In this document: positions 1 through 64,000 of the stretch, piece by piece
How positions within the stretch are numbered: position 1 is the first letter of the stretch
Layout: each line of letters opens with the position of its first letter
NCBI RefSeq assembly: GCF_025144145.1
Contig: NZ_CP083546.1
Location: 4,002,001 to 4,066,000, forward strand
DNA: 64,000 bases
Origin: Leisingera sp. M658
GTDB lineage: Bacteria; Pseudomonadota; Alphaproteobacteria; Rhodobacterales; Rhodobacteraceae
Direction: 5' to 3'
Made by a program: the position numbers and the translations under genes
Notes under the pieces: generated by a model
The model's input: the letters and a program-made list of their open reading frames with translations, nothing else
Database searches by the model: none
What the model was told of the DNA's origin: nothing

Positions 1-22
1 GACACACAACAGGAGAGAGACG

Positions 23-613
23 ATGTACACCGTCACCGGCATTCCGCTCACCCGCACGTTCCGGGTGCTTTGGGCGCTTGAAGAGCTTGAGCAGCCCTAT
101 GAGCTTAAACAGCACGGCCCCCGCAGCCCGGAAGTTCAGGCGCTGAATGTCTCGGGCAAGGTGCCAGTGCTGCAGGCCGAAGGCGAGGCCATCAGCGATT
201 CAACTGCCATTCTCACTTACCTCGCTGACAAGCACGGCGCCCTGACCGCACCCTCTGGCACGATAGCCCGTGCCAAGCAGGATGCGATGACGCATCTCCT
301 GCTGGACGAAGTGGATGCTGTGCTGTGGGCAGCGGCCCGCCACAGCTTCATCTTGCCCGAAGAGCAGCGGGTGCCGGAAGTGAAGGGCAGCCTGAAGTGG
401 GAATTCTCCCATAATCTGGCGCGGCTTGAAGGCAGGATGGGCGCGGAGTTCCTGATGGGTACGGAATTCACCATCGCTGACATCATCTGCACCCATTGCC
501 TGAATTGGGCCCATAGCGCCAAATTCCCGATCGAAGGCGAAAAGCTGCTGGATTATGGAAAACGGATGCGGAAACGCGACGCCTATCAGCGGGTTGCCGC
601 ACTCGCCAAGTAG
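23..613 (+). CDS. Glutathione S-transferase family protein
   Basis: Cytosolic GST-fold protein of 196 residues, the usual family size. Residues 1-75 read as the thioredoxin-like glutathione-binding domain: TGIPLTRTFRVLWALEELE near the start, the cis-Pro loop GKVPVLQ, then ISDSTAILTYL, which contacts the glutathione glutamyl group. The C-terminal helical domain carries the FTIADI capping box near residue 150. The ATG follows a purine-rich AGGAGAGAG ribosome site. It converges on the flavoprotein gene downstream and overlaps it by 28 bases. The substrate cannot be read from the sequence; the assignment is to family only. Confidence 0.9.
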   Translation: MYTVTGIPLTRTFRVLWALEELEQPYELKQHGPRSPEVQALNVSGKVPVLQAEGEAISDSTAILTYLADKHGALTAPSGTIARAKQDAMTHLLLDEVDAVLWAAARHSFILPEEQRVPEVKGSLKWEFSHNLARLEGRMGAEFLMGTEFTIADIICTHCLNWAHSAKFPIEGEKLLDYGKRMRKRDAYQRVAALAK

Positions 614-1785
614 TCTGCGGCTGCCCGGCCCGCCCAGCGCCCGGTGGCCAGGCACGCTGTCAGCAGATAACCGCCCGTCGGCGCCTCCCAATCCAGCATT
701 TCCCCGGCGCAGAACGTGCCGGGGATTTGTTTCAGCATCAGGCCGTCATCCATCGCGTCCCGCCGCACGCCGCCAGCGGTGGAAATCGCCTCATCCATCG
801 GCCGCAGGCCTGCATGTTTGACTGGCAGCGCCTTGATTAACCCGGCCAGGGCCTGGGTACCCTGTGGCAAAGGCCGTCCGAATTCCTGCAATACTGCTGC
901 CCGTGCATCGCCCAGCTTCAGCACCTTTCGCAGATGGTTTGAAACGCTCGCCTTGCCGCGCGGGCGGGACAGGCGGCGTGCTATTTCCGCCGTATCCAGG
1001 TCCGGAAGAAGATCCATCTGCAATGTCTCTCCCTCCCGTACCGCGGCACAGACGGAATAGACGCCACCGCCTTCCAGCCCGCGCTTCGATATCACGGCTT
1101 CCCCGCGTGAAGACGAAGGGCCGGCGTGCAATGCAATACCCTTAAGCGGTTGCCCGAACTGCGGCGCCATGTGATCGGACCAATCCACCAGAAGCCCTGC
1201 ATTGGCAGGTTTGAATGGTGCAATCTCCACAGCTTTTCCATCCAGCAGAGGGACCCAGCCCCCGTCCGACCCAAGCCGCGCCCAGCTGGCGCCGCCCAGA
1301 GCCAAAACCACCGCCCTGGCTTCAATCCGCTTCGGCCCATCCGGCGTTTCAAATACAAGCCCGGTGCCCTCCCAGCCACCCCAGCGCCAGCGCGTGCGGA
1401 TCTGTGCGCCGAAACCATCAAAGCGTGCCAGCCAGGCGCGCAGCAGCGGAGAGGCTTTCATGACCGTCGGGAACACCCGGCCAGTCGAGCCGGTGAACAG
1501 CTCGCTCCCCAGTCCTTGTGCCCAATCCTGAACCGCCTGTGCATCAAAGACGCGGATCATTGGCGCCAGCCAGTCTGCGGCCTCTCCATAGCGGGTGATC
1601 AACTGGTCAAACGGTTCGTCCTTGGTCAGATTCAATCCGGACTTGCCCGCCATCAGGAGCTTGCGCGCCACCGACGGCTTGGCCTCTGCCACCAGAACGC
1701 GATACCCGGCGCGGCCCAGTTCCTCGGCGGCCATCAGCCCTGCAGGCCCGGCGCCGATCACCACTGCATCCCAAGTTTCCATCAT
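586..1785 (-). CDS. FAD-dependent oxidoreductase, HI0933/BaiN-like flavoprotein
   Basis: Flavoprotein of 399 residues with the N-terminal dinucleotide-binding fold VVIGAGPAGLMAAEELG, followed by the family motif RKLLMAGKSGLNLT. A second signature, TAGGVRRD, lies near the C-terminus, and the last strand ends in FCAGEMLDWEAPTGGYLL, typical of this HI0933-type family. Members are of uncertain physiological role (BaiN-like or aminoacetone-oxidase-like annotations exist). The start is the first codon of an ATGATG pair at 1785, with AAGGGG about 8 bases upstream; the frame is open further upstream but that extension is low-complexity and unlike the family. It converges on the GST gene. Confidence 0.88.
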   Translation of the reverse strand: MMETWDAVVIGAGPAGLMAAEELGRAGYRVLVAEAKPSVARKLLMAGKSGLNLTKDEPFDQLITRYGEAADWLAPMIRVFDAQAVQDWAQGLGSELFTGSTGRVFPTVMKASPLLRAWLARFDGFGAQIRTRWRWGGWEGTGLVFETPDGPKRIEARAVVLALGGASWARLGSDGGWVPLLDGKAVEIAPFKPANAGLLVDWSDHMAPQFGQPLKGIALHAGPSSSRGEAVISKRGLEGGGVYSVCAAVREGETLQMDLLPDLDTAEIARRLSRPRGKASVSNHLRKVLKLGDARAAVLQEFGRPLPQGTQALAGLIKALPVKHAGLRPMDEAISTAGGVRRDAMDDGLMLKQIPGTFCAGEMLDWEAPTGGYLLTACLATGRWAGRAAADYLASAATR

Positions 1786-1920
1786 GCCATCCCCTTGCCA
1801 ACGCCCGTTTCCAGCGCCCGGCGCCAGCGCTTTTTTTCGCTGCATCGAGCCAAGGCCCGTGTGTTTCCGTTCCAATCTGCCCGCTTTGCGGCCGGCCATT
1901 TCCGAGCGCTCAACATTGCA

Positions 1921-2622
1921 TCAGCCCTGGGTGAACAGCTGATAACCCGGGTGGGCAACGGCGCGCAGACTGGTAATCGGGGCGTCGCCGATCCAGGTTG
2001 TGCGTTCCATGACAAACAGCGCGTCCCCGATCGCACTCTGGAGAATTTCACTGTCGTCCTTGGTTCCGGGGCGGGCATAAAGGCGCAAATCGCACCTGCT
2101 GTAGGGGCGGTTGCGGACAAGCCATTCGTTTGCGCTTTCGCGTGTCAGGTCCACCGTATTTATTTCCGGCACAGTCTCCAGGCAGATCCAGCGGTCCTCA
2201 AAGATATAGGGGCGGCTGTCGGCCAGATGCAAAGCTTCAACCCGCAGCATCGGCCGGGCTTCATGCAGGCCGAAATTTGCCATTATGGCCGGGCTGGAAG
2301 GCTGCACCGACTGCCGCACCAGCTGATAGCGGTACACGCAGCCTTTCTGTTCGACCTCAAGCCTGGTGATCGGGATGTTCAGGGTTGCCCGTGTCACAGG
2401 ATCGCGCTGCACCATTGTGCCGCCCTTGCGGCGCCGTTCCACCAGCCCGCTTTGAGCCAGATCCCGCATGGCCCGGTGAACGGTGGACCGGGCGCAGCCG
2501 AACCGTACGGCGAATTCCTCATCCCGCGGCAGCTTATCCCCTGGCCCATAGGTGGAGTTCAGGATCATCTCCCGGATGCTGTCCCGGATGGTTACCCAGG
2601 AATGCCGTGGCTTGTCCGTCAA
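1921..2622 (-). CDS. GntR-family transcriptional regulator with UTRA domain
   Basis: HutC/FarR-type regulator of 233 residues. Residues about 5-75 are the GntR winged helix (IRDSIREMILNSTYGPGDKL, then CARSTVHRAMRDLAQSGLVERR). Residues about 95-230 are the UTRA effector-binding domain. The start is taken as TTG at 2622 because GGGGG lies 7 bases upstream; an out-of-frame ATG is nearby. It is divergent from a TRAP transporter operon across 204 bases that hold a perfect palindrome between promoter hexamers, so it most likely represses that operon when the transported acid is absent. The effector is unknown. The family call is firm; the target is inference from context. Confidence 0.9.
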   Translation of the reverse strand: MTDKPRHSWVTIRDSIREMILNSTYGPGDKLPRDEEFAVRFGCARSTVHRAMRDLAQSGLVERRRKGGTMVQRDPVTRATLNIPITRLEVEQKGCVYRYQLVRQSVQPSSPAIMANFGLHEARPMLRVEALHLADSRPYIFEDRWICLETVPEINTVDLTRESANEWLVRNRPYSRCDLRLYARPGTKDDSEILQSAIGDALFVMERTTWIGDAPITSLRAVAHPGYQLFTQG

Positions 2623-2713
2623 TATTCATCCCCCAGTTCAAACGGGAAAATGTTTGCCGCCGCTCCATATTGCATTCTGCGCAGAAAGGCGAACTTGAAC
2701 CGCGCAACTGTGA

Positions 2714-2741
2714 TTGACAAGAATATGTAGCTACATATTAA
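2714..2741 (+). promoter_or_regulatory. Promoter with 18-bp palindromic operator for the TRAP operon
   Basis: TTGACA at 2714-2719 and TATTAA at 2736-2741 are 16 bases apart. The spacer and first half of the -10 are occupied by the perfect palindrome AATATGTAGCTACATATT (2722-2739). GT...AC half-sites are typical of GntR-family operators, and the adjacent regulator is of that family, so binding would block RNA polymerase directly. Seen in sequence; the binding protein is inferred. Confidence 0.75.
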
Positions 2742-2826
2742 TGTAAAGCGCCTACAAAACACAATAAAGTCTGCGCTGCCGGCATCCGCCCATCGCAGAT
2801 GCACCGACAGACGGAGGAATGGACAC

Positions 2827-3912
2827 ATGGAAAGACGCGCGTTTTTGAGAACCGGCGCTTTGGGTGCGGCGGCAACGGCGCTGGCCAGCCCCGCCATTGC
2901 CCAGGGCAAAATGCAATGGAAGATGGTAACCGCCTGGCCGAAGAACCTGCCTGGACCCGGTGTGGCGGCACAGATGCTGGCTGACCGGATCACCACCCTT
3001 TCAGGCGGCCGGATCGAGGTTAAGCTGTTTGCCGCGGGTGAGCTGGTGCCGGGCCGCGGCGTGTTTGACGCGGTTTCTGAAGGCACCGCCGAGCTGTATC
3101 ACGCCGTGCCGGCCTATTGGGGATCGAAATCCAAGGGTATCCTGCTGTTCGGTTCGCAGCCGTTTGGCCTGCGCGCAGATGAGCAGTTCGGCTGGATGTA
3201 CCACGGCGGCGGCCAGGCGCTGTATGACGAGATGTACGGCCGCTTTGGCATCAAGCCGTTCCTGTGCGGCAACTCCGGCCCGCAGTGGGGCGGCTGGTTC
3301 AAGACCGAGATCAACTCTGCCGAGGACCTGAAGGGTCTCAAGTTCCGCACCACCGGACTGGCCTCGGAAATGGCATCGAAACTTGGCATGGCGGCTGAGG
3401 CCACCAGCGGTCCGGCGATGTTCCAGGGCCTGCAGACCGGCGCGCTGGATGCCGGTGAATTCATTGGCCCCTGGACCGACAGCGCGCTCGGCTACTACCA
3501 AGTGGCCAAGAACTACTATTGGCCGGGTGTGGGCGAGCCTTCCTCTGCCGAGGAATGCGGAGTCAATGCCGCGGCTTTCGGGAACCTGCCGGAAGACCTG
3601 CAGCAGGTTGTTTCGCTGGCCTGCGAAAGCCTCTACAATCCGGTTTGGACGGAATACACCACCAAACACGCCCTGGCGCTGAAGAAGATGGTCGAAGAAG
3701 ATGGCGTGCAGGTGAAGATGTTCCCCGAGGATGTGATCGCCGCAATGGGCGCCGCTGCCAAGGAGGTGATCACCGACTTGCAGGAGGACGACGATGAGCT
3801 GGTGCGCCGCATTACCGAAAGCTTCCTTGGCTACCGCGACAGCATCGGCAGCTATATGACCTATGCCGATAACGGCCAGATGAACGCCCGTGCCTCGGTA
3901 ATGGGTTACTGA
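2827..3912 (+). CDS. TRAP transporter solute-binding protein, TakP-like
   Basis: Periplasmic binding protein of a tripartite ATP-independent carrier, 361 residues. The N-terminus MERRAFLRTGALGAAATALA is a twin-arginine-like signal ending in ASPAIAQ, so export may be by Tat. The mature part follows the DctP fold; the order of conserved blocks (AGELVPG, YHGGG, GGWF, then EFIGPWTDSALGYYQVAK) resembles the alpha-keto-acid binder TakP of Rhodobacter, which suggests a small organic acid ligand. GGAGG stands about 9 bases before the ATG. It is first in the operon, under the palindromic promoter, and is followed by a hairpin that would make its mRNA more abundant than that of the permeases. Confidence 0.9.
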   Translation: MERRAFLRTGALGAAATALASPAIAQGKMQWKMVTAWPKNLPGPGVAAQMLADRITTLSGGRIEVKLFAAGELVPGRGVFDAVSEGTAELYHAVPAYWGSKSKGILLFGSQPFGLRADEQFGWMYHGGGQALYDEMYGRFGIKPFLCGNSGPQWGGWFKTEINSAEDLKGLKFRTTGLASEMASKLGMAAEATSGPAMFQGLQTGALDAGEFIGPWTDSALGYYQVAKNYYWPGVGEPSSAEECGVNAAAFGNLPEDLQQVVSLACESLYNPVWTEYTTKHALALKKMVEEDGVQVKMFPEDVIAAMGAAAKEVITDLQEDDDELVRRITESFLGYRDSIGSYMTYADNGQMNARASVMGY

Positions 3913-3927
3913 CGGGCAGCAACGGCA

Positions 3928-3960
3928 GCCGGCGCCCGGAACGGCGGGCGCCGGCTTTTT
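3928..3960 (+). terminator. Intercistronic hairpin with U-run after the binding protein gene
   Basis: GCCGGCGCCCG (3928-3938) pairs perfectly with CGGGCGCCGGC (3945-3955) across a 6-base loop and is followed by five T. It lies between the binding protein and the permease genes of one operon, so it probably acts as a partial terminator or 3' stabiliser. Confidence 0.8.
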
Positions 3961-3977
3961 GATGGGGAGAGAGCGGA

Positions 3978-4475
3978 ATGCGGCGGGTTGCAAATGCGCT
4001 GGACGGGATCAACCGGGGGCTGGCGAATGTGGTGCGCTGGCTGGCGTTGATCATGGTGCTGACACAGTTTGCGATCGTGGTCGGCCGCTATGTGTTCGGA
4101 GTGAACTCCATCGCCGCACAGGAAAGCGTCCTCTATATGCACGCAACCCTGTTCATGCTCGCCGCGGGCTACACGCTGCTTGTCGACAAGCATGTGCGGG
4201 TTGATGTGTTTTACGCCGGCCTCAGCCCCCGGTCGCAGCACCGCATCGACATCTTCGGCCACCTGTTCCTGCTGCTGCCATCAATGGCCGCGCTTTTATA
4301 CTGGTCCTGGCCGTCGGTACGCAATTCCTGGGCAATTTTCGAAGGCCCGATTGCGGTTGGCGGCATCGAAGCCGTGTTCCTGCTGAAGTCACTGATTCCA
4401 GCCTTTTGCGTGCTGGTTATGCTGCAATCTGCTGCCCTGCTGATCCGCCTGTTTTCCGAAAGTGACGCCCAATGA
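3978..4475 (+). CDS. TRAP transporter small permease (DctQ-type)
   Basis: Four-helix inner-membrane subunit of 165 residues. Hydrophobic segments lie near residues 20-40, 52-72, 90-110 and 130-155, as in the DctQ family. It pairs with the large permease to form the membrane part of the carrier. The ATG follows GGGGAGAG. Its stop overlaps the start of the large permease in ATGA, indicating translational coupling. Confidence 0.9.
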   Translation: MRRVANALDGINRGLANVVRWLALIMVLTQFAIVVGRYVFGVNSIAAQESVLYMHATLFMLAAGYTLLVDKHVRVDVFYAGLSPRSQHRIDIFGHLFLLLPSMAALLYWSWPSVRNSWAIFEGPIAVGGIEAVFLLKSLIPAFCVLVMLQSAALLIRLFSESDAQ

Positions 4476-6022
4476 CCGCATACCTTGACCTGATCATGTT
4501 CGCAGCCCTGATGGCGGCGATCCTCATTGGGTTTCCGGTGGCCTTTTCCATCGCCGGCGTTGCGATCATCTTTGCCTGTCTCGGGTGGATACTGGGGGTG
4601 ATGGACATCTCGCTGCTGGGCGCGCTTGGCCAACGGGTTTTCGGCCTGCTGAGCAACCAGGTGCTGATCGCCATTCCGCTGTTCGTTCTGATGGGGGCGA
4701 TCCTGGAGAAAAGCCGAATTGCCGAAGATCTGCTGGACACCATGGGACGGCTGTTCGGCCAGTTGAAAGGCGGGCTGGGCATCTCGGTTGTGCTGGTGGG
4801 AGCGCTGCTGGCGGCCTCGACAGGCATTGTCGGCGCCACGGTTGTGGCCATGGGCATGATCGCCCTGCCAGCGATGCTTCGCGCCGGGTACGATGCCCGG
4901 GTGGCGTCAGGTATTGTCTGCACAGCGGGCACGCTGGGCCAGATCATTCCGCCATCGACGCTGCTAATCATTCTCGCCGACGTGATGTCAAACGCCTATC
5001 AGCAGGCCCAGTACGAGCAGGGAAAATTCTCTGTCGAGGCGCTGTCCGTGGGCCAGTTTTTTGCGGCCGCGCTGGTGCCCGGGCTGGTGCTGGTGGTGCT
5101 GTATCTTCTTTATATCCTGGTCAGAGGCATGCTGCGGCCTCAGGACATGCCCTCCGCCCCAGCGGAGCTGGCCCGCCCTGGCGGACGCCAGATCATGCGT
5201 GCCGTAGTGCCGCCGATCCTGCTGATTTTCGCCGTGCTCGGTGCCATCCTGGGCGGTGTCGCCACCCCGACCGAGGCCGCATCGGTGGGCGGCATCGGTG
5301 CCTTGCTGATGGCGGGAGCGCGTGCAGGGGGACCCTCCCGGCTGATCCTGTCCGGTGCCGCTGCGCTGATCCTGCTGGGGATACTGTCAGGGATTCATCC
5401 GGTCCGTCTGCAACGCAGCGACCTCAGCGGGGCCGACCTCGCAGCGGGGCTGTTCTACGCGCTTCTGGCCGCGGTCGCAGCCATTGCCGTTTTGGCCGCC
5501 CTGCGCAGCGGTTTGAAGAAACGCATCCTGCACGATGCGGTAACTTCGACCACAACCATGACCGCAATGATCTTTGCCACCATCCTGGCCGCAGGCATGT
5601 TCTCGCTGGTGTTCATCGGCCTGGGCGGCGAGGAGCGGGTGGCGCATATCCTTGGCAACATGCCCGGCGGTCCGTCCGGTGCGCTGCTGTTCTGCATGCT
5701 GTTCATCTTCGTGCTCGGCTTCTTCCTCGATTTCGTCGAGATCTCTGTCATCGTGCTGCCGCTGGTGACGCCCGCCCTGATCATCATGGGGCACGATCCG
5801 GTCTGGCTGGGCATTTTGATCGCGATCAACCTGCAGACCAGCTTTTTGACGCCGCCATTCGGCTTTTCGCTGTTCTACCTGCGCGGCGCCGCGCCAAAGG
5901 AGGTCACCACCCGCCAAATCTACCAAGGCGTCGTGCCGTTCATTGGCCTGCAGGCGCTTGGGGTGCTGCTGGTCTGGCTGATACCCGGCCTCGCAACCTG
6001 GCTGCCATCTGCAATTTTCTGA
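4472..6022 (+). CDS. TRAP transporter large permease (DctM-type)
   Basis: Inner-membrane subunit of 516 residues with about twelve or more hydrophobic segments. It catalyses sodium-coupled uptake of the ligand delivered by the binding protein. Family marks include the FPVAFSIAGVAI opening, QIIPPSTLLIILADVM in the first half, and the repeat-related NLQTSFLTPPFGFSLFYL in the second half. A long loop at about residues 215-240 and extra helices (about 275-340) make it longer than the usual 430 residues, as in the mannitol/chloroaromatic subgroup. It completes the three-gene operon that starts at 2827. Confidence 0.92.
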   Translation: MTAYLDLIMFAALMAAILIGFPVAFSIAGVAIIFACLGWILGVMDISLLGALGQRVFGLLSNQVLIAIPLFVLMGAILEKSRIAEDLLDTMGRLFGQLKGGLGISVVLVGALLAASTGIVGATVVAMGMIALPAMLRAGYDARVASGIVCTAGTLGQIIPPSTLLIILADVMSNAYQQAQYEQGKFSVEALSVGQFFAAALVPGLVLVVLYLLYILVRGMLRPQDMPSAPAELARPGGRQIMRAVVPPILLIFAVLGAILGGVATPTEAASVGGIGALLMAGARAGGPSRLILSGAAALILLGILSGIHPVRLQRSDLSGADLAAGLFYALLAAVAAIAVLAALRSGLKKRILHDAVTSTTTMTAMIFATILAAGMFSLVFIGLGGEERVAHILGNMPGGPSGALLFCMLFIFVLGFFLDFVEISVIVLPLVTPALIIMGHDPVWLGILIAINLQTSFLTPPFGFSLFYLRGAAPKEVTTRQIYQGVVPFIGLQALGVLLVWLIPGLATWLPSAIF

Positions 6023-6065
6023 CGCTGGGCGCCTTGGTGGCGGGCGCCTGGAACACAGCGCAAGG

Positions 6066-6752
6066 CTAGGTCGTTTCCAGCCCCAGAAACGCCGGGCTCT
6101 CCCGCAACTGCGCACCGGCAATATGCTGAAATTCCAAAGTGGTGTATGGGCGCCGCCACAACCATTCGCGGTTTGCCACGGCCCGCAAATCCGGGTCCGG
6201 CGGTGTTTCGTCTGTGAAGGCAAGAAAATGCAGGTCGAACCCGAATTCCGCAACATTTTGCACCGACAACAGCTTCATATCCGCATGCGCCGAAACTTCG
6301 GCGGCGATATCCCCGGTCCGCAAAGTGATCTGCCCGATATGCGCCCCGCCGCCCAGCGGCAGTGCTGCATTTCCTGCTCCGTCGGGGCGGTTGCCGAGAA
6401 AATCATGCTGCAGCAGCTCAACCGCAAAACCTTCGGGATCATGCAGATGCGCCATATACCCGATATCACGGAACTGATGCGGGGCAGAGACCTCCACTCC
6501 TTTCTGCCGCAGGTATTCGCAGGCGATGTCCAGATCGGGCAGACAAATCCCGATCTTCCAGTACCGCTCGTCCCGCCTGTGCGGAACCTGGGCACCGCCG
6601 GGCAGAAGGATCAGGTCTGCATCCTGTCCTGCGTACCCCGCGCGCCAGACCTCGCCTTCGGCCTGGACGTCCATGCCGAACACATCCGCATAGAACCCGG
6701 CGAGGCGTTCAGGACTCCTTACCTGCAGCCGCAGGCCGGACAGCCGTTTCAC
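6066..6752 (-). CDS. VOC (glyoxalase/dioxygenase) superfamily protein, two modules
   Basis: Protein of 228 residues with two vicinal-oxygen-chelate modules in tandem. The first (about residues 4-115) contains SPERLAGFYADVFGM and ends HLHDPEGFAVELLQH. The second (about 125-228) begins HIGQITLRTGDIA. Such proteins bind a divalent metal and act as dioxygenases, isomerases or lyases on small carbonyl or aromatic substrates. The start is read as GTG at 6752, overlapping the upstream crotonase stop as GTGA, with AGGA 7 bases before. It is the last gene of the SDR-crotonase-VOC operon, so the three probably share one degradative pathway; the substrate is unknown. Confidence 0.82.
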   Translation of the reverse strand: MKRLSGLRLQVRSPERLAGFYADVFGMDVQAEGEVWRAGYAGQDADLILLPGGAQVPHRRDERYWKIGICLPDLDIACEYLRQKGVEVSAPHQFRDIGYMAHLHDPEGFAVELLQHDFLGNRPDGAGNAALPLGGGAHIGQITLRTGDIAAEVSAHADMKLLSVQNVAEFGFDLHFLAFTDETPPDPDLRAVANREWLWRRPYTTLEFQHIAGAQLRESPAFLGLETT

Positions 6753-7360
6753 CGGCACATCCTCAGGATCCCGGCTGCGATCTCTGGCTGAGCCTCGAGA
6801 GAATGCGCCAGCAGGTCCTGCGCAGTATCCATCAGCGCGTCCGGTTCCACGATCCGGTCGACCAGCCCATAGTTGCAAGCCTCCTGCGCGGTGATTTTCT
6901 GCCCGGCTGCCAGGATCATCTTGGTGCGCGCAGGTCCGATCAGCGCCGCCATCCGCCCAGCGTCCGAGGGCTGCGGCAAGTATCCAAGTTTCATCACCGG
7001 GTAAAAAAACCTGGCCGAAGGCACTGCAATCCGGATGTCGCAGGCCAGCACCATGCCATTGGCACCGCCAGCCAAGGTGCCATTCAGCGCCGCCACTTTC
7101 AGGCAGGGAATTGAAGCCACAGCATTGGACAACCGCTCCCACACCGGCGAGGTCGCCAGGCCTGTCCGCGCCTCGTCCAGGTCAGCACCCGCGCTGAACA
7201 CCTTGCCGGTTCCGGTCAGGATCAACCCGCGGGCCTCCTGCGCGCGTTCGGCGATTTCAGCCAGCTCTGTCAGCATCGCTTCGGTCAGCGAATTGGCTTT
7301 GTCAGGGCGATTGACGGTGAGGGTCCACAGCCCGTTCTGCGCGATCTCCAGATCGATCAT
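6749..7360 (-). CDS. Enoyl-CoA hydratase/isomerase (crotonase) family protein
   Basis: Crotonase-fold protein of 203 residues, shorter than the usual 255-270. The oxyanion-hole region is present (FSAGADL and AALNGTLAGGANGMVLACDI). The second catalytic region reads YPVMKLGYLPQPSDAGRM, where typical hydratases have a glutamate in PExxLGxxP, so hydratase activity is doubtful and an isomerase or other CoA reaction is possible. The ATG at 7360 overlaps the stop of the upstream SDR gene as ATGA; its own stop overlaps the VOC gene. The tight coupling supports a shared pathway. Confidence 0.85.
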   Translation of the reverse strand: MIDLEIAQNGLWTLTVNRPDKANSLTEAMLTELAEIAERAQEARGLILTGTGKVFSAGADLDEARTGLATSPVWERLSNAVASIPCLKVAALNGTLAGGANGMVLACDIRIAVPSARFFYPVMKLGYLPQPSDAGRMAALIGPARTKMILAAGQKITAQEACNYGLVDRIVEPDALMDTAQDLLAHSLEAQPEIAAGILRMCR

Positions 7361-8106
7361 ACCAGGCCAACCCGCTGACGGATGCTGTCCTCGCGCAGGG
7401 AAACTTCCTGGCCGATGCAATCGTCCGCCTCATCCGTGCACATCCACATCAGCGTCCGCGCGGGCCATTCGGCAGGGATATGGTCTTCCCATTCAAGCTC
7501 GCTCACCGGGTTAATGCCGCTGGTCTTGATTTCACGCTGCATCTGGGTTGCGACCGTGCCCGGCGACAGCCCCATGGCGCGGATACCATTGGCACGTTCT
7601 TCCAAATCCAGTGCGCTGGTGAGCATCGCGGCGCCCGCTTTAGACGAACAATACGCGCTCCACCCCTCCAGCGCATGATGCGCCGCGCCCGAACTGACGG
7701 TGATAATAGTGCCTCCGCCCGCGGGCTTCATCAGCGGCAGGGCGGCGCGTATCCCGTTGAACACTCCGGTCAGGTTGATATCAATCAGCTTGCTCCACTC
7801 GCCGGGCTGGGCATCCGCCAACCGGGCAATAGGCTCAATCACCCCGGCGTTGTTGATAAGAATGTCCAGGCTGCCGAAGTGCTGATGGGCCTTGGCCAGC
7901 GCGCCCTCCACCGATGCGTAGTCTGATACATCGCAAGTAAAGGTCAGCACATTTCCGCCGATCTCCTCCGCCAGCTCCCGCAGCGCCTCTCCGCTCCTTG
8001 CCAGCAAGGCCAAATTGGCCCCTGCGGCAGCAAAAACCCGGGCCGTATCCGCGCCGATCCCGCGGCTGGCCCCTGTAATTGCAACTGTTTTTCCATTGAA
8101 ATCCAT
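7357..8106 (-). CDS. Short-chain dehydrogenase/reductase
   Basis: Classical SDR oxidoreductase of 249 residues. The cofactor motif TGASRGIG lies at about residues 10-17, NNAG near 85, and the catalytic Ser plus YCSSK (Tyr-x-x-x-Lys) near 150-155. It uses NAD(P)(H) to oxidise or reduce an alcohol/ketone pair. The ATG at 8106 follows GGAGGGACGGCCG. It is first of three overlapping genes on this strand; the promoter must lie in the 135 bases shared with the divergent DUF2125 gene. Confidence 0.92.
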   Translation of the reverse strand: MDFNGKTVAITGASRGIGADTARVFAAAGANLALLARSGEALRELAEEIGGNVLTFTCDVSDYASVEGALAKAHQHFGSLDILINNAGVIEPIARLADAQPGEWSKLIDINLTGVFNGIRAALPLMKPAGGGTIITVSSGAAHHALEGWSAYCSSKAGAAMLTSALDLEERANGIRAMGLSPGTVATQMQREIKTSGINPVSELEWEDHIPAEWPARTLMWMCTDEADDCIGQEVSLREDSIRQRVGLV

Positions 8107-8241
8107 CGGCCGTCCCTCCAAGTGGCTGCTGACCCATGTGGTAAAGCGGTTAGGGGGAACGGTCCAGCCCAAGGCCCCCTTGACGGCACCGCCCGCCGGG
8201 CCGACGATGATTTCAATTATCTCACTGAGAAAGGTTCTCTT

Positions 8242-9765
8242 ATGTCCGTTAATTTTGCACGCAGCGGCGTTGCAGCGGTAATTTTTGTTGTTTCCGCCCA
8301 GAGTGCCCTGGCCGATCTGAGTGCCCAGGACGTCTGGGCTGACTGGAAAGCGTATCTGACCAGCACCGGTTACACGGTTTCCGGCACTGAAGCTGTTTCG
8401 GGCAGCACCCTGACTGTCTCCGATGTCTCGATGGTCATGCCGATCCCGGATGAGGACGGCTCCGGCACGGTGAGCTTGCCGGAAATCCAGTTTGTGGAAA
8501 ACGGCGATGGCACCGTCAACGTGCTGCTGCCTGCGGAATTCCCGATGGGTTTTGATTTCACCGCTGAAGGTGAGAGCTTTTCGGGCAAATTGATCTATGC
8601 CCATGACGGCACCCCGATGAAAGTGTCGGGCGACGCCGAAAGCATGAGCTATGATTACAGCTCGTCCAATGTCACCATGACGCTGGATAGTCTGACTGCG
8701 GACGGCGAGGCCGTGCCGGCGGACGTGGCGAAAATTCAGATCGTCATGAACGACGTCGCTACCAAGACCGATATGAAAATCGCTGGCGCGCGCAACTATG
8801 ACCAGACGCTGACTGCTTCCAGCCTGAGCTATGACATGGGCTTTAACGATCCCGAAAGCAACGGCACAGGCTCTTTCAAAGGCGCCCTGCAGGGCCTGAA
8901 CTTTACCGGCACCAGCACCGTTCCCGCTGATCTGGAAAGCCCCGATATGACAGCGCTGCTGGCAGCCGGATTTGCCTTTGACGGCATCTTCACTTTTGAC
9001 AGCGGCAATGGTTCCGTCTCCGGTGTGGACGGCAGCGAAAACTTCGCCATGGAAAGCAACTCCCAGGGCGGCTCGATCGCGGTGGCGATGGACAAGCAGC
9101 ATCTGATCTATGATGTGTCCCAGACCGGCACCAATGTGAATATCTCCGGTTCCGAGATCCCCTTCCCGCTGGCGCTCAGCATGGCGGAGACCGGTTTCAA
9201 ACTGATGATGCCGCTCGCCAAATCCGACGAAGAGCAGGACTTTGCCCTGGGCATTACCCTGCGCGACTTTGCGGTTCCGGATATGCTGTGGGGCATGGTC
9301 GACCCGACCGGCCAGCTGCCGCATGATCCAGCCACCGTGGTGCTGGACCTTGCCGGCAAGGGCAAGGTGCTGTTCGATCTGTTTGACCCGGAAGCCATGG
9401 AATCGGTGGAATCCGGCGAAGAACAGCCGGGCGAACTGAACGCGCTGACCGTGAAACAGCTGCAAGTCACCGCAGCAGGCGCCGAGCTGACCGGCACTGG
9501 CGACTTTACCTTCAACAACGAAGACCTCGTCAGCTTTGACGGCATGCCTGCCCCCTCGGGTGAAGCTGACCTCAAACTGACCGGTGCCAACACCCTGATC
9601 GACAAGCTGATCGGGATGGGCCTTATGTCCGACAGCGACGCCATGGGCGCGCGGATGATGATGGGCATGCTGGCCGTGCCGGGCGAGGGCGAAGACACAC
9701 TGACCTCGAAGATTGCGATCTCCGAGGACGGCCAGATCCACGCCAATGGCCAGCGCATCAAATAA
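8242..9765 (+). CDS. Secreted DUF2125 domain-containing protein
   Basis: Exported protein of 507 residues. The N-terminus has a Sec signal, with hydrophobic GVAAVIFVVSAQSALA cleaved before DLSAQDVW. The body is rich in Gly, Ser, Thr and acidic residues, with repeated short beta-strand-like blocks (LTVSDVSMVM, VTMTLDSLTA), which is the DUF2125 pattern seen throughout Rhodobacterales. Function is not known; an envelope role is inferred from the signal only. The ATG at 8242 is chosen for the signal peptide and the AAGG 7 bases upstream. A strong terminator follows. Confidence 0.85.
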   Translation: MSVNFARSGVAAVIFVVSAQSALADLSAQDVWADWKAYLTSTGYTVSGTEAVSGSTLTVSDVSMVMPIPDEDGSGTVSLPEIQFVENGDGTVNVLLPAEFPMGFDFTAEGESFSGKLIYAHDGTPMKVSGDAESMSYDYSSSNVTMTLDSLTADGEAVPADVAKIQIVMNDVATKTDMKIAGARNYDQTLTASSLSYDMGFNDPESNGTGSFKGALQGLNFTGTSTVPADLESPDMTALLAAGFAFDGIFTFDSGNGSVSGVDGSENFAMESNSQGGSIAVAMDKQHLIYDVSQTGTNVNISGSEIPFPLALSMAETGFKLMMPLAKSDEEQDFALGITLRDFAVPDMLWGMVDPTGQLPHDPATVVLDLAGKGKVLFDLFDPEAMESVESGEEQPGELNALTVKQLQVTAAGAELTGTGDFTFNNEDLVSFDGMPAPSGEADLKLTGANTLIDKLIGMGLMSDSDAMGARMMMGMLAVPGEGEDTLTSKIAISEDGQIHANGQRIK

Positions 9766-9790
9766 CCGTCAAATCCCTGACAGGTTTTAC

Positions 9791-9820
9791 AAAGGGGCTG
9801 CTATGTGCGGCCCCTTTTTT
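9791..9820 (+). terminator. Rho-independent terminator after the DUF2125 gene
   Basis: AAAGGGGC (9791-9798) pairs with GCCCCTTT (9810-9817) and is followed by a T-run to 9820. Confidence 0.9.
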
Positions 9821-9887
9821 GCTGCCCGCCCTTGCGGCAAGCCGCCTCACTGGATAGCTCTGGAAGGGAGCAGAACAGAAGGTGCCC

Positions 9888-11234
9888 ATGACCCAGTCCC
9901 CCGAAGCGCTTTGCCACGCCCTGATTGATGCCGCCCGCAAGTCCGGCGCGGATGCCGCCGATGCCATGGCCGCGGAAGGCAGTTCCCTCAGCATTGAAGT
10001 GCGGGAAGGCAAGCTGGAGCATGCGGAACGCTCTGAGGGCACTGACCTGGGCTTGCGGGTATTCGTCGGCAAACGGCAGGCGCTGGTTTCATCATCGGAT
10101 ATGCGCCCGGAGACCATCGCAGCAATGGCCGAACGAGCGGTTGCCATGGCCAAGGAAGCACCTGAGGACCCATATGCAGGCCTAGCTGATCCGTCGCAGC
10201 TGGCCAAAAACTGGAACCTGGCAGAGCTGGAACTGGAAGACCCCCGCGGCGAGCCGGAGCCTGCTGCCCTGCAGTCTGACGCGCTGGCTGCCGAGACCGC
10301 CTGCCAGGAAATCGACGGCATTACTCAGGTGCAGTCCTCAGCTGCAGGTTATGGCCGCCACGTTGTGCATATGGCCGCAACAAATGGGTTTTCCGGCGGC
10401 TACCAGCGTACCGGGCGTTCCCTATCCTGCACCGGGATTGCAGGCAGCGGAACAGGTATGGAGCGTGACTACGACGGGGATTCCCGCACTTTTCAGGCCG
10501 ATTTGCGCAGCGCTCAGGACATTGGCCGCACTGCCGGTGAACGCGCGGTAGCCCGGCTGGGAGCCCGAAAGCCCAAGACCGGCAGCTTTCCGGTGCTGTT
10601 TGACGAGCGCATCTCTTCCTCTCTGATCGGCCACTTGCTGTCTGCTGCCAATGGGGCGGCGATTGCCCGCGGCTCCTCTTGGCTGAAGGGGTCATTAGGT
10701 GAGCAGGTTTTGCCCGAAACCCTGTCCATTCTTGAGGACCCGCACCGCCCGCGTATTTCCGGCTCCCGCCCGTTTGATGGCGAGGGTCTGCCGACCCGCA
10801 AGCGCACTGTCGTTGCCAACGGCGTGCTGACCGGCTGGACGCTGGACCTCGCCTCGGCCCGAAAACTGGGCCTTGAAAGCACTGGCAACGCCGCCCGCGG
10901 CATCGGCGGCGTGCCCTCTCCCGCGACCTGGAATCTTGCGTTGACTGAAGGAGAAGCCAGTCGCGAGGATCTCGTCGCGCAGATGGGCACCGGTCTCTTG
11001 GTGACGTCGATGATCGGCTCCACTATCAACCCCAACAACGGCGACTATTCCCGCGGAGCCTCGGGATACTGGGTGGAAAACGGCGAGATCGCGTATCCGG
11101 TCAACGAATGCACCATCGCGGGCAATCTGCTTGATATGCTGCGGCGGATCGTTCCCGCCAATGACGCGCGCCGGCACCTGTCGACCGTGGTCCCGTCACT
11201 GCTGATCGAAGGAATGACCCTTGCCGGCAACTGA
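9888..11234 (+). CDS. pmbA: TldD/PmbA family protein (TldE/PmbA subunit)
   Basis: Protein of 448 residues of the TldD/E protease family. In known members the TldE/PmbA subunit pairs with TldD, which carries the zinc HExxxH site, and the complex degrades or matures unfolded peptides. No HExxxH is visible here, consistent with the PmbA side. Conserved blocks are SLSIEVREGKLE near the N-terminus, FPVLFDERISSSLIGHLLSA in the middle, and TSMIGSTINPNNGDYSRGASGYWVENGEI-type sequence near the end. The ATG at 9888 has GAAGG 5 bases upstream; a GTG six bases earlier is the alternative. It overlaps the phosphatase gene downstream. tldD is not in the window. Confidence 0.9.
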   Translation: MTQSPEALCHALIDAARKSGADAADAMAAEGSSLSIEVREGKLEHAERSEGTDLGLRVFVGKRQALVSSSDMRPETIAAMAERAVAMAKEAPEDPYAGLADPSQLAKNWNLAELELEDPRGEPEPAALQSDALAAETACQEIDGITQVQSSAAGYGRHVVHMAATNGFSGGYQRTGRSLSCTGIAGSGTGMERDYDGDSRTFQADLRSAQDIGRTAGERAVARLGARKPKTGSFPVLFDERISSSLIGHLLSAANGAAIARGSSWLKGSLGEQVLPETLSILEDPHRPRISGSRPFDGEGLPTRKRTVVANGVLTGWTLDLASARKLGLESTGNAARGIGGVPSPATWNLALTEGEASREDLVAQMGTGLLVTSMIGSTINPNNGDYSRGASGYWVENGEIAYPVNECTIAGNLLDMLRRIVPANDARRHLSTVVPSLLIEGMTLAGN

Positions 11235-12024
11235 CCTTTCCCTGCTTGTGAAAGCGGCGGAACAGGCCGGCGATATTGCGTGCCGTTTTTCCGGTCCCGA
11301 AGCCAAACGCTGGGACAAGCCGGGCGGCGCTGGTCCCGTGACCGAAGCCGACCTGGCCGTCAATGCTATGCTCGAAGACATGCTGCAGCAGGCGCGGCCC
11401 GGCTATGGCTGGCTGTCGGAAGAAACCGAAGACAATGACGTGCGGCTGTTGCGCGAAAAGGTCTTCATCATTGACCCCATCGACGGCACCCGCAGCTTTG
11501 CCGAAGGGTCCCGCACCTGGGCGCATTCCTTTGCCGTCGCTGACCACGGCAAGGTGACCGCCGCCGTGATCTACCTGCCGCAGCGGGAGCTGATGTACAC
11601 TGCCGCCAAGGGCCAGGGGGCGGATTGCAATGGCAACCCGATCCAAGTGTCCCCCGCCACAGAACTTTCCAGTTCTGAAGTGCTGGCCGCCAAACCCAAC
11701 CTGCAGGCCCATCACTGGCTGGGCGGCACCCCGCCTGAGTTCATCCGCAGCTACCGGCCCTCGCTTGCCTACCGGCTGGCCAAGGTCGCAGACGGCCGCT
11801 TCGGCGCCATGCTGACGCTGCGCCCCAGTTGGGAATGGGACATAGCGGCGGGCGATCTGCTGATACGCGAGGCTGGTGGCATTCTTACCGATCAAACCGG
11901 CCGCCCCTTGTGCTTCAACAATCCGCATCCGCGCCTGAACGGAGTGGTTGCCGGAAATCCGGCCCTTCAGAATTCGCTGCTGACGGCGCTGGACCCGAAT
12001 GCGCCTGGCATCGCTGGACATTAA
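11221..12024 (+). CDS. Inositol-monophosphatase/CysQ family phosphatase
   Basis: Mg-dependent, Li-sensitive type sugar- or nucleotide-phosphate phosphatase of 267 residues. The three family motifs are present: WLSEETED (metal-binding Glu-Glu), DPIDGTRSF (motif DPIDGT) and WEWDIAAGDLLIREAGG (WD plus GG near the end). The best match in layout is 3'(2'),5'-bisphosphate nucleotidase CysQ, which clears PAP from sulfate assimilation; inositol phosphatase is the alternative. The start is TTG at 11221, inside the end of pmbA, because no ATG or GTG precedes the conserved N-terminal helix. The overlap suggests coupling with pmbA. Confidence 0.85.
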   Translation: MPATDLSLLVKAAEQAGDIACRFSGPEAKRWDKPGGAGPVTEADLAVNAMLEDMLQQARPGYGWLSEETEDNDVRLLREKVFIIDPIDGTRSFAEGSRTWAHSFAVADHGKVTAAVIYLPQRELMYTAAKGQGADCNGNPIQVSPATELSSSEVLAAKPNLQAHHWLGGTPPEFIRSYRPSLAYRLAKVADGRFGAMLTLRPSWEWDIAAGDLLIREAGGILTDQTGRPLCFNNPHPRLNGVVAGNPALQNSLLTALDPNAPGIAGH

Positions 12025-12134
12025 ACCGGACTGGCTTTAAGCGGCAGCAGCAGCGCTATCGTCATACCCAAATTTTTCACAGACAAGCCCGCATGTTGCA
12101 GGTACCTTGGGCCGGAAATTTCAGATCGAGCCAG

Positions 12135-13328
12135 ATGCAACGGCGAACCGCAGCACCCAACCGCACTTCCGTTCTGCAGCCCCGCCCCAAAGGAGAGCTG
12201 TTGTGGGTGCACGCAACCACCCCTGAACGCTATCAAGCGCTTTGCGATATCGGCCGCCGCCTCAAATCCCTGCGCCCAGACTTGTCGGTGCTGGCAAGCT
12301 GGGAACCCGGACTGCGGCTGACCGGTACAGTTGGCTGCGATATTCCGATTGGCCCGCTGCCTGAAGACACCTTGGCCGAGGCCCGCGGGTTTTTGAACCA
12401 TTGGCGTCCCGACGCTTGCATCTGGACCGGTCCGCCAGCACGGCGGGTGCTGCTTCGGCAAATGCGCGAGCGCAGTACCGGGTTACTGCTGGCGGATCTT
12501 CTGGAGGATGAAATGCCCAACCGCACCAGCCGCTGGCTGCCGGACCAGCGGCGGCGGCTGCTGGACGGGCTGACCTGCATCCTGACCCCGTCCAAATCCG
12601 TGCAGGCCCGGCTGACCCGGATCGGACTGCCAGCGGAACGGGTGCAACTGGCCGGCAAGCTGCGGGTGTCTGCAATTCCGCCCGGTTGCAATGACGAAGA
12701 GCTTTCTGCCATGCAACAGACCCTTGGCAGCCGGCCGGTCTGGCTCGCCGCCCATACCAAGCTCAGCGAACTGCCCCTTATCCTGGACGCGCATCGCGCC
12801 GCATTGCGGCTGCTGCACCGGCTGCTGCTGGTGGTCGCGCTGGAAGACGGCGCGGATCTTGCAGCAGCCCGCCGCCAGCTGCAGAACAGCGGGCTGTATT
12901 TTGCCGATTGGGAAGACGGCGGTGAACCCGAGGACCTGACCCAGGTGCTGTTGGCGGGCAGCGAAGATTTGGGATTGTGGTACCGCCTGTCTCCAGCCGC
13001 GCTGATCGCCAGCAGCCTGGATCCTATGGCGCAGGGCCAGTCGCCTTTGGACGCCGCAGCCTTAGGCTCGGCACTGCTGCACGGACCGGGTATCCACGCG
13101 CATCGGGACCTTTATGAAAGACTGGCCGCGGCGGGCGCTGCCCAGCCGGTGCTGACCCAATCGGAACTGACCGATGCTGTCATTGCGCTATCTGCTCCGG
13201 ACAAGGCCGCCGAAATGGCGCTGGCCGGCTGGCAGAGCGTCACCGAAAGCGCCGCCACCGCCGACATGTTACTGGAAAAGGTCCAGACCCTGCTGGACCA
13301 GCGCGAGGATACCGATGCGGGCACCTGA
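12135..13328 (+). CDS. Divergent 3-deoxy-D-manno-octulosonate transferase-like protein
   Basis: GT-B-fold protein of 397 residues related to WaaA/KdtA, which adds Kdo to lipid A precursors. Placement directly before lpxK supports this. The N-terminal half begins [20 protein letters not shown], where WaaA has the HxASVGE motif. The C-terminal half has [20 protein letters not shown], where the family has HEGEE, and [11 protein letters not shown], where it has HNPLEPAALG. The usual N-terminal membrane anchor is absent. These comparisons are from memory of the family. Either a strongly altered transferase or a pseudoenzyme is possible. The start is uncertain: ATG 12093 is an alternative and neither has a good ribosome site. 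It overlaps lpxK by 14 bases. Confidence 0.7.
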
Positions 13329-14316
13329 ATTCTGGCACAAACCGCCGGGGGATTTTGATCTTCGGGCAGCATTGCTAGCGCCGCTTGGCTGGGTCTATGC
13401 GCGCGCTACCGCTTCCCGGGTCGCCAGAGGCAACCCGGTGCGTGCCGGTGTCCCGGTGATCTGCGTTGGCAATCTGAATGCTGGCGGCACCGGCAAGACG
13501 CCCACTGTAATCTGGTTGCTGGAAACGCTGCGCAATCAGGGGCATGAACCGCATGTTGTGACCCGCGGCTATGGCGGCACGATGGAGGGGCCAGTGCAAG
13601 TCTTGCCTGGCCGGCACAAGGCCGCGCAGACGGGGGATGAACCGCTTCTTCTGGCCGCCTTTGCCGAAGTTTGGGTTGCCAAGGACCGCGCCGCCGGCGT
13701 AGGCGCCGCAACAGACGCAGGGGCAACCGTCATCGTGCTGGATGACGGATTTCAGAACCCCGCGGTGGCCAAGGACCTGTCATTGATCGTGGTGGACGCG
13801 CAGCAGGGCTTCGGCAATGGTCGCTGCCTGCCGGCAGGCCCATTACGGGAGCCGGTTGCCATTGGCCTGAAACGGGCTGACGCGGTGCTCTCGCTTGGGC
13901 CTGGGGAGGCCCAGAAGAAATTTGCCACGGCCTGGGGAAGCCATCTGCAGGGCTTGCCGCATTTCACTGGTGCGCTGGAGCCATTGCAAACCGGGATGCC
14001 CTGGAACGGCACACGCGTTCTGGCTTTTGCCGGCATCGGCCACCCGCAGAAATTTTTCAACACCCTGCGCAGCCTTGGCGCCGATATCGTCCGCGCCGAA
14101 GCGCTTGACGATCACCAGCCGCTTTCACCGGCGCTGATGAACCGGCTGGAGAACGAATCCAAACTGCTGAACGCCCAGCTTGTCACGACAGAAAAAGACG
14201 CCGTCCGCCTGCCGGACAGCTTCCGCTCCAAGGTCATTACCCTGCCTGTGCGGCTGCAGGTTGCAGGAGATGATGGGTTAAAAGAACTGTTGAAGAAGGC
14301 AGCGCCTGCACCCTGA
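13315..14316 (+). CDS. lpxK: Tetraacyldisaccharide 4'-kinase
   Basis: LpxK phosphorylates the 4' position of the tetraacyldisaccharide to give lipid IVA, at the inner membrane. The protein has 333 residues, a normal length. The Walker A-type loop is [14 protein letters not shown] near residue 50, followed by RGYGG and the family motif [11 protein letters not shown]. The N-terminal [19 protein letters not shown] is the expected membrane-associated helix. The ATG lies inside the end of the preceding transferase-like gene with AGGA upstream, so the two are translated together. Confidence 0.95.
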
Positions 14317-14374
14317 CCCCCAGCGCAATCCGAAGCCGCCGGGAGCGCGCCTGCCCGGTTTGCTCTGCCCTGAA

Positions 14375-14408
14375 AAGCCCAGGCACACGGCCCGGGCTTA
14401 AAGTTTTT
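14375..14408. terminator. Bidirectional terminator between lpxK and the DsbA-like gene
   Basis: AAGCCCAGG (14375-14383) pairs with CCCGGGCTT (14391-14399) with one wobble; a T-run follows on the plus strand. It serves two convergent transcription units. Confidence 0.75.
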
Positions 14409-14421
14409 CTGCTGGGAGAGC

Positions 14422-15093
14422 TTAGCCTTCCAGCTCTGCGTCCAACAGCGTCTTGAACTCTGTATAAGACTGATTGGAAATCTTTTCACCATTCAGGATG
14501 AACGACGGCGTTGCCTCGATGCCGTGCTCAGTGGCGTTTTCCTGATACCAGGCCACCAGGGTTTGCGCTTTCTCGCCATCTTGCAGGCAGGTTTCCAGCT
14601 GCTCATTTTCGATCCCCGCCAGGCGGCCGATCTTGCGCAGCTCATCGACAATCTCGGTTGCGCCGCCGGCCCGCGTCCATTCGGACTGGCCCTTATAGAT
14701 CAGATCGGAAATACCAAAGAACTTATCCGGTCCGCTGCAGCGCGCAATCATCGAGGCCCACAGCCCGTAGCGGTCGAAATAGACCTCGCGGTAGATAAAC
14801 TTGACCTTACCGGTATCGATGTAGTCGGCCTTCAGCTTCTTGAAGGTTTCATTGTGAAAGCTGGCGCAATGCGGGCAAGTGTAAGAGGCGTATTCGATCA
14901 GCGTGACCGGCGCGTCCTCGGCCCCCAACGTCATCTCGGCGATTGTTGAGATGTCCACTTCGGCCTCCTGCGCAACAGCGGCGCCAACCAGCGGGTTCTG
15001 CGGCAGATTGTTCTGGGTGTTGAATCCCGACAGGGCATAACCGCCCGCAACAACCGCAACCGCGGCAAAGACACCAGACATCAGACGGGTCAT
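14422..15093 (-). CDS. DsbA-family thiol:disulfide oxidoreductase
   Basis: Periplasmic thioredoxin-fold protein of 223 residues. An N-terminal hydrophobic segment (about residues 5-22) serves as signal or anchor. The redox site is CPHC at residues 73-76, and the cis-Pro loop is near EATPSFILNG. The arrangement (VTLIEYASYTCPHCASFHNE) is that of the DsbA/DsbG-like thioredoxin_4 family, which introduces or isomerises disulfides in exported proteins. Its start overlaps the stop of the upstream DUF721 gene by four bases (ATGA). Confidence 0.92.
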   Translation of the reverse strand: MTRLMSGVFAAVAVVAGGYALSGFNTQNNLPQNPLVGAAVAQEAEVDISTIAEMTLGAEDAPVTLIEYASYTCPHCASFHNETFKKLKADYIDTGKVKFIYREVYFDRYGLWASMIARCSGPDKFFGISDLIYKGQSEWTRAGGATEIVDELRKIGRLAGIENEQLETCLQDGEKAQTLVAWYQENATEHGIEATPSFILNGEKISNQSYTEFKTLLDAELEG

Positions 15094-15617
15094 TTGAACC
15101 CCTTTCCTTGCGTTTTCTGTTTTGTCAGCACGTTCTGCCCCAGGCGTTCCAGGGCGGCGCGCAGATCATCGTTTTCCACACCGGCAGCCGCCTGGCTGGC
15201 AGCCGCAGTATCCTGCGGGTCGGGCTGCCGGGGCGCTTGCACTTTGGGGGCATATTTGAATTCCACGCGGCCGTCGGAAAATCCCGTCGGTGCCGTTTGC
15301 GTGATCCGTACCTTGGAGATGGCATTGAAGCCATAAACCGCGTTCACCCGCTCACGCAGGCGTTCTTTTTGCATTTCAAGCATTGGTGCATTGGCTCCGG
15401 TCGTCAGCACCGTCAGCGTTGCCCCAAAGGAACCGCGCCCGTAGCCCACGTTCACCGGACGCGCCATGCCAGCGATATCCGGACCGGCGATCTCTTCCCA
15501 GTGGGTCAGCAGCCGCGACACCGCAAAACCACGGCTTTCCCCCGCCTTGCGGATCTGCTCGTTAAGGAGCTTGGAGGTTCGTGCGAACCCGCGTGTGGTA
15601 CTGCGCCTGAATGCCAT
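15090..15617 (-). CDS. DUF721 (DciA-like) protein
   Basis: Protein of 175 residues with the DUF721 domain at about residues 10-110: VSRLLTHWEEIAGPDIAGMA followed by a strand-rich core ending in VYGFNAISKVRI. DUF721 is the domain of DciA, the DnaB-loading factor of bacteria that lack DnaC; whether this copy has that role is inference. The C-terminal third is low complexity (Ala, Gln, Pro). It is translationally coupled to the DsbA-like gene and divergent from mutY. Confidence 0.85.
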   Translation of the reverse strand: MAFRRSTTRGFARTSKLLNEQIRKAGESRGFAVSRLLTHWEEIAGPDIAGMARPVNVGYGRGSFGATLTVLTTGANAPMLEMQKERLRERVNAVYGFNAISKVRITQTAPTGFSDGRVEFKYAPKVQAPRQPDPQDTAAASQAAAGVENDDLRAALERLGQNVLTKQKTQGKGFK

Positions 15618-15701
15618 GATCTAGCTTTTGCGTGACTGCCTGCCCTATTGTAAAGAGCCGGAATGCAGGCGCCAGCCAAACCGCGAGCCAAGGAATAACG
15701 A

Positions 15702-16766
15702 ATGCGTGACTTGATCAGTAATTCCGCCGCGATGAGCGGAGACCTGCTTGCGTGGTATGATGTCCATGCCCGCGGGATGCCCTGGCGGGTGGGTCCCGCA
15801 GAGCGTGCGGCAGGCAACCGCCCCGATCCATACACGGTTTGGCTCAGCGAAGTGATGCTGCAGCAGACCACGGTGGCCGCGGTGCGGGACTATTTCCTTC
15901 GCTTCACCAGCCTTTGGCCTACCGTATCCGATCTTGCCGCGGCGGAGGACGCCGAGGTCATGGCCGAATGGGCCGGCCTTGGCTACTATGCCCGCGCCCG
16001 CAACCTTCTGAAGTGCGCCCGTTCGGTCGCAGGCGGTTCCGGTGGAGAGTTCCCGGACAATTACGATGACCTGCTAAAGCTGCCTGGTATCGGCCCCTAC
16101 ACCGCCGCCGCCATCGCCTCGATTGCGTTTAACCGCCCAGAGACCGTTCTGGATGGTAATGTGGAGCGGGTGATGGCCAGGCTGCACGACATTCACGACC
16201 CGCTTCCCGGTGTGAAACCTGTACTGAAAGAACGTGCTGCGGAACTGACCCCGTCTCAGCGGCCCGGTGACTACGCCCAGGCGGTGATGGACTTGGGCGC
16301 CACCATCTGCACGCCCCGTAACCCTGCCTGCGGCATCTGTCCCTGGCGCAATCCCTGTGCTGCGCGGGCTGCGGGCACTGCGGCTGAGCTGCCGAAAAAG
16401 GTGCCGAAAAAACCAAAACCCACCCGGAGCGGTATCGTTTACCTGGCGAAATCCGCCGACGGCACATGGCTGCTGGAACGGCGGCCAGACAAGGGGCTGC
16501 TGGGCGGCATGCTTGGCTGGCCCGGTTCGGAGTGGAGTAACGCCCCGGGTCCGAACCCGCCTTTTGAAGCGGATTGGCAAGAGCAGGATGGGGAAGTGCG
16601 CCACACTTTCACTCATTTCCATCTGATCCTTCGGGTGATGACGGCCGAATTGCCAGCAGGTTATAACCAGAATACAGCGCAGGAACTGATACCACACCAC
16701 GACTTCCGCCCCTCCAGCCTGCCCACAGTAATGCGCAAGGCTTTCGATCTTTATCAAGGCCTCTAA
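15702..16766 (+). CDS. mutY: A/G-specific adenine glycosylase
   Basis: MutY removes adenine mispaired with 8-oxoguanine or guanine. Protein of 354 residues. Order of motifs: PWRVGP and EVMLQQTTV in the first helices, the helix-hairpin-helix KLPGIGPYTAAAIASIAF, the catalytic Asp in VLDGNVERV, and the four-Cys cluster loop CTPRNPACGICPWRNPC (spacing 6-2-5). The C-terminal NUDIX-like domain (about residues 235-350) recognises 8-oxoguanine. The ATG is divergent from DUF721 across 84 bases. Confidence 0.96.
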   Translation: MRDLISNSAAMSGDLLAWYDVHARGMPWRVGPAERAAGNRPDPYTVWLSEVMLQQTTVAAVRDYFLRFTSLWPTVSDLAAAEDAEVMAEWAGLGYYARARNLLKCARSVAGGSGGEFPDNYDDLLKLPGIGPYTAAAIASIAFNRPETVLDGNVERVMARLHDIHDPLPGVKPVLKERAAELTPSQRPGDYAQAVMDLGATICTPRNPACGICPWRNPCAARAAGTAAELPKKVPKKPKPTRSGIVYLAKSADGTWLLERRPDKGLLGGMLGWPGSEWSNAPGPNPPFEADWQEQDGEVRHTFTHFHLILRVMTAELPAGYNQNTAQELIPHHDFRPSSLPTVMRKAFDLYQGL

Positions 16767-16851
16767 AGAAGCCGGCGCCGCTCTTGGGTTTTCAGATGTT
16801 AGGGCATAGTGTCAGCGCAAACGCGCGCTGATTGATTTGGGAGACACAGGC

Positions 16852-17985
16852 ATGATCGCCCCCGAAACCCTTGCCCGCTGGCAAAGCGCCCTGCCGTTCT
16901 GGATGTCCTTTTTGCTGTTGCCGCTGGTTTGGGTCGCCGCTCTTTGCGGCGGTTGGACACTGATCCTGCCGCCGCTGGTAACCTGGCATCTGTTTGCGAT
17001 GCTGGACGGGGCATTCGGGCTTAACCTGGAGAACGCCGACCCGGAAACGCCGGACAGAGACCTCACTTGCTACAAGGCGCTGACCGCTGCTTGGGTGCCC
17101 CTGCAATTCGTCACGCTGTTCGGATTGATCTGGTACGTCAGCGGTGCCGATCATCTGAGTGCATTCGGCAAGTTCGCTGTTTTCTTTGGGGTCGGCGTCG
17201 TGACCGGCGCCGTGGGTATCACCTACAGTCACGAGCTGATGCACCAGTCCAGCCGGGTTGAGCGCTGGCTGGGGGATATCCTGCTGGCTATGGTGATGTA
17301 CTCGCATTTCCGGTCAGAGCACCTGCTGGTGCATCACCGCTATGTCGGCACTCCGCGCGACCCGGTGACAGCCCGCTATAACGAGGGGTTCCACCGGTTC
17401 TACCCGCGTGTGTTGCGGCAATGCTGGCATTCCGCATTCCGCGCTGAACGGGAGAAGCTGGCGAAGAAGAACCGCAACTGGACCGACCGTTCGAACCCGT
17501 TCTTCCGCTATTGGGCGCTGCAGGCCGCGATGCTGCTGCTGGCGATGCTGCTGGGCGGGCTGACCGGGGTGCTCTTGTTTCTGGTGCAGGCCGGGGTCGC
17601 CATCTGGCAGCTGGAGGTGGTCAACTATGTCGAGCATTACGGGCTGACCCGCAAACACTTGGGCGATGGCAAATACGAACCCGTGCAGCCACGCCACTCG
17701 TGGAATGCGGCGCATAAGGCGTCGAACTGGCTGCTGATCAACCTGCAACGCCATTCGGATCATCACTACAAACCAAACCGCCGCTTTCCGCTGTTGCAGA
17801 ACTATACTGAAGCCGACGCGCCGCAGCTGCCTTATGGCTACCCGGTGATGACCGTCGCTGCGATGATCCCGCCCTTGTGGCGCCGGGTAATGAACCCGCG
17901 GGTGCGGCGCTGGCGGCAGACGTATTACCCCGAGATCACCGATTGGCACGCCTACAACAAAGCGCAGAATCCTGTGCCCCGATAG
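16852..17985 (+). CDS. alkB: Alkane 1-monooxygenase (AlkB-type)
   Basis: Integral-membrane non-haem diiron hydroxylase of 377 residues that oxidises terminal methyl groups of medium-chain alkanes, using electrons from rubredoxin. All four His motifs are visible: HELMH, HLLVHHRYVG, NYVEHYGL and LQRHSDHH. Hydrophobic segments occur near residues 15-55, 80-125 and 220-260. The ATG at 16852 follows GGGAGA. No rubredoxin or reductase gene lies beside it, so these must be supplied from elsewhere. It converges with the cyclase gene, two bases away. Confidence 0.95.
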   Translation: MIAPETLARWQSALPFWMSFLLLPLVWVAALCGGWTLILPPLVTWHLFAMLDGAFGLNLENADPETPDRDLTCYKALTAAWVPLQFVTLFGLIWYVSGADHLSAFGKFAVFFGVGVVTGAVGITYSHELMHQSSRVERWLGDILLAMVMYSHFRSEHLLVHHRYVGTPRDPVTARYNEGFHRFYPRVLRQCWHSAFRAEREKLAKKNRNWTDRSNPFFRYWALQAAMLLLAMLLGGLTGVLLFLVQAGVAIWQLEVVNYVEHYGLTRKHLGDGKYEPVQPRHSWNAAHKASNWLLINLQRHSDHHYKPNRRFPLLQNYTEADAPQLPYGYPVMTVAAMIPPLWRRVMNPRVRRWRQTYYPEITDWHAYNKAQNPVPR

Positions 17986-17987
17986 CC

Positions 17988-19376
17988 TTACGTCCAGGCT
18001 AGAACCGTCATCGGCTGATCCAGCCCGCGCACCTCTTGATCCGGATGCCGGGCGTTGCCGTCCAGCAGGTCCAGGCCGGCCTGCTCCGCCCTCACCTGCG
18101 CGGCCAGCGTTTCGCTGATCACAATCCCGGCCTGCAGCTTGCGGGTCAGGTTCTCCAGCCGGGCGGCGATGTTCACTGTCATGCCCAGCACCGCAAACTC
18201 CAGCCGGTTGGAGCCGATATCGCCCAGCAGTGCTTCGCCATAGTGAATTCCGATCCCGGCGCGGATTTCCGCCTTACCCTGACGGGCGCGCTCCCTGTTC
18301 CATGCGATCAGCGACCCGCGCATGGAATGGGCACAGGCCAGGGCATTGGTGGCATCCTGCCGGCCGGCAACCGGCGTTCCAAATGTCGCCATCAGGCCGT
18401 CGCCTAAGTATTTGTCCAGCGTCCCGTGATGGCGGAACACCTCCCCCTCCATCCGGCCGTGGAATTCCCGCAAGAGGTCAATCACCATTCGCGGGTCCAT
18501 CCCCGAAGACAGTCTGGTAAAGCCAACGATATCGATGAACAGCACCGCCACATTTTCGCTGCGCACCTGTTTCAGCGGCTCGTCGTTCTGCGACAGCTGA
18601 TCCACCACATTGGGCGAGAAATAGCGCGACAGATTGGCCCGCTCCCGCTCCAGGCTGGCGTTGCTCCTCAGCAGCGCGTTGAACCGGCGCACCGAAAAGC
18701 CCAGCGTCACCGCCACCAGCACAAAGACCACGGCCTCCTGCACCCGCAGCTGGATCACAAAACTGTTTGGGTCAAAAAACTCCGCCAGCTCCGGGGCAAA
18801 GCCAAGCGTCGCGGCCACAGCTTCCGAAAGTCCGGGAACCGGAGTGGCAAACCACCAGGCCAGCGCCAGCGCGCTGAGCCACATCGTCGCCGTCCATGTG
18901 CCGATCGCAATCACTGTGCGCCAGGAATAAGCCATGGTGCCTGCGGCCAAGATGACAAAGAAATACTGAAAGTTATCAAACCGGTACTGCATAGCCACCG
19001 GTATTTCGCGGGCGTCAAACGGGTTGGGCATGACCAGACCGATGGTCATGATGAGAAGATCAAGGAAGATCAGAAACAGCTCCAGCCGTGACCTGCCCAC
19101 TTTTCCCACCCGGCTGATGAACCAGCCGTTGAGGCACAAAAGCGCAAGGATCCCATGATAGTAGAGGATCTCCCAGGCCGGGTTCAGGAAGATGATGAAG
19201 ACTGCGATAATGGGCAGTGCGATCCAGCGGGCCCGTACTGCCAGCTGCAGCCCCCGCTGTTTATGCGCATCCAGGGCCGCTTCGGCAAATCTGTTTTCCG
19301 CAGTTGAGATTTTCCGGCCGCCGGTTCCAGGTTCCTGGACAGCTCCGGTTCCGGAGATAAGTGCGGTATCGGTCAT
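17988..19376 (-). CDS. Membrane class III adenylate/guanylate cyclase
   Basis: Protein of 462 residues. The N-terminal part (about residues 45-235) has six hydrophobic segments, a membrane sensor of MASE type, followed by a short helical linker (RSNASLERERANLSRYFSP). The C-terminal catalytic domain has the metal Asp in FIDIVGFTRLSSGM and in YLGDGLMATFG, a Lys in LDKYLGDG that suggests ATP specificity, and the transition-state Asn/Arg in VNIAARLE. It should make cAMP in response to an unknown membrane signal. It has no obvious operon partner. Confidence 0.93.
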   Translation of the reverse strand: MTDTALISGTGAVQEPGTGGRKISTAENRFAEAALDAHKQRGLQLAVRARWIALPIIAVFIIFLNPAWEILYYHGILALLCLNGWFISRVGKVGRSRLELFLIFLDLLIMTIGLVMPNPFDAREIPVAMQYRFDNFQYFFVILAAGTMAYSWRTVIAIGTWTATMWLSALALAWWFATPVPGLSEAVAATLGFAPELAEFFDPNSFVIQLRVQEAVVFVLVAVTLGFSVRRFNALLRSNASLERERANLSRYFSPNVVDQLSQNDEPLKQVRSENVAVLFIDIVGFTRLSSGMDPRMVIDLLREFHGRMEGEVFRHHGTLDKYLGDGLMATFGTPVAGRQDATNALACAHSMRGSLIAWNRERARQGKAEIRAGIGIHYGEALLGDIGSNRLEFAVLGMTVNIAARLENLTRKLQAGIVISETLAAQVRAEQAGLDLLDGNARHPDQEVRGLDQPMTVLAWT

Positions 19377-19471
19377 GGGCTTTCCCCTCTTCCCGCTGGC
19401 TGCCGCAGCGTCAGTATTGCAGATAGTTGCGCTGTTCTGATCAGGGAATAGCGCATCACAGCGCAGAAACT

Positions 19472-19499
19472 AAAAAACCCCGCCTGATGCAGGCGGGGC
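19472..19499 (-). terminator. Terminator downstream of ccrM
   Basis: CCCCGCCT (19478-19485) and AGGCGGGG (19491-19498) form a stem with a 5-base loop; on the minus strand it is followed by six T. A second inverted repeat (GCGCCTG/CAGGCGC, about 19508-19530) lies between it and the ccrM stop. Confidence 0.9.
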
Positions 19500-19568
19500 A
19501 AGGTGTGCGCCTGCGCATTATGCACAGGCGCCTGCAATAGGTTTTCACGTTCACAAAAGCCCCGGGCC

Positions 19569-20681
<1,113 letters not shown>

Positions 20682-20714
20682 TCATACCCGCGGCGCATTT
20701 TTGCGCTCATTAGG

Positions 20715-20743
20715 TTGTCCACAGGATGAGTCATCGCGGATTC
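20715..20743. promoter_or_regulatory. DnaA-box-like site and two GANTC sites upstream of ccrM
   Basis: TTGTCCACA (20715-20723) differs from the DnaA box by one base. GAGTC (20728-20732) and GATTC (20739-20743) are two GANTC sites within 16 bases. All lie in the 107-base gap between ccrM and rnhB, 40-70 bases before the ccrM start. The sites are seen; a role in timing ccrM expression is inferred from Caulobacter. Confidence 0.55.
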
Positions 20744-20779
20744 GAGGTCAATTTGTTTATTAGAACAACACCCTACGGT

Positions 20780-21397
20780 TCACTCTTGATACAAGATGTT
20801 GTGTACGGGTTTGAATGACCGCCGATGATGTGGGGTCACACCTAATTCAACTAGCGCCTCGCGGTGCTGTTTCGAGGGGTAGCCTGCGTTTTTCTCCCAG
20901 CCATATCCAGGAAACTGTTGCGCCAAATCCACCATGACCCTGTCACGCACCAGTTTGGCAATAATCGACGCCGCCGCGATGGAGACTGATTTGGCATCTC
21001 CTTTGACCACAGCTTCCGACGTCAAAGCCAATCCTTTGGGTATCAGGTTGCCATCTATCAGCAGATAGTCCGGTGCCGGATCCAGGGCTGCTACCGCGCG
21101 CTCCATCGCCAGATGCGAGGCACGTAAAATATTCAGGGAATCAATCTCTTCGACTGAGGCGTGGGCAACGGACACCTGACCAGCGGCCAGAATTTTTCCT
21201 TCCAGCGCTTCGCGTTTTTTCAAGCTCAGTTTCTTGGAATCGTTGAGCCCCTCGGGAATAGCAGAGATGTCCAGCACCACCGCTGCGGCAGTGACCGGCC
21301 CGGCCAGCGGGCCGCGGCCCACCTCGTCCACTCCGGCTATTCTCAGGTACCCTTTGACAAGGGCGGCATCTTCCAGGCTGTAATCAGGTTTTGTCAT
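20780..21397 (-). CDS. rnhB: Ribonuclease HII
   Basis: RNase HII of 205 residues, which nicks DNA at embedded ribonucleotides. The core begins [14 protein letters not shown], giving the first two acidic active-site residues; LLIDGN supplies the third Asp. [14 protein letters not shown] and [11 protein letters not shown] are further family blocks. The ATG at 21397 is preferred because the family begins just before [10 protein letters not shown]; an upstream in-frame extension is Ser/Gly-rich and overlaps a terminator. It is probably co-transcribed with the downstream ccrM. Confidence 0.95.
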
Positions 21398-21439
21398 GCC
21401 AGTGAGAAAGCCAATTCGAGCCGGAATTTCAACCCGCAC

Positions 21440-21464
21440 AAAAAAGAGGGGGCCGAAGCCCCCC
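21440..21464 (-). terminator. Terminator after the His-rich secreted protein gene
   Basis: GGGGGC (21448-21453) and GCCCCC (21458-21463) enclose a CGAA loop; on the minus strand six T follow. It lies just upstream of rnhB. Confidence 0.88.
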
Positions 21465-21494
21465 AAGTTGCTGCTGCCCGAAAGCGGAATATCG

Positions 21495-22010
21495 TTAGCG
21501 GTTGACCATCCGGAAGCCATGCTGCTTCAGACAGCGGGGTTTGTAGCCGGTGCGGTTGCGTTTGCCGTTCCAGAAGGTCACCTTGCAAGCCCGCGGCAAT
21601 TTCTGCGTGTACCCGTAATTGCGGTCGAGACAGCCTTTGCCGGCCAGCGGATAGTTGCGGCTGTAGCGCGGAAAATAGCGGACACACTGTGCCGGCAAGT
21701 CATAACGGTGCACCCGCGGCGGCAGCGGTTTCACATGCCCGCCATGGCGGTTGTGCGAGTTATGCCTGTGGCCGCCATGCCCATGGCCACGCGGCGGGTT
21801 GTAAGTCCGGGTTACTGCGTGATCGTCGTCTTTCCTGGCATCATTAATGGCCGCACCAAGAATCCCAAGCAGGGCCATGCCGGCAATAAATTTGGCGACA
21901 TCCTCGTCTGCGCGGGCAGGCGCTGCCGAGAAACCGGTAATGGCAATAGAAGCTGCCACGATCATGGCAATGAATTTGCGGTGCGGCTTGGAACCATATG
22001 TCTGGGCCAT
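21495..22010 (-). CDS. Secreted His/Arg-rich small protein of unknown function
   Basis: Protein of 171 residues. A signal peptide is evident ([23 protein letters not shown]), followed by a short hydrophobic stretch and a linker very rich in His, Gly and Arg ([18 protein letters not shown]). The C-terminal part contains four Cys ([27 protein letters not shown]), so disulfides and metal binding are possible. The start at 22010 fits AAAGG upstream and the signal peptide. Similar proteins occur in roseobacters without assigned function. It has its own terminator. Confidence 0.75.
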
Positions 22011-22179
22011 TTCGGGACCTTTCTTTTGATTGTCGGATGCGCAGCCTGTGCGCTTGGATGTCTCCAACCTGGCCCCACCCCCTTCAGACAGGCAATATCG
22101 GCCGCTTGTTATTGGATATCAGCAGTCTCAACCCCCTGCGGTTATTGAATTTCAAGGCCCGCCGCCGCAGGATGCCCAT

Positions 22180-22473
22180 ATGAAACAGAACCTCCTGATC
22201 CCCGCACTTGCGGCTGCCCTTCTGGCGCTATCGCTGCCAGCCCAGGCGGCAGATTGCTATGCCGACTACAAGGCCAAGCAAGACAATCCGCTGCGCCTGC
22301 ACTACGGCGTGATCCAGCTCTCCGGCGCCTGCAAGAAAAAATCCGCCCGGCGCGAGGTCCAGGCCCGTATTGCACCCGGCGGCTGGAAGCTTTTGAATGT
22401 CCTGTCCGTCTTCGGCCCCGAAGGCCTGCAACAAAGGAAGGCCAATGCCGGATCCTACTATCTCCGTTTCTGA
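22180..22473 (+). CDS. Small secreted protein of unknown function
   Basis: Protein of 97 residues with a clear signal peptide (LLIPALAAALLALSLPAQA) and a mature part beginning ADCYADYKAKQDNPLRLHYG. Two Cys (ADCYADY and SGACKKK) could form a disulfide. The ATG at 22180 has AGGA 8 bases upstream. Its 3' end overlaps the next gene by 29 bases. Proteins of this pattern are common in Rhodobacterales; the function is unknown. Confidence 0.75.
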   Translation: MKQNLLIPALAAALLALSLPAQAADCYADYKAKQDNPLRLHYGVIQLSGACKKKSARREVQARIAPGGWKLLNVLSVFGPEGLQQRKANAGSYYLRF

Positions 22474-23146
22474 GGCCCGCGCGGCTGGCAGCAGGGTGAT
22501 CGCGCTCGGCATTGCAGCGATTGTTGCGCTTCTGGTGATTGCCGGCACGGTTCTCTTGCTGACCCTGCCCGATGCCAATGCCTTTAACGCGCGGGTTGAG
22601 CAGCTGTTTGTCGAAAACGATCTGACAACCCAGGCCGAGATCAAGCTGCTGGAAATCCTGGCCCAGTCCGGCACTGCCTTTGCCGACACGCTGACCAGTT
22701 ACCGGATGGTGATTTTTGTCCTGCTGCTGTTTGCCACTGCGATGATGGTGGCTGCATTGACGGTGCTTGGCATGCTGGTGATGCTCAACCGCCGCATGGC
22801 GCAGATCGAACGCTCCGGCATCCAGGTGAATGAACTTCTGATCAGCCGCGATGAAAACACTGTCTACCTGAACAACATGGGGTTCAAACTGACGCCCGCA
22901 GCGATGGAAACTCTGGCGGTTCTGGCGGAGGCCCGGCTCGACGATGACGTGCTGTCAGGCGCCGAAATCGAAGCAGTGATTTCCGGCCGCATCTCCGCCG
23001 ACTGCGAGGAAGCCGCCGGCGCCACCCGGATAAAACGCCTGCGGGACACGCTGGGCAACCAGATGGTGAGTGAACTGCTTGTCAAAAACATCGCCAAGCG
23101 CGGTTATGTGCTGGCCATCAGCAGAGACGTGATCCGTATGGTCTGA
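22445..23146 (+). CDS. Membrane-anchored winged-helix (OmpR-type) protein
   Basis: Protein of 233 residues. Two hydrophobic helices (about residues 18-42 and 83-112) flank a segment of about 40 residues that should face the periplasm. The C-terminal 90 residues read as a winged helix of the OmpR/PhoB type: LTPAAMETLAVLAEARLDDD, then TRIKRLRDTLGNQM and the wing IAKRGYVLAI. The order (membrane first, DNA-binding last) is the reverse of ToxR/CadC. Strong AAGGAAGG precedes the ATG. The preceding secreted protein overlaps it and may be its partner; the target genes are unknown. Confidence 0.7.
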   Translation: MPDPTISVSEARAAGSRVIALGIAAIVALLVIAGTVLLLTLPDANAFNARVEQLFVENDLTTQAEIKLLEILAQSGTAFADTLTSYRMVIFVLLLFATAMMVAALTVLGMLVMLNRRMAQIERSGIQVNELLISRDENTVYLNNMGFKLTPAAMETLAVLAEARLDDDVLSGAEIEAVISGRISADCEEAAGATRIKRLRDTLGNQMVSELLVKNIAKRGYVLAISRDVIRMV

Positions 23147-23288
23147 CCTGTCTGGCTCCGCTTTGCTCAACATCATGTGTTCAACTCTGGATTTTCCGCC
23201 CCCAGACCCCACATAGTCCAGAACCGGCCCACGCCGGCCGGTCCTGGTTTTCAGCACATTTCCGGCGCAACGGACAAGGACCTCAGGG

Positions 23289-24848
23289 ATGGATGCACAG
23301 GTACACGCACCGCATCGGGGCTACGGCATTGTTATCGAGCCGCTTCAAGGCTTGGTCACGGCCCGGCGCAATGGCACCGTTCTGGCGCAAAGCTCCCGCG
23401 CCAAGGTGATGTATGAAACCCGGCTTCCCCCAGCGATCTATTTTCCCTCGGAAGACGTGACAGCACAGCTATCGCCTAACACCCCCTTGCAAACCTTCTG
23501 CCCCTTCAAAGGCACGGCCAGTTACCGCGACATGCTGTTAACTGGCGGCGGCATACAGAACGCTGTCTGGTCTTACGACGAGGCAATGCCGGAGGCAGCG
23601 GCCATATCCGGCCATATTGGCTTTATGCCTGGCGCAGAGGCCGAATTCGACCTGGGCAGCAACAGCGTGGAAATGCCGGACTACGGCAATATCTCCGGCC
23701 CGGTGATCGACTGGCTGCTGCGGGACGCCGCCCTGGTTCCGACCCCCGAAGACCTGACGGCCGCTCTGGCAGAAAAATTCGTCGAGCAAGGCATCTATTT
23801 GTCCCGCATGTCCGTCATGGCATGGTCGCTGCACCCGCTGATCGCGGGCAAGAACTACATCTGGCAAAAGAAAACCGGCGAGGTCACCACCTACGCGCCG
23901 TCTTACGAAATCCACGACCACCCAGCCTATCAGAACAGCCCGCTGCGCCACGTCTCCAACGGCATGGGCGGTGTGCGCCACCGGCTCGGCTGTTGCCGGT
24001 CCGCAGATGCGTTTCCGATCCTTGAAGACCTGCGCAAGGAGGGGGCCACCGACTATGTCGCCATGCCGTTGCGCTTTTCCGACGGGCGCATCAATGTGCT
24101 GACCCTCACCAGTGATCACCCGAACGGCTTTTCCACGGCTAACCTGGGGCTGATCTTCGAATGCTCCGATGTGATTGCCCGCTACTATGAAATCTTCATG
24201 CAGCGCGAAAACGCGCAGTCGCTGCTGGAAACCTATGTTGGCAAGCGCACCGGCGCCCGGGTACTGGGTGGCGAGATCCGCCGCGGCGACGGAGATGAAA
24301 TCGACGCCGCCATCATGTTCTGCGACCTGCGCGGCTCCACCCGGCTGGAGGAACAGCTGGGCCGCCAGGACTATATCGCGCTTCTGAACCAGTTCTTCGA
24401 GACTGCCTCGACCATCGTGCATGAGCACGGCGGCGAAGTGCTGAAATTCATCGGCGATGCTGTGCTGGCGGTGTTCCCGGCCGGCAGCGATCCTGAAAGG
24501 GCCCGCAGGCAGGCCCTGAACAGCGCCCGCACCATCGTGGCCCGGTTGGAGGAAATCGCCCAGGAAGAAGACGGCCACCGCTGCGAAGCCGCCATCGGCA
24601 TCGCCTACGGGCGCGTGACTTACGGCAACGTCGGCTCGCGTGAAAGGCTGGACTTCACGGTGATCGGCCAGGCCGCCAATATCGCCGCCCGGCTGGGCGA
24701 CTACGGCAAGACGGTCAACCATCCGGTCATTGTCAGCCAGGACATTCTGAGCGATCCATCACAAGGCGTTTCGCTGGGTGCGGTCACCCTTCATAACGTG
24801 TCCCAGCCAGTCACCTGTTTTGCTGTCCCGGCCAAGATTGAACCGTAA
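23289..24848 (+). CDS. DUF427-class III nucleotide cyclase fusion
   Basis: Soluble protein of 519 residues. Residues about 10-120 match DUF427: VTARRNGTVLAQSSRAKVMY, LPPAIYFPSEDV, TFCPFKGTASY, NAVWSYDEAMPEA. Residues about 150-310 form a GAF-like sensory region usual in this cyclase subgroup (SLHPLIAGKNYIW, YEIHDHPAY). Residues about 335-515 are the cyclase: AAIMFCDLRGSTRLEEQLG with the metal Asp, EVLKFIGDAVLAVFP with Lys and Asp, and FTVIGQAANIAARLGD. ATG 23289 lies 142 bases after the winged-helix gene. The DUF427 fusion is unusual; its ligand is unknown. Confidence 0.85.
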   Translation: MDAQVHAPHRGYGIVIEPLQGLVTARRNGTVLAQSSRAKVMYETRLPPAIYFPSEDVTAQLSPNTPLQTFCPFKGTASYRDMLLTGGGIQNAVWSYDEAMPEAAAISGHIGFMPGAEAEFDLGSNSVEMPDYGNISGPVIDWLLRDAALVPTPEDLTAALAEKFVEQGIYLSRMSVMAWSLHPLIAGKNYIWQKKTGEVTTYAPSYEIHDHPAYQNSPLRHVSNGMGGVRHRLGCCRSADAFPILEDLRKEGATDYVAMPLRFSDGRINVLTLTSDHPNGFSTANLGLIFECSDVIARYYEIFMQRENAQSLLETYVGKRTGARVLGGEIRRGDGDEIDAAIMFCDLRGSTRLEEQLGRQDYIALLNQFFETASTIVHEHGGEVLKFIGDAVLAVFPAGSDPERARRQALNSARTIVARLEEIAQEEDGHRCEAAIGIAYGRVTYGNVGSRERLDFTVIGQAANIAARLGDYGKTVNHPVIVSQDILSDPSQGVSLGAVTLHNVSQPVTCFAVPAKIEP

Positions 24849-24864
24849 GCGCCTCGGCGCTCCC

Positions 24865-25035
24865 CTACGCTGCGCGGCTTGACGCGGGCCAGAAATTCCA
24901 AGGCACGAGGTCATCGATACGGCTTCTGGGATGACCGTCGAGCAACGCGCGCAACGTGCCGGAAAGGCAGTAGACCGGATCGACGACGCACATTTTGCAG
25001 TTCGCGATCAAGCTGGTGAGCAATTGACCTGCCAG
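24865..25035 (-). pseudogene. Remnant of an IS66-type transposase C-terminus
   Basis: About 50 codons resemble the end of IS66-family transposases: LLTSLIANCKMCVVDP, then GTLRALLDGHPRSRIDDLVP and WNF before the stop. Upstream of this the reading is unrelated, so only the 3' tip survives. It opens a run of mobile-element debris that ends at tRNA-Arg. Confidence 0.65.
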
Positions 25036-25128
25036 TGAACTTTCATCCAGAGCAAGGGTCGAGAGGCTGAGCGCTTCATCATCGCGCTTCCCGGGGAAGC
25101 CTTTCCTAGGCTCTGGCCTCATTGAGTT

Positions 25129-25939
25129 TCAAAGCCAGTAGATAACGAGGGCTGCAAGCGCGATTGCTGACAGGAAGACTTTTGGGCATCTGTCGTATCG
25201 TGTTGCAACCCGCCGCCAGTCCTTCAGCCTGCCGAACATAATCTCAATGCGGTTGCGCCGCTTGTACCGGCGCTTGTCGTATCTGATGGCTTTCTTGCGC
25301 TGCTTTCGACCGGGGATGCAGGCGCGTATCCCTTTGTCTTTCAACGCTTCTCTAAACCAATCGGCATCATACCCGCGATCTCCGAGAAGCCATTGGACGT
25401 CAGGCAGGCCACTTAGCAGCGCCTTTGCACCGGTGTAATCACTGACCTGTCCGGCGGTCACGAACAGGTTCAGTGGACGCCCCTGGCTGTCACAGATTGC
25501 GTGCAGCTTAGTGTTCATGCCGCCCTTAGTGCGCCCGATCAGGCGCCCACGCCCCCCTTTTTAACCCCAAGACTGGAGGCCGTACGGTGTGCTTTCAGGT
25601 AAGTTGCGTCCATTGCCCGGCAGGGCATCACGAGGTGATGTCCCGAGAGGGGATCATCACGGTCTTTTCCTCACCGTGATCAGCAGCCAGACCGGCCATC
25701 ATCTGGGCAAAGATGCCTTTGTCGCTCCACCGCTTCCAACGGTTGTACAAAGTCTTGTGCGGGCCGTAATCTTTGGGAGCATCACGCCAGCGCAAGCCAT
25801 TGCGATTGATGAAGATAATTCCGCTCAGAACACGCCGGTCATCAACACGCGGCTTACCGTGGGACTTCGGAAAATAAGGCTCAAGACGGGCCATCTGCGC
25901 GTCCGTCTGCCAGAAAAGATCAGACATATCACCGCTCAT
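25129..25939 (-). pseudogene. IS5-family (IS427-like) transposase, interrupted
   Basis: The N-terminal part starts at 25939 (MSDLFWQTDAQMARLEPYFP, NRNGLRWRDAPKDYGPHKTL). The C-terminal part ends at 25129 (LLGDRGYDADWF with the second catalytic Asp, RRNRIEIMFGRLKDWRRVAT with the Glu). Between them a 41-base palindromic insertion at 25611-25651 splits the gene exactly before the codon of the first catalytic Asp (MI/DATYLKAH) and shifts the frame, with a stop inside the insertion. The remaining coding sequence is otherwise intact, so inactivation looks recent. Whether this IS normally uses a programmed frameshift does not matter here, because the break is at another place. Confidence 0.88.
25611..25651. 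repeat. 41-bp three-hairpin palindromic element, copy A
   Basis: Three consecutive small hairpins: GCCC-GGCA-GGGC, ATCAC-GAG-GTGAT, CCC-GAGA-GGG. Its flanks match copy B (55107-55147) at 27 of 28 positions, while the central hairpin differs by two compensated base pairs and by its loop. The end of the insertion is uncertain by one base because of the target sequence. Confidence 0.85.
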
Positions 25940-25976
25940 TTTTCGAACCGTGAATCACACCACCCACCGGAAATCA

Positions 25977-26949
25977 ATGGGTCCTGACCCTAAGAAGTAC
26001 AAGAGCAAGAATTGGTCGTCTTACAATGACAGCTTGAAGCAGCGCGGATCGTTGTCAATTTGGTTTGATCCGGAGATGGTTTGGACGCCGCCGCCAAACG
26101 GCAAGCGAGGTCGGCAACAGCAATTCAGTGATGCCGCCATTCAGACGTGTCTGACGTTGAAGATCCTGCTTGGCATGCCGCTTCGGCAGACAACTGGGTT
26201 CGTCCAGAGCCTGTTGCGATTGGTCGGCCTGGACTGGACCGCGCCGGGCTTCAGCACCTTATGCCGCCGCCAGAGAACACTGAATGTGGGCCTGTCATAT
26301 CGAGGCTCCAAAGGTCCATTGCACCTCCTTATCGACAGCACAGGTATCAAGGCCGAAGGTGAAGGCGAGTGGAGTGCGGAGGATCAGAAAACAGTCCGGG
26401 GGACTGTTTTCCCGACAAACGCGCAAGCATGGCGGCCCCAAACGCCGCATCTGGCGAAAAATACATATTGGAATTGACGAAGAAACACTGGAGGTTCGGA
26501 TGGTCGAGGTCACCAGCAGCAACGTCGGAGATGCTCCCATGCTGCCAGAACTTCTGAACCAAATCCCGCCCGACCAGGACATCGGCAGCGTCACAGCTGA
26601 TGGGGCATATGACACGCGTAAATGCCACGAGGCGATTGCCGCCAGAGGTGCCAATGCCGTGATCCCTCCGCGCAAGAATGCCAAGCCCTGGAACCCGGCG
26701 AACGCCGGAGCGATTGCCCGAAACGAAGCGGTCAGTGCGCAGCCATATCTGGGCCGCACCTTGTGGCGACGTTGGAGCGGATACCACCGCCAAAGCCGCG
26801 TCGAAACGAAGATGCATTGCATGAAACTACTTGGCCAATCGCTGGTGGCGAGGGACTTTGATCGGCAGGTTGCAGAAATCCACGTCCGCATCGCCATCCT
26901 CAACCGCTACACGGCTCTTGGCATACCCGTCACTGAGCCTGTAGGCTGA
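25977..26949 (+). pseudogene. IS5-family transposase, interrupted by a hairpin insertion
   Basis: A second, different IS5-type transposase. The N-terminal part (SLKQRGSLSIWFDPEMVW, LRQTTGFVQSLLRLVGLDW) leads to the first catalytic Asp in LLIDSTGIKAEGEGEW. Reading then leaves frame in an insertion of about 45 bases (26377-26421) that contains an 11-bp perfect stem, and resumes in another frame at RKHGGPKRRIWRKIHIGIDE, with the second Asp in VTADGAYDT and the Glu in RVETKMHCMKLLG, down to the normal end VTEPVG. The left end lies within 40 bases of the first IS, so the two elements abut or one was truncated by the other. Confidence 0.88.
26387..26411. repeat. Perfect 11-bp hairpin inside a transposase gene (palindrome type 2)
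   Basis: GAAAACAGTCC (26387-26397), loop GGG, GGACTGTTTTC (26401-26411). It is the core of an insertion of about 45 bases that breaks the transposase. A weaker relative is at 35493-35513. Confidence 0.8.
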
Positions 26950-27073
26950 GTCCGTATGGGGTATAAGGGGAAGAGCGTCCTTCGCCTGATTTGTGCAACA
27001 AAGCCATTGACAGCCGGTGTGCATAAAATCCGGCTTCCGTGCATTCTTATGCCTCATTGGCAATTGATTTTCT

Positions 27074-27150
27074 TGGCGACCCCGGCAGGATTCGAACCTG
27101 CAACCTGCCCCTTAGGAGGGGGCTGCTCTATCCAGTTGAGCCACGGGGCC
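27074..27150 (-). tRNA. tRNA-Arg (anticodon CCT)
   Basis: Read on the minus strand the sequence folds as a 77-base tRNA: acceptor GGCCCCG/CGGGGTC, D-arm GCTC/GAGC, anticodon stem GCCCC/GGGGC with loop CTCCTAA (anticodon CCT, codon AGG), T-arm GCAGG TTCGAAT CCTGC, and an encoded CCA end at 27074. The gene lies at the edge of the IS debris, a usual place for integration. Confidence 0.95.
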
Positions 27151-27284
27151 GCGCTTGTTTATGCGATAACAAATCCCTCCTGCGATCACAATGGTAAGCG
27201 ATGCATCTGCCCCCCTCGATGGCATCCAAACGCGCTCAACTACCCTGTGATATGTAAGCCTCCAATCCACAGCAGGAGGGGAAC

Positions 27285-27686
27285 ATGCCGAAACATAAGG
27301 TATGGAGGTTCACCATTGAAACATCTCCTTCAGGCAAGAATACCTGGCCCATCGACCTGAAACGGGAAGCAATTCGGCGCTTCGGCGCGCTGCAAAACGG
27401 CAAGGCTTGGTCCGAAGACCTAGGTTACGATTTCGAGCTGAAGCATGATCGGCGGACCTGGCTAATCGAGGTCATACCCAGCCAAGGCGATCGGTGCCAG
27501 TTCGAGATGGGAGTGTCCGAGGTTCGCGCCGCACGGGAGGCAGCCAGGCCTAAAGCCGGTCAGCGTTATGTCGTGATCTATGTCGCCAACCCTGCGACTT
27601 TGAGAGCAACACGGGTCGACATTTTGCCAAACCCTATGAGCGATGAACCCGAATTGGGCGGTGACAGAGATCGAGCGAAGTGTTGA
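27285..27686 (+). CDS. Small DUF3883-like protein
   Basis: Protein of 133 residues with strong AGGAGGGG before the ATG. Residues about 45-115 resemble the DUF3883 domain found at the C-terminus of NO VEIN and in some restriction or defence proteins: DLGYDFELKHDRRTWLIEVI, then the FEMGVSEVRAA helix and YVVIYVANP. Where relatives have the nuclease-like IEVK, this protein reads IEVI, so a catalytic role is doubtful. No helicase or other partner is adjacent. It stands alone between tRNA-Arg and the LacI gene, so it may be island cargo or a relic of a larger protein. Confidence 0.5.
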   Translation: MPKHKVWRFTIETSPSGKNTWPIDLKREAIRRFGALQNGKAWSEDLGYDFELKHDRRTWLIEVIPSQGDRCQFEMGVSEVRAAREAARPKAGQRYVVIYVANPATLRATRVDILPNPMSDEPELGGDRDRAKC

Positions 27687-28051
27687 AATTCTGCTCTTGC
27701 CGGTTTTTTGCGGTTGCGGTGCTGCAACATCAGAGGCGGTTTCCCGCCTTGCGTGCCTGCGCCGTGTTTGTGCCGTGAGCGCGACGTCAGACCGCAATGG
27801 GCCAAGAACGCTCGTGCAGTGCGCTTGAGCCGATGGATCGCTTTGGCCGAGGCTGTTTCGTATTAGTGCTGCGCGCCAATATAGAGACCATAGGGTGCGT
27901 CAGCTAGAAGCCTCTGCCGGGGTCAGTTGCAACACTTGCTCACAATGGGATGGGCGGGGCCGATTGCCTGTTTGCCGCGCGCAGTTTCCATTGTGCAGCA
28001 ACCGATGTCTGCGCTAACGTTGCACACAGCAATAAAAAGAGGCTCAGGAAC
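27687..28051. other. 365-base stretch without a recognised gene
   Basis: It contains short low-complexity GC-rich sequence and presumably the promoter of the LacI-family gene. No ORF with family features, no strong terminator and no RNA fold was recognised on either strand. Confidence 0.5.
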
Positions 28052-29077
28052 GTGACCACGGACAGCAAGCGCCCTCTCACCCTCCGCGATGTATCCGAAG
28101 CAACCGGTGTATCCGAAATGACCGTAAGCCGCGTACTGCGCAATCGCGGCGATGTGTCGGAAAAGACCCGCACCAAGGTGCTGAGTGCCGCCAAAGAACT
28201 GGGCTACGTGCCCAACAAGATCGCCGGCGCGCTGGCTTCGAACCGGGTGAACCTGGTGGCGGTGATCATCCCCTCGTTGTCGAACATGGTGTTCCCCGAG
28301 GTGCTGACCGGCGTCAACAAGGTGCTGGAGAATACCGAGCTGCAGCCGGTGGTCGGCGTCACCGACTATCAGCCCGAGAAAGAGGAAAAGGTGCTTTATG
28401 AAATGCTCTCTTGGCGCCCCTCCGGTGTGATAATTGCAGGATTGGAACATACCGAGGCCGCCCGCGCCATGCTGAACAGCGCCGGTATCCCGGTGGTGGA
28501 GATCATGGATACCGACGGCAAGCCGGTGGATGCGATGGTCGGCATTTCCCACCGTCGCGCGGGCCGCGAAATGGCCAAGGCGATCCTTAAGGCCGGATAC
28601 CGGCATATTGGCTTCATGGGCACCAAGATGCCGCTTGATCACCGGGCGCGAAAGCGGTTCGAAGGTTTCACCGAGGCGCTGGCCAAGGAAGGCGTGGAGA
28701 TCGAAGACCGCGAGTTTTACTCAGGCGGTTCGGCGCTGGCCAAGGGGCGCGAGATGACTGAAGCCATGCTGGAGCGCTCACCGGAATTGGATTTTCTCTA
28801 TTTCTCCAATGATATGATCGGCGCGGGCGGGTTGCTGTATTTGCTCGATCAGGGCATTGATGTGCCGGGCCAGATTGGCCTGGCTGGTTTCAACGGGGTG
28901 GAGCTGCTGCAGGGGCTGCCCCGCAAGCTGGCCACTATGGACGCCTGCCGCCTGGACATCGGACGCAAAGCGGCTGAGATCATTGCGGCACAGCTGGACG
29001 ATCCGGACACAGAGATCGATAAGCATGTCACGCTGACCCCGACCATTTCCTATGGCGACACGCTGAAACGGCGCTGA
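28052..29077 (+). CDS. LacI-family transcriptional regulator
   Basis: Regulator of 341 residues. The N-terminal helix-turn-helix and hinge read LTLRDVSEATGVSEMTVSRV and LGYVPNKIAGALASNR; the periplasmic-binding-like sensor domain follows (residues about 65-335). It resembles the gluconate-type (GntR of the LacI family) group. The start is GTG at 28052 with CAGGAA just before it; the frame continues upstream but without family sequence. Its stop shares a base with the start of the YcaQ-like gene. No sugar-utilisation genes are adjacent, so the regulon cannot be inferred. Confidence 0.92.
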   Translation: MTTDSKRPLTLRDVSEATGVSEMTVSRVLRNRGDVSEKTRTKVLSAAKELGYVPNKIAGALASNRVNLVAVIIPSLSNMVFPEVLTGVNKVLENTELQPVVGVTDYQPEKEEKVLYEMLSWRPSGVIIAGLEHTEAARAMLNSAGIPVVEIMDTDGKPVDAMVGISHRRAGREMAKAILKAGYRHIGFMGTKMPLDHRARKRFEGFTEALAKEGVEIEDREFYSGGSALAKGREMTEAMLERSPELDFLYFSNDMIGAGGLLYLLDQGIDVPGQIGLAGFNGVELLQGLPRKLATMDACRLDIGRKAAEIIAAQLDDPDTEIDKHVTLTPTISYGDTLKRR

Positions 29078-30282
29078 TGGCGCTGCAACGGCTGGACAAT
29101 CAAAGCGCGCGGCGGCTGTTCCTGGACCGCCATGCCTTGCTGGAGCAGCCTGCTGGCCCTGCCAAGGGTGCGGACTTGCTGGCGCTGATCCAGCGTTTGG
29201 GGTTTGTGCAGCTCGACAGCATCAACACGGTGGCGCGCGCCCATGACGTGATCCTCTATTCACGCCGCCCGGGTTATCGGGCCAAACATCTGAAGCAGCT
29301 CTACGAGCGGGACCGCGGGCTGTTTGAACATTGGACCCATGACGCCGCGATGATCCCGATGGGGTTCTACCCCCATTGGCATCTGAGGTTTCAGCGTGAC
29401 ACCGAGTTGCTGCGCAATCGCTGGCGCAACTGGCAGCGCGACGGGTTTGAGGCGCAGTTCGAAACCGTCCTGAACCATGTGCGGGATCACGGCCCAGTCA
29501 GTTCTTCTGACCTTGGCAAGGATGAAAAGAAGGGTTCCGGCGGCTGGTGGGACTGGCATCCGTCCAAAACCGCGTTGGAATATCTCTGGCGTTCCGGCGC
29601 GCTGACTGTGGTGGGGCGCGAAGGTTTTCAGAAACGCTATGACCTGACCGAGAGAGTGATTGAGGAGCATCTCTGCCCAGGCGCCCAGCCCTGCGATGAG
29701 GAGGCCACAGTCAGCTGGCTTTGCTCCGCTGCGATGGACCGGCTGGGCTTTGCCACTTCCGGCGAGCTCGCAGCGTTCTGGGACACGGCTTCTCCGGCGG
29801 AAGCCAAGCTATGGTGCGCCGAACAGCTGCGCCAAGGAGAGCTGGAAGAGATCGAGATCCAGCAGGCTGACGGCAAGCTGCGCAAAGTGTTCGCCCGTCC
29901 GGGCACCGTGGAGACCACTGCGGAATTGGGTCCGGCACCAGGCCGGATGCGGGTGCTCAGCCCCTTTGACCCAGCCCTGCGCGACCGCAAGCGGGCGGAA
30001 CGGCTGTTCGGTTTCCATTACCGGATTGAGGTCTTCACCCCCGCACCCAAGCGCCAGTACGGCTATTACGTCTTTCCGCTGCTGGAGGGCACACGCCTGG
30101 TCGGCCGCATCGATATGAAGGCGGACCGGGACGCGGGCGTCTTGCGCGTCACCGCCGTATGGCCTGAACGGGATGTGAAATGGTCGCTGCCCCGCACAAA
30201 GCGGCTGGAGGCAGAACTGGACCGGGTTGCGCGCTTTGCCGGCCTCAGCAGAGTGAGTTTCGCTGACGGCTGGTTGCGCTGA
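29077..30282 (+). CDS. YcaQ-type winged-helix DNA glycosylase
   Basis: Protein of 401 residues of the HTH_42 (DUF1006) family, whose members YcaQ/AlkZ excise bulky or crosslinked N7-alkylguanine. The catalytic-loop region reads FVQLDSINTVARAHDVILYS, matching the QxD-type motif of the YcaQ side. Winged-helix repeats follow (HPSKTALEYLWRSGAL). The C-terminal part contains LSPFDPALRDRKRAERLFGF and YYVFPLLEG, usual family blocks. It starts in a 1-base overlap with the LacI gene, so it is co-transcribed, perhaps fortuitously. Confidence 0.88.
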   Translation: MALQRLDNQSARRLFLDRHALLEQPAGPAKGADLLALIQRLGFVQLDSINTVARAHDVILYSRRPGYRAKHLKQLYERDRGLFEHWTHDAAMIPMGFYPHWHLRFQRDTELLRNRWRNWQRDGFEAQFETVLNHVRDHGPVSSSDLGKDEKKGSGGWWDWHPSKTALEYLWRSGALTVVGREGFQKRYDLTERVIEEHLCPGAQPCDEEATVSWLCSAAMDRLGFATSGELAAFWDTASPAEAKLWCAEQLRQGELEEIEIQQADGKLRKVFARPGTVETTAELGPAPGRMRVLSPFDPALRDRKRAERLFGFHYRIEVFTPAPKRQYGYYVFPLLEGTRLVGRIDMKADRDAGVLRVTAVWPERDVKWSLPRTKRLEAELDRVARFAGLSRVSFADGWLR

Positions 30283-30286
30283 GGAA

Positions 30287-30730
30287 TTACTCGGGCCGTA
30301 GCTGGGCCTCGATTACTTGGCGGTAATCCTCCGGCGCGGGTATTGCAGTAAAGCTCTCCGGAGCAATGAAAACGCAAACAAACTTGCCTTCAAAGCACAG
30401 CACCCCATCCTGCCGCGCTTTCACCCGGAAAGTCACCGACTTTCCACCCAGTGCCGAAGGCCAGACCTCGCATTTCAACCGGTGCCGCGGGGTGACCGGC
30501 GACCGGAAATCGATGCTCATATGCACGAACGGCGTACCGGTGCCGCGGTCCAGCTCCATCTGATACCAGCCATCGCCGCCCAGGTGATGCTCCCACCAGG
30601 CGTCAATCGCCTCCAGCGCGAAAACTGGCAGCCGCCCGGTATAGGCAATCCGGGCCGGGTCGCAATCGCCCCAGCCCACGCGGATTTCATGCTCGAAACT
30701 CGACTGCTGCCCTGTACTGTTCTGCGCCAT
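30287..30730 (-). CDS. Acyl-CoA thioesterase, 4-hydroxybenzoyl-CoA type
   Basis: Hotdog-fold protein of 147 residues. The N-terminal motif VGWGDCDPARIAYTGRLPVF contains the catalytic Asp of the 4HBT/YbgC group, and the long helix (ALEAIDAWWEHHLG) follows. It should hydrolyse an acyl- or aryl-CoA ester. ATG 30730 (a GTG precedes it) lies 13 bases after the stop of the TRAP large permease on the same strand, so it is probably the last gene of the TRAP operon, hinting at a CoA-activated aromatic or carboxylic substrate. That link is inference. Confidence 0.87.
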   Translation of the reverse strand: MAQNSTGQQSSFEHEIRVGWGDCDPARIAYTGRLPVFALEAIDAWWEHHLGGDGWYQMELDRGTGTPFVHMSIDFRSPVTPRHRLKCEVWPSALGGKSVTFRVKARQDGVLCFEGKFVCVFIAPESFTAIPAPEDYRQVIEAQLRPE

Positions 30731-30743
30731 CACACTAGCCCCG

Positions 30744-32249
30744 TCATTGCATCAGCATCAGCGGCAGCAGCGTGATGATCGGGAAGGCAACCAGGATGAC
30801 CACCCGGATAAGATCAGAGGCAACAAAGAACATCACCGCCTTGTAAGTGTCGATCATCTTGGTCTTACGGTCCATTGCGCTGATGATGAACAGGTTCATG
30901 CCCACTGGCGGGGTGATCAGGCCAACCTCGACCACGATCAGTACCAGGATCCCGAACCAGATGGCGACATATTCCGCCTCGATCCGGTTCACCCGGCCTT
31001 CGGTCACCCGGATGCCCAGCTCTTTCATCTGCTCGCGGGTCAGCTCCGCTCCGGCCGCAATGGCGTCCTTGATCGAGGCGAGCATCTCGGCCCCCATCCC
31101 CTCAGGCACTCCAGCCTTCAGCACCTCCATCGCTGCATCCGCCTGCATCGCTGGCAACGACAGCAGACCGAAATCCATCGCCGAGATTACTGGAAAGAAG
31201 ATCGGGATTGTCAGCAGGATCATCGACAGCGAATCCATCAGGCAGCCGAAGACCAAGTAGAATCCCAGGATCAGTGCCAGCACCATCCAAGGGCTAAGAC
31301 CCTGGCTCACAACATAATCCGCCAGTTCCTGCGGTACTTTTGTGAGTGCCAGGAAACCATTGTAAAAACCAGCACCCAGCACGATGAAGAAGATCATCGC
31401 GGTGGACCGTGCGGTCACCAGGAAACTGTCAGCCAGCGTTTCGCGGTTCAGCCCGCCATTGGTCCAGGCGATAAAGCCGGTGCCAAATGCGCCCACGGCT
31501 GCGCCCTCGGTCGGAGTGAACCAGCCCAGGTAGATACCGCCCACCACCAGGCCGAACACCAGAAGCACCGGCCAGACATGTATCAGCGCGGCAAAACGCT
31601 CGCGCATCGGCACTGGCGGGCGGGTGCCTGCACTTTCCGGGAACAGCCGCACATAGACCGAGATTGCAATTACATAACCCAAAGCCGCCAGCAGGCCCGG
31701 AATGAAGGCGGATAGGAACAGCTTGGCGATGTTCTGCTCGGTCAGGATCGCATAGATGACCAGCACAACAGAAGGCGGGATCAGGATACCCAGCGTGCCG
31801 CCCGCCGCCAGCGTCGCGGTCGAAAATCCGCCGGCATAGCCGTATTGCTTCAGCTCCGGCAGTGCCACACGGCCCATGGTGGCAGCGGTGGCCAAGGACG
31901 AACCGCAGATCGCACCAAAGCCTGCGCAGGCGCCGATGGCCGCCATCGCAACCCCGCCTTTGCGGTGGCCCAGGAACCCTTCAGCTGCCTTGAACAACGC
32001 GGTGGACATGCCGCCGAGCGTCGCGAAATGCCCCATCAGCAGGAACATCGGCACAATGGTCAGCGAATAAGAGGAAAAGGTCGAATAGGTCTCGCTTTTC
32101 AGCCGCCCGAACGCCACTTGCGTGCCGTCCGTGACCCAGATCAGCCCGCCAAGGCCGACTAGAAACATCGAGAGCCCGATCGGAACCCGCAGAAAGATCA
32201 GCAGCATCAGAACCGGGAAGGAGGCGATGCCAATTTCAAGAGCCGTCAC
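30744..32249 (-). CDS. TRAP transporter large permease (DctM-type)
   Basis: Membrane subunit of 501 residues with a dozen or more hydrophobic segments. Family marks: VPIGLSMFLVGLGGLIW, GRVALPELKQYGYAGGFSTA, ILIPPSVVLVIYAILTEQ and VGLITPPVGMNLFII. A soluble insertion of about 80 residues (about 370-450) separates the last helices and makes it longer than usual. The start is GTG at 32249, overlapping the small permease stop as GTGA, with GGAGG 7 bases upstream. It forms the second TRAP system of the window. Confidence 0.92.
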   Translation of the reverse strand: MTALEIGIASFPVLMLLIFLRVPIGLSMFLVGLGGLIWVTDGTQVAFGRLKSETYSTFSSYSLTIVPMFLLMGHFATLGGMSTALFKAAEGFLGHRKGGVAMAAIGACAGFGAICGSSLATAATMGRVALPELKQYGYAGGFSTATLAAGGTLGILIPPSVVLVIYAILTEQNIAKLFLSAFIPGLLAALGYVIAISVYVRLFPESAGTRPPVPMRERFAALIHVWPVLLVFGLVVGGIYLGWFTPTEGAAVGAFGTGFIAWTNGGLNRETLADSFLVTARSTAMIFFIVLGAGFYNGFLALTKVPQELADYVVSQGLSPWMVLALILGFYLVFGCLMDSLSMILLTIPIFFPVISAMDFGLLSLPAMQADAAMEVLKAGVPEGMGAEMLASIKDAIAAGAELTREQMKELGIRVTEGRVNRIEAEYVAIWFGILVLIVVEVGLITPPVGMNLFIISAMDRKTKMIDTYKAVMFFVASDLIRVVILVAFPIITLLPLMLMQ

Positions 32250-32827
32250 TGTTCGCCCTCCACGCCGTCCCAAATCAGGATCCGGCCGGTAAAAAATTCG
32301 ATGGTGCGGATTGCACCCATATAGAGGCCCACAATCGCGGCGACGACAGCCGCCACCATGCTGATGCCGTAGGCCCACCAGACCGGAAACTCGAGCAGGA
32401 AGGAGGTCTCGCCATTGGAGAATTTACTCGTAAGCCCAGCCCCCAGCCGCCAGGCGATAAGAATCAGCACCGCGGCAAAGACAATTTCGGTCACCATCCG
32501 CAAAAACCGGTTCACTCCGCGTGGAAACGTATTGGCCACCACATCAACCGAGGCATGTCCCGCGGTGATCTGGCACAGCGGCATAAAGGCGAAGATGGCA
32601 AAGGCCACACCGGCCTCGACCAGTTCAAAATCGCCGTTGACCGGCCCGACCCAGCCGGTCATCCACTTTGAGAACCCCGGCGCAATCCGCTCCATCAAAT
32701 CGCCATGGAAGACGCCGTTGAGCAAACGCCCAGCGATCGAAACACATGTCAGAATGATCAGAAGAGTGAGGACCGCACCGCCCAGGTAGGCCATGGATTT
32801 GGCCAGCCGCATCATGAGCTTGTGCAT
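32246..32827 (-). CDS. TRAP transporter small permease (DctQ-type)
   Basis: Four-helix membrane subunit of 193 residues, with hydrophobic segments near 12-32, 65-85, 105-125 and 145-170. The conserved HASVDVV turn follows the second helix. It is translationally coupled to the large permease and lies 81 bases after the binding-protein gene, the gap holding a hairpin. Confidence 0.9.
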   Translation of the reverse strand: MHKLMMRLAKSMAYLGGAVLTLLIILTCVSIAGRLLNGVFHGDLMERIAPGFSKWMTGWVGPVNGDFELVEAGVAFAIFAFMPLCQITAGHASVDVVANTFPRGVNRFLRMVTEIVFAAVLILIAWRLGAGLTSKFSNGETSFLLEFPVWWAYGISMVAAVVAAIVGLYMGAIRTIEFFTGRILIWDGVEGEQ

Positions 32828-32854
32828 CGTTCAGTTGCCTTATTCCGGTATGCA

Positions 32855-32886
32855 AAGGGCCGCAGTGCAAATGCCGTGCGGCCCTT
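32855..32886. terminator. Intercistronic hairpin in the second TRAP operon
   Basis: AAGGGCCGCA (32855-32864) pairs perfectly with TGCGGCCCTT (32877-32886). On the transcribed minus strand only three T follow, so it is more likely a 3' stabiliser or weak terminator after the binding-protein gene, parallel to the hairpin at 3928. Confidence 0.6.
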
Positions 32887-32908
32887 CACTTTTATCAATC
32901 AAAACGCC

Positions 32909-33952
32909 TTACTGATACTGCGGCGTGTATTTCTCGATCAGCCCGCTGGCTTCTTCGATCAGCGCGGTACCGTCGAGGCCTTTTTCGGCCATGTCGGCGA
33001 TCCACTTATCGTAGATCGGCTGCGAGCGTTCACGCCAAACAGCAGTTTGTTCTTCGTCCAGGGTGATCACAGTGTTGCCCAGATCCAGCGCCATCTCGCG
33101 CGAGGGACCATCCGAATCCGCCTGGGTGCCGCCAGCAAAAACCGAGAATTCCAGGCCAGAGTTATCGTCGATCGCCTTCTTCAGGTCATCCGGCAGGCTC
33201 TCATACTTGTCTTTGTTCATCGCCAGAACAAAGGTCAGCGTATACAGTGCCTTGCCAGTGAACTCAGTGTGGTTCTCCACCAGCTCCGGGACCTTCAGCG
33301 CCGCCGTCACTTCCCACGGAATGGTGGTGCCGTCGATCACGCCCTTGGACAGACCTTCCGGAATCGCCGGAACTGGCATTCCCACCGGGGTTGCACCCAG
33401 CTCAGTCAGCAATGCGTTGACTGACCTGCCACCGCCGCGGATCTTCATACCTTCCAGATCTTCAGGCGTTTCCACCGGATCGGCGGTGTGGATCAAGCCG
33501 GGTCCATGCACCCAGGTGCCCAGAATGTGGACATCCTTGAACTCGGTGTCCTTCATGTGCTTGTCGAACATTTCCCAATAGGCGTGCGACACGGCGCGCG
33601 CATTGGTCATCATGAACGGCAGCTCGAACACTTCGGTCGACGGGTAGCGGCCCGGGGTATAGCCTACCACGGTCCAGACAATATCCGCCACGCCATCAAT
33701 GGCCTGGTCCATCAGCTCAGGCGGCTTACCCCCCAGCTGCATCGACGGGAAGCGATCAACCTTGATGCGCCCGCCCGAGGATTCCTCGACGTTGTCCGCC
33801 CAAACATCCAGGATCAGTTTCGGCACGTTTGCCTGTGCCGGCAGGAACTGGTGCAGTTTCAGGGTCACCTCCTGGGCAAATGCCGGCATTGCGCCGAACA
33901 TTGCCAAGGCCGCTGCCCCCGCTGCCCCCAATAGCTTTCTCCGAGTAGTCAT
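32909..33952 (-). CDS. TRAP transporter solute-binding protein (DctP-type)
   Basis: Periplasmic binding protein of 347 residues. The signal peptide MTTRRKLLGAAGAAALAMFG ends at AFAQ. The mature protein has the DctP pattern: LKLHQFLPAQANVPK at the first lobe, GVADIVWTVVGYTPGRYP, then the conserved LEGMKIRG block with the carboxylate-binding Arg and the EVTAALKV hinge. The ligand is an organic acid of unknown identity. It is the first gene of the operon; the large gap upstream should carry its promoter. Confidence 0.92.
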   Translation of the reverse strand: MTTRRKLLGAAGAAALAMFGAMPAFAQEVTLKLHQFLPAQANVPKLILDVWADNVEESSGGRIKVDRFPSMQLGGKPPELMDQAIDGVADIVWTVVGYTPGRYPSTEVFELPFMMTNARAVSHAYWEMFDKHMKDTEFKDVHILGTWVHGPGLIHTADPVETPEDLEGMKIRGGGRSVNALLTELGATPVGMPVPAIPEGLSKGVIDGTTIPWEVTAALKVPELVENHTEFTGKALYTLTFVLAMNKDKYESLPDDLKKAIDDNSGLEFSVFAGGTQADSDGPSREMALDLGNTVITLDEEQTAVWRERSQPIYDKWIADMAEKGLDGTALIEEASGLIEKYTPQYQ

Positions 33953-34277
33953 GTCTGTCCTCCCTTAGACCAAATCATTTGCGGGGTCCGCCGCTCTCGC
34001 AACATTACTGCGGCAGATGTCAGAATTCTTTCCGTTTCCGCCACCAAGACCCCGCGCAGGGTTCGTTTTACGAACCAGTTGCCCCCCTGCTATTAGGTGC
34101 ATTTGTAACTATCAACAGCGGATCATGCATTTTCCACTCATGAAATCTGCCTGCGCTTCCTGATCTCAGACAAGTTTCACAGCCGATATGTTACAAAGCC
34201 CCCTGCACTCACATTAAAATTGATACATATTAAGATGGCCGCATGGCAACAAAAATCATGGCTTTGCGCGCCTTGCG
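33953..34277. other. 325-base intergenic region before the second TRAP operon
   Basis: No gene is seen. It is AT-richer than its surroundings and must hold the promoter of the minus-strand TRAP operon and the 3' end of the FAH gene. No palindromic operator comparable to the one at 2722 was found. Confidence 0.5.
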
Positions 34278-34976
34278 TCATTCCGCAGCAGCCAGCGTCA
34301 AGTCGACCGGTGGCAGCCCATCAACCCCGCCGCGCATCCGGTCGCCTGCCTGAACGGCTCCAACACCGGCCGGCGTTCCAGTCAGAATCACATCTCCGGG
34401 CCGCAAGTGATAATAGCCGGACAGATGGCAGATAATCTCCTCAACGGACCAGATCATTTCCTCCAGCGCGGCGTCCTGCCGGATCTCCCCGTTTACCTCC
34501 AGCCAAATGCGCCGGCCAGACGGGTTGCCCCAATCTGCTGCCCGGGTCAGCGGTGCCAACACCGTCCCGTTCTCCAGATCCTTGCCCAGATCCCAGGGGC
34601 GTTGTTTCTGCCGCTCACGGATCTGCAGATCGCGCCGGGTCATATCCAGCGCACATCCATAGCCAAAGACAGCAGCCCTCGCCTCTTCGGCGGATGCTCG
34701 GAACACCGGCGCGCCAATCGCCACAGACAGCTCCATCTCATAGTGGAAGTTTTCAGTTCCAGGCGGATAGGGCACAGCCGCGCCCGTCAGCACCGCATTG
34801 ACCGCCGTCTTGGTGAAATAGAATGGCGCCTCGCGGTCCACTTCGTTGCCCATTTCGGCAGCATGAGCCGCGTAATTGCGCCCAACGCAGAAAATCCGCC
34901 CGACCGGGTATCCAGACGGTTCTCCGGCAACCGGAATCACCGGTGCTTCCTGCAATTTGAACAGAATCTCACCCAT
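34278..34976 (-). CDS. Fumarylacetoacetate hydrolase family protein, fumarylpyruvate-hydrolase-like
   Basis: FAH-fold hydrolase of 232 residues. Early motif GRIFCVGRNYAAHAAEMG; metal-binding Glu pair in HYEMELSVAIG; Asp in CALDMTRRDLQ; C-terminal LRPGDVILTGTPAGVG. The small single-domain layout fits fumarylpyruvate or acylpyruvate hydrolases of gentisate and related aromatic pathways. Three ATGs are close together; 34976 is chosen for the 7-base spacing to AAGGA, with 34979 and 34991 as alternatives. Same strand as the TRAP operon and thioesterase, so a link to aromatic-acid breakdown is possible but unproven. Confidence 0.88.
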   Translation of the reverse strand: MGEILFKLQEAPVIPVAGEPSGYPVGRIFCVGRNYAAHAAEMGNEVDREAPFYFTKTAVNAVLTGAAVPYPPGTENFHYEMELSVAIGAPVFRASAEEARAAVFGYGCALDMTRRDLQIRERQKQRPWDLGKDLENGTVLAPLTRAADWGNPSGRRIWLEVNGEIRQDAALEEMIWSVEEIICHLSGYYHLRPGDVILTGTPAGVGAVQAGDRMRGGVDGLPPVDLTLAAAE

Positions 34977-35083
34977 CATAGAATCCTTCATACCTCGGCA
35001 GATTCAGGCTGCCTCGCCAAGTCAGAGCCGCAATCCAACAGCCTGTAAACCCCGCTTTCGGCTTGAATGGTTTGAATGCCCTG

Positions 35084-35152
35084 CACACGGCCGTCCAGCA
35101 CAATCCTGATCTTCTTTTCCGATGAATACTGCTTGCGCGTCGCGCGTTTGAT
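35084..35152 (-). pseudogene. Fragment of an IS3-type orfA
   Basis: Some 23 codons read KRATRKQYSSEKKIRIVLDG, the opening of the helix-turn-helix protein of many IS3 elements. No more of that gene can be followed on either side. It lies against the left end of another IS3 remnant. Confidence 0.5.
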
Positions 35153-35211
35153 GCAGAGCCTCCCCCAATGAAGTGGTCCGCGCATATTTTTGGGAAAGCT
35201 GAGGACCATAG

Positions 35212-35507
35212 ATGGCCAAAGGAGACCGAAGCCCGAAGAGATTGACGTGAAGTTGCGGCAGGTTGAAGTCCTGATGGGGCAAGGCATGCCCCGGATTGAT
35301 GCAATCAGACAGATCGGCCTGACTGAACAAACTTATTACCGCTGGAAGAAGTACGGTGGAATGGGCGCAGAGAAGCTTAAGGAACTGAAGCGGCTTCAGA
35401 AGGAGGACGAGCGCTTTCGCAGGGCGGTATCGGACCTGAAAATGGACAAATTGATTCTGTCCGAGGCCGCAAAGGGAGCGAAGAGCGTGCCGGAAACGGT
35501 CTGGTGA
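35212..35507 (+). pseudogene. IS3-family orfA (helix-turn-helix protein), frameshifted
   Basis: The start ATGGCCAAAGGAGACCGAAG appears to have lost one base compared with the expected MAKRRPKPEEI, because the following EEIDVKLRQVEVLMGQGMPR lies in another frame. Helix-turn-helix and leucine-rich parts follow (LTEQTYYRWKKYGG, RRAVSDLKMDKLIL). The normal short end after EAAKG is replaced by an insertion of roughly 55 bases that contains hairpin F. Not functional. Confidence 0.75.
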
Positions 35508-35513
35508 CGTTTC
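35493..35513. repeat. Hairpin at the end of the IS3 orfA remnant (type 2 relative)
   Basis: GAAAC(G)GTC, loop TGGT, GACGTTTC with one bulged base. The layout GAAAC..GTC/GAC..GTTTC resembles the perfect hairpin at 26387. It lies inside extra sequence between AAAGGGA and TAAGCCCC of the IS. Confidence 0.5.
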
Positions 35514-35570
35514 AGCCCTGAATGGGCGGAGCCCCTAAGCCCCTCACCCCGCCGTACTTGCATTGATCTT

Positions 35571-35918
35571 GTGCGCAGCCAAATGAAAGTTTCCGAGCGT
35601 CGCGTTTGCCGCGTCCTGGGCCAGCTCCGATCCACACAGGGACAAGAGCCGGTTGGTCGGGTTGACGAAAACCGTCTGGTTGCGGACATGATCAAGTTAA
35701 CACGTCAGTATGAAGATACGGCTACGCCGCAGTTCCCGGTGGACGTATGCCCAATCTGGCTGAAAGCCGCAGTACGTCTCGTATCTTGCGCATCCGCTGC
35801 CCGGCAGGCGCATACGCGCTTGCTGCCGAGAGGGGGCAACCTCTTCATCGCGCTCCCTCTGGTCCCAAAAGAACCGCAAGGTAGCGGGCTGCTGATCGCC
35901 TCGCAGCAACACACCTGA
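35571..35918 (+). pseudogene. Truncated IS3-family orfB (transposase)
   Basis: The reading begins like IS3 orfB (RSQMKVSERRVCRVLGQLRS, DENRLVADMIKLTRQYE) and then breaks where the family continues GRYGYRRI. The catalytic DDE domain is absent. Sequence related to the 41-bp palindromic element occupies the 3' part (about 35795-35838). Confidence 0.7.
35795..35838. repeat. Relative of the 41-bp palindromic element, copy D
   Basis: It starts CGCTGCCCGGCAG like copies B and C and ends CCGAGAGGGGG like copies A and B, but the middle (GCGCATACGCGC) is different and longer. It lies in the debris of an IS3 orfB. Confidence 0.5.
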
Positions 35919-36073
35919 GAGGTCGCCGGATGTCATTGGACATGGGTGGCCGGATCACACCGGATTACGCAGGCAAGGCATTCCAACTTGGAATGACAGC
36001 AGTAGGCAATCTCATTGGTTTTGGCGGCGCGTTCGCGGATAAATGCACCCAGAGCTTACTCCAAGGAGGCCGC

Positions 36074-38263
36074 ATGGACCGCGCCCAGATCGTGCATAAG
36101 AATTTCCTGGACAGGGTTAAGGCCGCAGACTTCCCCGCAGGTGCGGCGCCCGCAGGACCGCTTGCCGTATCAGAGGCAGTTGGCACCTTCCGTGCACAGG
36201 TGTTGAGCCGGGCGCTGGACTTGACCAGCCGGGCGATGCAAAAAGCGGGAGAGGGGTTTTACACAATCGGATCCTCGGGGCATGAGGGGATGGCGGCGGT
36301 GGCGCGGGCGCTGCGCCCGACCGACATGGCCTTCTTGCATTACCGTGATGCAGCGTTTCAGATTGCCCGGGCGGATCAGGTTCCGGGGCAACGGATTGCC
36401 TGGGATATGCTTTTGTCCTTTGCCTGTTCCAGCGAAGACCCAACCTCAGGCGGCCGGCACAAGGTTCTGGGCTCCAAGACACTGATGATCCCGCCGCAAA
36501 CGTCTACCATTGCCTCGCATCTGCCCAAGGCAGTGGGAGCGGCTTACTCCGTCGGTGCAGCCAAGCGGCACCAGCCAGAGCATCAGGTGCTGCCGGAAGA
36601 CGCCATTGTCATGTGCTCTTTCGGGGATGCTTCGGCCAACCATTCGACCGCGCAAGGGGCAATCAACACCGCGGGCTGGAGTTCGGTGCAATCGACGCCG
36701 CTACCTTTGCTGTTTGTCTGCGAGGACAACGGTATCGGCATTTCCGTAAAAACGCCGAAGGGCTGGATCGAGGCCTCGATGGCGCAGCGGCCGGGCATCA
36801 AGTATTTCAAGGCAGACGGGCTGGATATCTATAACGCCTTTGCAGTGGCGCAAGAGGCAGCAGAGTATGTGCGGACCCGCAAGAAGCCGGCCTTCCTGCA
36901 TCTGCGCACCGTGCGGCTGTACGGCCATGCCGGGGCGGATGTTCCGACCACTTACCTCAGCAAGACCGAGGTTGAGGCGGATGAAGCCAATGATCCGCTG
37001 CTTCATTCGGTGCGGCTGCTGAATGAAGCCGGGGCGCTGCAGCCCAAGGAAGCGCTGAAGATTTACACGGACACTTGCGCGCGGGTGGAGCGAATCCGGG
37101 CAGAGGCGGTGACACGGCCGCATCTGAAGACGGCAGAAGATGTGGCTGCCAGCCTGATTCCGCCAACGCGGAACTGTACGCCCACCAATGGCCCGCGTTT
37201 AGAGGAGCGGACGGCGGCGTTCGGCAGCGACATGCGGGCGATGGAGGAGCCGCAACCGATGTCGCGGCTGATCAACTGGGCGCTGACCGATTTGATGCTG
37301 GAGCATGGCGAGATCGTCATGATGGGCGAGGATGTAGGCCGCAAGGGCGGTGTCTACGGCGTGTCTCAGAAATTGCAGCAGCGGTTCGGACCGGACCGGG
37401 TCATCGACACCCTGCTGGATGAGCAGTCGATCCTGGGACTGGCGATTGGTATGGGGCACAATGGGTTTGTGCCCATCCCGGAAATCCAGTTCCTTGCCTA
37501 TCTGCACAATGCCGAGGACCAGCTGCGCGGCGAAGCGGCGACTTTGCCTTTCTTCTCAAACGGGCAATTCACCAACCCGATGGTGCTGCGGATTGCAGGC
37601 CTTGGCTATCAGAAGGGTTTTGGCGGGCACTTCCACAATGACAACTCTCTGGCGGTGCTGCGGGATATTCCTGGAATTGTGATTGCCTGTCCCTCAGATG
37701 GGGCTGAGGCTGCAATGATGATGCGCGAGGCGGTGCGGCTGGCGCGCGAGGAGCAGCGGGTGGTGGTTTTTGTGGAACCGATTGCGCTGTATCCGATGCG
37801 GGACCTGCATGAGGCGAAGGATGGCGGCTGGATGCGGACTTACCCCTCGCCGGACCGGCGGATCGCTTTGGGCGAAGCGGGTGTGCATGGGGAAGGCACC
37901 GATCTGGCCATCGTGACCTATGGCAATGGAAGGTATCTTTCGGCCCAGGCGCAGGCGGAACTGGCGGCCCAGGGAGTGGACGCGCGGATTGTGGATCTGC
38001 GCTGGCTGGCACCGTTGCCGGAGGCGGCGCTGTTGGAAGCGGTAAAAGATTGCAGGCATGTGCTGGTCGTCGATGAATGCCGCATCACCGGCAGTCTGTC
38101 AGAGGCGTTGATGGCACTGTTTGCGGAACAAGGCGATGCCCCAACGGCGCGGGTGGCGGCCAGTGATTGTTTCATTGCCACAGGACCGGCCTATGGTGCC
38201 ACGCTGCCGTCGAAGGAGAGTATTGTTGCAGCTGCTTTGAAGCTGGCAGGAGGCAAGTCATGA
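36074..38263 (+). CDS. Fused alpha/beta E1 component of a 2-oxoacid dehydrogenase
   Basis: Thiamine-diphosphate enzyme of 729 residues that carries both E1 halves on one chain. The alpha part (about 35-330) has HEGMAAVARALRPTDMAFLH and the ThDP loop GDASANHSTAQGAINTA near residues 184-200. The beta part (about 385-725) has EDVGRKGGVYGVSQ, the ThDP-activating Glu in LLDEQSILGLAIG, and GGHFHNDNSLAVL. It decarboxylates a 2-oxoacid, branched-chain or related, and passes the acyl group to an E2. No E2 or E3 is adjacent. ATG 36074 with AAGGAGG is preferred; an in-frame start 144 bases upstream lies in IS-derived sequence. It overlaps the next gene (ATGA). Confidence 0.88.
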   Translation: MDRAQIVHKNFLDRVKAADFPAGAAPAGPLAVSEAVGTFRAQVLSRALDLTSRAMQKAGEGFYTIGSSGHEGMAAVARALRPTDMAFLHYRDAAFQIARADQVPGQRIAWDMLLSFACSSEDPTSGGRHKVLGSKTLMIPPQTSTIASHLPKAVGAAYSVGAAKRHQPEHQVLPEDAIVMCSFGDASANHSTAQGAINTAGWSSVQSTPLPLLFVCEDNGIGISVKTPKGWIEASMAQRPGIKYFKADGLDIYNAFAVAQEAAEYVRTRKKPAFLHLRTVRLYGHAGADVPTTYLSKTEVEADEANDPLLHSVRLLNEAGALQPKEALKIYTDTCARVERIRAEAVTRPHLKTAEDVAASLIPPTRNCTPTNGPRLEERTAAFGSDMRAMEEPQPMSRLINWALTDLMLEHGEIVMMGEDVGRKGGVYGVSQKLQQRFGPDRVIDTLLDEQSILGLAIGMGHNGFVPIPEIQFLAYLHNAEDQLRGEAATLPFFSNGQFTNPMVLRIAGLGYQKGFGGHFHNDNSLAVLRDIPGIVIACPSDGAEAAMMMREAVRLAREEQRVVVFVEPIALYPMRDLHEAKDGGWMRTYPSPDRRIALGEAGVHGEGTDLAIVTYGNGRYLSAQAQAELAAQGVDARIVDLRWLAPLPEAALLEAVKDCRHVLVVDECRITGSLSEALMALFAEQGDAPTARVAASDCFIATGPAYGATLPSKESIVAAALKLAGGKS

Positions 38264-39294
38264 CTCGCACGGCTGTTCTGATCTGCCCGGGACGGGGCAC
38301 TTACAACAAGGCGGAACTGGGGTACCTGCACCGTCACCATGCGGACAAGGCGGCGCTGTTCGCCGGATTTGATGCGCAGCGAAAGGACGCCGGGCAGGAG
38401 GAAGTCACGGCGTTGGACGGGGCAACCCGGTTTTCGGTGTCAAAGTACTCCCGCGGGGATATTGCATCGCCATTGATCTATGCCTCAACCCTGGCGGATG
38501 CGCAGTCGCTGGCGGATGACATTGAAATTGTCGCGGTTACCGGCAATTCCATGGGCTGGTACACCGCGCTGGCGGCAGCCGGAGCGCTAAGCGCGGCAGA
38601 TGGGTTCAAGGTGGTGAACACCATGGGCACGCTGATGCAGCAGCAACTGATCGGCGGCCAGCTGGTCTATCCCTTTGCAGGTCCGGATTGGCAGGATAAC
38701 CCGCGCCGCAAGACCGAGCTGCTGGACTTGGCGGCAGAGATCAATGCGCGCGAGGAGCATGATCTGGGGCTGTCGATTGACTTGGGCGGAATGCTGGTGC
38801 TGGCCGGGAATGAGGCCGGGTTGACAGCGTTTGAGGCGGCGGTGCCAGTGCTGGACGACCGCTTCCCCATGCGGCTGGCCAACCATGCCGCGTTCCATAC
38901 AGCGCTGCAAGCACCGGTGGCAGCAGAGGGGCGCAAGCGGCTGAGTGCCGAGATGTTCTCTCAGCCGGATGTACCGCTGATCGATGGCCGCGGGCAGATC
39001 TGGTGGCCGGGTGCCACGGATAAACAGGCGCTGTGGGATTACACGCTTGGGCGTCAGGTGGTGGAGACCTATGACTTCACCCGCGCGGTGCAGAATGCAG
39101 CTTATGAGTTTGCGCCGGACCTGTTCATCGTGACCGGCCCCGGCACCACACTGGGCGGCGCCGTGGCCCAATCCCTGGCACAAATCAGTTGGAAAGGGGT
39201 GATTGGAAAGGCGGGTTTTAAAGCGCGGCAGGCGGAGGATCCGCTGTTGATCTCCATGGGGGAAGACGCACAGCGGTCATCGGTAAGCGGCTGA
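38260..39294 (+). CDS. Acyltransferase of the malonyl-CoA:ACP transacylase (FabD) type
   Basis: Alpha/beta-hydrolase-like acyltransferase of 344 residues. The nucleophile elbow reads GNSMG (Ser 97) where FabD has GHSLG. His 209 or His 213 in MRLANHAAFHTAL is the likely catalytic base. The C-terminal FIVTGPGTTLGGAVAQS block matches the family. The housekeeping fabD is expected elsewhere, so this is a paralogue. It starts within the stop codon of the E1 fusion, so the two proteins should be made together; perhaps one supplies acyl-CoA that the other transfers. Confidence 0.8.
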   Translation: MTRTAVLICPGRGTYNKAELGYLHRHHADKAALFAGFDAQRKDAGQEEVTALDGATRFSVSKYSRGDIASPLIYASTLADAQSLADDIEIVAVTGNSMGWYTALAAAGALSAADGFKVVNTMGTLMQQQLIGGQLVYPFAGPDWQDNPRRKTELLDLAAEINAREEHDLGLSIDLGGMLVLAGNEAGLTAFEAAVPVLDDRFPMRLANHAAFHTALQAPVAAEGRKRLSAEMFSQPDVPLIDGRGQIWWPGATDKQALWDYTLGRQVVETYDFTRAVQNAAYEFAPDLFIVTGPGTTLGGAVAQSLAQISWKGVIGKAGFKARQAEDPLLISMGEDAQRSSVSG

Positions 39295-39405
39295 TCCAGA
39301 AGTATCCCGCGTCTTTTGCCTGTATCAAAGATGCAGGCAAAACAGCCTTGGCGTATCGTCTGCAAAGATCGCCTGACCCGCTTTAACATGACGGCCAAGG
39401 GCATC

Positions 39406-39439
39406 CGCTGCCCGGCAGTTGATTGCGCAGCAATCAATG
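39406..39439. repeat. Relative of the 41-bp palindromic element, copy C
   Basis: It begins CGCTGCCCGGCAG as in copy D and continues into TTGATTGC-GCA-GCAATCAA, an 8-bp stem that contains the central hairpin of copy B with the same loop. The third hairpin is missing. It lies at the end of the integrase pseudogene. Confidence 0.55.
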
Positions 39440-39949
39440 AGTGTGGATCATCACCATCTTTACTCTGCTCCAATCCGGCCCAAGGATTTCCTGGCGGCCC
39501 AAACCTGTCGTTATTGCGATCAGAATAATTGTCTCTAAAAACGGGTTTTCACTCCCGGCACATGCCTCGAAAAATGCCCCCGCTCTGCTGTGTTCAGATA
39601 TCTTACCCTGCCTTGCGGCTCCTTCAGTTTCTCGATCCGCTTCATGGGATTTTGTTCCAAACACCCATACTCCCGAACAGTAACTTTGAGGGCTTGATGG
39701 AGCCCCGACCAGTAGCGATTCACAGTCGCGTTCGAAACACCGCCTTCGCTCCTGCCAGTACCTCCCCAGCGTTGATTTCCGCTTCGATCTGCCTGACCCA
39801 AGCTTCAGCATCACTTTTGCGGTAAAGTAAGCCGGCTACTGCTCGTAACCCTTGCGGCGAATCTGAGCTTGCCAGCGAATACTTTTAGCACTTTGGCCCC
39901 TTTGAACAGACGCCAGCCCCACCGCTCCGTTGGCAATGTTGGTTGTCAT
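39434..39949 (-). pseudogene. Decayed tyrosine-recombinase (phage-type) integrase
   Basis: The gene can be followed in three frames on the minus strand: an N-terminal arm starting at ATG 39949 (IRWQAQIRRKGYEQ, then stop), a second piece (KSDAEAWVRQIEAEINAGE) and a core-binding domain (NATVNRYWSGLHQALKVTVR, RIEKLKEPQGRVRYLN), then a shift to the start of the catalytic domain (SENPFLETIILIAITTGLGR with the QEI block where family members have the first catalytic Arg). The His-x-x-Arg and Tyr regions are missing. Its position 114 bases from the 3' end of tRNA-Lys is the classic layout of a tRNA-targeted element. Confidence 0.8.
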
Positions 39950-40062
39950 CCGGTTCAGGGAGTTTTCGGGGAGATTTGCACTGTTTTTGCACCAAAAACC
40001 GCGCCACTTTCGTAGCTTTCGCTTACCAAGGTGGCAGGTGCTTGTCTTTTTGGTGAAAGAAG

Positions 40063-40138
40063 TGGTGAGCCGTGTTGGGTTCGAACCAACGACCTACTGA
40101 TTAAAAGTCAGTTGCTCTACCAACTGAGCTAACGGCCC
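40063..40138 (-). tRNA. tRNA-Lys (anticodon TTT)
   Basis: Minus-strand 76-base tRNA: acceptor GGGCCGT/ACGGCTC, D-arm GCTC/GAGC, anticodon stem CTGAC/GTCAG-type with loop CTTTTAA (anticodon TTT), T-loop GTTCGAA, and an encoded CCA at 40063. The 3' end points towards the integrase pseudogene. Confidence 0.95.
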
Positions 40139-40325
40139 ACTTCTTCGTTGCTGTCTAAGCGTTTTCTCCAAGAGGATCAAGCACTTATTTCGCTTCGGAA
40201 CTGCCTGGCAGCCTGTGTCATGCTGTCCCGATAGGCGGCGTATCTAGGGCCAGTGCGGCGGGGGGTCAACCCCTTTTTTCAACTTTTCTCACCGAAGACT
40301 GGATTCATCTGCAGCGCAGGTCTAT

Positions 40326-41168
40326 ATGCCCGGAATGAACACCCAAGCAGATACCGCACTCCCCTTCATGAAGATGCACGGGCTGGGCAATGACTTCGTT
40401 GTTGTCGACGCGCGCGGGCAGGACATTGCCATTACTCCGGCTATGGCCAAAGGAATCGCCCACCGCCAGTTCGGCGTGGGATTTGATCAGCTGACGGTCA
40501 TCTCGAATGGTCCCGGAGACGCGCATCTCACCTTCTACAATGCCGACGGCTCCACCTCAGGCGCCTGCGGCAATGCCACACGCTGCGTGGCGCGCCACCT
40601 GATTCTGGAAAGCGGCAAGCCCGGGCTGCATCTGACTACGGATCGCGGCGACCTTTATGCACGCGATGCCGGCGATGGCCTTACGTCGGTCAATATGGGG
40701 CATCCGCAGCTTGATTGGCAGGACATACCGCTGGCCGAAGACGCGGACACGCTGGAACTGCCTATCGAAGGCGGCCCAACCGCAACCGGCATGGGCAACC
40801 CGCATTGCACATTCTTTGTCGAGGATGCCGGGATCATTCCGCTGGAAGAATTCGGCCCCCGCTACGAACATCACCCGCTGTACCCCCAGCGCACCAATGT
40901 GCAAGTCGCCCAGGTGACTGGCCCCGACCGCATCCGCATGCGCGTGTGGGAGCGCGGTGTGGGGGTGACACTGGCCTCTGGCTCCTCTTCCTGCGCCACA
41001 GCCGTTGCTGCGGCCCGCCGCGGGCTGACAGGGCGCAAGGTGCAGGTTGATCTCGATGGCGGCACTCTATGGATCAACTGGGCCGAGGACGGTGTCTGGA
41101 TGACTGGCCCGACCATGCATGTGTTCGACGGCAGCTTCACACGCGAGTTTCTGGAGACACTGAAATGA
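40326..41168 (+). CDS. dapF: Diaminopimelate epimerase
   Basis: Converts LL- to meso-diaminopimelate for lysine and peptidoglycan synthesis. Protein of 280 residues, normal length. The two catalytic Cys are visible: first in GACGNATRCVARH, second in GSSSCATAV. Other family blocks: KMHGLGNDFVVVD at the N-terminus and TGMGNPHCTFFV. ATG 40326 has AGG 6 bases upstream; ATG 40335 is an alternative. Its stop overlaps the start of mtaB (ATGA). Confidence 0.96.
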   Translation: MPGMNTQADTALPFMKMHGLGNDFVVVDARGQDIAITPAMAKGIAHRQFGVGFDQLTVISNGPGDAHLTFYNADGSTSGACGNATRCVARHLILESGKPGLHLTTDRGDLYARDAGDGLTSVNMGHPQLDWQDIPLAEDADTLELPIEGGPTATGMGNPHCTFFVEDAGIIPLEEFGPRYEHHPLYPQRTNVQVAQVTGPDRIRMRVWERGVGVTLASGSSSCATAVAAARRGLTGRKVQVDLDGGTLWINWAEDGVWMTGPTMHVFDGSFTREFLETLK

Positions 41169-42427
41169 GCGCACCCAAGTTCACCACCCTTGGCTGCCGC
41201 CTCAACGCCTATGAGACCGAGGCGATGAAGGAATTGAGCCAGCAGGCGGGCCTTGAGAATGCTGTGGTCGTCAATACTTGCGCGGTGACTGCAGAGGCGG
41301 TGCGCAAGGCACGCCAGGAAATCCGCAAGCTGCGCCGGGAGCACCCGGAGGCGCCCATCATCGTGACCGGCTGCGCCGCCCAGACCGAGCCGGAAACCTT
41401 TGCCGCGATGGAAGAAGTCACCCGCGTCATCGGCAACACCGAGAAGATGCAGGCCGAGACATGGCAGCAGATCGCCAAGGGCCCGGACTTCATCGGCACC
41501 ACAGAAAAGGTGCAGGTCGACGACATCATGTCGGTGACTGAAACCGCAGGCCATCTGATCGACGGCTTCGGCACCCGCTCCCGCGCCTATGTGCAGGTCC
41601 AGAACGGCTGCGACCACCGCTGCACCTTCTGCATCATCCCCTATGGCCGCGGCAACTCCCGCTCCGTCCCCGCAGGCGTGGTCATCGACCAGATTAAGCG
41701 GCTGGTGGACAAGGGCTATAACGAAGTGGTTCTGACCGGCGTGGACCTCACCTCCTGGGGCGCTGATCTGCCTGCGCAGCCGCGTTTGGGCGATCTGGTG
41801 ATGCGCATCCTGAAACTGGTGCCGGACTTGCCGCGCCTGCGCATCTCCTCGATCGATTCGATTGAAGCGGATGATAACCTGATGCAGGCCATCGCCACCG
41901 AACCGCGGCTGATGCCGCATTTGCATCTGTCATTGCAGCATGGCGACGATCTGATCCTGAAACGCATGGCCCGCCGCCACCTGCGCGACGACGCCATCGC
42001 GTTTTGCGAGGAAGCCCGCCGCCTGCGCCCGGAGATGACGTTTGGCGCCGACATCATCGCCGGCTTCCCGACCGAGACCGACGCACATTTTGAGAACTCG
42101 CTGAAGCTGGTCACCGACTGCGACCTGACCTGGCTGCACGTCTTCCCCTATTCCAAGCGGGACGGCACCCCAGCCGCAAAGATCCCCAGCCAGGTGAATG
42201 GAAACGTCACCAAGGAACGCGCCGCCCGTCTGCGCGCGGCTGGCGACGCCCAGGTCGCCCGCCACCTGGCTGATCAGATCGGCCAGACCCACCGCATCCT
42301 GATGGAAAACCCGCATATGGGACGCACCGAGCAATTCACCGAGGTGGCTTTTGCCGCCCCGCAGCCAGAGGGCCGGATCGTCACCGCCGCCATAACAGGC
42401 GCCAGCGGCAGCCAGCTCACCGCCTGA
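41165..42427 (+). CDS. mtaB: tRNA t6A37 methylthiotransferase
   Basis: Radical-SAM enzyme of 420 residues that converts t6A to ms2t6A at position 37 of tRNA-Lys and other tRNAs. The N-terminal MTTase domain binds one Fe-S cluster (TLGCRLNAYE, VVNTCAVT, VTGCAAQ); the radical-SAM cluster motif is CDHRCTFC within QNGCDHRCTFCIIPYGRG. A TRAM-like end follows. It is translationally coupled to dapF, the common order in this order of bacteria. It lies near the tRNA-Lys gene, which is probably coincidence. Confidence 0.95.
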   Translation: MSAPKFTTLGCRLNAYETEAMKELSQQAGLENAVVVNTCAVTAEAVRKARQEIRKLRREHPEAPIIVTGCAAQTEPETFAAMEEVTRVIGNTEKMQAETWQQIAKGPDFIGTTEKVQVDDIMSVTETAGHLIDGFGTRSRAYVQVQNGCDHRCTFCIIPYGRGNSRSVPAGVVIDQIKRLVDKGYNEVVLTGVDLTSWGADLPAQPRLGDLVMRILKLVPDLPRLRISSIDSIEADDNLMQAIATEPRLMPHLHLSLQHGDDLILKRMARRHLRDDAIAFCEEARRLRPEMTFGADIIAGFPTETDAHFENSLKLVTDCDLTWLHVFPYSKRDGTPAAKIPSQVNGNVTKERAARLRAAGDAQVARHLADQIGQTHRILMENPHMGRTEQFTEVAFAAPQPEGRIVTAAITGASGSQLTA

Positions 42428-42444
42428 TCAAACCTCGCAAAACG

Positions 42445-42858
42445 TCAGCAGGTAGCCGCTGCCACCGAAGCGGAATCGTAGAACTCGTGCAGCTCACAGA
42501 TGCGCCCGTCCCGGAACCGGCAGACAATGGCAACAGGCGTCTCCACCCGCTTTCCTGTGGCCTTGCAGGTCCAGGCCGTGGTGCCCAACCCAATCACCCG
42601 GTCGCCCTCCGAGACCGTCTCTTCCAGCGTCCAATGTTCCATTTCAAAGGCACTGGTCAGCTCACTCAGATAATTCTGCAGCTGCGCGCGCCCGTTCCGT
42701 GCCGCACTGAAATCCAGCCCATGCGCGCCCTCCCCCATCGAACGCATGCACATGTCCTCGGTGGTATAGTCATCCCACATGGCCAGATCGCCCGCTTTGC
42801 AGCCATCCCACCTGGTCATTGCTTCCCGCAGAATCTCCGCATTTGATAGCCCCGTCAT
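42445..42858 (-). CDS. NTF2/SnoaL-like small protein
   Basis: Cone-fold protein of 137 residues: helices around AEILREAMTRWDGCKAGDLA, then strands ending in VAIVCRFRDGRICELHEFYD, the usual SnoaL/ketosteroid-isomerase-like closing strand. Such proteins are small isomerases, hydrolases or ligand binders; there is no clue to the substrate. ATG 42858 is supported by GGGAGG 7 bases upstream; a longer frame exists but lacks a ribosome site. Confidence 0.78.
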   Translation of the reverse strand: MTGLSNAEILREAMTRWDGCKAGDLAMWDDYTTEDMCMRSMGEGAHGLDFSAARNGRAQLQNYLSELTSAFEMEHWTLEETVSEGDRVIGLGTTAWTCKATGKRVETPVAIVCRFRDGRICELHEFYDSASVAAATC

Positions 42859-43121
42859 TGCAACGCCTCCCAACTCGTATTGATACACCCTCTAAAGGGT
42901 GCGCTCCGGCTTACTCCTCCGTCAAGCGTGTCTGCACGCAGTTGCAGCACAGCCCGGACTGCGCTATGACGTCAACAGGTCCCGGATACCTGCCGCTCGC
43001 AGCCTTTGGCTTTGGTGAAATCCGGACAAGGATCCTTCCTGACGCCTGGGTGCACGCCCGGATAGCAACGCGAGCCCCTGTCTGCATCGGCAACTGCACC
43101 CTTCACGCGAAAGGTAATCCC

Positions 43122-43559
43122 ATGCAGCCACCGCCTGCTCTCCCCCCCATTCCGCAGCTCAAGACTGAAGCGCGCCTGCTGCGTAAGCATTCACAGGCCC
43201 AGAGCCAGCCCATAAGCCACAGCACCGCGCTCGAACGGATCGCGCAATACTATGGCTTTCGCGACTGGAACACCCTTAGCGCCCGCGCCACAAACCTCCC
43301 GGATCTGCAGGTCGGGATGCGTGTTGAAGGCCAGTACCTGGGTCAGCCCTACACCGGCTATGTCCACGGCCTCTCGGCCTGCGGCATCAACGGCCACCGC
43401 CGGATTACCCTGCAGTTTGATACCCCGGTGGACGTGGTCCAGTTCGACAGCTTTTCGTCCTGGCGCCAACGGGTGTCCGCGGTGATCGGCGCGGACGACC
43501 GGTCTCCGCAAAAAACCTCCAACGGGCTCCCCCATCTGGTGGTCAGCCCGCTGTTGTGA
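43122..43559 (+). CDS. Glyoxalase-related (Glyoxalase_8-like) small protein
   Basis: Protein of 145 residues. The N-terminal half, LKTEARLLRKHSQAQ, then ISHSTALERIAQYYGFRDWN and TLSA, is the pattern of the glyoxalase-related domain found in small proteins of alphaproteobacteria. The second half is a beta-rich module (VEGQYLGQPYTGYVHGL, RRITLQFDTPVDVVQF). AAAGG precedes the ATG. Function unknown; it stands alone. Confidence 0.65.
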   Translation: MQPPPALPPIPQLKTEARLLRKHSQAQSQPISHSTALERIAQYYGFRDWNTLSARATNLPDLQVGMRVEGQYLGQPYTGYVHGLSACGINGHRRITLQFDTPVDVVQFDSFSSWRQRVSAVIGADDRSPQKTSNGLPHLVVSPLL

Positions 43560-43573
43560 CCAGTCCGCCCGGC

Positions 43574-43637
43574 TTCTTTCTGGTCCAATACCCCGGGGTG
43601 AATGCCCGCAGGGCAGAGGGGCAGCGCCCCTGGCCCC
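43574..43637 (+). repeat. Intergenic repeat, copy 1 (AATA-CCCGGGG ... GGGGCAGCGCCCC)
   Basis: GGTCCAATACCCCGGGG is followed by small GC hairpins and GGGGCAGCGCCCC. The same order of motifs recurs at 51825-51889. Both copies sit between genes and next to terminators or riboswitches, a pattern familiar from roseobacter intergenic regions. Confidence 0.6.
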
Positions 43638-43644
43638 TCACAAC

Positions 43645-43678
43645 GAAAAACCCCCGCAAGCAGCACTTGCGGGGGTTT
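43645..43678 (-). terminator. Terminator of the pet operon
   Basis: AAACCCCCGCAAG (43648-43660) pairs perfectly with CTTGCGGGGGTTT (43666-43678); on the minus strand a T-run follows. It may also stop the opposite-strand gene at 43559. Confidence 0.93.
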
Positions 43679-43707
43679 GATGTTTCAACCTGTCAGTCGG
43701 ACAAGGA

Positions 43708-44496
43708 TCAGTCTTTGCCCTTGTGCGGCGCCCACAGCTTCTTGTTGGTCAGATACAGCAGAACCGACAGAACGGTCAGGAACAGCACGCCGACAAAACC
43801 GGCCTGCTTGCGCGCCATCATCTTGGGTTCAGCAGTCCACATCAGGAAGGCAGCGACGTCCTGCGACATAGCTTCCACGTCATTGGCATGGCCGTCAGCA
43901 AACTCCACCTGCTCATCCGACAGCGGCGGCGCCATCGAAATCCAACCGCCCGGGAAGGCAGTGTTTTCATAGAAGATGGTGCCAGCCTCTTCCTTTTCTT
44001 CGCCGGTATAGCCAGCCAGCAGAGAAGCGATGTATTCAGCGCCGCCCATGCCCTTGAACAGCTGGTTCAGACCCGAACCGTAAGGGCCGTGGAAACCCGC
44101 ACGCGCCTTGGCCATCATGCTGAGGTCCGGGGCGCCGGCGTTGTTGTTTTCCGGGAAGTGGTCGACCGGCTTAGCCGGGCGGTCCTCATCCAGTGCCGCA
44201 TCATAGACGCTGAAGTTGTCGGCCGCGTAGGCACGCACCTGATCTTCCGGCAGCTGCGGGCCGCCCTCGTCGCCCAGGGTGCGCAACGGCACCAGCTTCA
44301 GCCCGTGGCAGGCTGCGCAAACCTCGGTGTAGATCTGCAACCCGCGCTGCAGCTGGTTGCGGTCATAAGTTCCGAACGGGCCTTCAAACGAGAAGGCGTA
44401 GTCGGTGATGTGCTGCTCGCCGCCGCCTGCTGCGTAAGACGCAGCAGGGATCATGGCCAGAGCGAAGGCGGCACCGGTTGCCAGTTTCTTGAACAT
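43708..44496 (-). CDS. petC: Cytochrome c1 of the bc1 complex
   Basis: Membrane-anchored c-type cytochrome of 262 residues that takes electrons from the Rieske protein. Signal peptide [19 protein letters not shown]; haem motif CAACH at about residues 60-64; axial Met in [13 protein letters not shown]-terminal anchor [16 protein letters not shown] followed by a basic tail. Third gene of petABC, 19 bases after petB. Confidence 0.97.
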
Positions 44497-44515
44497 TGCG
44501 AGGTGTTCCTTCTTC

Positions 44516-45850
44516 TTACTCGGCAGGAGTGGCTTCAGCAGAAGACTTCTTGCCGTAGTGGGCGTCGAAATCCTCTTCGATTGTGGCAGGCTGAGCCGTC
44601 GGCTTCTCGATCACACCAAGCAGCGGCAGGATCACCAGGAAGTAGCCGAACCAATAGGCCGATGCGATCAGCGAGAACGATGCATAGGGCTCTTCCGCCG
44701 GCATCGCACCCAGCCACATCAGGGCAAAGAAATCGACCACCAGCAGCGCAAACCACCATTTGAACATCGGACGGTAACGGCCCGAACGGACGCGCGAGGT
44801 ATCCAGCCAGGGCACCAGCGCCATCACGGCAATCGCACCGAACATCGCCAGAACACCAAAGAACTTGGCGTCAACGATGCCGCCGGTCACGAAGGAGGCA
44901 AACTGAACCACCCACACTTCCGAGGTAAATGCCCGCAGGATCGCGTAGAACGGCAGGAAGTACCATTCCGGAACGATGTGCGCCGGGGTCACCAGCGGGT
45001 TGGCTTCGATGTAGTTGTCCGGGTGGCCCAGGTAGTTCGGCATGAAGCCGACGATTGCCCAGAAGATCACCAGCACAACGGCCAGGCCCAGGAAGTCCTT
45101 GATCACGAAGTACGGCCAGAACGGCAGGGTGTCTTTTTCGGCTTCAGCCTTGGAGCCCTTACGGACATCAACACCGGTGGGGTTGTTGTTGCCGGTGGTG
45201 TGGAAGGCCCAGATGTGGATGATCACCAAGGCTGCAATCACAAACGGCAGCAGGTAGTGCAGCGAGAAGAAGCGGTTCAGCGTCGCATTGTCCACCGCCG
45301 GTCCGCCCAAAAGCCAGGTCTGGATCGGCTCGCCGATGAACGGGATCGCGCCGAACAGGCCGGTGATCACGGTCGCACCCCAGAAGGACATCTGCCCCCA
45401 AGGCAGAACATAGCCCATGAAGGCGGTGCCCATCATCATCAGGTAGATCAGCATGCCGACAATCCAGATGATCTCGCGGGGCGCCTTGTAGGAGCCGTAG
45501 AACAGGCCGCGGAAGATATGGATGTAGACAGCAACAAAGAACAGCGAGGCGCCGTTCATATGCAGGTAACGCAGCATATGGCCGCCGTTCACGTCGCGCA
45601 TGATGTGCTCGATCGAGGCAAAGGCCAGATCGGCATGCGGCGTGTAATGCATCACCAGGACAATGCCGGTGACGATTTGCAGCACTAGGCAGAACGCCAG
45701 GACGATGCCCCAGATCCACCACCAGTTCAGGTTCTTGGGGGTGGGGATCATGATTGTGTCGTAGACGAGACCGACGATGGGCAGGCGGCTGTGCAGCCAC
45801 TTCTCTGCACCTGTCTTCGGCTCGTAATGGTCGTGCGGAATACCGGACAT
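44516..45850 (-). CDS. petB: Cytochrome b of the bc1 complex
   Basis: Core quinol-oxidising membrane subunit, 444 residues. The paired haem-b His lie in [15 protein letters not shown] and HIFRG on one side and in [21 protein letters not shown] on the other helix. The quinol-site PEWY motif is present in [15 protein letters not shown]. It is a full-length single chain as in alphaproteobacteria, with a longer C-terminal tail (AEATPAE end). It sits between petA and petC. Confidence 0.98.
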
Positions 45851-45862
45851 GAGCGCGTTTCC

Positions 45863-46423
45863 TTATCCCAGCTTGATGGTGTTGGCGTCGGTGAACTCAG
45901 CCACCGGCACATGCAGGTTCTCAGGCGCCGGGCCTTTGCGGATGCGGCCTGCGGTGTCGTAGTGCGAACCGTGGCAGGGGCAGAACCAGCCGTGGAAATC
46001 GCCGGAACCGTCGCCCAGCGGCACACAGCCCAGGTGGGTGCAAACACCCATCATCACCAGCCATTCGCCGGCCTCGTCCATGGTGCGGTTCGCGTCAGCC
46101 GCGTCAGTACCCGGCTTGTTCGGGTTTTCCGACCGCGGGTCGATCAGTTCGGACAGCTCCACGGCGCGGGCTTCATCAATCTCTTCCTGGGTGCGGCGGC
46201 GGATGAACACCGGCTTGCCAAGGAACATGACCGAGATCTGCGTGCCTACTTCTACACCGCTGACATCGACCAGGATCGAGGACAGCGCTTTCACGTCGGC
46301 GGAGGGGTTCATCTGGTTGACCAGGGGCCATACGGCGGCACCCGCGGTCACTGCCCCGGCGCCGGCAGTGGCGTAGTAGAGGAAATCTCTCCGGGTTCCT
46401 TCGTGGTCTTCTGCGTGGGACAC
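45863..46423 (-). CDS. petA: Rieske iron-sulfur protein of the bc1 complex
   Basis: 186 residues. The N-terminus has a Tat-type signal anchor ([20 protein letters not shown]). The 2Fe-2S ligands are in [10 protein letters not shown] and CPCHGSHYD. It transfers electrons from quinol to cytochrome c1. It is first in the petABC operon; the 211-base gap upstream should hold the promoter, but no clear hexamers were seen. Confidence 0.97.
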
Positions 46424-46634
46424 GAGGTTTTCTCCAATTCCAGCGCCCGTTTAGGGCAAACATGCGCATGCACCGCGATTGCTCGCAGTGACTCTGGCGC
46501 GTGTCTAGCGGGGAGAAGGGCATTCGTCCAGCGGTCATAGGCGCGCAGAAAGCCGCAGACGGCAATTCTGTCACTGCTGTGTGACCGTGCCGCACCCATA
46601 TCGGTGCGGCACCTGTCATGATCAAGAGGCGCGC

Positions 46635-47237
46635 TTAGCCCGCCGGCGGTTTTGTGGCCTGCATCGAGGGGCGCGATTCGAAGCCCGCAAACCACTCCGC
46701 CAGTGCCTCGTTGCCCTGGCGCCAGCCCGCATCCGGGTGGCGCAAGTCCACATATCCCAGCGCACAGGCCACCGCGATCTGGCCAATATCAAGCGGCCCC
46801 TGCAGATGGCTCATCCAGCGCGCATTCAGCGCGGCACAGCCGCCCAGCACCTTGCTGCGCTGCGCATCCAGCCAGCCATCCCATTGTTTTTCCTCAGGGC
46901 GCAGACGTTTTTCATAAGCCATTAAGATTGCCGCATCCATAATGCCGTCGGCGGTGGCTTCCAGAACCTTACTGTCCCAGCCGCCGCCATACAGCCTGCC
47001 GCCGGCCCGGTCGTCCAGATAGGCGCAGATCACCCGGCTGTCATAGAGCGCCGGCCCGTCATTGCGCTCAAGCGCCGGGATTTTGGCCAGCGGGTTGCTG
47101 GCTTTCACCTCTGCACTGGGGCTGAGAGGCGTTGTGGTCACATTCAGGACTTCAACATCCTCAATCTGCCCGGTCTCATGCAGCAGCACCAATACCTTGC
47201 GGGCAAAGGGCGACGCCGGTGAATATGTAAGCTTCAT
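46635..47237 (-). CDS. Glutathione S-transferase family protein
   Basis: GST of 200 residues. N-terminal thioredoxin-like domain: KLTYSPASPFARKVLVLLHE with a Ser in the active-site turn, cis-Pro AKIPALE, then LYDSRVICAYLDD. The C-terminal helical domain contains LDIGQIAVACALGYVDLRHP. It resembles YibF-like GSTs. ATG 47237 is chosen for GGAGG upstream. The substrate is unknown. Confidence 0.9.
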   Translation of the reverse strand: MKLTYSPASPFARKVLVLLHETGQIEDVEVLNVTTTPLSPSAEVKASNPLAKIPALERNDGPALYDSRVICAYLDDRAGGRLYGGGWDSKVLEATADGIMDAAILMAYEKRLRPEEKQWDGWLDAQRSKVLGGCAALNARWMSHLQGPLDIGQIAVACALGYVDLRHPDAGWRQGNEALAEWFAGFESRPSMQATKPPAG

Positions 47238-47351
47238 GGAAAATCCTCCGCTGTTTTGCAGCAGCCTACTGCATGCCCTGCCAAGGGAAAGGGGCAATCA
47301 GCACACTGTGCTATACTGGTCTGGCTCAGCCAATGTCAGGAGGACCCTCAA

Positions 47352-47648
47352 ATGATCATGCGGATATTCCAGGTTGTCATCCGGCCGGGCAAGGAGGCGG
47401 ATTTCAGCAAGTTCTTCCATGAGACCGCCATTCCGCTAATGAAAGGCACCGATGGCATCGTTACTGTCCTGCCAGGCGCGCCGCGCGCCGAAAGCCCGCG
47501 GGAGTTCAGCTTTGTGATGGTGTGGAAGGATCTGGCGTCGCTCAAGGCCTTCGCGGGCGAGGACTACACCAGTCCGCACATCGACCCGGCTGAGGCCGAA
47601 CTGGTCGAGTCGCGCAGCATCAAACACTATGACTTGGTCGAGGTTTGA
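47352..47648 (+). CDS. Antibiotic-biosynthesis-monooxygenase (ABM) domain protein
   Basis: Small protein of 98 residues with the dimeric alpha-beta barrel pattern: RIFQVVIRPGKEADFSKFFH, VTVLPG, FSFVMVWKDLASLKAFAGED and the closing ESRSIKHYDLVEV. Members are small monooxygenases or haem/quinone-associated enzymes. Strong AGGAGG precedes the ATG. It lies before the FMN riboswitch but is a separate unit. Confidence 0.78.
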   Translation: MIMRIFQVVIRPGKEADFSKFFHETAIPLMKGTDGIVTVLPGAPRAESPREFSFVMVWKDLASLKAFAGEDYTSPHIDPAEAELVESRSIKHYDLVEV

Positions 47649-47698
47649 TGCCGCGCGTTTAACGCTTGCAGAATGCCGCACGGATTGGCACGTTCGAC

Positions 47699-47844
47699 CT
47701 GTTCTCAGGGCGGGGCGGAATTCCCCACCGGCGGTAAGCGGGCATTGCCCCGTAAGCCCGCGAGCGGCTTCCGGAACCGGAAGTGTCCAGCAGATCTGGT
47801 GCGATTCCAGAGCCGACGGTTACAGTCCGGATGAAAGAGAGCGT
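47699..47844 (+). ncRNA. FMN riboswitch (RFN element)
   Basis: The conserved RFN blocks occur in order: TTCTCAGGGCGGGGCGGAAT, TTCCCCACCGGCGGTAA, AGCCCGCGAGCG, CAGCAGATCTGGTGCGATTC, CAGAGCCGACGGTTACAGTC and CGGATGAAAGAGAG. It binds FMN and ends about 75 bases before the lumazine-synthase gene. No strong T-rich terminator follows, so control of translation initiation is more likely than termination. Confidence 0.95.
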
Positions 47845-47920
47845 TCGCCAGGGCCGCTTAGAGCGGTGCCTGTTGTTCGTTATCGCCTTGGGTGACGTGT
47901 CAAAACGCAAGGAGTTAACA

Positions 47921-48361
47921 ATGACACACACCCGCTATGCCTTTATCAAGGCGCAATGGCATGCCGATATCGTCGATCGTGCGCTTGATGGGTTTCTGGA
48001 TCTCGTCTCCAGCTCTCAAGTCGACGTTTTTGATGTTCCCGGTGCTTTTGAAATGCCGCTGATGGCGCAGGAGCTGGCAAAAAGCGGCAAATACGCAGCT
48101 ATTGCCTGTGCCGCCTTTGTCGTCGACGGCGGCATTTACCGGCACGATTTCGTTGCCCAGGCTGTTGTGGACGGGCTGATGCGTGTGAGCCTTGAGACAG
48201 GCGTGCCCGTGCTTTCGGTATCCTTGACACCGCACCAGTATCAGGAGACCGAACACCACAATACAATCTACCGCGACCATTTCGAAGAAAAAGGCCGCGA
48301 AGCAGCGCAAGCCGCCTTGATGATCACCAAGTCACGCGCGCAGGCCTTGGCAAACGCCTGA
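47921..48361 (+). CDS. ribH: 6,7-dimethyl-8-ribityllumazine synthase, type II (RibH2-like)
   Basis: Penultimate enzyme of riboflavin synthesis, 146 residues. The sequence follows the Brucella/rhizobial RibH2 type: IKAQWHADIVDRALDGFLD, FDVPGAFEMPL, CAAFVVDGGIYRHDFVAQAV, SVSLTPH. Type II enzymes are decamers and may serve under particular conditions beside RibH1. It is alone behind an FMN riboswitch, with AAGGAG before ATG 47921, so its expression should fall when FMN is plentiful. Confidence 0.95.
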   Translation: MTHTRYAFIKAQWHADIVDRALDGFLDLVSSSQVDVFDVPGAFEMPLMAQELAKSGKYAAIACAAFVVDGGIYRHDFVAQAVVDGLMRVSLETGVPVLSVSLTPHQYQETEHHNTIYRDHFEEKGREAAQAALMITKSRAQALANA

Positions 48362-48420
48362 ACCTAGCCCCTGCATTTGCCAGCGCGCAGGTGCAGGCCC
48401 TCTTGTATCTCAGGCATTAT

Positions 48421-49113
48421 TTACCCCAGATAAGCCTTCAAAGCAGGCGGCGGATTGTCCAGCAAGTCCGCCGTCGCTTGCGGCGGATACGCCTTGCCAT
48501 CCGCCACAAGCACCACTTGGTCCGCAATCCGGCGCGCGTCGTTCGGATCATGGCTGACCATCAGCACCGTGGCACCGCTTTCGCGCGCCAGCTCTGCCAC
48601 AAGATCCAGCATCTCAGCCTTCAGCGCCGGGCCAAGTGCCGCAAAAGGTTCATCCAGCAGCAGGATGTCGCGGCCCTGTACCAGTACCCGCGCCAGGGCC
48701 ACCCGGCTTTGCTGCCCGCCGGACAGAGCCGCAGGTTTCCGCCCCCCCATGCCGCCAAGACCAACCCGGATCAGCGCTGCGTCAATCTTTTGCCACTCCA
48801 TCTGATTGAGCCGCAGGTTCGCATGCAGCCCCAAGCCGACGTTCTGCGCCACGGTCAGATGCGGAAACAGGTTGCCGTCCTGAAACAGCATGGCAACCGG
48901 CCGCTTGCCCGGCGGCCTGCCGGTCAGGTCTGAGCCGTTCCAAGAGACGCGCCCACGGGTAACTGGCAGGAAACCGGCCACTGCCTCCACCAGCGTGGAC
49001 TTACCGGCACCCGATGGACCAATCACCGCGACGCAGGCACCCGGTGCAATCTCAAGATCCGCCTCCACCACATAGCCGCCGTTCATGATCCGGCAATTCT
49101 CAAGCCTCAGCAT
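48421..49113 (-). CDS. thiQ: Thiamine ABC transporter ATP-binding protein
   Basis: ABC ATPase of 230 residues. Walker A GPSGAGKST, Q-loop FQDGNLFPHLTV, signature LSGGQQSRVALARVL, Walker B ILLLDEPF, His switch SHD. It energises thiamine/ThDP import with ThiP and ThiB. ATG 49113 lies inside the end of thiP (14-base overlap), the usual thiBPQ arrangement behind a TPP riboswitch. Confidence 0.95.
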   Translation of the reverse strand: MLRLENCRIMNGGYVVEADLEIAPGACVAVIGPSGAGKSTLVEAVAGFLPVTRGRVSWNGSDLTGRPPGKRPVAMLFQDGNLFPHLTVAQNVGLGLHANLRLNQMEWQKIDAALIRVGLGGMGGRKPAALSGGQQSRVALARVLVQGRDILLLDEPFAALGPALKAEMLDLVAELARESGATVLMVSHDPNDARRIADQVVLVADGKAYPPQATADLLDNPPPALKAYLG

Positions 49114-50656
49114 GCCAGCGCCCTCCGCGGTCCAAAATCCAAAACGCACCCATCGACAGCATCAGCAGGAGCAGTGCAGCACCCGCTGCGGCCTCCATCC
49201 GGTATGCCCCCATCAGCCGGTAAATCTGCAAGGGCAGCGTTGCGAAATCCGGATCGGCAAACAGCGTTACCACACCCAGATCCCCCATCGACAGTGCCGC
49301 AGTCAAGCCCGCGGCAAACCCTGTCTGCGCCCGCATCCGGGGCAGAAAGACCCGGCGCACAAAGGCCCAGCCCTGCATATCCAGCGACAGCGACAACCGG
49401 CCATAGCGACCCAGCACTTCCCGCGCCCGCGGCACCAGGATACGCATGGCAAATGGCAGCGCCATCACCGCATTGACCAGCGCCGTCACCGGCAGCGCCA
49501 GGGCAAATGGGTCTGCGACGGGGTAGATCAGTATGAACAGCCCGGTGCCAATCACCAATGGAGAGGCCGCAAGCCCAAGAATGCCCGACAGTTCGGTCAG
49601 GCTGTTCCGGCCAGCTGCAACCGCAGCCGCCATCGGCAAGGCCAGCGCAAGAAGGATCACAGTGCTGATTGCAGCCACCAGTATGGAGTTCCCCGCGGCC
49701 TGCCAGACACTACTTTTTAAATCTGCCAGCCCCGGCAATCCCGCCAGCACGATTGCGGCCAAAGGCAGCAGCAGGAACGCCGCAGACAGGAAAATCCAGA
49801 AAACATCCAAGCCGCGCGCCAGCGCCCCCTGCCCGTCCCAGCGCCGCACCGCGCGGTCAAGACCGGCGCCAAAGCCCTCACCCGCCGACACCCGCAGCGC
49901 TGCCAGTGCAGCGGTGCCAGTCAGCAGCAGCTGCAGCCCCGACAGGAGCGCAGCCCGGCCCAGATCGAAATCAAAGCGGAACGCCTGATAGATGGCCAGC
50001 TCGATCGTGGTCGCCCTGGGGCCGCCGCCCAGAGTCAGCGCAACCGCAAAACTGGAAAGGCAGATGGCAAAGACGACAGCCAAAGAACCCGGTGCCACCC
50101 GCCGGAGCATCGGCCCCTCAAGCAGCCGCCACATCGCCAGCGGACCGGCATCCAACTGCGCGGCCAAGCGGAAGCGTTCAGCCGGGATTTCCTGCCAGCC
50201 CTGCAGGATCAGCCGGGTCGCCAGCGGCAGGTTGAAGAAGACATGTGCCAGGACCACGCCGTGCAGGCCGTAAATTTGCACCGGCTCCAGCCCGAACAGG
50301 CCGAACAAGCTGCTCAGCCAGCCAGCCCGGCCAAACACCGCCAAAAGGCCCAGAATGGCAACGATCACCGGCAGAATGAAGGGGGCGCCAAGCAGGGCAA
50401 TCAGCAATGCCCGCCCTAGAAACCGCCGCCGCGCCAATGCGCGGGCCACGGGTATCGCCAGACCAACGCTCAGCAGCGCCGACAGGCTGGCCTGTGTCAG
50501 CGTGAACCGCAACGCCGCCCAGTCGCTGGCACCAAATCCGGTTCCGGCCTCGGCCCTGAGTGCCACAGCACCCAAGGTTCCCAAGATCAGCGCGACGACA
50601 AGCAGTGCCGCGCTGATTCCGGGAACGGAGCCTACTGGCTGAGCGCGTCCAGCCAT
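49100..50656 (-). CDS. thiP: Thiamine ABC transporter permease
   Basis: Fused two-module permease of 518 residues with about twelve hydrophobic segments and two EAA-type loops (first around QEIPAERFRLAAQLDAGPLA, second around REVLGRYGRLSLSLDM). It forms the channel of the ThiBPQ importer. The ATG overlaps the thiB stop by 25 bases, so translation is coupled. Confidence 0.95.
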   Translation of the reverse strand: MAGRAQPVGSVPGISAALLVVALILGTLGAVALRAEAGTGFGASDWAALRFTLTQASLSALLSVGLAIPVARALARRRFLGRALLIALLGAPFILPVIVAILGLLAVFGRAGWLSSLFGLFGLEPVQIYGLHGVVLAHVFFNLPLATRLILQGWQEIPAERFRLAAQLDAGPLAMWRLLEGPMLRRVAPGSLAVVFAICLSSFAVALTLGGGPRATTIELAIYQAFRFDFDLGRAALLSGLQLLLTGTAALAALRVSAGEGFGAGLDRAVRRWDGQGALARGLDVFWIFLSAAFLLLPLAAIVLAGLPGLADLKSSVWQAAGNSILVAAISTVILLALALPMAAAVAAGRNSLTELSGILGLAASPLVIGTGLFILIYPVADPFALALPVTALVNAVMALPFAMRILVPRAREVLGRYGRLSLSLDMQGWAFVRRVFLPRMRAQTGFAAGLTAALSMGDLGVVTLFADPDFATLPLQIYRLMGAYRMEAAAGAALLLLMLSMGAFWILDRGGRWHAEA

Positions 50657-51621
50657 TCGCCAAGCGCTGCATCCCGCACCTCTGCCGCTTCAGTTTCGCT
50701 CAGCAGCAAGGACTTGCCTGGCGCGATCAGCGTCTCGAAACCCTCCGGCAGACCCGCAGCCGGTGTCACTGCGGGGTACATCCAGTTGGTGGTTGGAATG
50801 ATCGACTGAAAGGCGTCGGATACCATGAATTCCAGAAACTGGTCGGCCAGCTCAGGCTGATCGGTGTTTGCCAGTTTGCCTGCAACTTCCACCTGCATGT
50901 AATGACCCTCGTCAAAGGCGGCAGCCGCCTTGGAGCCGTCTTCCTCAGCAATCAGGTGGTAGGCGGGTGAGGTGGTGTAGGAAAGCACCATGTCGGCCTC
51001 GCCTTCCAGGAACATGCCATAGGCCTCGGACCAGCCCTTGGTCACGGTGACAACATTGTCAGAGAGGCCCTTCCAGATTTCCGGAGCCTCATCGCCATAG
51101 GCGGCTTTCACCCACAGGAGCAGGCCCAGACCGGGGGTCGAGGAGCGCGGGTCCTGGATCACGATCTTCATGTCGCTGGTTGCCAGCGCCTTGAAATCCG
51201 ACGGGAAATCCGCCGGCGCCGCTGCATCGGCGTTGTGAACAAAGGCAAAATAGCCCCAGTCATAAGGCACAAAGGTCGCGTCGTTCCATGCAACCGGCAG
51301 CGCATAGTCGGCGCTGACCGAATGCTCTGCAAACAGGCCGGTTTCCTTGGCCGCCGCGGTCAGGTTGGTGTCGAGGCCCAGAACCACATCGGCATCCGAG
51401 CGTGCGCCCTCCAGCTTGACCCGCGCCAGCAGTGCCGCGCCATCGCCTGCGCCAACCAGTTTCAGGTCGCAGCCGCAAACCTCCTCAAACGCCTTTTCCA
51501 CCGCCGGGCCCGGGCCCCAATCGGAAACAAAGCTGTCATAGGTATAAACGGTGAGTTCGGGCGTTTCGGCAAAAGCTGCCGAGGCGCCAAGCAGTCCCGC
51601 TGCAAATGCAAGATGTTTCAA
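50632..51621 (-). CDS. thiB: Thiamine ABC transporter substrate-binding protein
   Basis: Periplasmic binder of 329 residues. The signal peptide is KHLAFAAGLLGASAAFA and the mature start TPELTVYTYDSFVSDWGPGP is typical of ThiB. Further family blocks: VPYDWGYFAFVHN and LGLLLWVKAAYG. The start is TTG at 51621, because GGAGG stands 5 bases before it and the nearby ATG is followed at once by a stop in its frame. It is first in the operon under the TPP riboswitch. Confidence 0.94.
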   Translation of the reverse strand: MKHLAFAAGLLGASAAFAETPELTVYTYDSFVSDWGPGPAVEKAFEEVCGCDLKLVGAGDGAALLARVKLEGARSDADVVLGLDTNLTAAAKETGLFAEHSVSADYALPVAWNDATFVPYDWGYFAFVHNADAAAPADFPSDFKALATSDMKIVIQDPRSSTPGLGLLLWVKAAYGDEAPEIWKGLSDNVVTVTKGWSEAYGMFLEGEADMVLSYTTSPAYHLIAEEDGSKAAAAFDEGHYMQVEVAGKLANTDQPELADQFLEFMVSDAFQSIIPTTNWMYPAVTPAAGLPEGFETLIAPGKSLLLSETEAAEVRDAALGEWLDALSQ

Positions 51622-51664
51622 GCCATCCTCCTTTGCGGCGTTGGGCAAGGGTGGAGGCTGTCCA

Positions 51665-51745
51665 GTACCTTCCCTCCGCCGGTGTGATCCGGTTCAGGTT
51701 CAACGGGTGTCATCTCAGCGCTGTTGCGCACCCCGAGGTCGCGCG
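51665..51745 (-). ncRNA. TPP riboswitch (THI element)
   Basis: On the minus strand the THI blocks occur in order: GGGGTGC, GCTGAGATGACACCC, GTTGAACCTGAACCGGAT, CACACCGGCGGAGGGA. It lies 44 bases before the thiB start, so ThDP should shut down thiBPQ. Confidence 0.96.
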
Positions 51746-51824
51746 GACATTATGCCCGGGCCGCAGCAAAGACAAGCCAAAGCCCGCCAGGACCTGCGTC
51801 TTGGCCAAACAAAACCACTTCCAT

Positions 51825-51889
51825 CTCTTCCTCTTGCTGAAAATATCCCGGGGGAGCCGCCCCAAGCGGCGGGGGCAGCGCCCCCTCGG
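51825..51889 (+). repeat. Intergenic repeat, copy 2 (AATA-CCCGGGG ... GGGGCAGCGCCCC)
   Basis: CTTGCTGAAAATATCCCGGG, a GCCGCCCC..GGCGGG hairpin and GGGGGCAGCGCCCC stand in the same order as at 43574. It lies between the TPP riboswitch and aroC. Confidence 0.6.
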
Positions 51890-51966
51890 TTCTATGCCGC
51901 AGAGGAATCCGCTTGAGGCACAGCCCCCTGCCCGCTAAGCACGTCCCGCAAAGGAGACCGCGCCTC

Positions 51967-53067
51967 ATGTCGATGAACAGCTTTGGACACCTCTTCCGCG
52001 TCACCACCTGGGGCGAAAGCCACGGGCCCGCGCTTGGCGCCACCGTCGACGGCTGTCCGCCGAATGTGCCGCTGGAGCCGGAGATGCTGCAGCAGTGGCT
52101 CGACAAGCGCCGCCCCGGCCAGAACAAGAACACCACCCAGCGCAATGAGCCTGACGCCGTAAAGATCCTGTCCGGCGTGTTCGACGGCATGTCCACCGGC
52201 ACCCCGATTCAGCTGATGATCGAAAACACCGACCAGCGGTCCAAGGATTACGGCGAGATTTCCCAGACCTTCCGTCCGGGCCATGCCGACATCACCTATT
52301 TCCAGAAATACGGCAACCGCGACTACCGCGGCGGCGGCCGTTCCTCGGCGCGGGAAACCGCGGCGCGTGTTGCTGCGGGCGGTGTTGCACGTGAAGCAAT
52401 CAAGGCGCTGGTGCCGGGGCTGGAGATCAAGGGCTATATGACCCAAATGGGTGAGCTGGAGATCGACCGCAGCCGGTTCGACTGGGATGCGATCGAGCAG
52501 AATGATTTCTGGATCCCCGATGCCGGCGCGGTGCAGGAGTGGGAAGATTACCTGCAAGGTCTGCGCAAGGCGCATGACTCGGTGGGCGCCGTTGTCGAAG
52601 TTGTCGCGCGCAATGTCCCCGCAGGCATCGGCGCGCCGGTTTATGGCAAGCTGGACACCGATCTGGCGGCAGCAATGATGTCAATCAACGCTGTTAAAGG
52701 CGTAGAGATCGGCGAAGGCATGAACGCCGCCCGGCTGAAGGGCTCGGAAAACGCTGATGAGATTTTCATGGGCGAAAACGGGCCGGAGTATTCCTCAAAC
52801 CACGCCGGCGGCATTCTGGGCGGGATTTCCACCGGTCAGAATGTGGTGGTGCGTTTTGCGGTGAAACCGACCTCCTCGATCCTTACTCCGCGCCAGTCGA
52901 TCCGCAAGGACGGCTCTGCAGTGGAGGTCATCACCAAGGGCCGCCACGACCCTTGCGTCGGCATCCGCGCCGTACCCGTGGCCGAGGCGATGATGGCCTG
53001 CGTGATCCTGGACCACCTGCTGTTGCACCGTGGCCAGATTGGTGTGAACCAGGGCAGGATCGGCTGA
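51967..53067 (+). CDS. aroC: Chorismate synthase
   Basis: Last step of the shikimate pathway, forming chorismate from EPSP with reduced FMN. 366 residues. Family signatures: [51 protein letters not shown], and RPTSSI-type block [13 protein letters not shown] near the end. ATG 51967 lies about 10 bases after AAGGAG. It is a single gene. Confidence 0.97.
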
Positions 53068-53118
53068 GTATGCGGCTCTAACAAGGAGTTTCCCGGCAAC
53101 ACAGCTGGGAAAGCACTC

Positions 53119-53535
53119 TCAGCTGTGATCGCCCGAGCATTGGCTGTGGTCACCGAGAGCCGTCAGCACCTTGCAGCAGCCGCCATTGCCGCCGTCGCAA
53201 AGATGGCTGATCCGCTCCAGTTCCGCCGCCAGCTGCTCCAGCTTGCGGATCCGGTCTTGAACATTGGCCAGCTGACTGCGGGCAATGCGGTCGGCTTCGG
53301 CGCAGTCATCTCCAAGATTCCCGTCCAGTCCCATCAAAGACTTGATATCTTCCAGCGGGAAACCGAGGTCGCGAGCATGTTTGATAAAACCCAGCGCGTT
53401 CATTCCGTCCTCCCCGTAGCGGCGCTGATTGCCGGCATTGCGACCGGGCTGCGGCAGCAGGCCGATCTCCTCGTAATAGCGGATGGTGGGAACCTTTACG
53501 CCGGTGGTCTTGGACAGCTGACCGATGGAAAACAT
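53119..53535 (-). CDS. MerR-family metal-responsive regulator (ZntR/CadR/PbrR type)
   Basis: 138 residues. The MerR N-terminus is complete (FSIGQLSKTTGVKVPTIRYY, EEIGLLPQP). A coiled coil spans about 80-110. Metal-ligand candidates are Cys78 in GDDCAEAD and a C-terminal set Cys113, Cys120, Cys121, Cys133 with His nearby, the arrangement of Zn/Cd/Pb sensors rather than CueR. It is divergent from a cation-efflux gene whose promoter has the 19-base spacer that MerR proteins untwist. The precise metal is not determined. Confidence 0.92.
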   Translation of the reverse strand: MFSIGQLSKTTGVKVPTIRYYEEIGLLPQPGRNAGNQRRYGEDGMNALGFIKHARDLGFPLEDIKSLMGLDGNLGDDCAEADRIARSQLANVQDRIRKLEQLAAELERISHLCDGGNGGCCKVLTALGDHSQCSGDHS

Positions 53536-53547
53536 CTGCGGAACCTC

Positions 53548-53578
53548 TTGAAGCTCTAGTGACTAGAGGCCCTACATT
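53548..53578 (+). promoter_or_regulatory. MerR-type promoter with 19-bp spacer and 15-bp palindrome
   Basis: TTGAAG (53548-53553), 19-base spacer, TACATT (53573-53578). The spacer contains the palindrome CTCTAGTGACTAGAG (53554-53568). This is the exact geometry of MerR-activated promoters; it faces the efflux gene and lies 13 bases from the regulator's own start. Confidence 0.88.
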
Positions 53579-53608
53579 GATCTCGAATCAGGAATGAGGA
53601 CAAGAGCA

Positions 53609-54247
53609 ATGGCAGGCTGCTGCAATCACAACGCCCGTTTTGACGGGGTCTCGGCAGACTATAAACGCAGGCTTTGGCTGGTAATCGTCATAAACGCCGG
53701 CATGTTTGCGGTGGAAATGAGCGCGGGCCAGCTGTCGGGCAGCCAAGCGCTGAAGGCGGACGCGCTGGACTTTCTGGGCGACGCGCTGACCTATGGCATT
53801 TCGCTGGCGGTGATCGGCGCTACCCTGCGCACCCGGGCGCTGGCGGCGCTTGGCAAAGGCATCAGCCTTCTACTGATGGGTGCCTGGGTGTTTGGCTCCA
53901 CCGTTTATCAGGTGTTTTATGTCGGAGTGCCGCAGGCACAGATCATGGGTGTGATCGGCTTCATGGCGCTGGCCGCCAATCTGATCTCGGTCATGCTGCT
54001 GGCACGCTACAAGGATGGCGACGCCAATGTGCGCTCTGTCTGGCTGTGCTCGCGCAATGATGCGATCGGCAATGTGGCGGTGATGATCGCGGCGCTGGGT
54101 GTCTGGGGAACCGCCACCGGCTGGCCGGACCTGATTGTGGCCGGCATCATGGGCGGGCTGTTCCTAAGCTCCGCCTACCAGATCCTGGTGCAGGCGGTGC
54201 GGGAATGGCGCGAGGAAGAGGCGCGCACTGCGGCGTATCAGAACTGA
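53609..54247 (+). CDS. Cation-efflux (CDF-like) transporter
   Basis: Inner-membrane exporter of 212 residues with about six hydrophobic segments. Metal-site acidic residues lie in ADALDFLGDALTYG (second helix) and RNDAIGNVAVMI (fifth helix), as in CDF proteins of this short type, which lack the cytoplasmic domain. The N-terminal CCNHN could bind metal. ATG 53609 follows GAGGA. Control by the divergent MerR regulator implies efflux of Zn, Cd or Pb. Confidence 0.88.
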   Translation: MAGCCNHNARFDGVSADYKRRLWLVIVINAGMFAVEMSAGQLSGSQALKADALDFLGDALTYGISLAVIGATLRTRALAALGKGISLLLMGAWVFGSTVYQVFYVGVPQAQIMGVIGFMALAANLISVMLLARYKDGDANVRSVWLCSRNDAIGNVAVMIAALGVWGTATGWPDLIVAGIMGGLFLSSAYQILVQAVREWREEEARTAAYQN

Positions 54248-54288
54248 ACACCTGTGCCGCTTGCGGCACGGGCGGCGTCCTGCGTTGT

Positions 54289-54735
54289 TCAGACAAACAG
54301 CCCTGCGTATGCCTCGCGCAGGGCTTTCTTCTGCACCATGCCCATGGTGTTGCGCGGCAGGTCCTCCCGCAGAGTGAGGGAAGTGGATGCCAGGTTGCCG
54401 CTGCTCAGCATCGCGCCTTTGGAGCGCCCGATGGTGCCGGAGGTGTAAAGAAACGCGGCCAGATCGCCGGATTCGCGGGCAACAGGGTCAAAACCGGGCT
54501 GAACATCCGCCAGGTTGCGCAAAGATCCCTGCCCTCCGGCATCCAGAGTCAACACCCGCGCCTCATCTGCAATAGCGCTGATCTTCCCCATTCGCGCCGG
54601 ATCGCAAACCACCACGCGCAGAGACGCTTCGCCCACGAAATAGGCCACTTCAGGCCCGGTAAAGGCGGTGTTCAATGGCAAGAAGATTCCGCCGGCCAAC
54701 TCTGTGCCGGGATACAGCTTGATCGCTTGAATTGT
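54289..54735 (-). pseudogene. Remnant of malonyl-CoA synthetase (matB-like)
   Basis: An AMP-forming acyl-CoA synthetase is recognisable from AGGIFLPLNTAFTGPEVAYF through DLAAFLYTSGTIGRSKGAML (the P-loop A3 motif), but right after LASTSLTLRED the reading jumps to LPRNTMGMVQKKALREAYAG near the normal C-terminus. The N-terminal quarter and some 300 central residues are missing, so it cannot be active. The frame stayed open across the deletion, which suggests a clean internal loss. Confidence 0.75.
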
Positions 54736-55039
54736 GGAACGCCACGAAACTTTGACTCTTTTGGCATCAAAACCTCAGGAAACAAGAAAATCACGTCATT
54801 CAAGCCTGACCCGAACGTCATGTTTTTCTGACCCAATATGAAAAGCGGCCCTTCCTCGAAGCTGCGGCGAAGACGTCGAAGGAGCCCTTTGCGACCAATG
54901 CTGAGCGATGCATAAATGACTGCTCCGCTCAGCCGTCGCTGGCGGGGCCGGGATGCCATCGACCTCCACCGGCAGAGAACGAGCCTCGTGACCAGGCGAC
55001 AGATATCCTTTTTCTCCAAAGCCCTTCTGCACCCAATAG
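54736..55039. other. Degenerate sequence between the matB remnant and the IS3 remnant
   Basis: No intact gene. Short open frames on the minus strand follow the IS remnant without family resemblance. It is likely mobile-element debris that replaced the 5' part of the matB gene. Confidence 0.45.
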
Positions 55040-55246
55040 TTTAGGACCGTGTCAGACACCTCCATGCCGTCATCCTTCGAGCGCCGTTTGTAGCACGTGC
55101 CATCGCCCCTCTCGGGACATTGCTGCGCAATGCCCTGCCGGGCAGTGGATGCCGTGCTTGCGGCACAATTCCTTGGCCCCAATGCCGACTTGGGGTTCCT
55201 TCGGGGTGCCAATGATCTGCTCTTCGCTGAATCGGCTTTTCCGCAT
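55040..55246 (-). pseudogene. IS3-family orfA remnant, interrupted by the 41-bp element
   Basis: The start at ATG 55246 reads MRKSRFSEEQIIGTPKEPQV, then GIGAKELCRKHGI, the helix-turn-helix of a common IS3 orfA. Within the recognition helix, where relatives continue SDATFYKWRSK, the 41-bp palindromic element is inserted; KRRSKDDGMEVSD resumes after it, and the rest of the IS is lost. Confidence 0.75.
55107..55147. repeat. 41-bp three-hairpin palindromic element, copy B
   Basis: On the minus strand: GCCC-GGCA-GGGC, ATTGC-GCA-GCAAT, CCC-GAGA-GGG. Outside the central hairpin it differs from copy A at one of 28 positions. In the central stem both sides are changed so that pairing is kept. Confidence 0.85.
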
Positions 55247-55522
55247 TGTCTGTCTCCTCGGGTGGAGAACAGGCTAGCGTAGAAACGCGGACATTTCTGG
55301 GGAGAAGGTCAGGAGCAGCACCTTGTTATCATCACAACTAACCTCGCCTTCTGCGGCGCCAAGAAGACAAGGCCAGAACCCAGTATATAGTTCTTGCAAC
55401 TTTCAAGTTGCGCGGGCTGCGAAATTCGAGCGGATGCGAGAACATCCCCGCCCAAGCGAAACCGTGCATGAGTATGCGGGATTGTTAAACATTCTACGTC
55501 CCGCCGGCATGTCGCGATACAC

Positions 55523-55558
55523 AAAAAAGCCCTGGCTGTTGCAAGCAAAGCCAGGGCT
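55523..55558 (-). terminator. Terminator of the flagellar operon
   Basis: AGCCCTGGCT (55528-55537) pairs perfectly with AGCCAGGGCT (55549-55558); on the minus strand six T follow. It lies just after the flgI stop. Confidence 0.93.
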
Positions 55559-55582
55559 CTTCGCTAGTCTGCTTTAACTAGC

Positions 55583-56689
55583 CTAACGGACGACAAATTC
55601 TGCATGCAATGCGCCGGCCGCTTTCAGGCTTTTGAGGATATCGATCATGTCCCGCGGCGACACGCCCAAGGCATTCAAACCTGCCACGACTTCGGACAGC
55701 GAAGTCGTCTCCGGCACTTCGGCAAGTTGGACGCCCTCTTCTTCCTCAATAGCTGCACCTGTGCGCGGAACAACAACCGTTTCGCCATTTGCGAAGGGAT
55801 TGGGTTGCACCACCAGCGGTGTCTCTTCGATCCGCAAAGTGAGGTTTCCTTGAGCCACAGCAACACGGGAAATCCGCACATCGCTGCCCATCACGATCGT
55901 ACCGGAACGCTGATCCACCACAACCCGCGCCTTGCGCTGAGGTTCAACCAGGATGTTCTCGATCCGGCCTACGGCGTGAGCCGTCGAGCGAGTATTTGTT
56001 CGCTTGATATCGATCTCGACAGTTCCGGAATCCCGCATCAGGGCAACGTTGCGGCCAAACTCATCGTTGATCGCCCGTTCAATCCGGCCGGCAGTGGTGA
56101 AATCCGGCTCCCGCAGGGCCAGACGCATGGAGCTAAGAGAGGACAGATCAAAGCCGATCTCACGTTCGACCCGGGCGCCCGAAGGGATCACACCGGCCGT
56201 TGGCACCCCTTGGGTTACCGTGGCCGCGTTGCCTTCGGCAACCGCTCCACCCGCCAGGATTGTACCTTGGGAGACGGCATAAATCTGCCCGTCCGCAGCA
56301 TTGAGCGGCGTCATGATCAGGGTGCCGCCCAAGAGACTCTTGGAATCACCGATAGCTGACACTGTTACATCAATGGTGCTTCCAACCCGGGCAAAAGGCG
56401 GCAGTGTGGCCGTTACAAAGACCGCAGCAACGTTTTTTGGCCGGAACTGCTCACCGGTCACATTGACACCAAGCCGCTCCAGTATGTTGGACATGATTTC
56501 TTCGGTAAACGGCGAATTCCGCAGCCCGTCACCGGTGCCGTCCAAGCCGACGACCAGGCCGTAACCGACCAGATCGTTGCCCCGGACGCCATCAAATTCG
56601 ACCAGGTCCTTGAGACGGATGGTATTTGCCTGCGCCACTGCGGGCAGCAGGAACAGGCAAGTGAAAAAGAGGCGAAGAAATACCAGCAT
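55583..56689 (-). CDS. flgI: Flagellar P-ring protein
   Basis: Periplasmic ring around the flagellar rod, 368 residues. Signal peptide LVFLRLFFTCLFLLPAVAQA, then TIRLKDLVEFDGVRGNDLVG and GYGLVVGLDGTGDG, the FlgI hallmark; the C-terminus ends ILKSLKAAGALHAEFVV. It starts in a TGATG overlap with the flgL stop and is last in the motB-flgE-flgK-flgL-flgI run. Confidence 0.97.
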   Translation of the reverse strand: MLVFLRLFFTCLFLLPAVAQANTIRLKDLVEFDGVRGNDLVGYGLVVGLDGTGDGLRNSPFTEEIMSNILERLGVNVTGEQFRPKNVAAVFVTATLPPFARVGSTIDVTVSAIGDSKSLLGGTLIMTPLNAADGQIYAVSQGTILAGGAVAEGNAATVTQGVPTAGVIPSGARVEREIGFDLSSLSSMRLALREPDFTTAGRIERAINDEFGRNVALMRDSGTVEIDIKRTNTRSTAHAVGRIENILVEPQRKARVVVDQRSGTIVMGSDVRISRVAVAQGNLTLRIEETPLVVQPNPFANGETVVVPRTGAAIEEEEGVQLAEVPETTSLSEVVAGLNALGVSPRDMIDILKSLKAAGALHAEFVVR

Positions 56690-57693
56690 CAGAGATAGTT
56701 CAACAATGAGAGCTGCGAACTGCGCGAAGTGATTGTATAAAGACCTTCAAGCTGCGTTTGTGCTTCTTCCAGCCGTGTATAGGTTTCATAGGGATCAGCT
56801 GACACCAGGTTGTTTTTGACAATGCTCAGGCTGGTTTTCGAAGCCTCGTTGCGGGTGTTCACCGCTTCAAGCTGTCCTTCGATAAAGCCGACATCCGCTT
56901 GCAACTGGATCAGTTTGTCCACGCTATCCGTAAGTTCGCTGCTGGCTTGGCGGACAATGTCGACTTTTACATCGTCCGTCAAACCAAGACTGGGTTCATC
57001 TGCCAAAGCTGTAATGACGTAACTTTGCAACGCATGTTTGAGGTTGTCGTCATCAGCGCGGATGCCCAGTGTAACCTGTTCACCCTCGCCCACGGTGACA
57101 GGCTGCAGCGAAGTGGTGGAACCGCTGTACATGACAGTGTCGAAGCCAGCTGGATCATCAAACCAGTCCTTCACGGCTTGAATGATGTCATTGCTTGTCG
57201 TCAGTCCGGAGACCTCAGTGAGGATGGAACTCATAAGGGTGCCGGTGTCATTGAGCGGCGTAGTATCCGTTGCAGTGCCCGCAAAGACTGCCCGCCCGCC
57301 AACGGAGGCATTCAAAAGATTAATTGCACTAGATATTCTTTGCTTGGCTTGACTTCCGAATTGCTCAGCATTGTCCACGTCAATAGCGGACGACAGCGTC
57401 AGGATGTCATTCCGCATCGCTTGCACCTGGCTCTGGAACTTGTCGAGGCTGCTTTGTGTTGTGGTGGCAAACAGCTGCACTTCTCTATTGGTGACAGTAT
57501 AGCTGTCGAGCCGGTTCAAGGTGCTTTCGAGATCCGCCAGATAGGTATAGTCGCCGCCCAGCCGCTCGGTCAGGTTGGACGATTTTCCGGTAGCAAACTC
57601 TTCGGAGAGCGTGGTTATTTTCTGCTGCAATTCCGCATTGCGGCTGCGGAGAAAGAGGTGCTGCGCCATATCACCATAGGAATTCAAAATCAT
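56689..57693 (-). CDS. flgL: Flagellar hook-associated protein 3 (hook-filament junction)
   Basis: 334 residues, flagellin-like. The N-terminal helix-rich D0/D1 region contains QKITTLSEEFATGKSSNLTE and the C-terminal partner ends RSSQLSLLNYL, as in FlgL of alphaproteobacteria. It caps the hook with FlgK and joins the filament. The gene lies 3 bases after flgK. Confidence 0.9.
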   Translation of the reverse strand: MILNSYGDMAQHLFLRSRNAELQQKITTLSEEFATGKSSNLTERLGGDYTYLADLESTLNRLDSYTVTNREVQLFATTTQSSLDKFQSQVQAMRNDILTLSSAIDVDNAEQFGSQAKQRISSAINLLNASVGGRAVFAGTATDTTPLNDTGTLMSSILTEVSGLTTSNDIIQAVKDWFDDPAGFDTVMYSGSTTSLQPVTVGEGEQVTLGIRADDDNLKHALQSYVITALADEPSLGLTDDVKVDIVRQASSELTDSVDKLIQLQADVGFIEGQLEAVNTRNEASKTSLSIVKNNLVSADPYETYTRLEEAQTQLEGLYTITSRSSQLSLLNYL

Positions 57694-57696
57694 GCG

Positions 57697-59145
57697 TCAG
57701 ATCCTCAATAGTGTATCCATAAGTTCGTCGACAACGCTGATCACCCGGGCATTGGCCTGGTAGTACTTTTCCACCAGCAACAGGTTCTGCAATTCAGCAT
57801 CCGTATCAACGCCGAGCCCCAGTTCCGCTTGACTCAATTCGTTGAAACTGGCCGCCGCAAAGGTTGATGCGCGTGACGCTGTTTCATTGTCCTGGGCGAA
57901 CCGCGACAACAGGTTTGCACTCAGCGTCGAGGCTGTCATGTTCGCCGTGCCCAGCCCGACAGAAGATACCGTCCGGGTGGTGTTCAACGTGTCAGAGTAT
58001 GCCTGCAGCAAGCTGGAATCACCTGGATCGCCTTGACCCGCTGCATATAGGCCGTCGCGGAACCGCCATGTTTCTCCAGTGCCGTCCAAGGCCACCAGAT
58101 CATTCAATTCAATGCGGTTAGAGATACCGACGAAGTTTGCCGGGTCATAGAAACCGCCATCATCCGTGAAGATGCCGGCGTCGGCGACGCCAATGGTGGC
58201 ATCCAGTGCAGGATCCTGAAACCGCTCGATCAGATCGGCGGCCATTGTGTCAAGATCCTCTTGCGCTTCCACCGCTGTTACATCCCGGATTTCGAACTGG
58301 GCTGTAAGCATGCCACCCCGAAGTGGCCCGTCCGGGCTGGTGTCAATCACCTTGCCATTGACCTCAAGGCCGGAAATCAATGCATTGCCCAGTGTCATGT
58401 GCGGAAGGATATCCCGCGACGGAGTAAAGCTCAGCTCGGACGCCTTTCCATCCAACAGCATAACCCCGCCGGTTGAGTATAGCGTCAATTGGCCATTACC
58501 GCGCCGGACAACATTGACTGGAATGATCTCGTTAACCTGATCAACCAGTTGATCCCGCTGGTCATGCATCGCCACTGCATCCATGCCACCGGCTTCGACG
58601 ACCATAATGCGGGCATTCAGTTTTTCGATTTCCTTCAGCGCCTGGTTCACGGTTTCAACCTGAGAGCCGATCGCATTGTCCGCATTGATCCTAAGATCCC
58701 GCAACCCTTCAGCAGTGCGGGAAATCGTGTCGGCCAGCGAATTTGCCTTCACGGCCAAATCATTCAGCCTGGGCTGTGAATCCGGGCGAGAGACCGCCTC
58801 AATCAATGAAGACTCGAAATCCGATAGGTGCGAAGCCAGTGACATCTCGTCGTCAACTGTGCCAACCAGGTCGGACATCCTGCCGTAGAAATCTGACTGG
58901 ATCCTGGACGCGCCGTAGTCTGCCTCAGCAACTCTGCGGTTAGTGATCAGAACCGGGTCGTTGATGCGCTGAACATGCCCGACCCGGACACCGGGTACAC
59001 CCGCTCCAGGGCTGTTCAGGTCCAACACCCGGCGCGAGTAACCAGGTGTCAGAGCGTTGGCCAGGTTTTCCGAAACCACTTGAGAGGACCGGCTGGCCGC
59101 GGTCAGCCCGCTCATCGCGCTGTTCAGGGCGGAATAAATAGACAT
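57697..59145 (-). CDS. flgK: Flagellar hook-associated protein 1
   Basis: 482 residues. The N-terminal rod/hook signature is SALNSAMSGLTAASRSSQVV, then SENLANALTPGYSRRVLDL; the C-terminal paired helix ends YYQANARVISVVDELMDTLL. It forms the hook-filament junction beside FlgL. It lies 46 bases after flgE on the same strand. Confidence 0.95.
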   Translation of the reverse strand: MSIYSALNSAMSGLTAASRSSQVVSENLANALTPGYSRRVLDLNSPGAGVPGVRVGHVQRINDPVLITNRRVAEADYGASRIQSDFYGRMSDLVGTVDDEMSLASHLSDFESSLIEAVSRPDSQPRLNDLAVKANSLADTISRTAEGLRDLRINADNAIGSQVETVNQALKEIEKLNARIMVVEAGGMDAVAMHDQRDQLVDQVNEIIPVNVVRRGNGQLTLYSTGGVMLLDGKASELSFTPSRDILPHMTLGNALISGLEVNGKVIDTSPDGPLRGGMLTAQFEIRDVTAVEAQEDLDTMAADLIERFQDPALDATIGVADAGIFTDDGGFYDPANFVGISNRIELNDLVALDGTGETWRFRDGLYAAGQGDPGDSSLLQAYSDTLNTTRTVSSVGLGTANMTASTLSANLLSRFAQDNETASRASTFAAASFNELSQAELGLGVDTDAELQNLLLVEKYYQANARVISVVDELMDTLLRI

Positions 59146-59191
59146 GTTCAGCCTGCTTTCGTGAAGCCAATGTCAGGGGGCATCAAGCGCA

Positions 59192-60499
59192 TTAGCGCTT
59201 GATGTTGGTGGTTTCCTGCAGCATTTCGTCAACCGTCTGAATGACCTTGGCATTTGACGAATAGGCGCGCTGGGTCTGGATCATATCCGTCAGTTCGGTC
59301 GCCACATCCACAGCGGATTCTTCCTGGGCATAACCGAGAATTTCACCCGTCGGCCCGTCGCCGGCATCCCAGAGGTAGAAATCCCCGGATTCGTCAGTCG
59401 GCATGTAAGTTTGCGAATCCAGAGCCCGCATGCCGTTGACGTTGGAAACATCTGCCAGCGGCACTTTGTATATGACTTTGGTATCGCCGGAGTCATACTC
59501 TGCTATGACTTCACCGCTCTCGTTGATCTCAACCGAGACAAAGGAACCAACGGGGTTACCGTCTTTTTCAGTTGTGCCTGGAACGAATTCATCACCGAGC
59601 TGGCTCATACCGGTGTTGCCGCCGATGGCGCCAATGTTAATCTCAACCGGTCCGCCTGCAAGGTTAACAGTCACCGATCCCGCGGCGCCATCGTATGCAC
59701 CGCCTGTAACAGTTGCCACGCTCGCCAGAGAACCGCCCGTGGTGCTGCTGTCATCGAAGGTAAGCGTGTATTCCCCGATATTAGCCGCCCCTGTTGCGGA
59801 ATCCACGATTTCCATCGTCCATTCATTGGTGCCAGACGTTGCCGGCAGAGTCGCAACATTCGGTGTGTAGGTAATTGTCAGCTCTTCAGCGTTGCCCATA
59901 TTGTCGTAATACAGGACTACCTGCTCAAACGGGTCGCCTGATGCCCCGACGTCGGTTTCATCAGCAGGCAGGTTGGCTGTCAGACTGATCTCCGTAGTGG
60001 GTTCTGCCGACAGGCGGTTCAGGTCAACATGGATCGGTTCAAGGGCATCGTCTGTATCACGTGCTGCATCCGGAACGCTGCCATCTGCAAGCGCGGGCCA
60101 ACCCATCAGCACCAAACCGGATTCGGTTGAAAGATACCCGTTCGAATCTGTGCGGAAAGAGCCTGTGGTCGTTAGCATCATAGACGGGCTTCCGCCCGCC
60201 TCCACTTCGGTAATTGAAGCCACAGGCAGCATTCCACGACCGCGCACTGCAAGATCAGTGGCATTGTTGGTCGATACCAGCGGGCCGCGCTCATCGATCA
60301 GGCGCACATTGGTGGTGCGGACACCACCAGCCGAATAGGTGCCTCCTGAATTCGACAAAACCATGGAATGGAAATCTGTTTCAACCCGTTTGTACCCGCG
60401 GGTCGAGGAATTGGCGATGTTATCGGAAATGGAAGCCAACCGGCTGGCGTTGGCGCTCAATCCTGAAACACCCGCGTTCAGCGACGAAGAAATGGTCAT
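59192..60499 (-). CDS. flgE: Flagellar hook protein
   Basis: 435 residues. The N-terminus SSLNAGVSGLSANASRLASI followed by SDNIANSSTRGYKRV is the rod/hook signature; the C-terminus contains DMIQTQRAYSSNAKVIQTVD and MLQETTNI. The middle is acidic, Gly/Thr-rich and typical of the variable hook surface. It polymerises into the hook. A CtrA-like half-matched box lies 58 bases upstream, so it may have a promoter of its own besides reading through from motB. Confidence 0.95.
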   Translation of the reverse strand: MTISSSLNAGVSGLSANASRLASISDNIANSSTRGYKRVETDFHSMVLSNSGGTYSAGGVRTTNVRLIDERGPLVSTNNATDLAVRGRGMLPVASITEVEAGGSPSMMLTTTGSFRTDSNGYLSTESGLVLMGWPALADGSVPDAARDTDDALEPIHVDLNRLSAEPTTEISLTANLPADETDVGASGDPFEQVVLYYDNMGNAEELTITYTPNVATLPATSGTNEWTMEIVDSATGAANIGEYTLTFDDSSTTGGSLASVATVTGGAYDGAAGSVTVNLAGGPVEINIGAIGGNTGMSQLGDEFVPGTTEKDGNPVGSFVSVEINESGEVIAEYDSGDTKVIYKVPLADVSNVNGMRALDSQTYMPTDESGDFYLWDAGDGPTGEILGYAQEESAVDVATELTDMIQTQRAYSSNAKVIQTVDEMLQETTNIKR

Positions 60500-60556
60500 A
60501 GCGCGCCTTTCTGCTGCATCTAATCATTCTGGATGCAACAGCTAGCGCAGGAGCGA

Positions 60557-60571
60557 TTAACGGGCGGCTAA
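60557..60571 (-). promoter_or_regulatory. CtrA-like box upstream of flgE
   Basis: On the minus strand TTAG-N7-TTAA, one mismatch from the CtrA consensus TTAA-N7-TTAA, 58 bases before the flgE start. Weaker than the box in front of motB. Confidence 0.45.
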
Positions 60572-60623
60572 CAGATGAAATATGACTTATCTGCTAGCCG
60601 CCTGCCGCAATGTTTTCAGTGAC

Positions 60624-61460
60624 TTAATCTCGTAAAAGGATGATTTCGATCCGGTCATTGCGGGCTGCCATCGGGTTTCCGACCGCCAGCTTGCGGTCGG
60701 CATGGCCGGTCACCCGGTGAATCCGGCCTGTTGCCAGTCCGCCTGATTCGAGCAGCGTCCGTGTTTTGTCGGCTCTGTCATGGGACAGCTCCCAAACCGG
60801 ATTCTTTGCCAGCACAACAGGATGGGACCTGATGTGGCCACCGATGGCTACATTGCTGGTAACATTTTCCGACACCCGGGCAATCATCCTGACCAGATCC
60901 CGGAACAACGGCGTAGGCTCAGCCGCATCCTCTTTGAACAACGGCATGTCTTCTGTTGCAAAAAGCTCGATAATCAGGCCTTCGTCAGTGACCCGGGTCA
61001 CAATGTGGCGGGCCATCGCAACCGTCACCATGCTCTCGCCGCCACGTCCAGACAATTGTTCTTCTATAGCGCGGAACTTGGAGTCTTCTTCCTCGCGCTT
61101 CTCGTCGGTCTCGACTCCGGTATCCCCTTGCGCCTGCTGGGCATCCATCGGGTTAATGTCCGTTGCCCCGGTGCCTGATTGCGGCTGAATTTCTTCGGTG
61201 AACATGCTGTCACCCTGAAACGCACCATTGCCGCCGCCGGAAACCCGGCTTAGCGGAATTGACGGCGAGAAGTAATCCGCCAGACCCTTGCGTTGTTTTT
61301 CCGTCGTCGCGTTCAGCAGCCACATCAGCATAAAGAAGGCCATCATCGCGGTCACGAAGTCGGCATAAGCCACTTTCCACGCGCCACCGTGATGGCCATC
61401 GCCACCACCTGATTTTTTCTTCTTGATGATAATGGGCGCCACATTGCTTTGTGCGCTCAT
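60624..61460 (-). CDS. motB: Flagellar motor stator protein MotB
   Basis: 278 residues. A single N-terminal membrane helix with the essential proton-binding Asp (D34 in VAYADFVTAMMAFFMLMWLL), a linker rich in Gln and acidic residues, and an OmpA-like peptidoglycan-binding domain (about 165-278) closing with GHADRKLAVGNPMAARNDRI. ATG 61460 gives the basic start IIKKKKSGGG; the open frame upstream is not family-like. motA is not adjacent. It is the first gene of the flagellar run, behind a perfect CtrA box. Confidence 0.93.
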   Translation of the reverse strand: MSAQSNVAPIIIKKKKSGGGDGHHGGAWKVAYADFVTAMMAFFMLMWLLNATTEKQRKGLADYFSPSIPLSRVSGGGNGAFQGDSMFTEEIQPQSGTGATDINPMDAQQAQGDTGVETDEKREEEDSKFRAIEEQLSGRGGESMVTVAMARHIVTRVTDEGLIIELFATEDMPLFKEDAAEPTPLFRDLVRMIARVSENVTSNVAIGGHIRSHPVVLAKNPVWELSHDRADKTRTLLESGGLATGRIHRVTGHADRKLAVGNPMAARNDRIEIILLRD

Positions 61461-61507
61461 ATCCACCACCACTATTTTCACCCATCCCCGGGATAACAGG
61501 CGGCGCG

Positions 61508-61522
61508 TTAAACCGGGCTTAA
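61508..61522 (-). promoter_or_regulatory. Perfect CtrA box upstream of motB
   Basis: TTAA-ACCGGGC-TTAA, an exact TTAA-N7-TTAA, with its near edge 48 bases before the motB start. CtrA is known to be needed for motility in several Rhodobacterales, so control of this operon by CtrA is plausible. Confidence 0.65.
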
Positions 61523-61683
61523 CAATTAAACTTGCCGGCAGTTCTGTGCCTCCGCACGGCAATTTCCGCCAAGGCCAGGCGGTTTATTTGCGGAAGTTGC
61601 CTGCAACACTATGGCAAAGCCCCGGCAGGAATTGCTGCATCTTAAAATCCACTTATCTTGGCATCGAATAATCTTATCAAAGG

Positions 61684-61697
61684 TTGATCAAGAGCAA
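61684..61697 (+). promoter_or_regulatory. FNR/NnrR-type box upstream of nirK
   Basis: TTGAT-CAAG-AGCAA matches the TTGAT-N4-ATCAA consensus except in one half-site base. A possible -10 (TAGAGT, 61720-61725) lies at the distance expected for a class II site. Low-oxygen or nitric-oxide control of nirK is well known; which regulator acts here is not clear. Confidence 0.6.
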
Positions 61698-61765
61698 CCA
61701 GTCCAAACGCGCCCAGCGCTAGAGTCTCCTCAACACGGCACATGGGACACAAAAAGGAGAACACT

Positions 61766-62890
61766 ATGCTGACCCGCAGAGCCGCATTGATGGGAGCAGC
61801 CGGTGTAGCAGCGCTGCCCGTACTTGCCAAAGCCGCCAAGGCTGAAGGCACCACTGTCCACGAGGCCGCTGCACCGGCGGACCTGTCCAGCCTGCAGCGT
61901 ATCAAGCGCGAACTGGTTGCCCCGCCCTTCGTGCATGAGCACGAGCAGGTGGCACCAGGTGCGCCGCGCATTATCGAATTCGAGATGAAGATCGTCGAGA
62001 AGGAGATTGAGATTGATCAAGGGGCCTATCTGCAAGGCATGACTTTCAACGGCTCCATTCCAGGGCCGATGATGGTGGTGCACGAGGGCGATTATGTTGA
62101 GCTGACCCTGATCAACCCGCCGGAAAACATGCTGCAGCATAATATCGACTTCCATGCGGCCACCGGCGCCCTGGGCGGCGGCGCGCTGACCCTGATCAAC
62201 CCAGGAGAGAAGACCGTGCTGCGGTTTAAGGCCACCCGCCCCGGCACCTTTGTCTATCACTGTGCGCCGGGCGGTCCGATGATCCCATGGCACGTCGTTG
62301 CAGGCATGGCCGGCTCAATCATGGTTCTGCCGCGAAACGGGCTTTCAGACCATAATGGCGATCCAGTCAGATACGACCGCGTCTACTATATTGGGGAAAA
62401 CGAGTTTTACATTCCAAAGGACGATAACGGCGACTACCTGCGGTACGAGGATGTAGGCGAAAGCTACCCTGATACCCTTGAGGTCATGAACGGGCTTATC
62501 CCCAGCCACGTGGTGTTCAACGGCGCAGTTGGTGCGCTGACCGGTGAAACCGCGCTGAAGGCCAAACAGGGCGAGAAAGTGCTGTTCATCCACAGCCAAG
62601 CCAACCGCGACAGCCGCCCGCACCTGATCGGCGGCCACGGCGATCTGGTCTGGGAGGCCGGCAAGTTCAACAACGTGCCGGACCGCGACCTGGAAACCTG
62701 GTTCATCCGCGGCGGCTCCGCCGGGGCTGCGCTCTATGAATTCCTGCAACCGGGCGTCTACGCCTATGTGAACCACAACTTGATCGAGGCGGTGAACCTT
62801 GGCGCAACCGCGCACGTGGTGGTCGAAGGCGAATGGAATAACGACCTGATGGAACAGGTGGTCGCCCCGACCGAGTACTCCGGCTCCTAA
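61766..62890 (+). CDS. nirK: Copper-containing nitrite reductase
   Basis: Periplasmic trimeric enzyme of denitrification that reduces nitrite to NO, 374 residues. Tat-type start [20 protein letters not shown]. Type 1 copper ligands: His in the [10 protein letters not shown] region, Cys in YHCAPGG, His in PWHVV and Met in AGMAG. Type 2 copper and catalytic residues: Asp and His in NIDFH, His in FVYHC, and [11 protein letters not shown] and YVNHNLIEA further on. AAGGAG precedes ATG 61766. It is followed by a terminator and nirV. Confidence 0.97.
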
Positions 62891-62915
62891 GCTTGGGACT
62901 GGTGTGACCTCTCGA

Positions 62916-62947
62916 GGGCGGCTGCATTATGCGGCCGCCCATTTTTT
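62916..62947 (+). terminator. Terminator between nirK and nirV
   Basis: GGGCGGC (62916-62922) pairs with GCCGCCC (62934-62940), followed by A and six T. nirV would then be expressed by read-through or at a lower level. Confidence 0.88.
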
Positions 62948-62967
62948 GTTTTCTTGGGAGCATACCC

Positions 62968-63759
62968 ATGAAATTCGAACTCATCACCGCTGCCCTGGCC
63001 GCCGCGATCGGCATTCCCGGTCTTTGGCTTTACGCCCCGGAACCGGCGACGCAGGTCGAAACCGCCGTCATTGCCGCAGCGACAATCCGTTACCGGCCGA
63101 TCGGCAATTTCCACCAAGGTGGCAAAAGCGTGGTGCCGCCGGAACAGATGCGGCAAGTGGCAGCATTCGAGATCATGAAACATCAGGTCTCTCATGCCGA
63201 ATATGCCGCCTGCGTGGCGGACGGCGGCTGCAAGCGGGCAGATGCAAACCCGGCGGATGGCAGCCGGCCGCAAACACACGTCAGCTGGCATGACGCCACC
63301 GCCTACGCGCAATGGCATTCAAAGAAGACCGGCCAGCCGTGGCGGCTGCCGGATGAGGCGGAATGGCAGCTGGCTGCAGCTGAAATCTTTGGCGACGCTT
63401 CGGTTGAGACGGATAGCACCGACCCGGCCCAGCGTTGGCTGCGCCAATACGCCCGCGGGGTGACACTGCGCGGCCTGCCAGGGCCTGCACAGGATCCCAA
63501 AAGCGAACCCGGAACCAACAGCCACGGCCTCAGCGGTCTAGGCGGCAACATCTGGGAATGGACTGCCGGCTGCATGCAGAACGGCGAGTTGCGCAAAGAT
63601 GGCAGCCTCGCATATGGCGATCCATATTGCAGCGCACGCATTACCGGCGGCCGCCACCGGGCCGTAGTGATCGACTTCATACGCGACGCCAGTGTTGGCG
63701 GCTGCGCAGTCGGATTGCCGCCGGATTACCTGGGATTCCGGCTGGTCAAGGACGGCTGA
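62968..63759 (+). CDS. nirV: NirV, formylglycine-generating-enzyme-like protein
   Basis: 263 residues. Signal/anchor LITAALAAAIGIPGLWLYA, then a SUMF1/FGE-type domain: FEIMKHQVSHAEYAACV, HVSWHDATAYAQWHSKKTGQ, WRLPDEAEWQLAA, GLGGNIWEWTAGC, DYLGFRLVKDG. NirV accompanies nirK in many denitrifiers; its role in nitrite reduction is not settled. GGGAG precedes ATG 62968. Cys residues exist (AACVADGGCKRA and others), but the FGE catalytic Cys pair is not obviously conserved. Confidence 0.9.
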   Translation: MKFELITAALAAAIGIPGLWLYAPEPATQVETAVIAAATIRYRPIGNFHQGGKSVVPPEQMRQVAAFEIMKHQVSHAEYAACVADGGCKRADANPADGSRPQTHVSWHDATAYAQWHSKKTGQPWRLPDEAEWQLAAAEIFGDASVETDSTDPAQRWLRQYARGVTLRGLPGPAQDPKSEPGTNSHGLSGLGGNIWEWTAGCMQNGELRKDGSLAYGDPYCSARITGGRHRAVVIDFIRDASVGGCAVGLPPDYLGFRLVKDG

Positions 63760-64000
63760 CTGCTGAGCATAAGGGGTCCTCCCGCGCCCGCAGGTGCCCC
63801 GGCTGCACCGGAGCCCCTTGGCAGCCTTGGGCCCGGCAGCTGCGCTGCGCCTTCTGTTGCGAAACCGTTCAAGGACCAATCTGCCTTAAACGGGTTTTCC
63901 TGTTTTGATGTTCAATTCCCGCTTAAATTGAATCCGCGCCTGGGCACGGCGCATAGCCCCGGTGCCGGCAATCGAATTGCATTGATAGGAAAGGCCGCGC

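Follow-up and report, generated by a model that had tools for sequence, protein, structure and literature searches.

The locus at positions 55,107-55,147 (+) raises the question of what a 41-bp hairpin sequence, CCCTCTCGGGACATTGCTGCGCAATGCCCTGCCGGGCAGTG, is doing inside a transposase gene, and how nearly the same ends came to enclose a different stem in another such gene of the same stretch. The window that we analysed is the whole 64,000-nt stretch of Leisingera sp. M658 (contig NZ_CP083546.1, positions 4,002,001 to 4,066,000), and the positions of its copies are counted from its first letter. The best explanation, in which we place moderate confidence, is that the sequence (hereafter copy B) belongs to a family of non-autonomous mobile elements of very small size that occurs chiefly in Rhodobacterales.

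Copies, ends and host range of the element family

Copy B runs from CCCTCTC through a hairpin to CTGCCGGGCAGTG and lies antisense in the remnant of an IS3-type orfA, an open stretch at 55,073-55,273 (-). This stretch matched HTH_Tnp_1 (PF01527) with an E value of 9.8e-5 and 22.9 bits, slightly below the curated Pfam cut-off of 24.1. Copy A, at 25,611-25,651 (-), is also 41 bp long and sits just before the first Asp codon (MI|DATYLK) of the transposase of an 887-bp IS5-type insertion sequence (25,106-25,992, -), one of five near-identical copies in the genome, all of which carry the element; the same position is empty in loci L122, L124 and L125. A third copy of 40 bp was found at 35,795-35,834 (-) in surroundings that by eye resemble IS3 orfB, and a fourth, with its left end decayed to CACACTC, at 39,406-39,445 (-) in surroundings that by eye resemble a tyrosine integrase; neither surrounding gave a Pfam match. 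Outside the inner stem and loop, copies A and B agree at 27 of 28 positions (12/12 on the left, 15/16 on the right), and the inner part reads CACCTCGTG in A and TGCTGCGCA in B. The first-pass annotation had placed a second copy within the helix-turn-helix of an IS3 orfA, with this flank agreement, a change from ATCAC/GTGAT to ATTGC/GCAAT and a different loop. Its position proved right to the base, and the comparison of A and B reproduced the rest, the helix-turn-helix match falling just under the Pfam threshold.

The right part of the element, with up to three mismatches, occurs at two places in the window and at none in 100 shuffled versions. Across the genome (G000, 4.89 Mb) a strict pattern gave 56 matches (control 0), a loose pattern 66 (reversed control 1) and a right end with RYG 84 (control 1). 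The copies in the window and in the genome are not due to chance. A search of window positions 55,000-55,250 against Rfam returned no match to the element up to an E value of 1. Elsewhere in the window, Rfam identified an FMN riboswitch (RF00050) at 47,697-47,846 and a TPP riboswitch (RF00059) at 51,654-51,745.

To describe the family we drew elements from the window, from 45 stretches of the genome (L077-L121), from contig-scan and viral-contig loci and from three plasmid loci, 268 candidates in all. Ten with short flanks were dropped, reduction by flank similarity left 185 sites, and 26 of these with an unbroken stem of less than 5 bp, some of them real but decayed, were set aside to leave 159. 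The elements are 34-45 bp long and have fixed ends, CCCTCTC...CTGCCGGGCARYG, of 7 nt on the left and 13 nt (about 12-13 nt) on the right around the hairpin. The most frequent length was 41 nt (71 of the 159), followed by 37 (25), 43 (18) and 39 nt (15), the others being spread between 34 and 45. Since the sets used for logo, covariation and context are pattern matches, conservation of the ends is partly by construction, while the stem was left free. At L082:2515 (-) and L120:2129 (+) the right end reads CTGCCGGGTGACAG instead of CTGCCGGGCARYG. A 34-bp form in which the stem GGCGGCAAAGCCGCC is followed by GGGAC was found at L115:2039-2072, seemingly between genes, near 7540 in L170 and near 4632 in L264, where the stem is GGCGGTAGAGCCGCC; this form could be an extragenic relative or the source of the family.

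With the loose pattern, 167 of the family's 198 genomes gave a match, and controls were also non-zero, so that many single matches are chance. Applied across the class, the strict pattern found matches in four of the five genomes of one family, f1, and in one of the 380 remaining genomes. A contig scan gave at least 120 stretches with matches. At least seven of them, judged by their titles and taxonomy, are not from Rhodobacterales (two Vreelandella, Labrenzia, Rothia, a Rhizobiales, Synechococcus and Planctomicrobium), and four of these have chance-like stems of 2-4 bp. Viral contigs contributed 22 stretches with matches. The element appears largely confined to one bacterial family.

The central hairpin is kept in fold, not in letters

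All nine stem pairs were formed in 58 of the 71 sites of 41 nt, and an unpaired A stood at position 11 in 64. In a set of 53 distinct 41-nt copies, 97.7% of cells were paired (76.1 when shuffled) and 82 cells had changed on both sides (26.3 when shuffled). The covariation score was 0.500, as compared with 0.127 for shuffled sets (sd 0.016; reached by none of 500) and at most 0.103 for slid versions. Both-side changes occurred at seven of the nine pairs, a count that 52 of 500 shuffles reached and that is therefore not unusual alone; the first pair was G-C in 51 of the 53 sequences. Single copies folded modestly better than their shuffles, with z values of -1.29, -1.69 and -1.35. The central hairpin is kept in its fold and not in its letters, and the earlier proposal of a covarying central stem between fixed outer ends agrees with a score far above both kinds of control.

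Insertion sites and resident genes

At the IS5 empty site, ATGATC^GACGCA, the insertion was exactly 41 bp, and with the element removed the IS5 of the Leisingera genome aligned to an empty P. inhibens copy without gaps over 846 nt at 98.5% identity. An IS3-type sequence present in six copies in a second genome (G013) differed from its P. inhibens counterpart (L295) by insertions of 38, 40, 38 and 38 nt, and none of the six had another internal indel. No target duplication was seen at the empty sites of either insertion sequence. Over the 159 sites, the target logo showed C before the insertion (0.76), followed by G (0.78), A (0.65), T (0.55) and G (0.57), giving the consensus C^GA(T/C)G, or CATC^ on the reverse strand. 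A panel transposase could be aligned across the junction at 51 sites, cleanly at 37 and with gaps near the junction at 14. The element was in sense orientation at 23 of these sites and antisense at 28, and both orientations occurred even within a single gene; a translational bypass element (byp), which always needs the sense orientation, was rejected on this count. At the few sites inspected by eye, no matching take-off and landing codons were noticed. At the TAGQ|SDY site (L143, E040), removal of the element did not exactly restore the frame, as judged by eye. The element inserts precisely near C^GA(T/C)G, duplicates no target bases and can lie in either orientation. The structured mobile unit that the first-pass annotation had in mind is borne out by these exact empty sites.

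A second IS5 of the Leisingera genome carries five inserts of 43, 39, 39, 42 and 41 nt, the last four of which belong to the element family; target bases were not seen to be duplicated here either. The 43-bp insert, near 1862-1904 in L088 and also present in L126, is a hairpin of another kind that begins AGTGAGATGGGACCG and ends CGTAAGCCCAT; it occurs at nine places in the genome, by coordinates all within copies or pieces of the five-insert IS5. In Pseudorhodobacter turbinis (L127), a 39-bp copy with a different stem occupies the position that the second 39-bp insert has in L088; by eye this copy is in frame and free of stops, and the transposase around it is otherwise without indels.

We compared the resident genes with a panel of transposases, which is incomplete and includes some open reading frames of the Leisingera genome classified in this analysis, and which was applied alike to sites and controls. 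In the contig-scan loci, 58 of 104 sites matched the panel (46 did not), as compared with 24 of 520 positions drawn at random from the same loci at a distance of more than 1.5 kb; the 104 are 109 sites minus five with too little control sequence. Across all 185 sites the panel matched 103, and 19 control proteins matched none of the rest. Sites without a panel match whose stem reached 5 bp or more numbered 66, and 130 open reading frames flanking 65 of them were scanned against Pfam. The matches included rve (10), HTH_21 (7), rve_3 (5), Transposase_mut (4) and further transposase families, and outside transposases DNA_methylase (2), HATPase_c (2) and single cases of OCD_Mu_crystall, SDR and others. 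The Leisingera genome lists 41 sites, 40 of which were considered, L116:3356 being without its left half. At 26 of the 40 there was a Pfam match with E of 0.01 or less (some below the Pfam cut-off) or similarity to an annotated transposase; a further 12, judged by eye on family motifs, presumably lie in transposases, and two (L091 and L115) seem intergenic. Two Pfam runs on stretches holding elements gave a match at E 0.01 for 8 of 20, and among annotated plasmids no gene lay under the match in 54 of the 60 listed of 95 records, the gene table being incomplete and without pseudogenes. Host families comprised IS3, IS5, IS21, IS66, IS91, IS110, IS481 (by eye), IS630, IS1182 and tyrosine integrases. 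The preference for transposase genes is strong, not absolute. The emphasis once laid on an unrelated transposase gene as the host of copy B thus holds for the IS3 orfA itself and not for its being special, since the gene that holds copy A is likewise a transposase gene, that of an IS5; such residence is close to a rule across copies.

Some positions in diverged insertion sequences seem to have been hit repeatedly. In IS5-type transposases the first conserved Asp, catalytic by the DDE motif, is preceded by elements with different stems (E002, E119 and, with a weak alignment of 27%, E075; also E017, E142 and E152). Different stems also share positions 146 and 172 of IS5b and 88-89 of IS3 orfB. 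At IS5b 208 and IS91 129 the stems are of a single subfamily at each, and common ancestry is possible there. The insertion events look independent, since members of one stem subfamily turn up at unrelated sites and one site can hold different stems. The three genes counted contain 22-31 CGAY sites each on both strands, so repeated hits need either a stronger preference than CGAY or many events.

Insertion sequences interrupted in this way have amplified. The five full IS5 copies of the Leisingera genome differ at 3 of 886 positions compared, and all have the element before the first conserved Asp; with the element skipped, orfA and orfB, which in IS5 are usually joined by frameshifting, are open in all five. 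A full-length empty copy of this IS5 was not found in the genome; a further fragment, 308 nt long, stops short of the insertion site. The six full copies of the G013 IS3 share four elements, both of their reading frames are open once these are skipped, with no other indels or stops, and a full-length empty copy was not found in that genome. Duplications of 3 bp flank three of the copies (CAG at L137, GAT at L140 and AAG at L141) and none flank those at L136, L138 and L139. The differences among the six, 3 silent, 12 replacing and 0 stop, are roughly what neutrality would predict, and in L141 the orfA ATG is lost. The seven full copies of the five-insert IS that we inspected each bear an extra deletion of 1 nt or 7 nt; L104 and L109 have frameshifts outside the inserts, yet show 9-bp duplications. 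In a further genome (G035), all three IS5 copies contain a nonsense codon.

Mobilisation and relation to known systems

The most likely reading, which we hold with middling confidence, is that the element is non-autonomous and recognised by its structure, that it rides in insertion sequences, and that a trans-acting enzyme moves it as a folded single strand. Such an enzyme would recognise the hairpin, the unpaired base and the end sequences on the single strand, and would cut both ends and link the element to a short target sequence, in the manner of the IS200/IS605 and REP enzymes. The excess in insertion sequences would arise from survival and hitch-hiking, because these sequences are dispensable, copy themselves and can be transferred; hitch-hiking accounts for the spread, but not by itself for several independent hits in one insertion sequence. 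At least some interrupted insertion sequences were probably moved by a transposase acting in trans, since L104 and L109 amplified though broken outside their inserts and the G035 copies carry the nonsense codon. Against such mobilisation in trans stands the fact that the IS5 of the Leisingera genome and the IS3 of G013 now have no full-length empty helper copy in their genomes.

The TnpA-REP-like tyrosine transposase named in the first-pass annotation as a possible mobiliser did not hold up: a profile search of the Leisingera genome gave no match to Y1_Tnp (PF01797). This domain was present in 2 of 12 genomes selected because they are rich in loose matches, one of which (G137) has ten matches that look mostly chance, and in 1 of 10 genomes without a match, or 3 of 22 overall. 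A search for the end patterns near the Y1_Tnp locus of G007 (L132) turned up a single CCCTCTC and no other match. We rejected RAYT/TnpA-REP as mobiliser because PF01797 is missing from the Leisingera genome and from 10 of the 12. RVT_1 (PF00078) likewise gave no match in the Leisingera genome; it was found in 7 of 15 genomes that carry the element and in 1 of 13 that have no pattern match, a weak trend.

Other readings account for parts of this picture. Selection on the fold and arm-templated repair both predict the compensated stem changes. Template switching between arms, a known process for quasi-palindromes, would correct imperfect hairpins and make those changes mutational; in its favour, the G013 copies L136 and L138 differ at a stem base, with an effect on the pairing. 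It leaves the kept unpaired A and the discrete stem subfamilies unexplained and is silent on mobility, and as a full account we regard it as unlikely, if worth keeping in view. If a double-strand enzyme (a serine or tyrosine recombinase, or an IS110-type recombinase) inserted the element at a short core, with the hairpin a by-product of the site, then the absence of target duplication and the short C^G core preference would follow. The stem letters, however, change freely with pairing kept, unlike a recombinase site that is read by sequence, and a double-stranded circle of 41 bp would be implausibly small; we consider this mechanism distinctly unlikely.

The fact that all full-length IS5 copies of the Leisingera genome (5) and IS3 copies of G013 (6) are filled and otherwise open could be taken to mean that the elements behave like introns, being excised at the DNA or RNA level, or passed over by ribosomes, with the interrupted transposases still produced. 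The flanking duplications of three G013 copies and the several insertions within conserved motifs fit this as well. Both orientations occur, however, the G013 differences look neutral, L141 has no orfA ATG, and L104, L109 and the G035 copies are broken outside their inserts. Purifying selection after insertion, for which dN/dS of 0.137 between L088 and L126 might speak, was set aside: by eye the block between the inserts is near-identical and the flanks differ, which suggests recombination. Intron-like behaviour therefore seems improbable, and its bolder form, an orientation-independent intron-like family of 34-45 nt specialised on transposase genes, in which the hairpin is the removal signal and insertion sequences with four or five elements are still active, a long shot. 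Retention as a coding palindrome, translated in frame like the RPE of Rickettsia, would agree with frames that are open more often than in shuffled sequences (0.886 vs 0.712 over 159 elements, 78 of them open in all six) and with the in-frame copy of L127. But the length is a multiple of 3 in just 21 of 159 elements, which largely refutes in-frame tolerance, and the 41-bp IS5 copy shifts the frame and meets a stop; we find this hardly credible.

The element would rank among the smallest structure-conserved mobile elements, with a pronounced preference for other mobile elements. Its varied stems, together with its hits at the same sites, amount to a mutagenesis by nature of the features that a hairpin-reading enzyme requires. 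The puzzle is how insertion sequences multiply when inserts break the frame within conserved catalytic motifs and the genome has no intact copy left, which is directly testable in cultured roseobacters.

A literature search that included the element's own strings found no description of the family within its coverage, which left subscription journals largely outside. IS200/IS605 elements insert without target duplication, and the exact empty sites of the element likewise have none. It differs from them in its size of about 41 nt, in having no tnpA or tnpB inside and in the missing Y1_Tnp match in the Leisingera genome. The ends of IS200/IS605 form hairpins that carry an unpaired base and are recognised in single-stranded form (PMC8266576); hairpin and unpaired base are a further likeness, and recognition as a single strand would be another. 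The GTAG REP/TnpA-REP system also uses a hairpin, with an unpaired feature in some families and a tag (PMC8266576, available part). The likeness extends to the small imperfect hairpin, that unpaired feature, the fixed tag beside a variable stem, the high copy number and the lack of genes, as far as the accessible portions of PMC8266576 and PMC3733652 go. However, the 41-nt consensus has no GTAG on either strand, the element has fixed sequence on both sides of its stem, and it is often in transposase genes, whereas REPs are described there as extragenic (PMC8266576, PMC3733652).

CGTC REPs resemble the element in host and stem, being mostly alphaproteobacterial with heterogeneous stems of 8-9 bp and, in the text available, without a known dedicated transposase (PMC3733652). 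They are defined there by CGTC (or TGTC/CCTC) beside a stem of 8-9 bp whose first two pairs are A-T, and by a CCA tail, and their associations with transposase genes are given as few and fortuitous (PMC3733652). The stem of our element has no adjoining CGTC (a CCTC is present but two bases off), its first pair is G-C and not A-T, and it has a fixed right end of 12-13 nt, TGCCGGGCARYG, not a CCA tail. The RPE of Rickettsia is palindromic, lies inside genes and has an alphaproteobacterial host, but in the part of the source available it is 105-146 bp long and in frame (PMC2229807), and our element is 34-45 bp and mostly out of frame. RUP of Streptococcus pneumoniae, as the same portion of that source describes it, is bounded by terminal inverted repeats, is associated with TA-linked duplications and contains stops in every frame (PMC2229807). 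The element, by contrast, makes no duplication and has mostly open frames, and its CCCTCTC and CARYG are not inverted repeats. RUP is nevertheless a small non-autonomous element reported from transposase genes that belong to more than six IS families (PMC2229807, available text), and it is a precedent for a small element that resides in many transposase genes.
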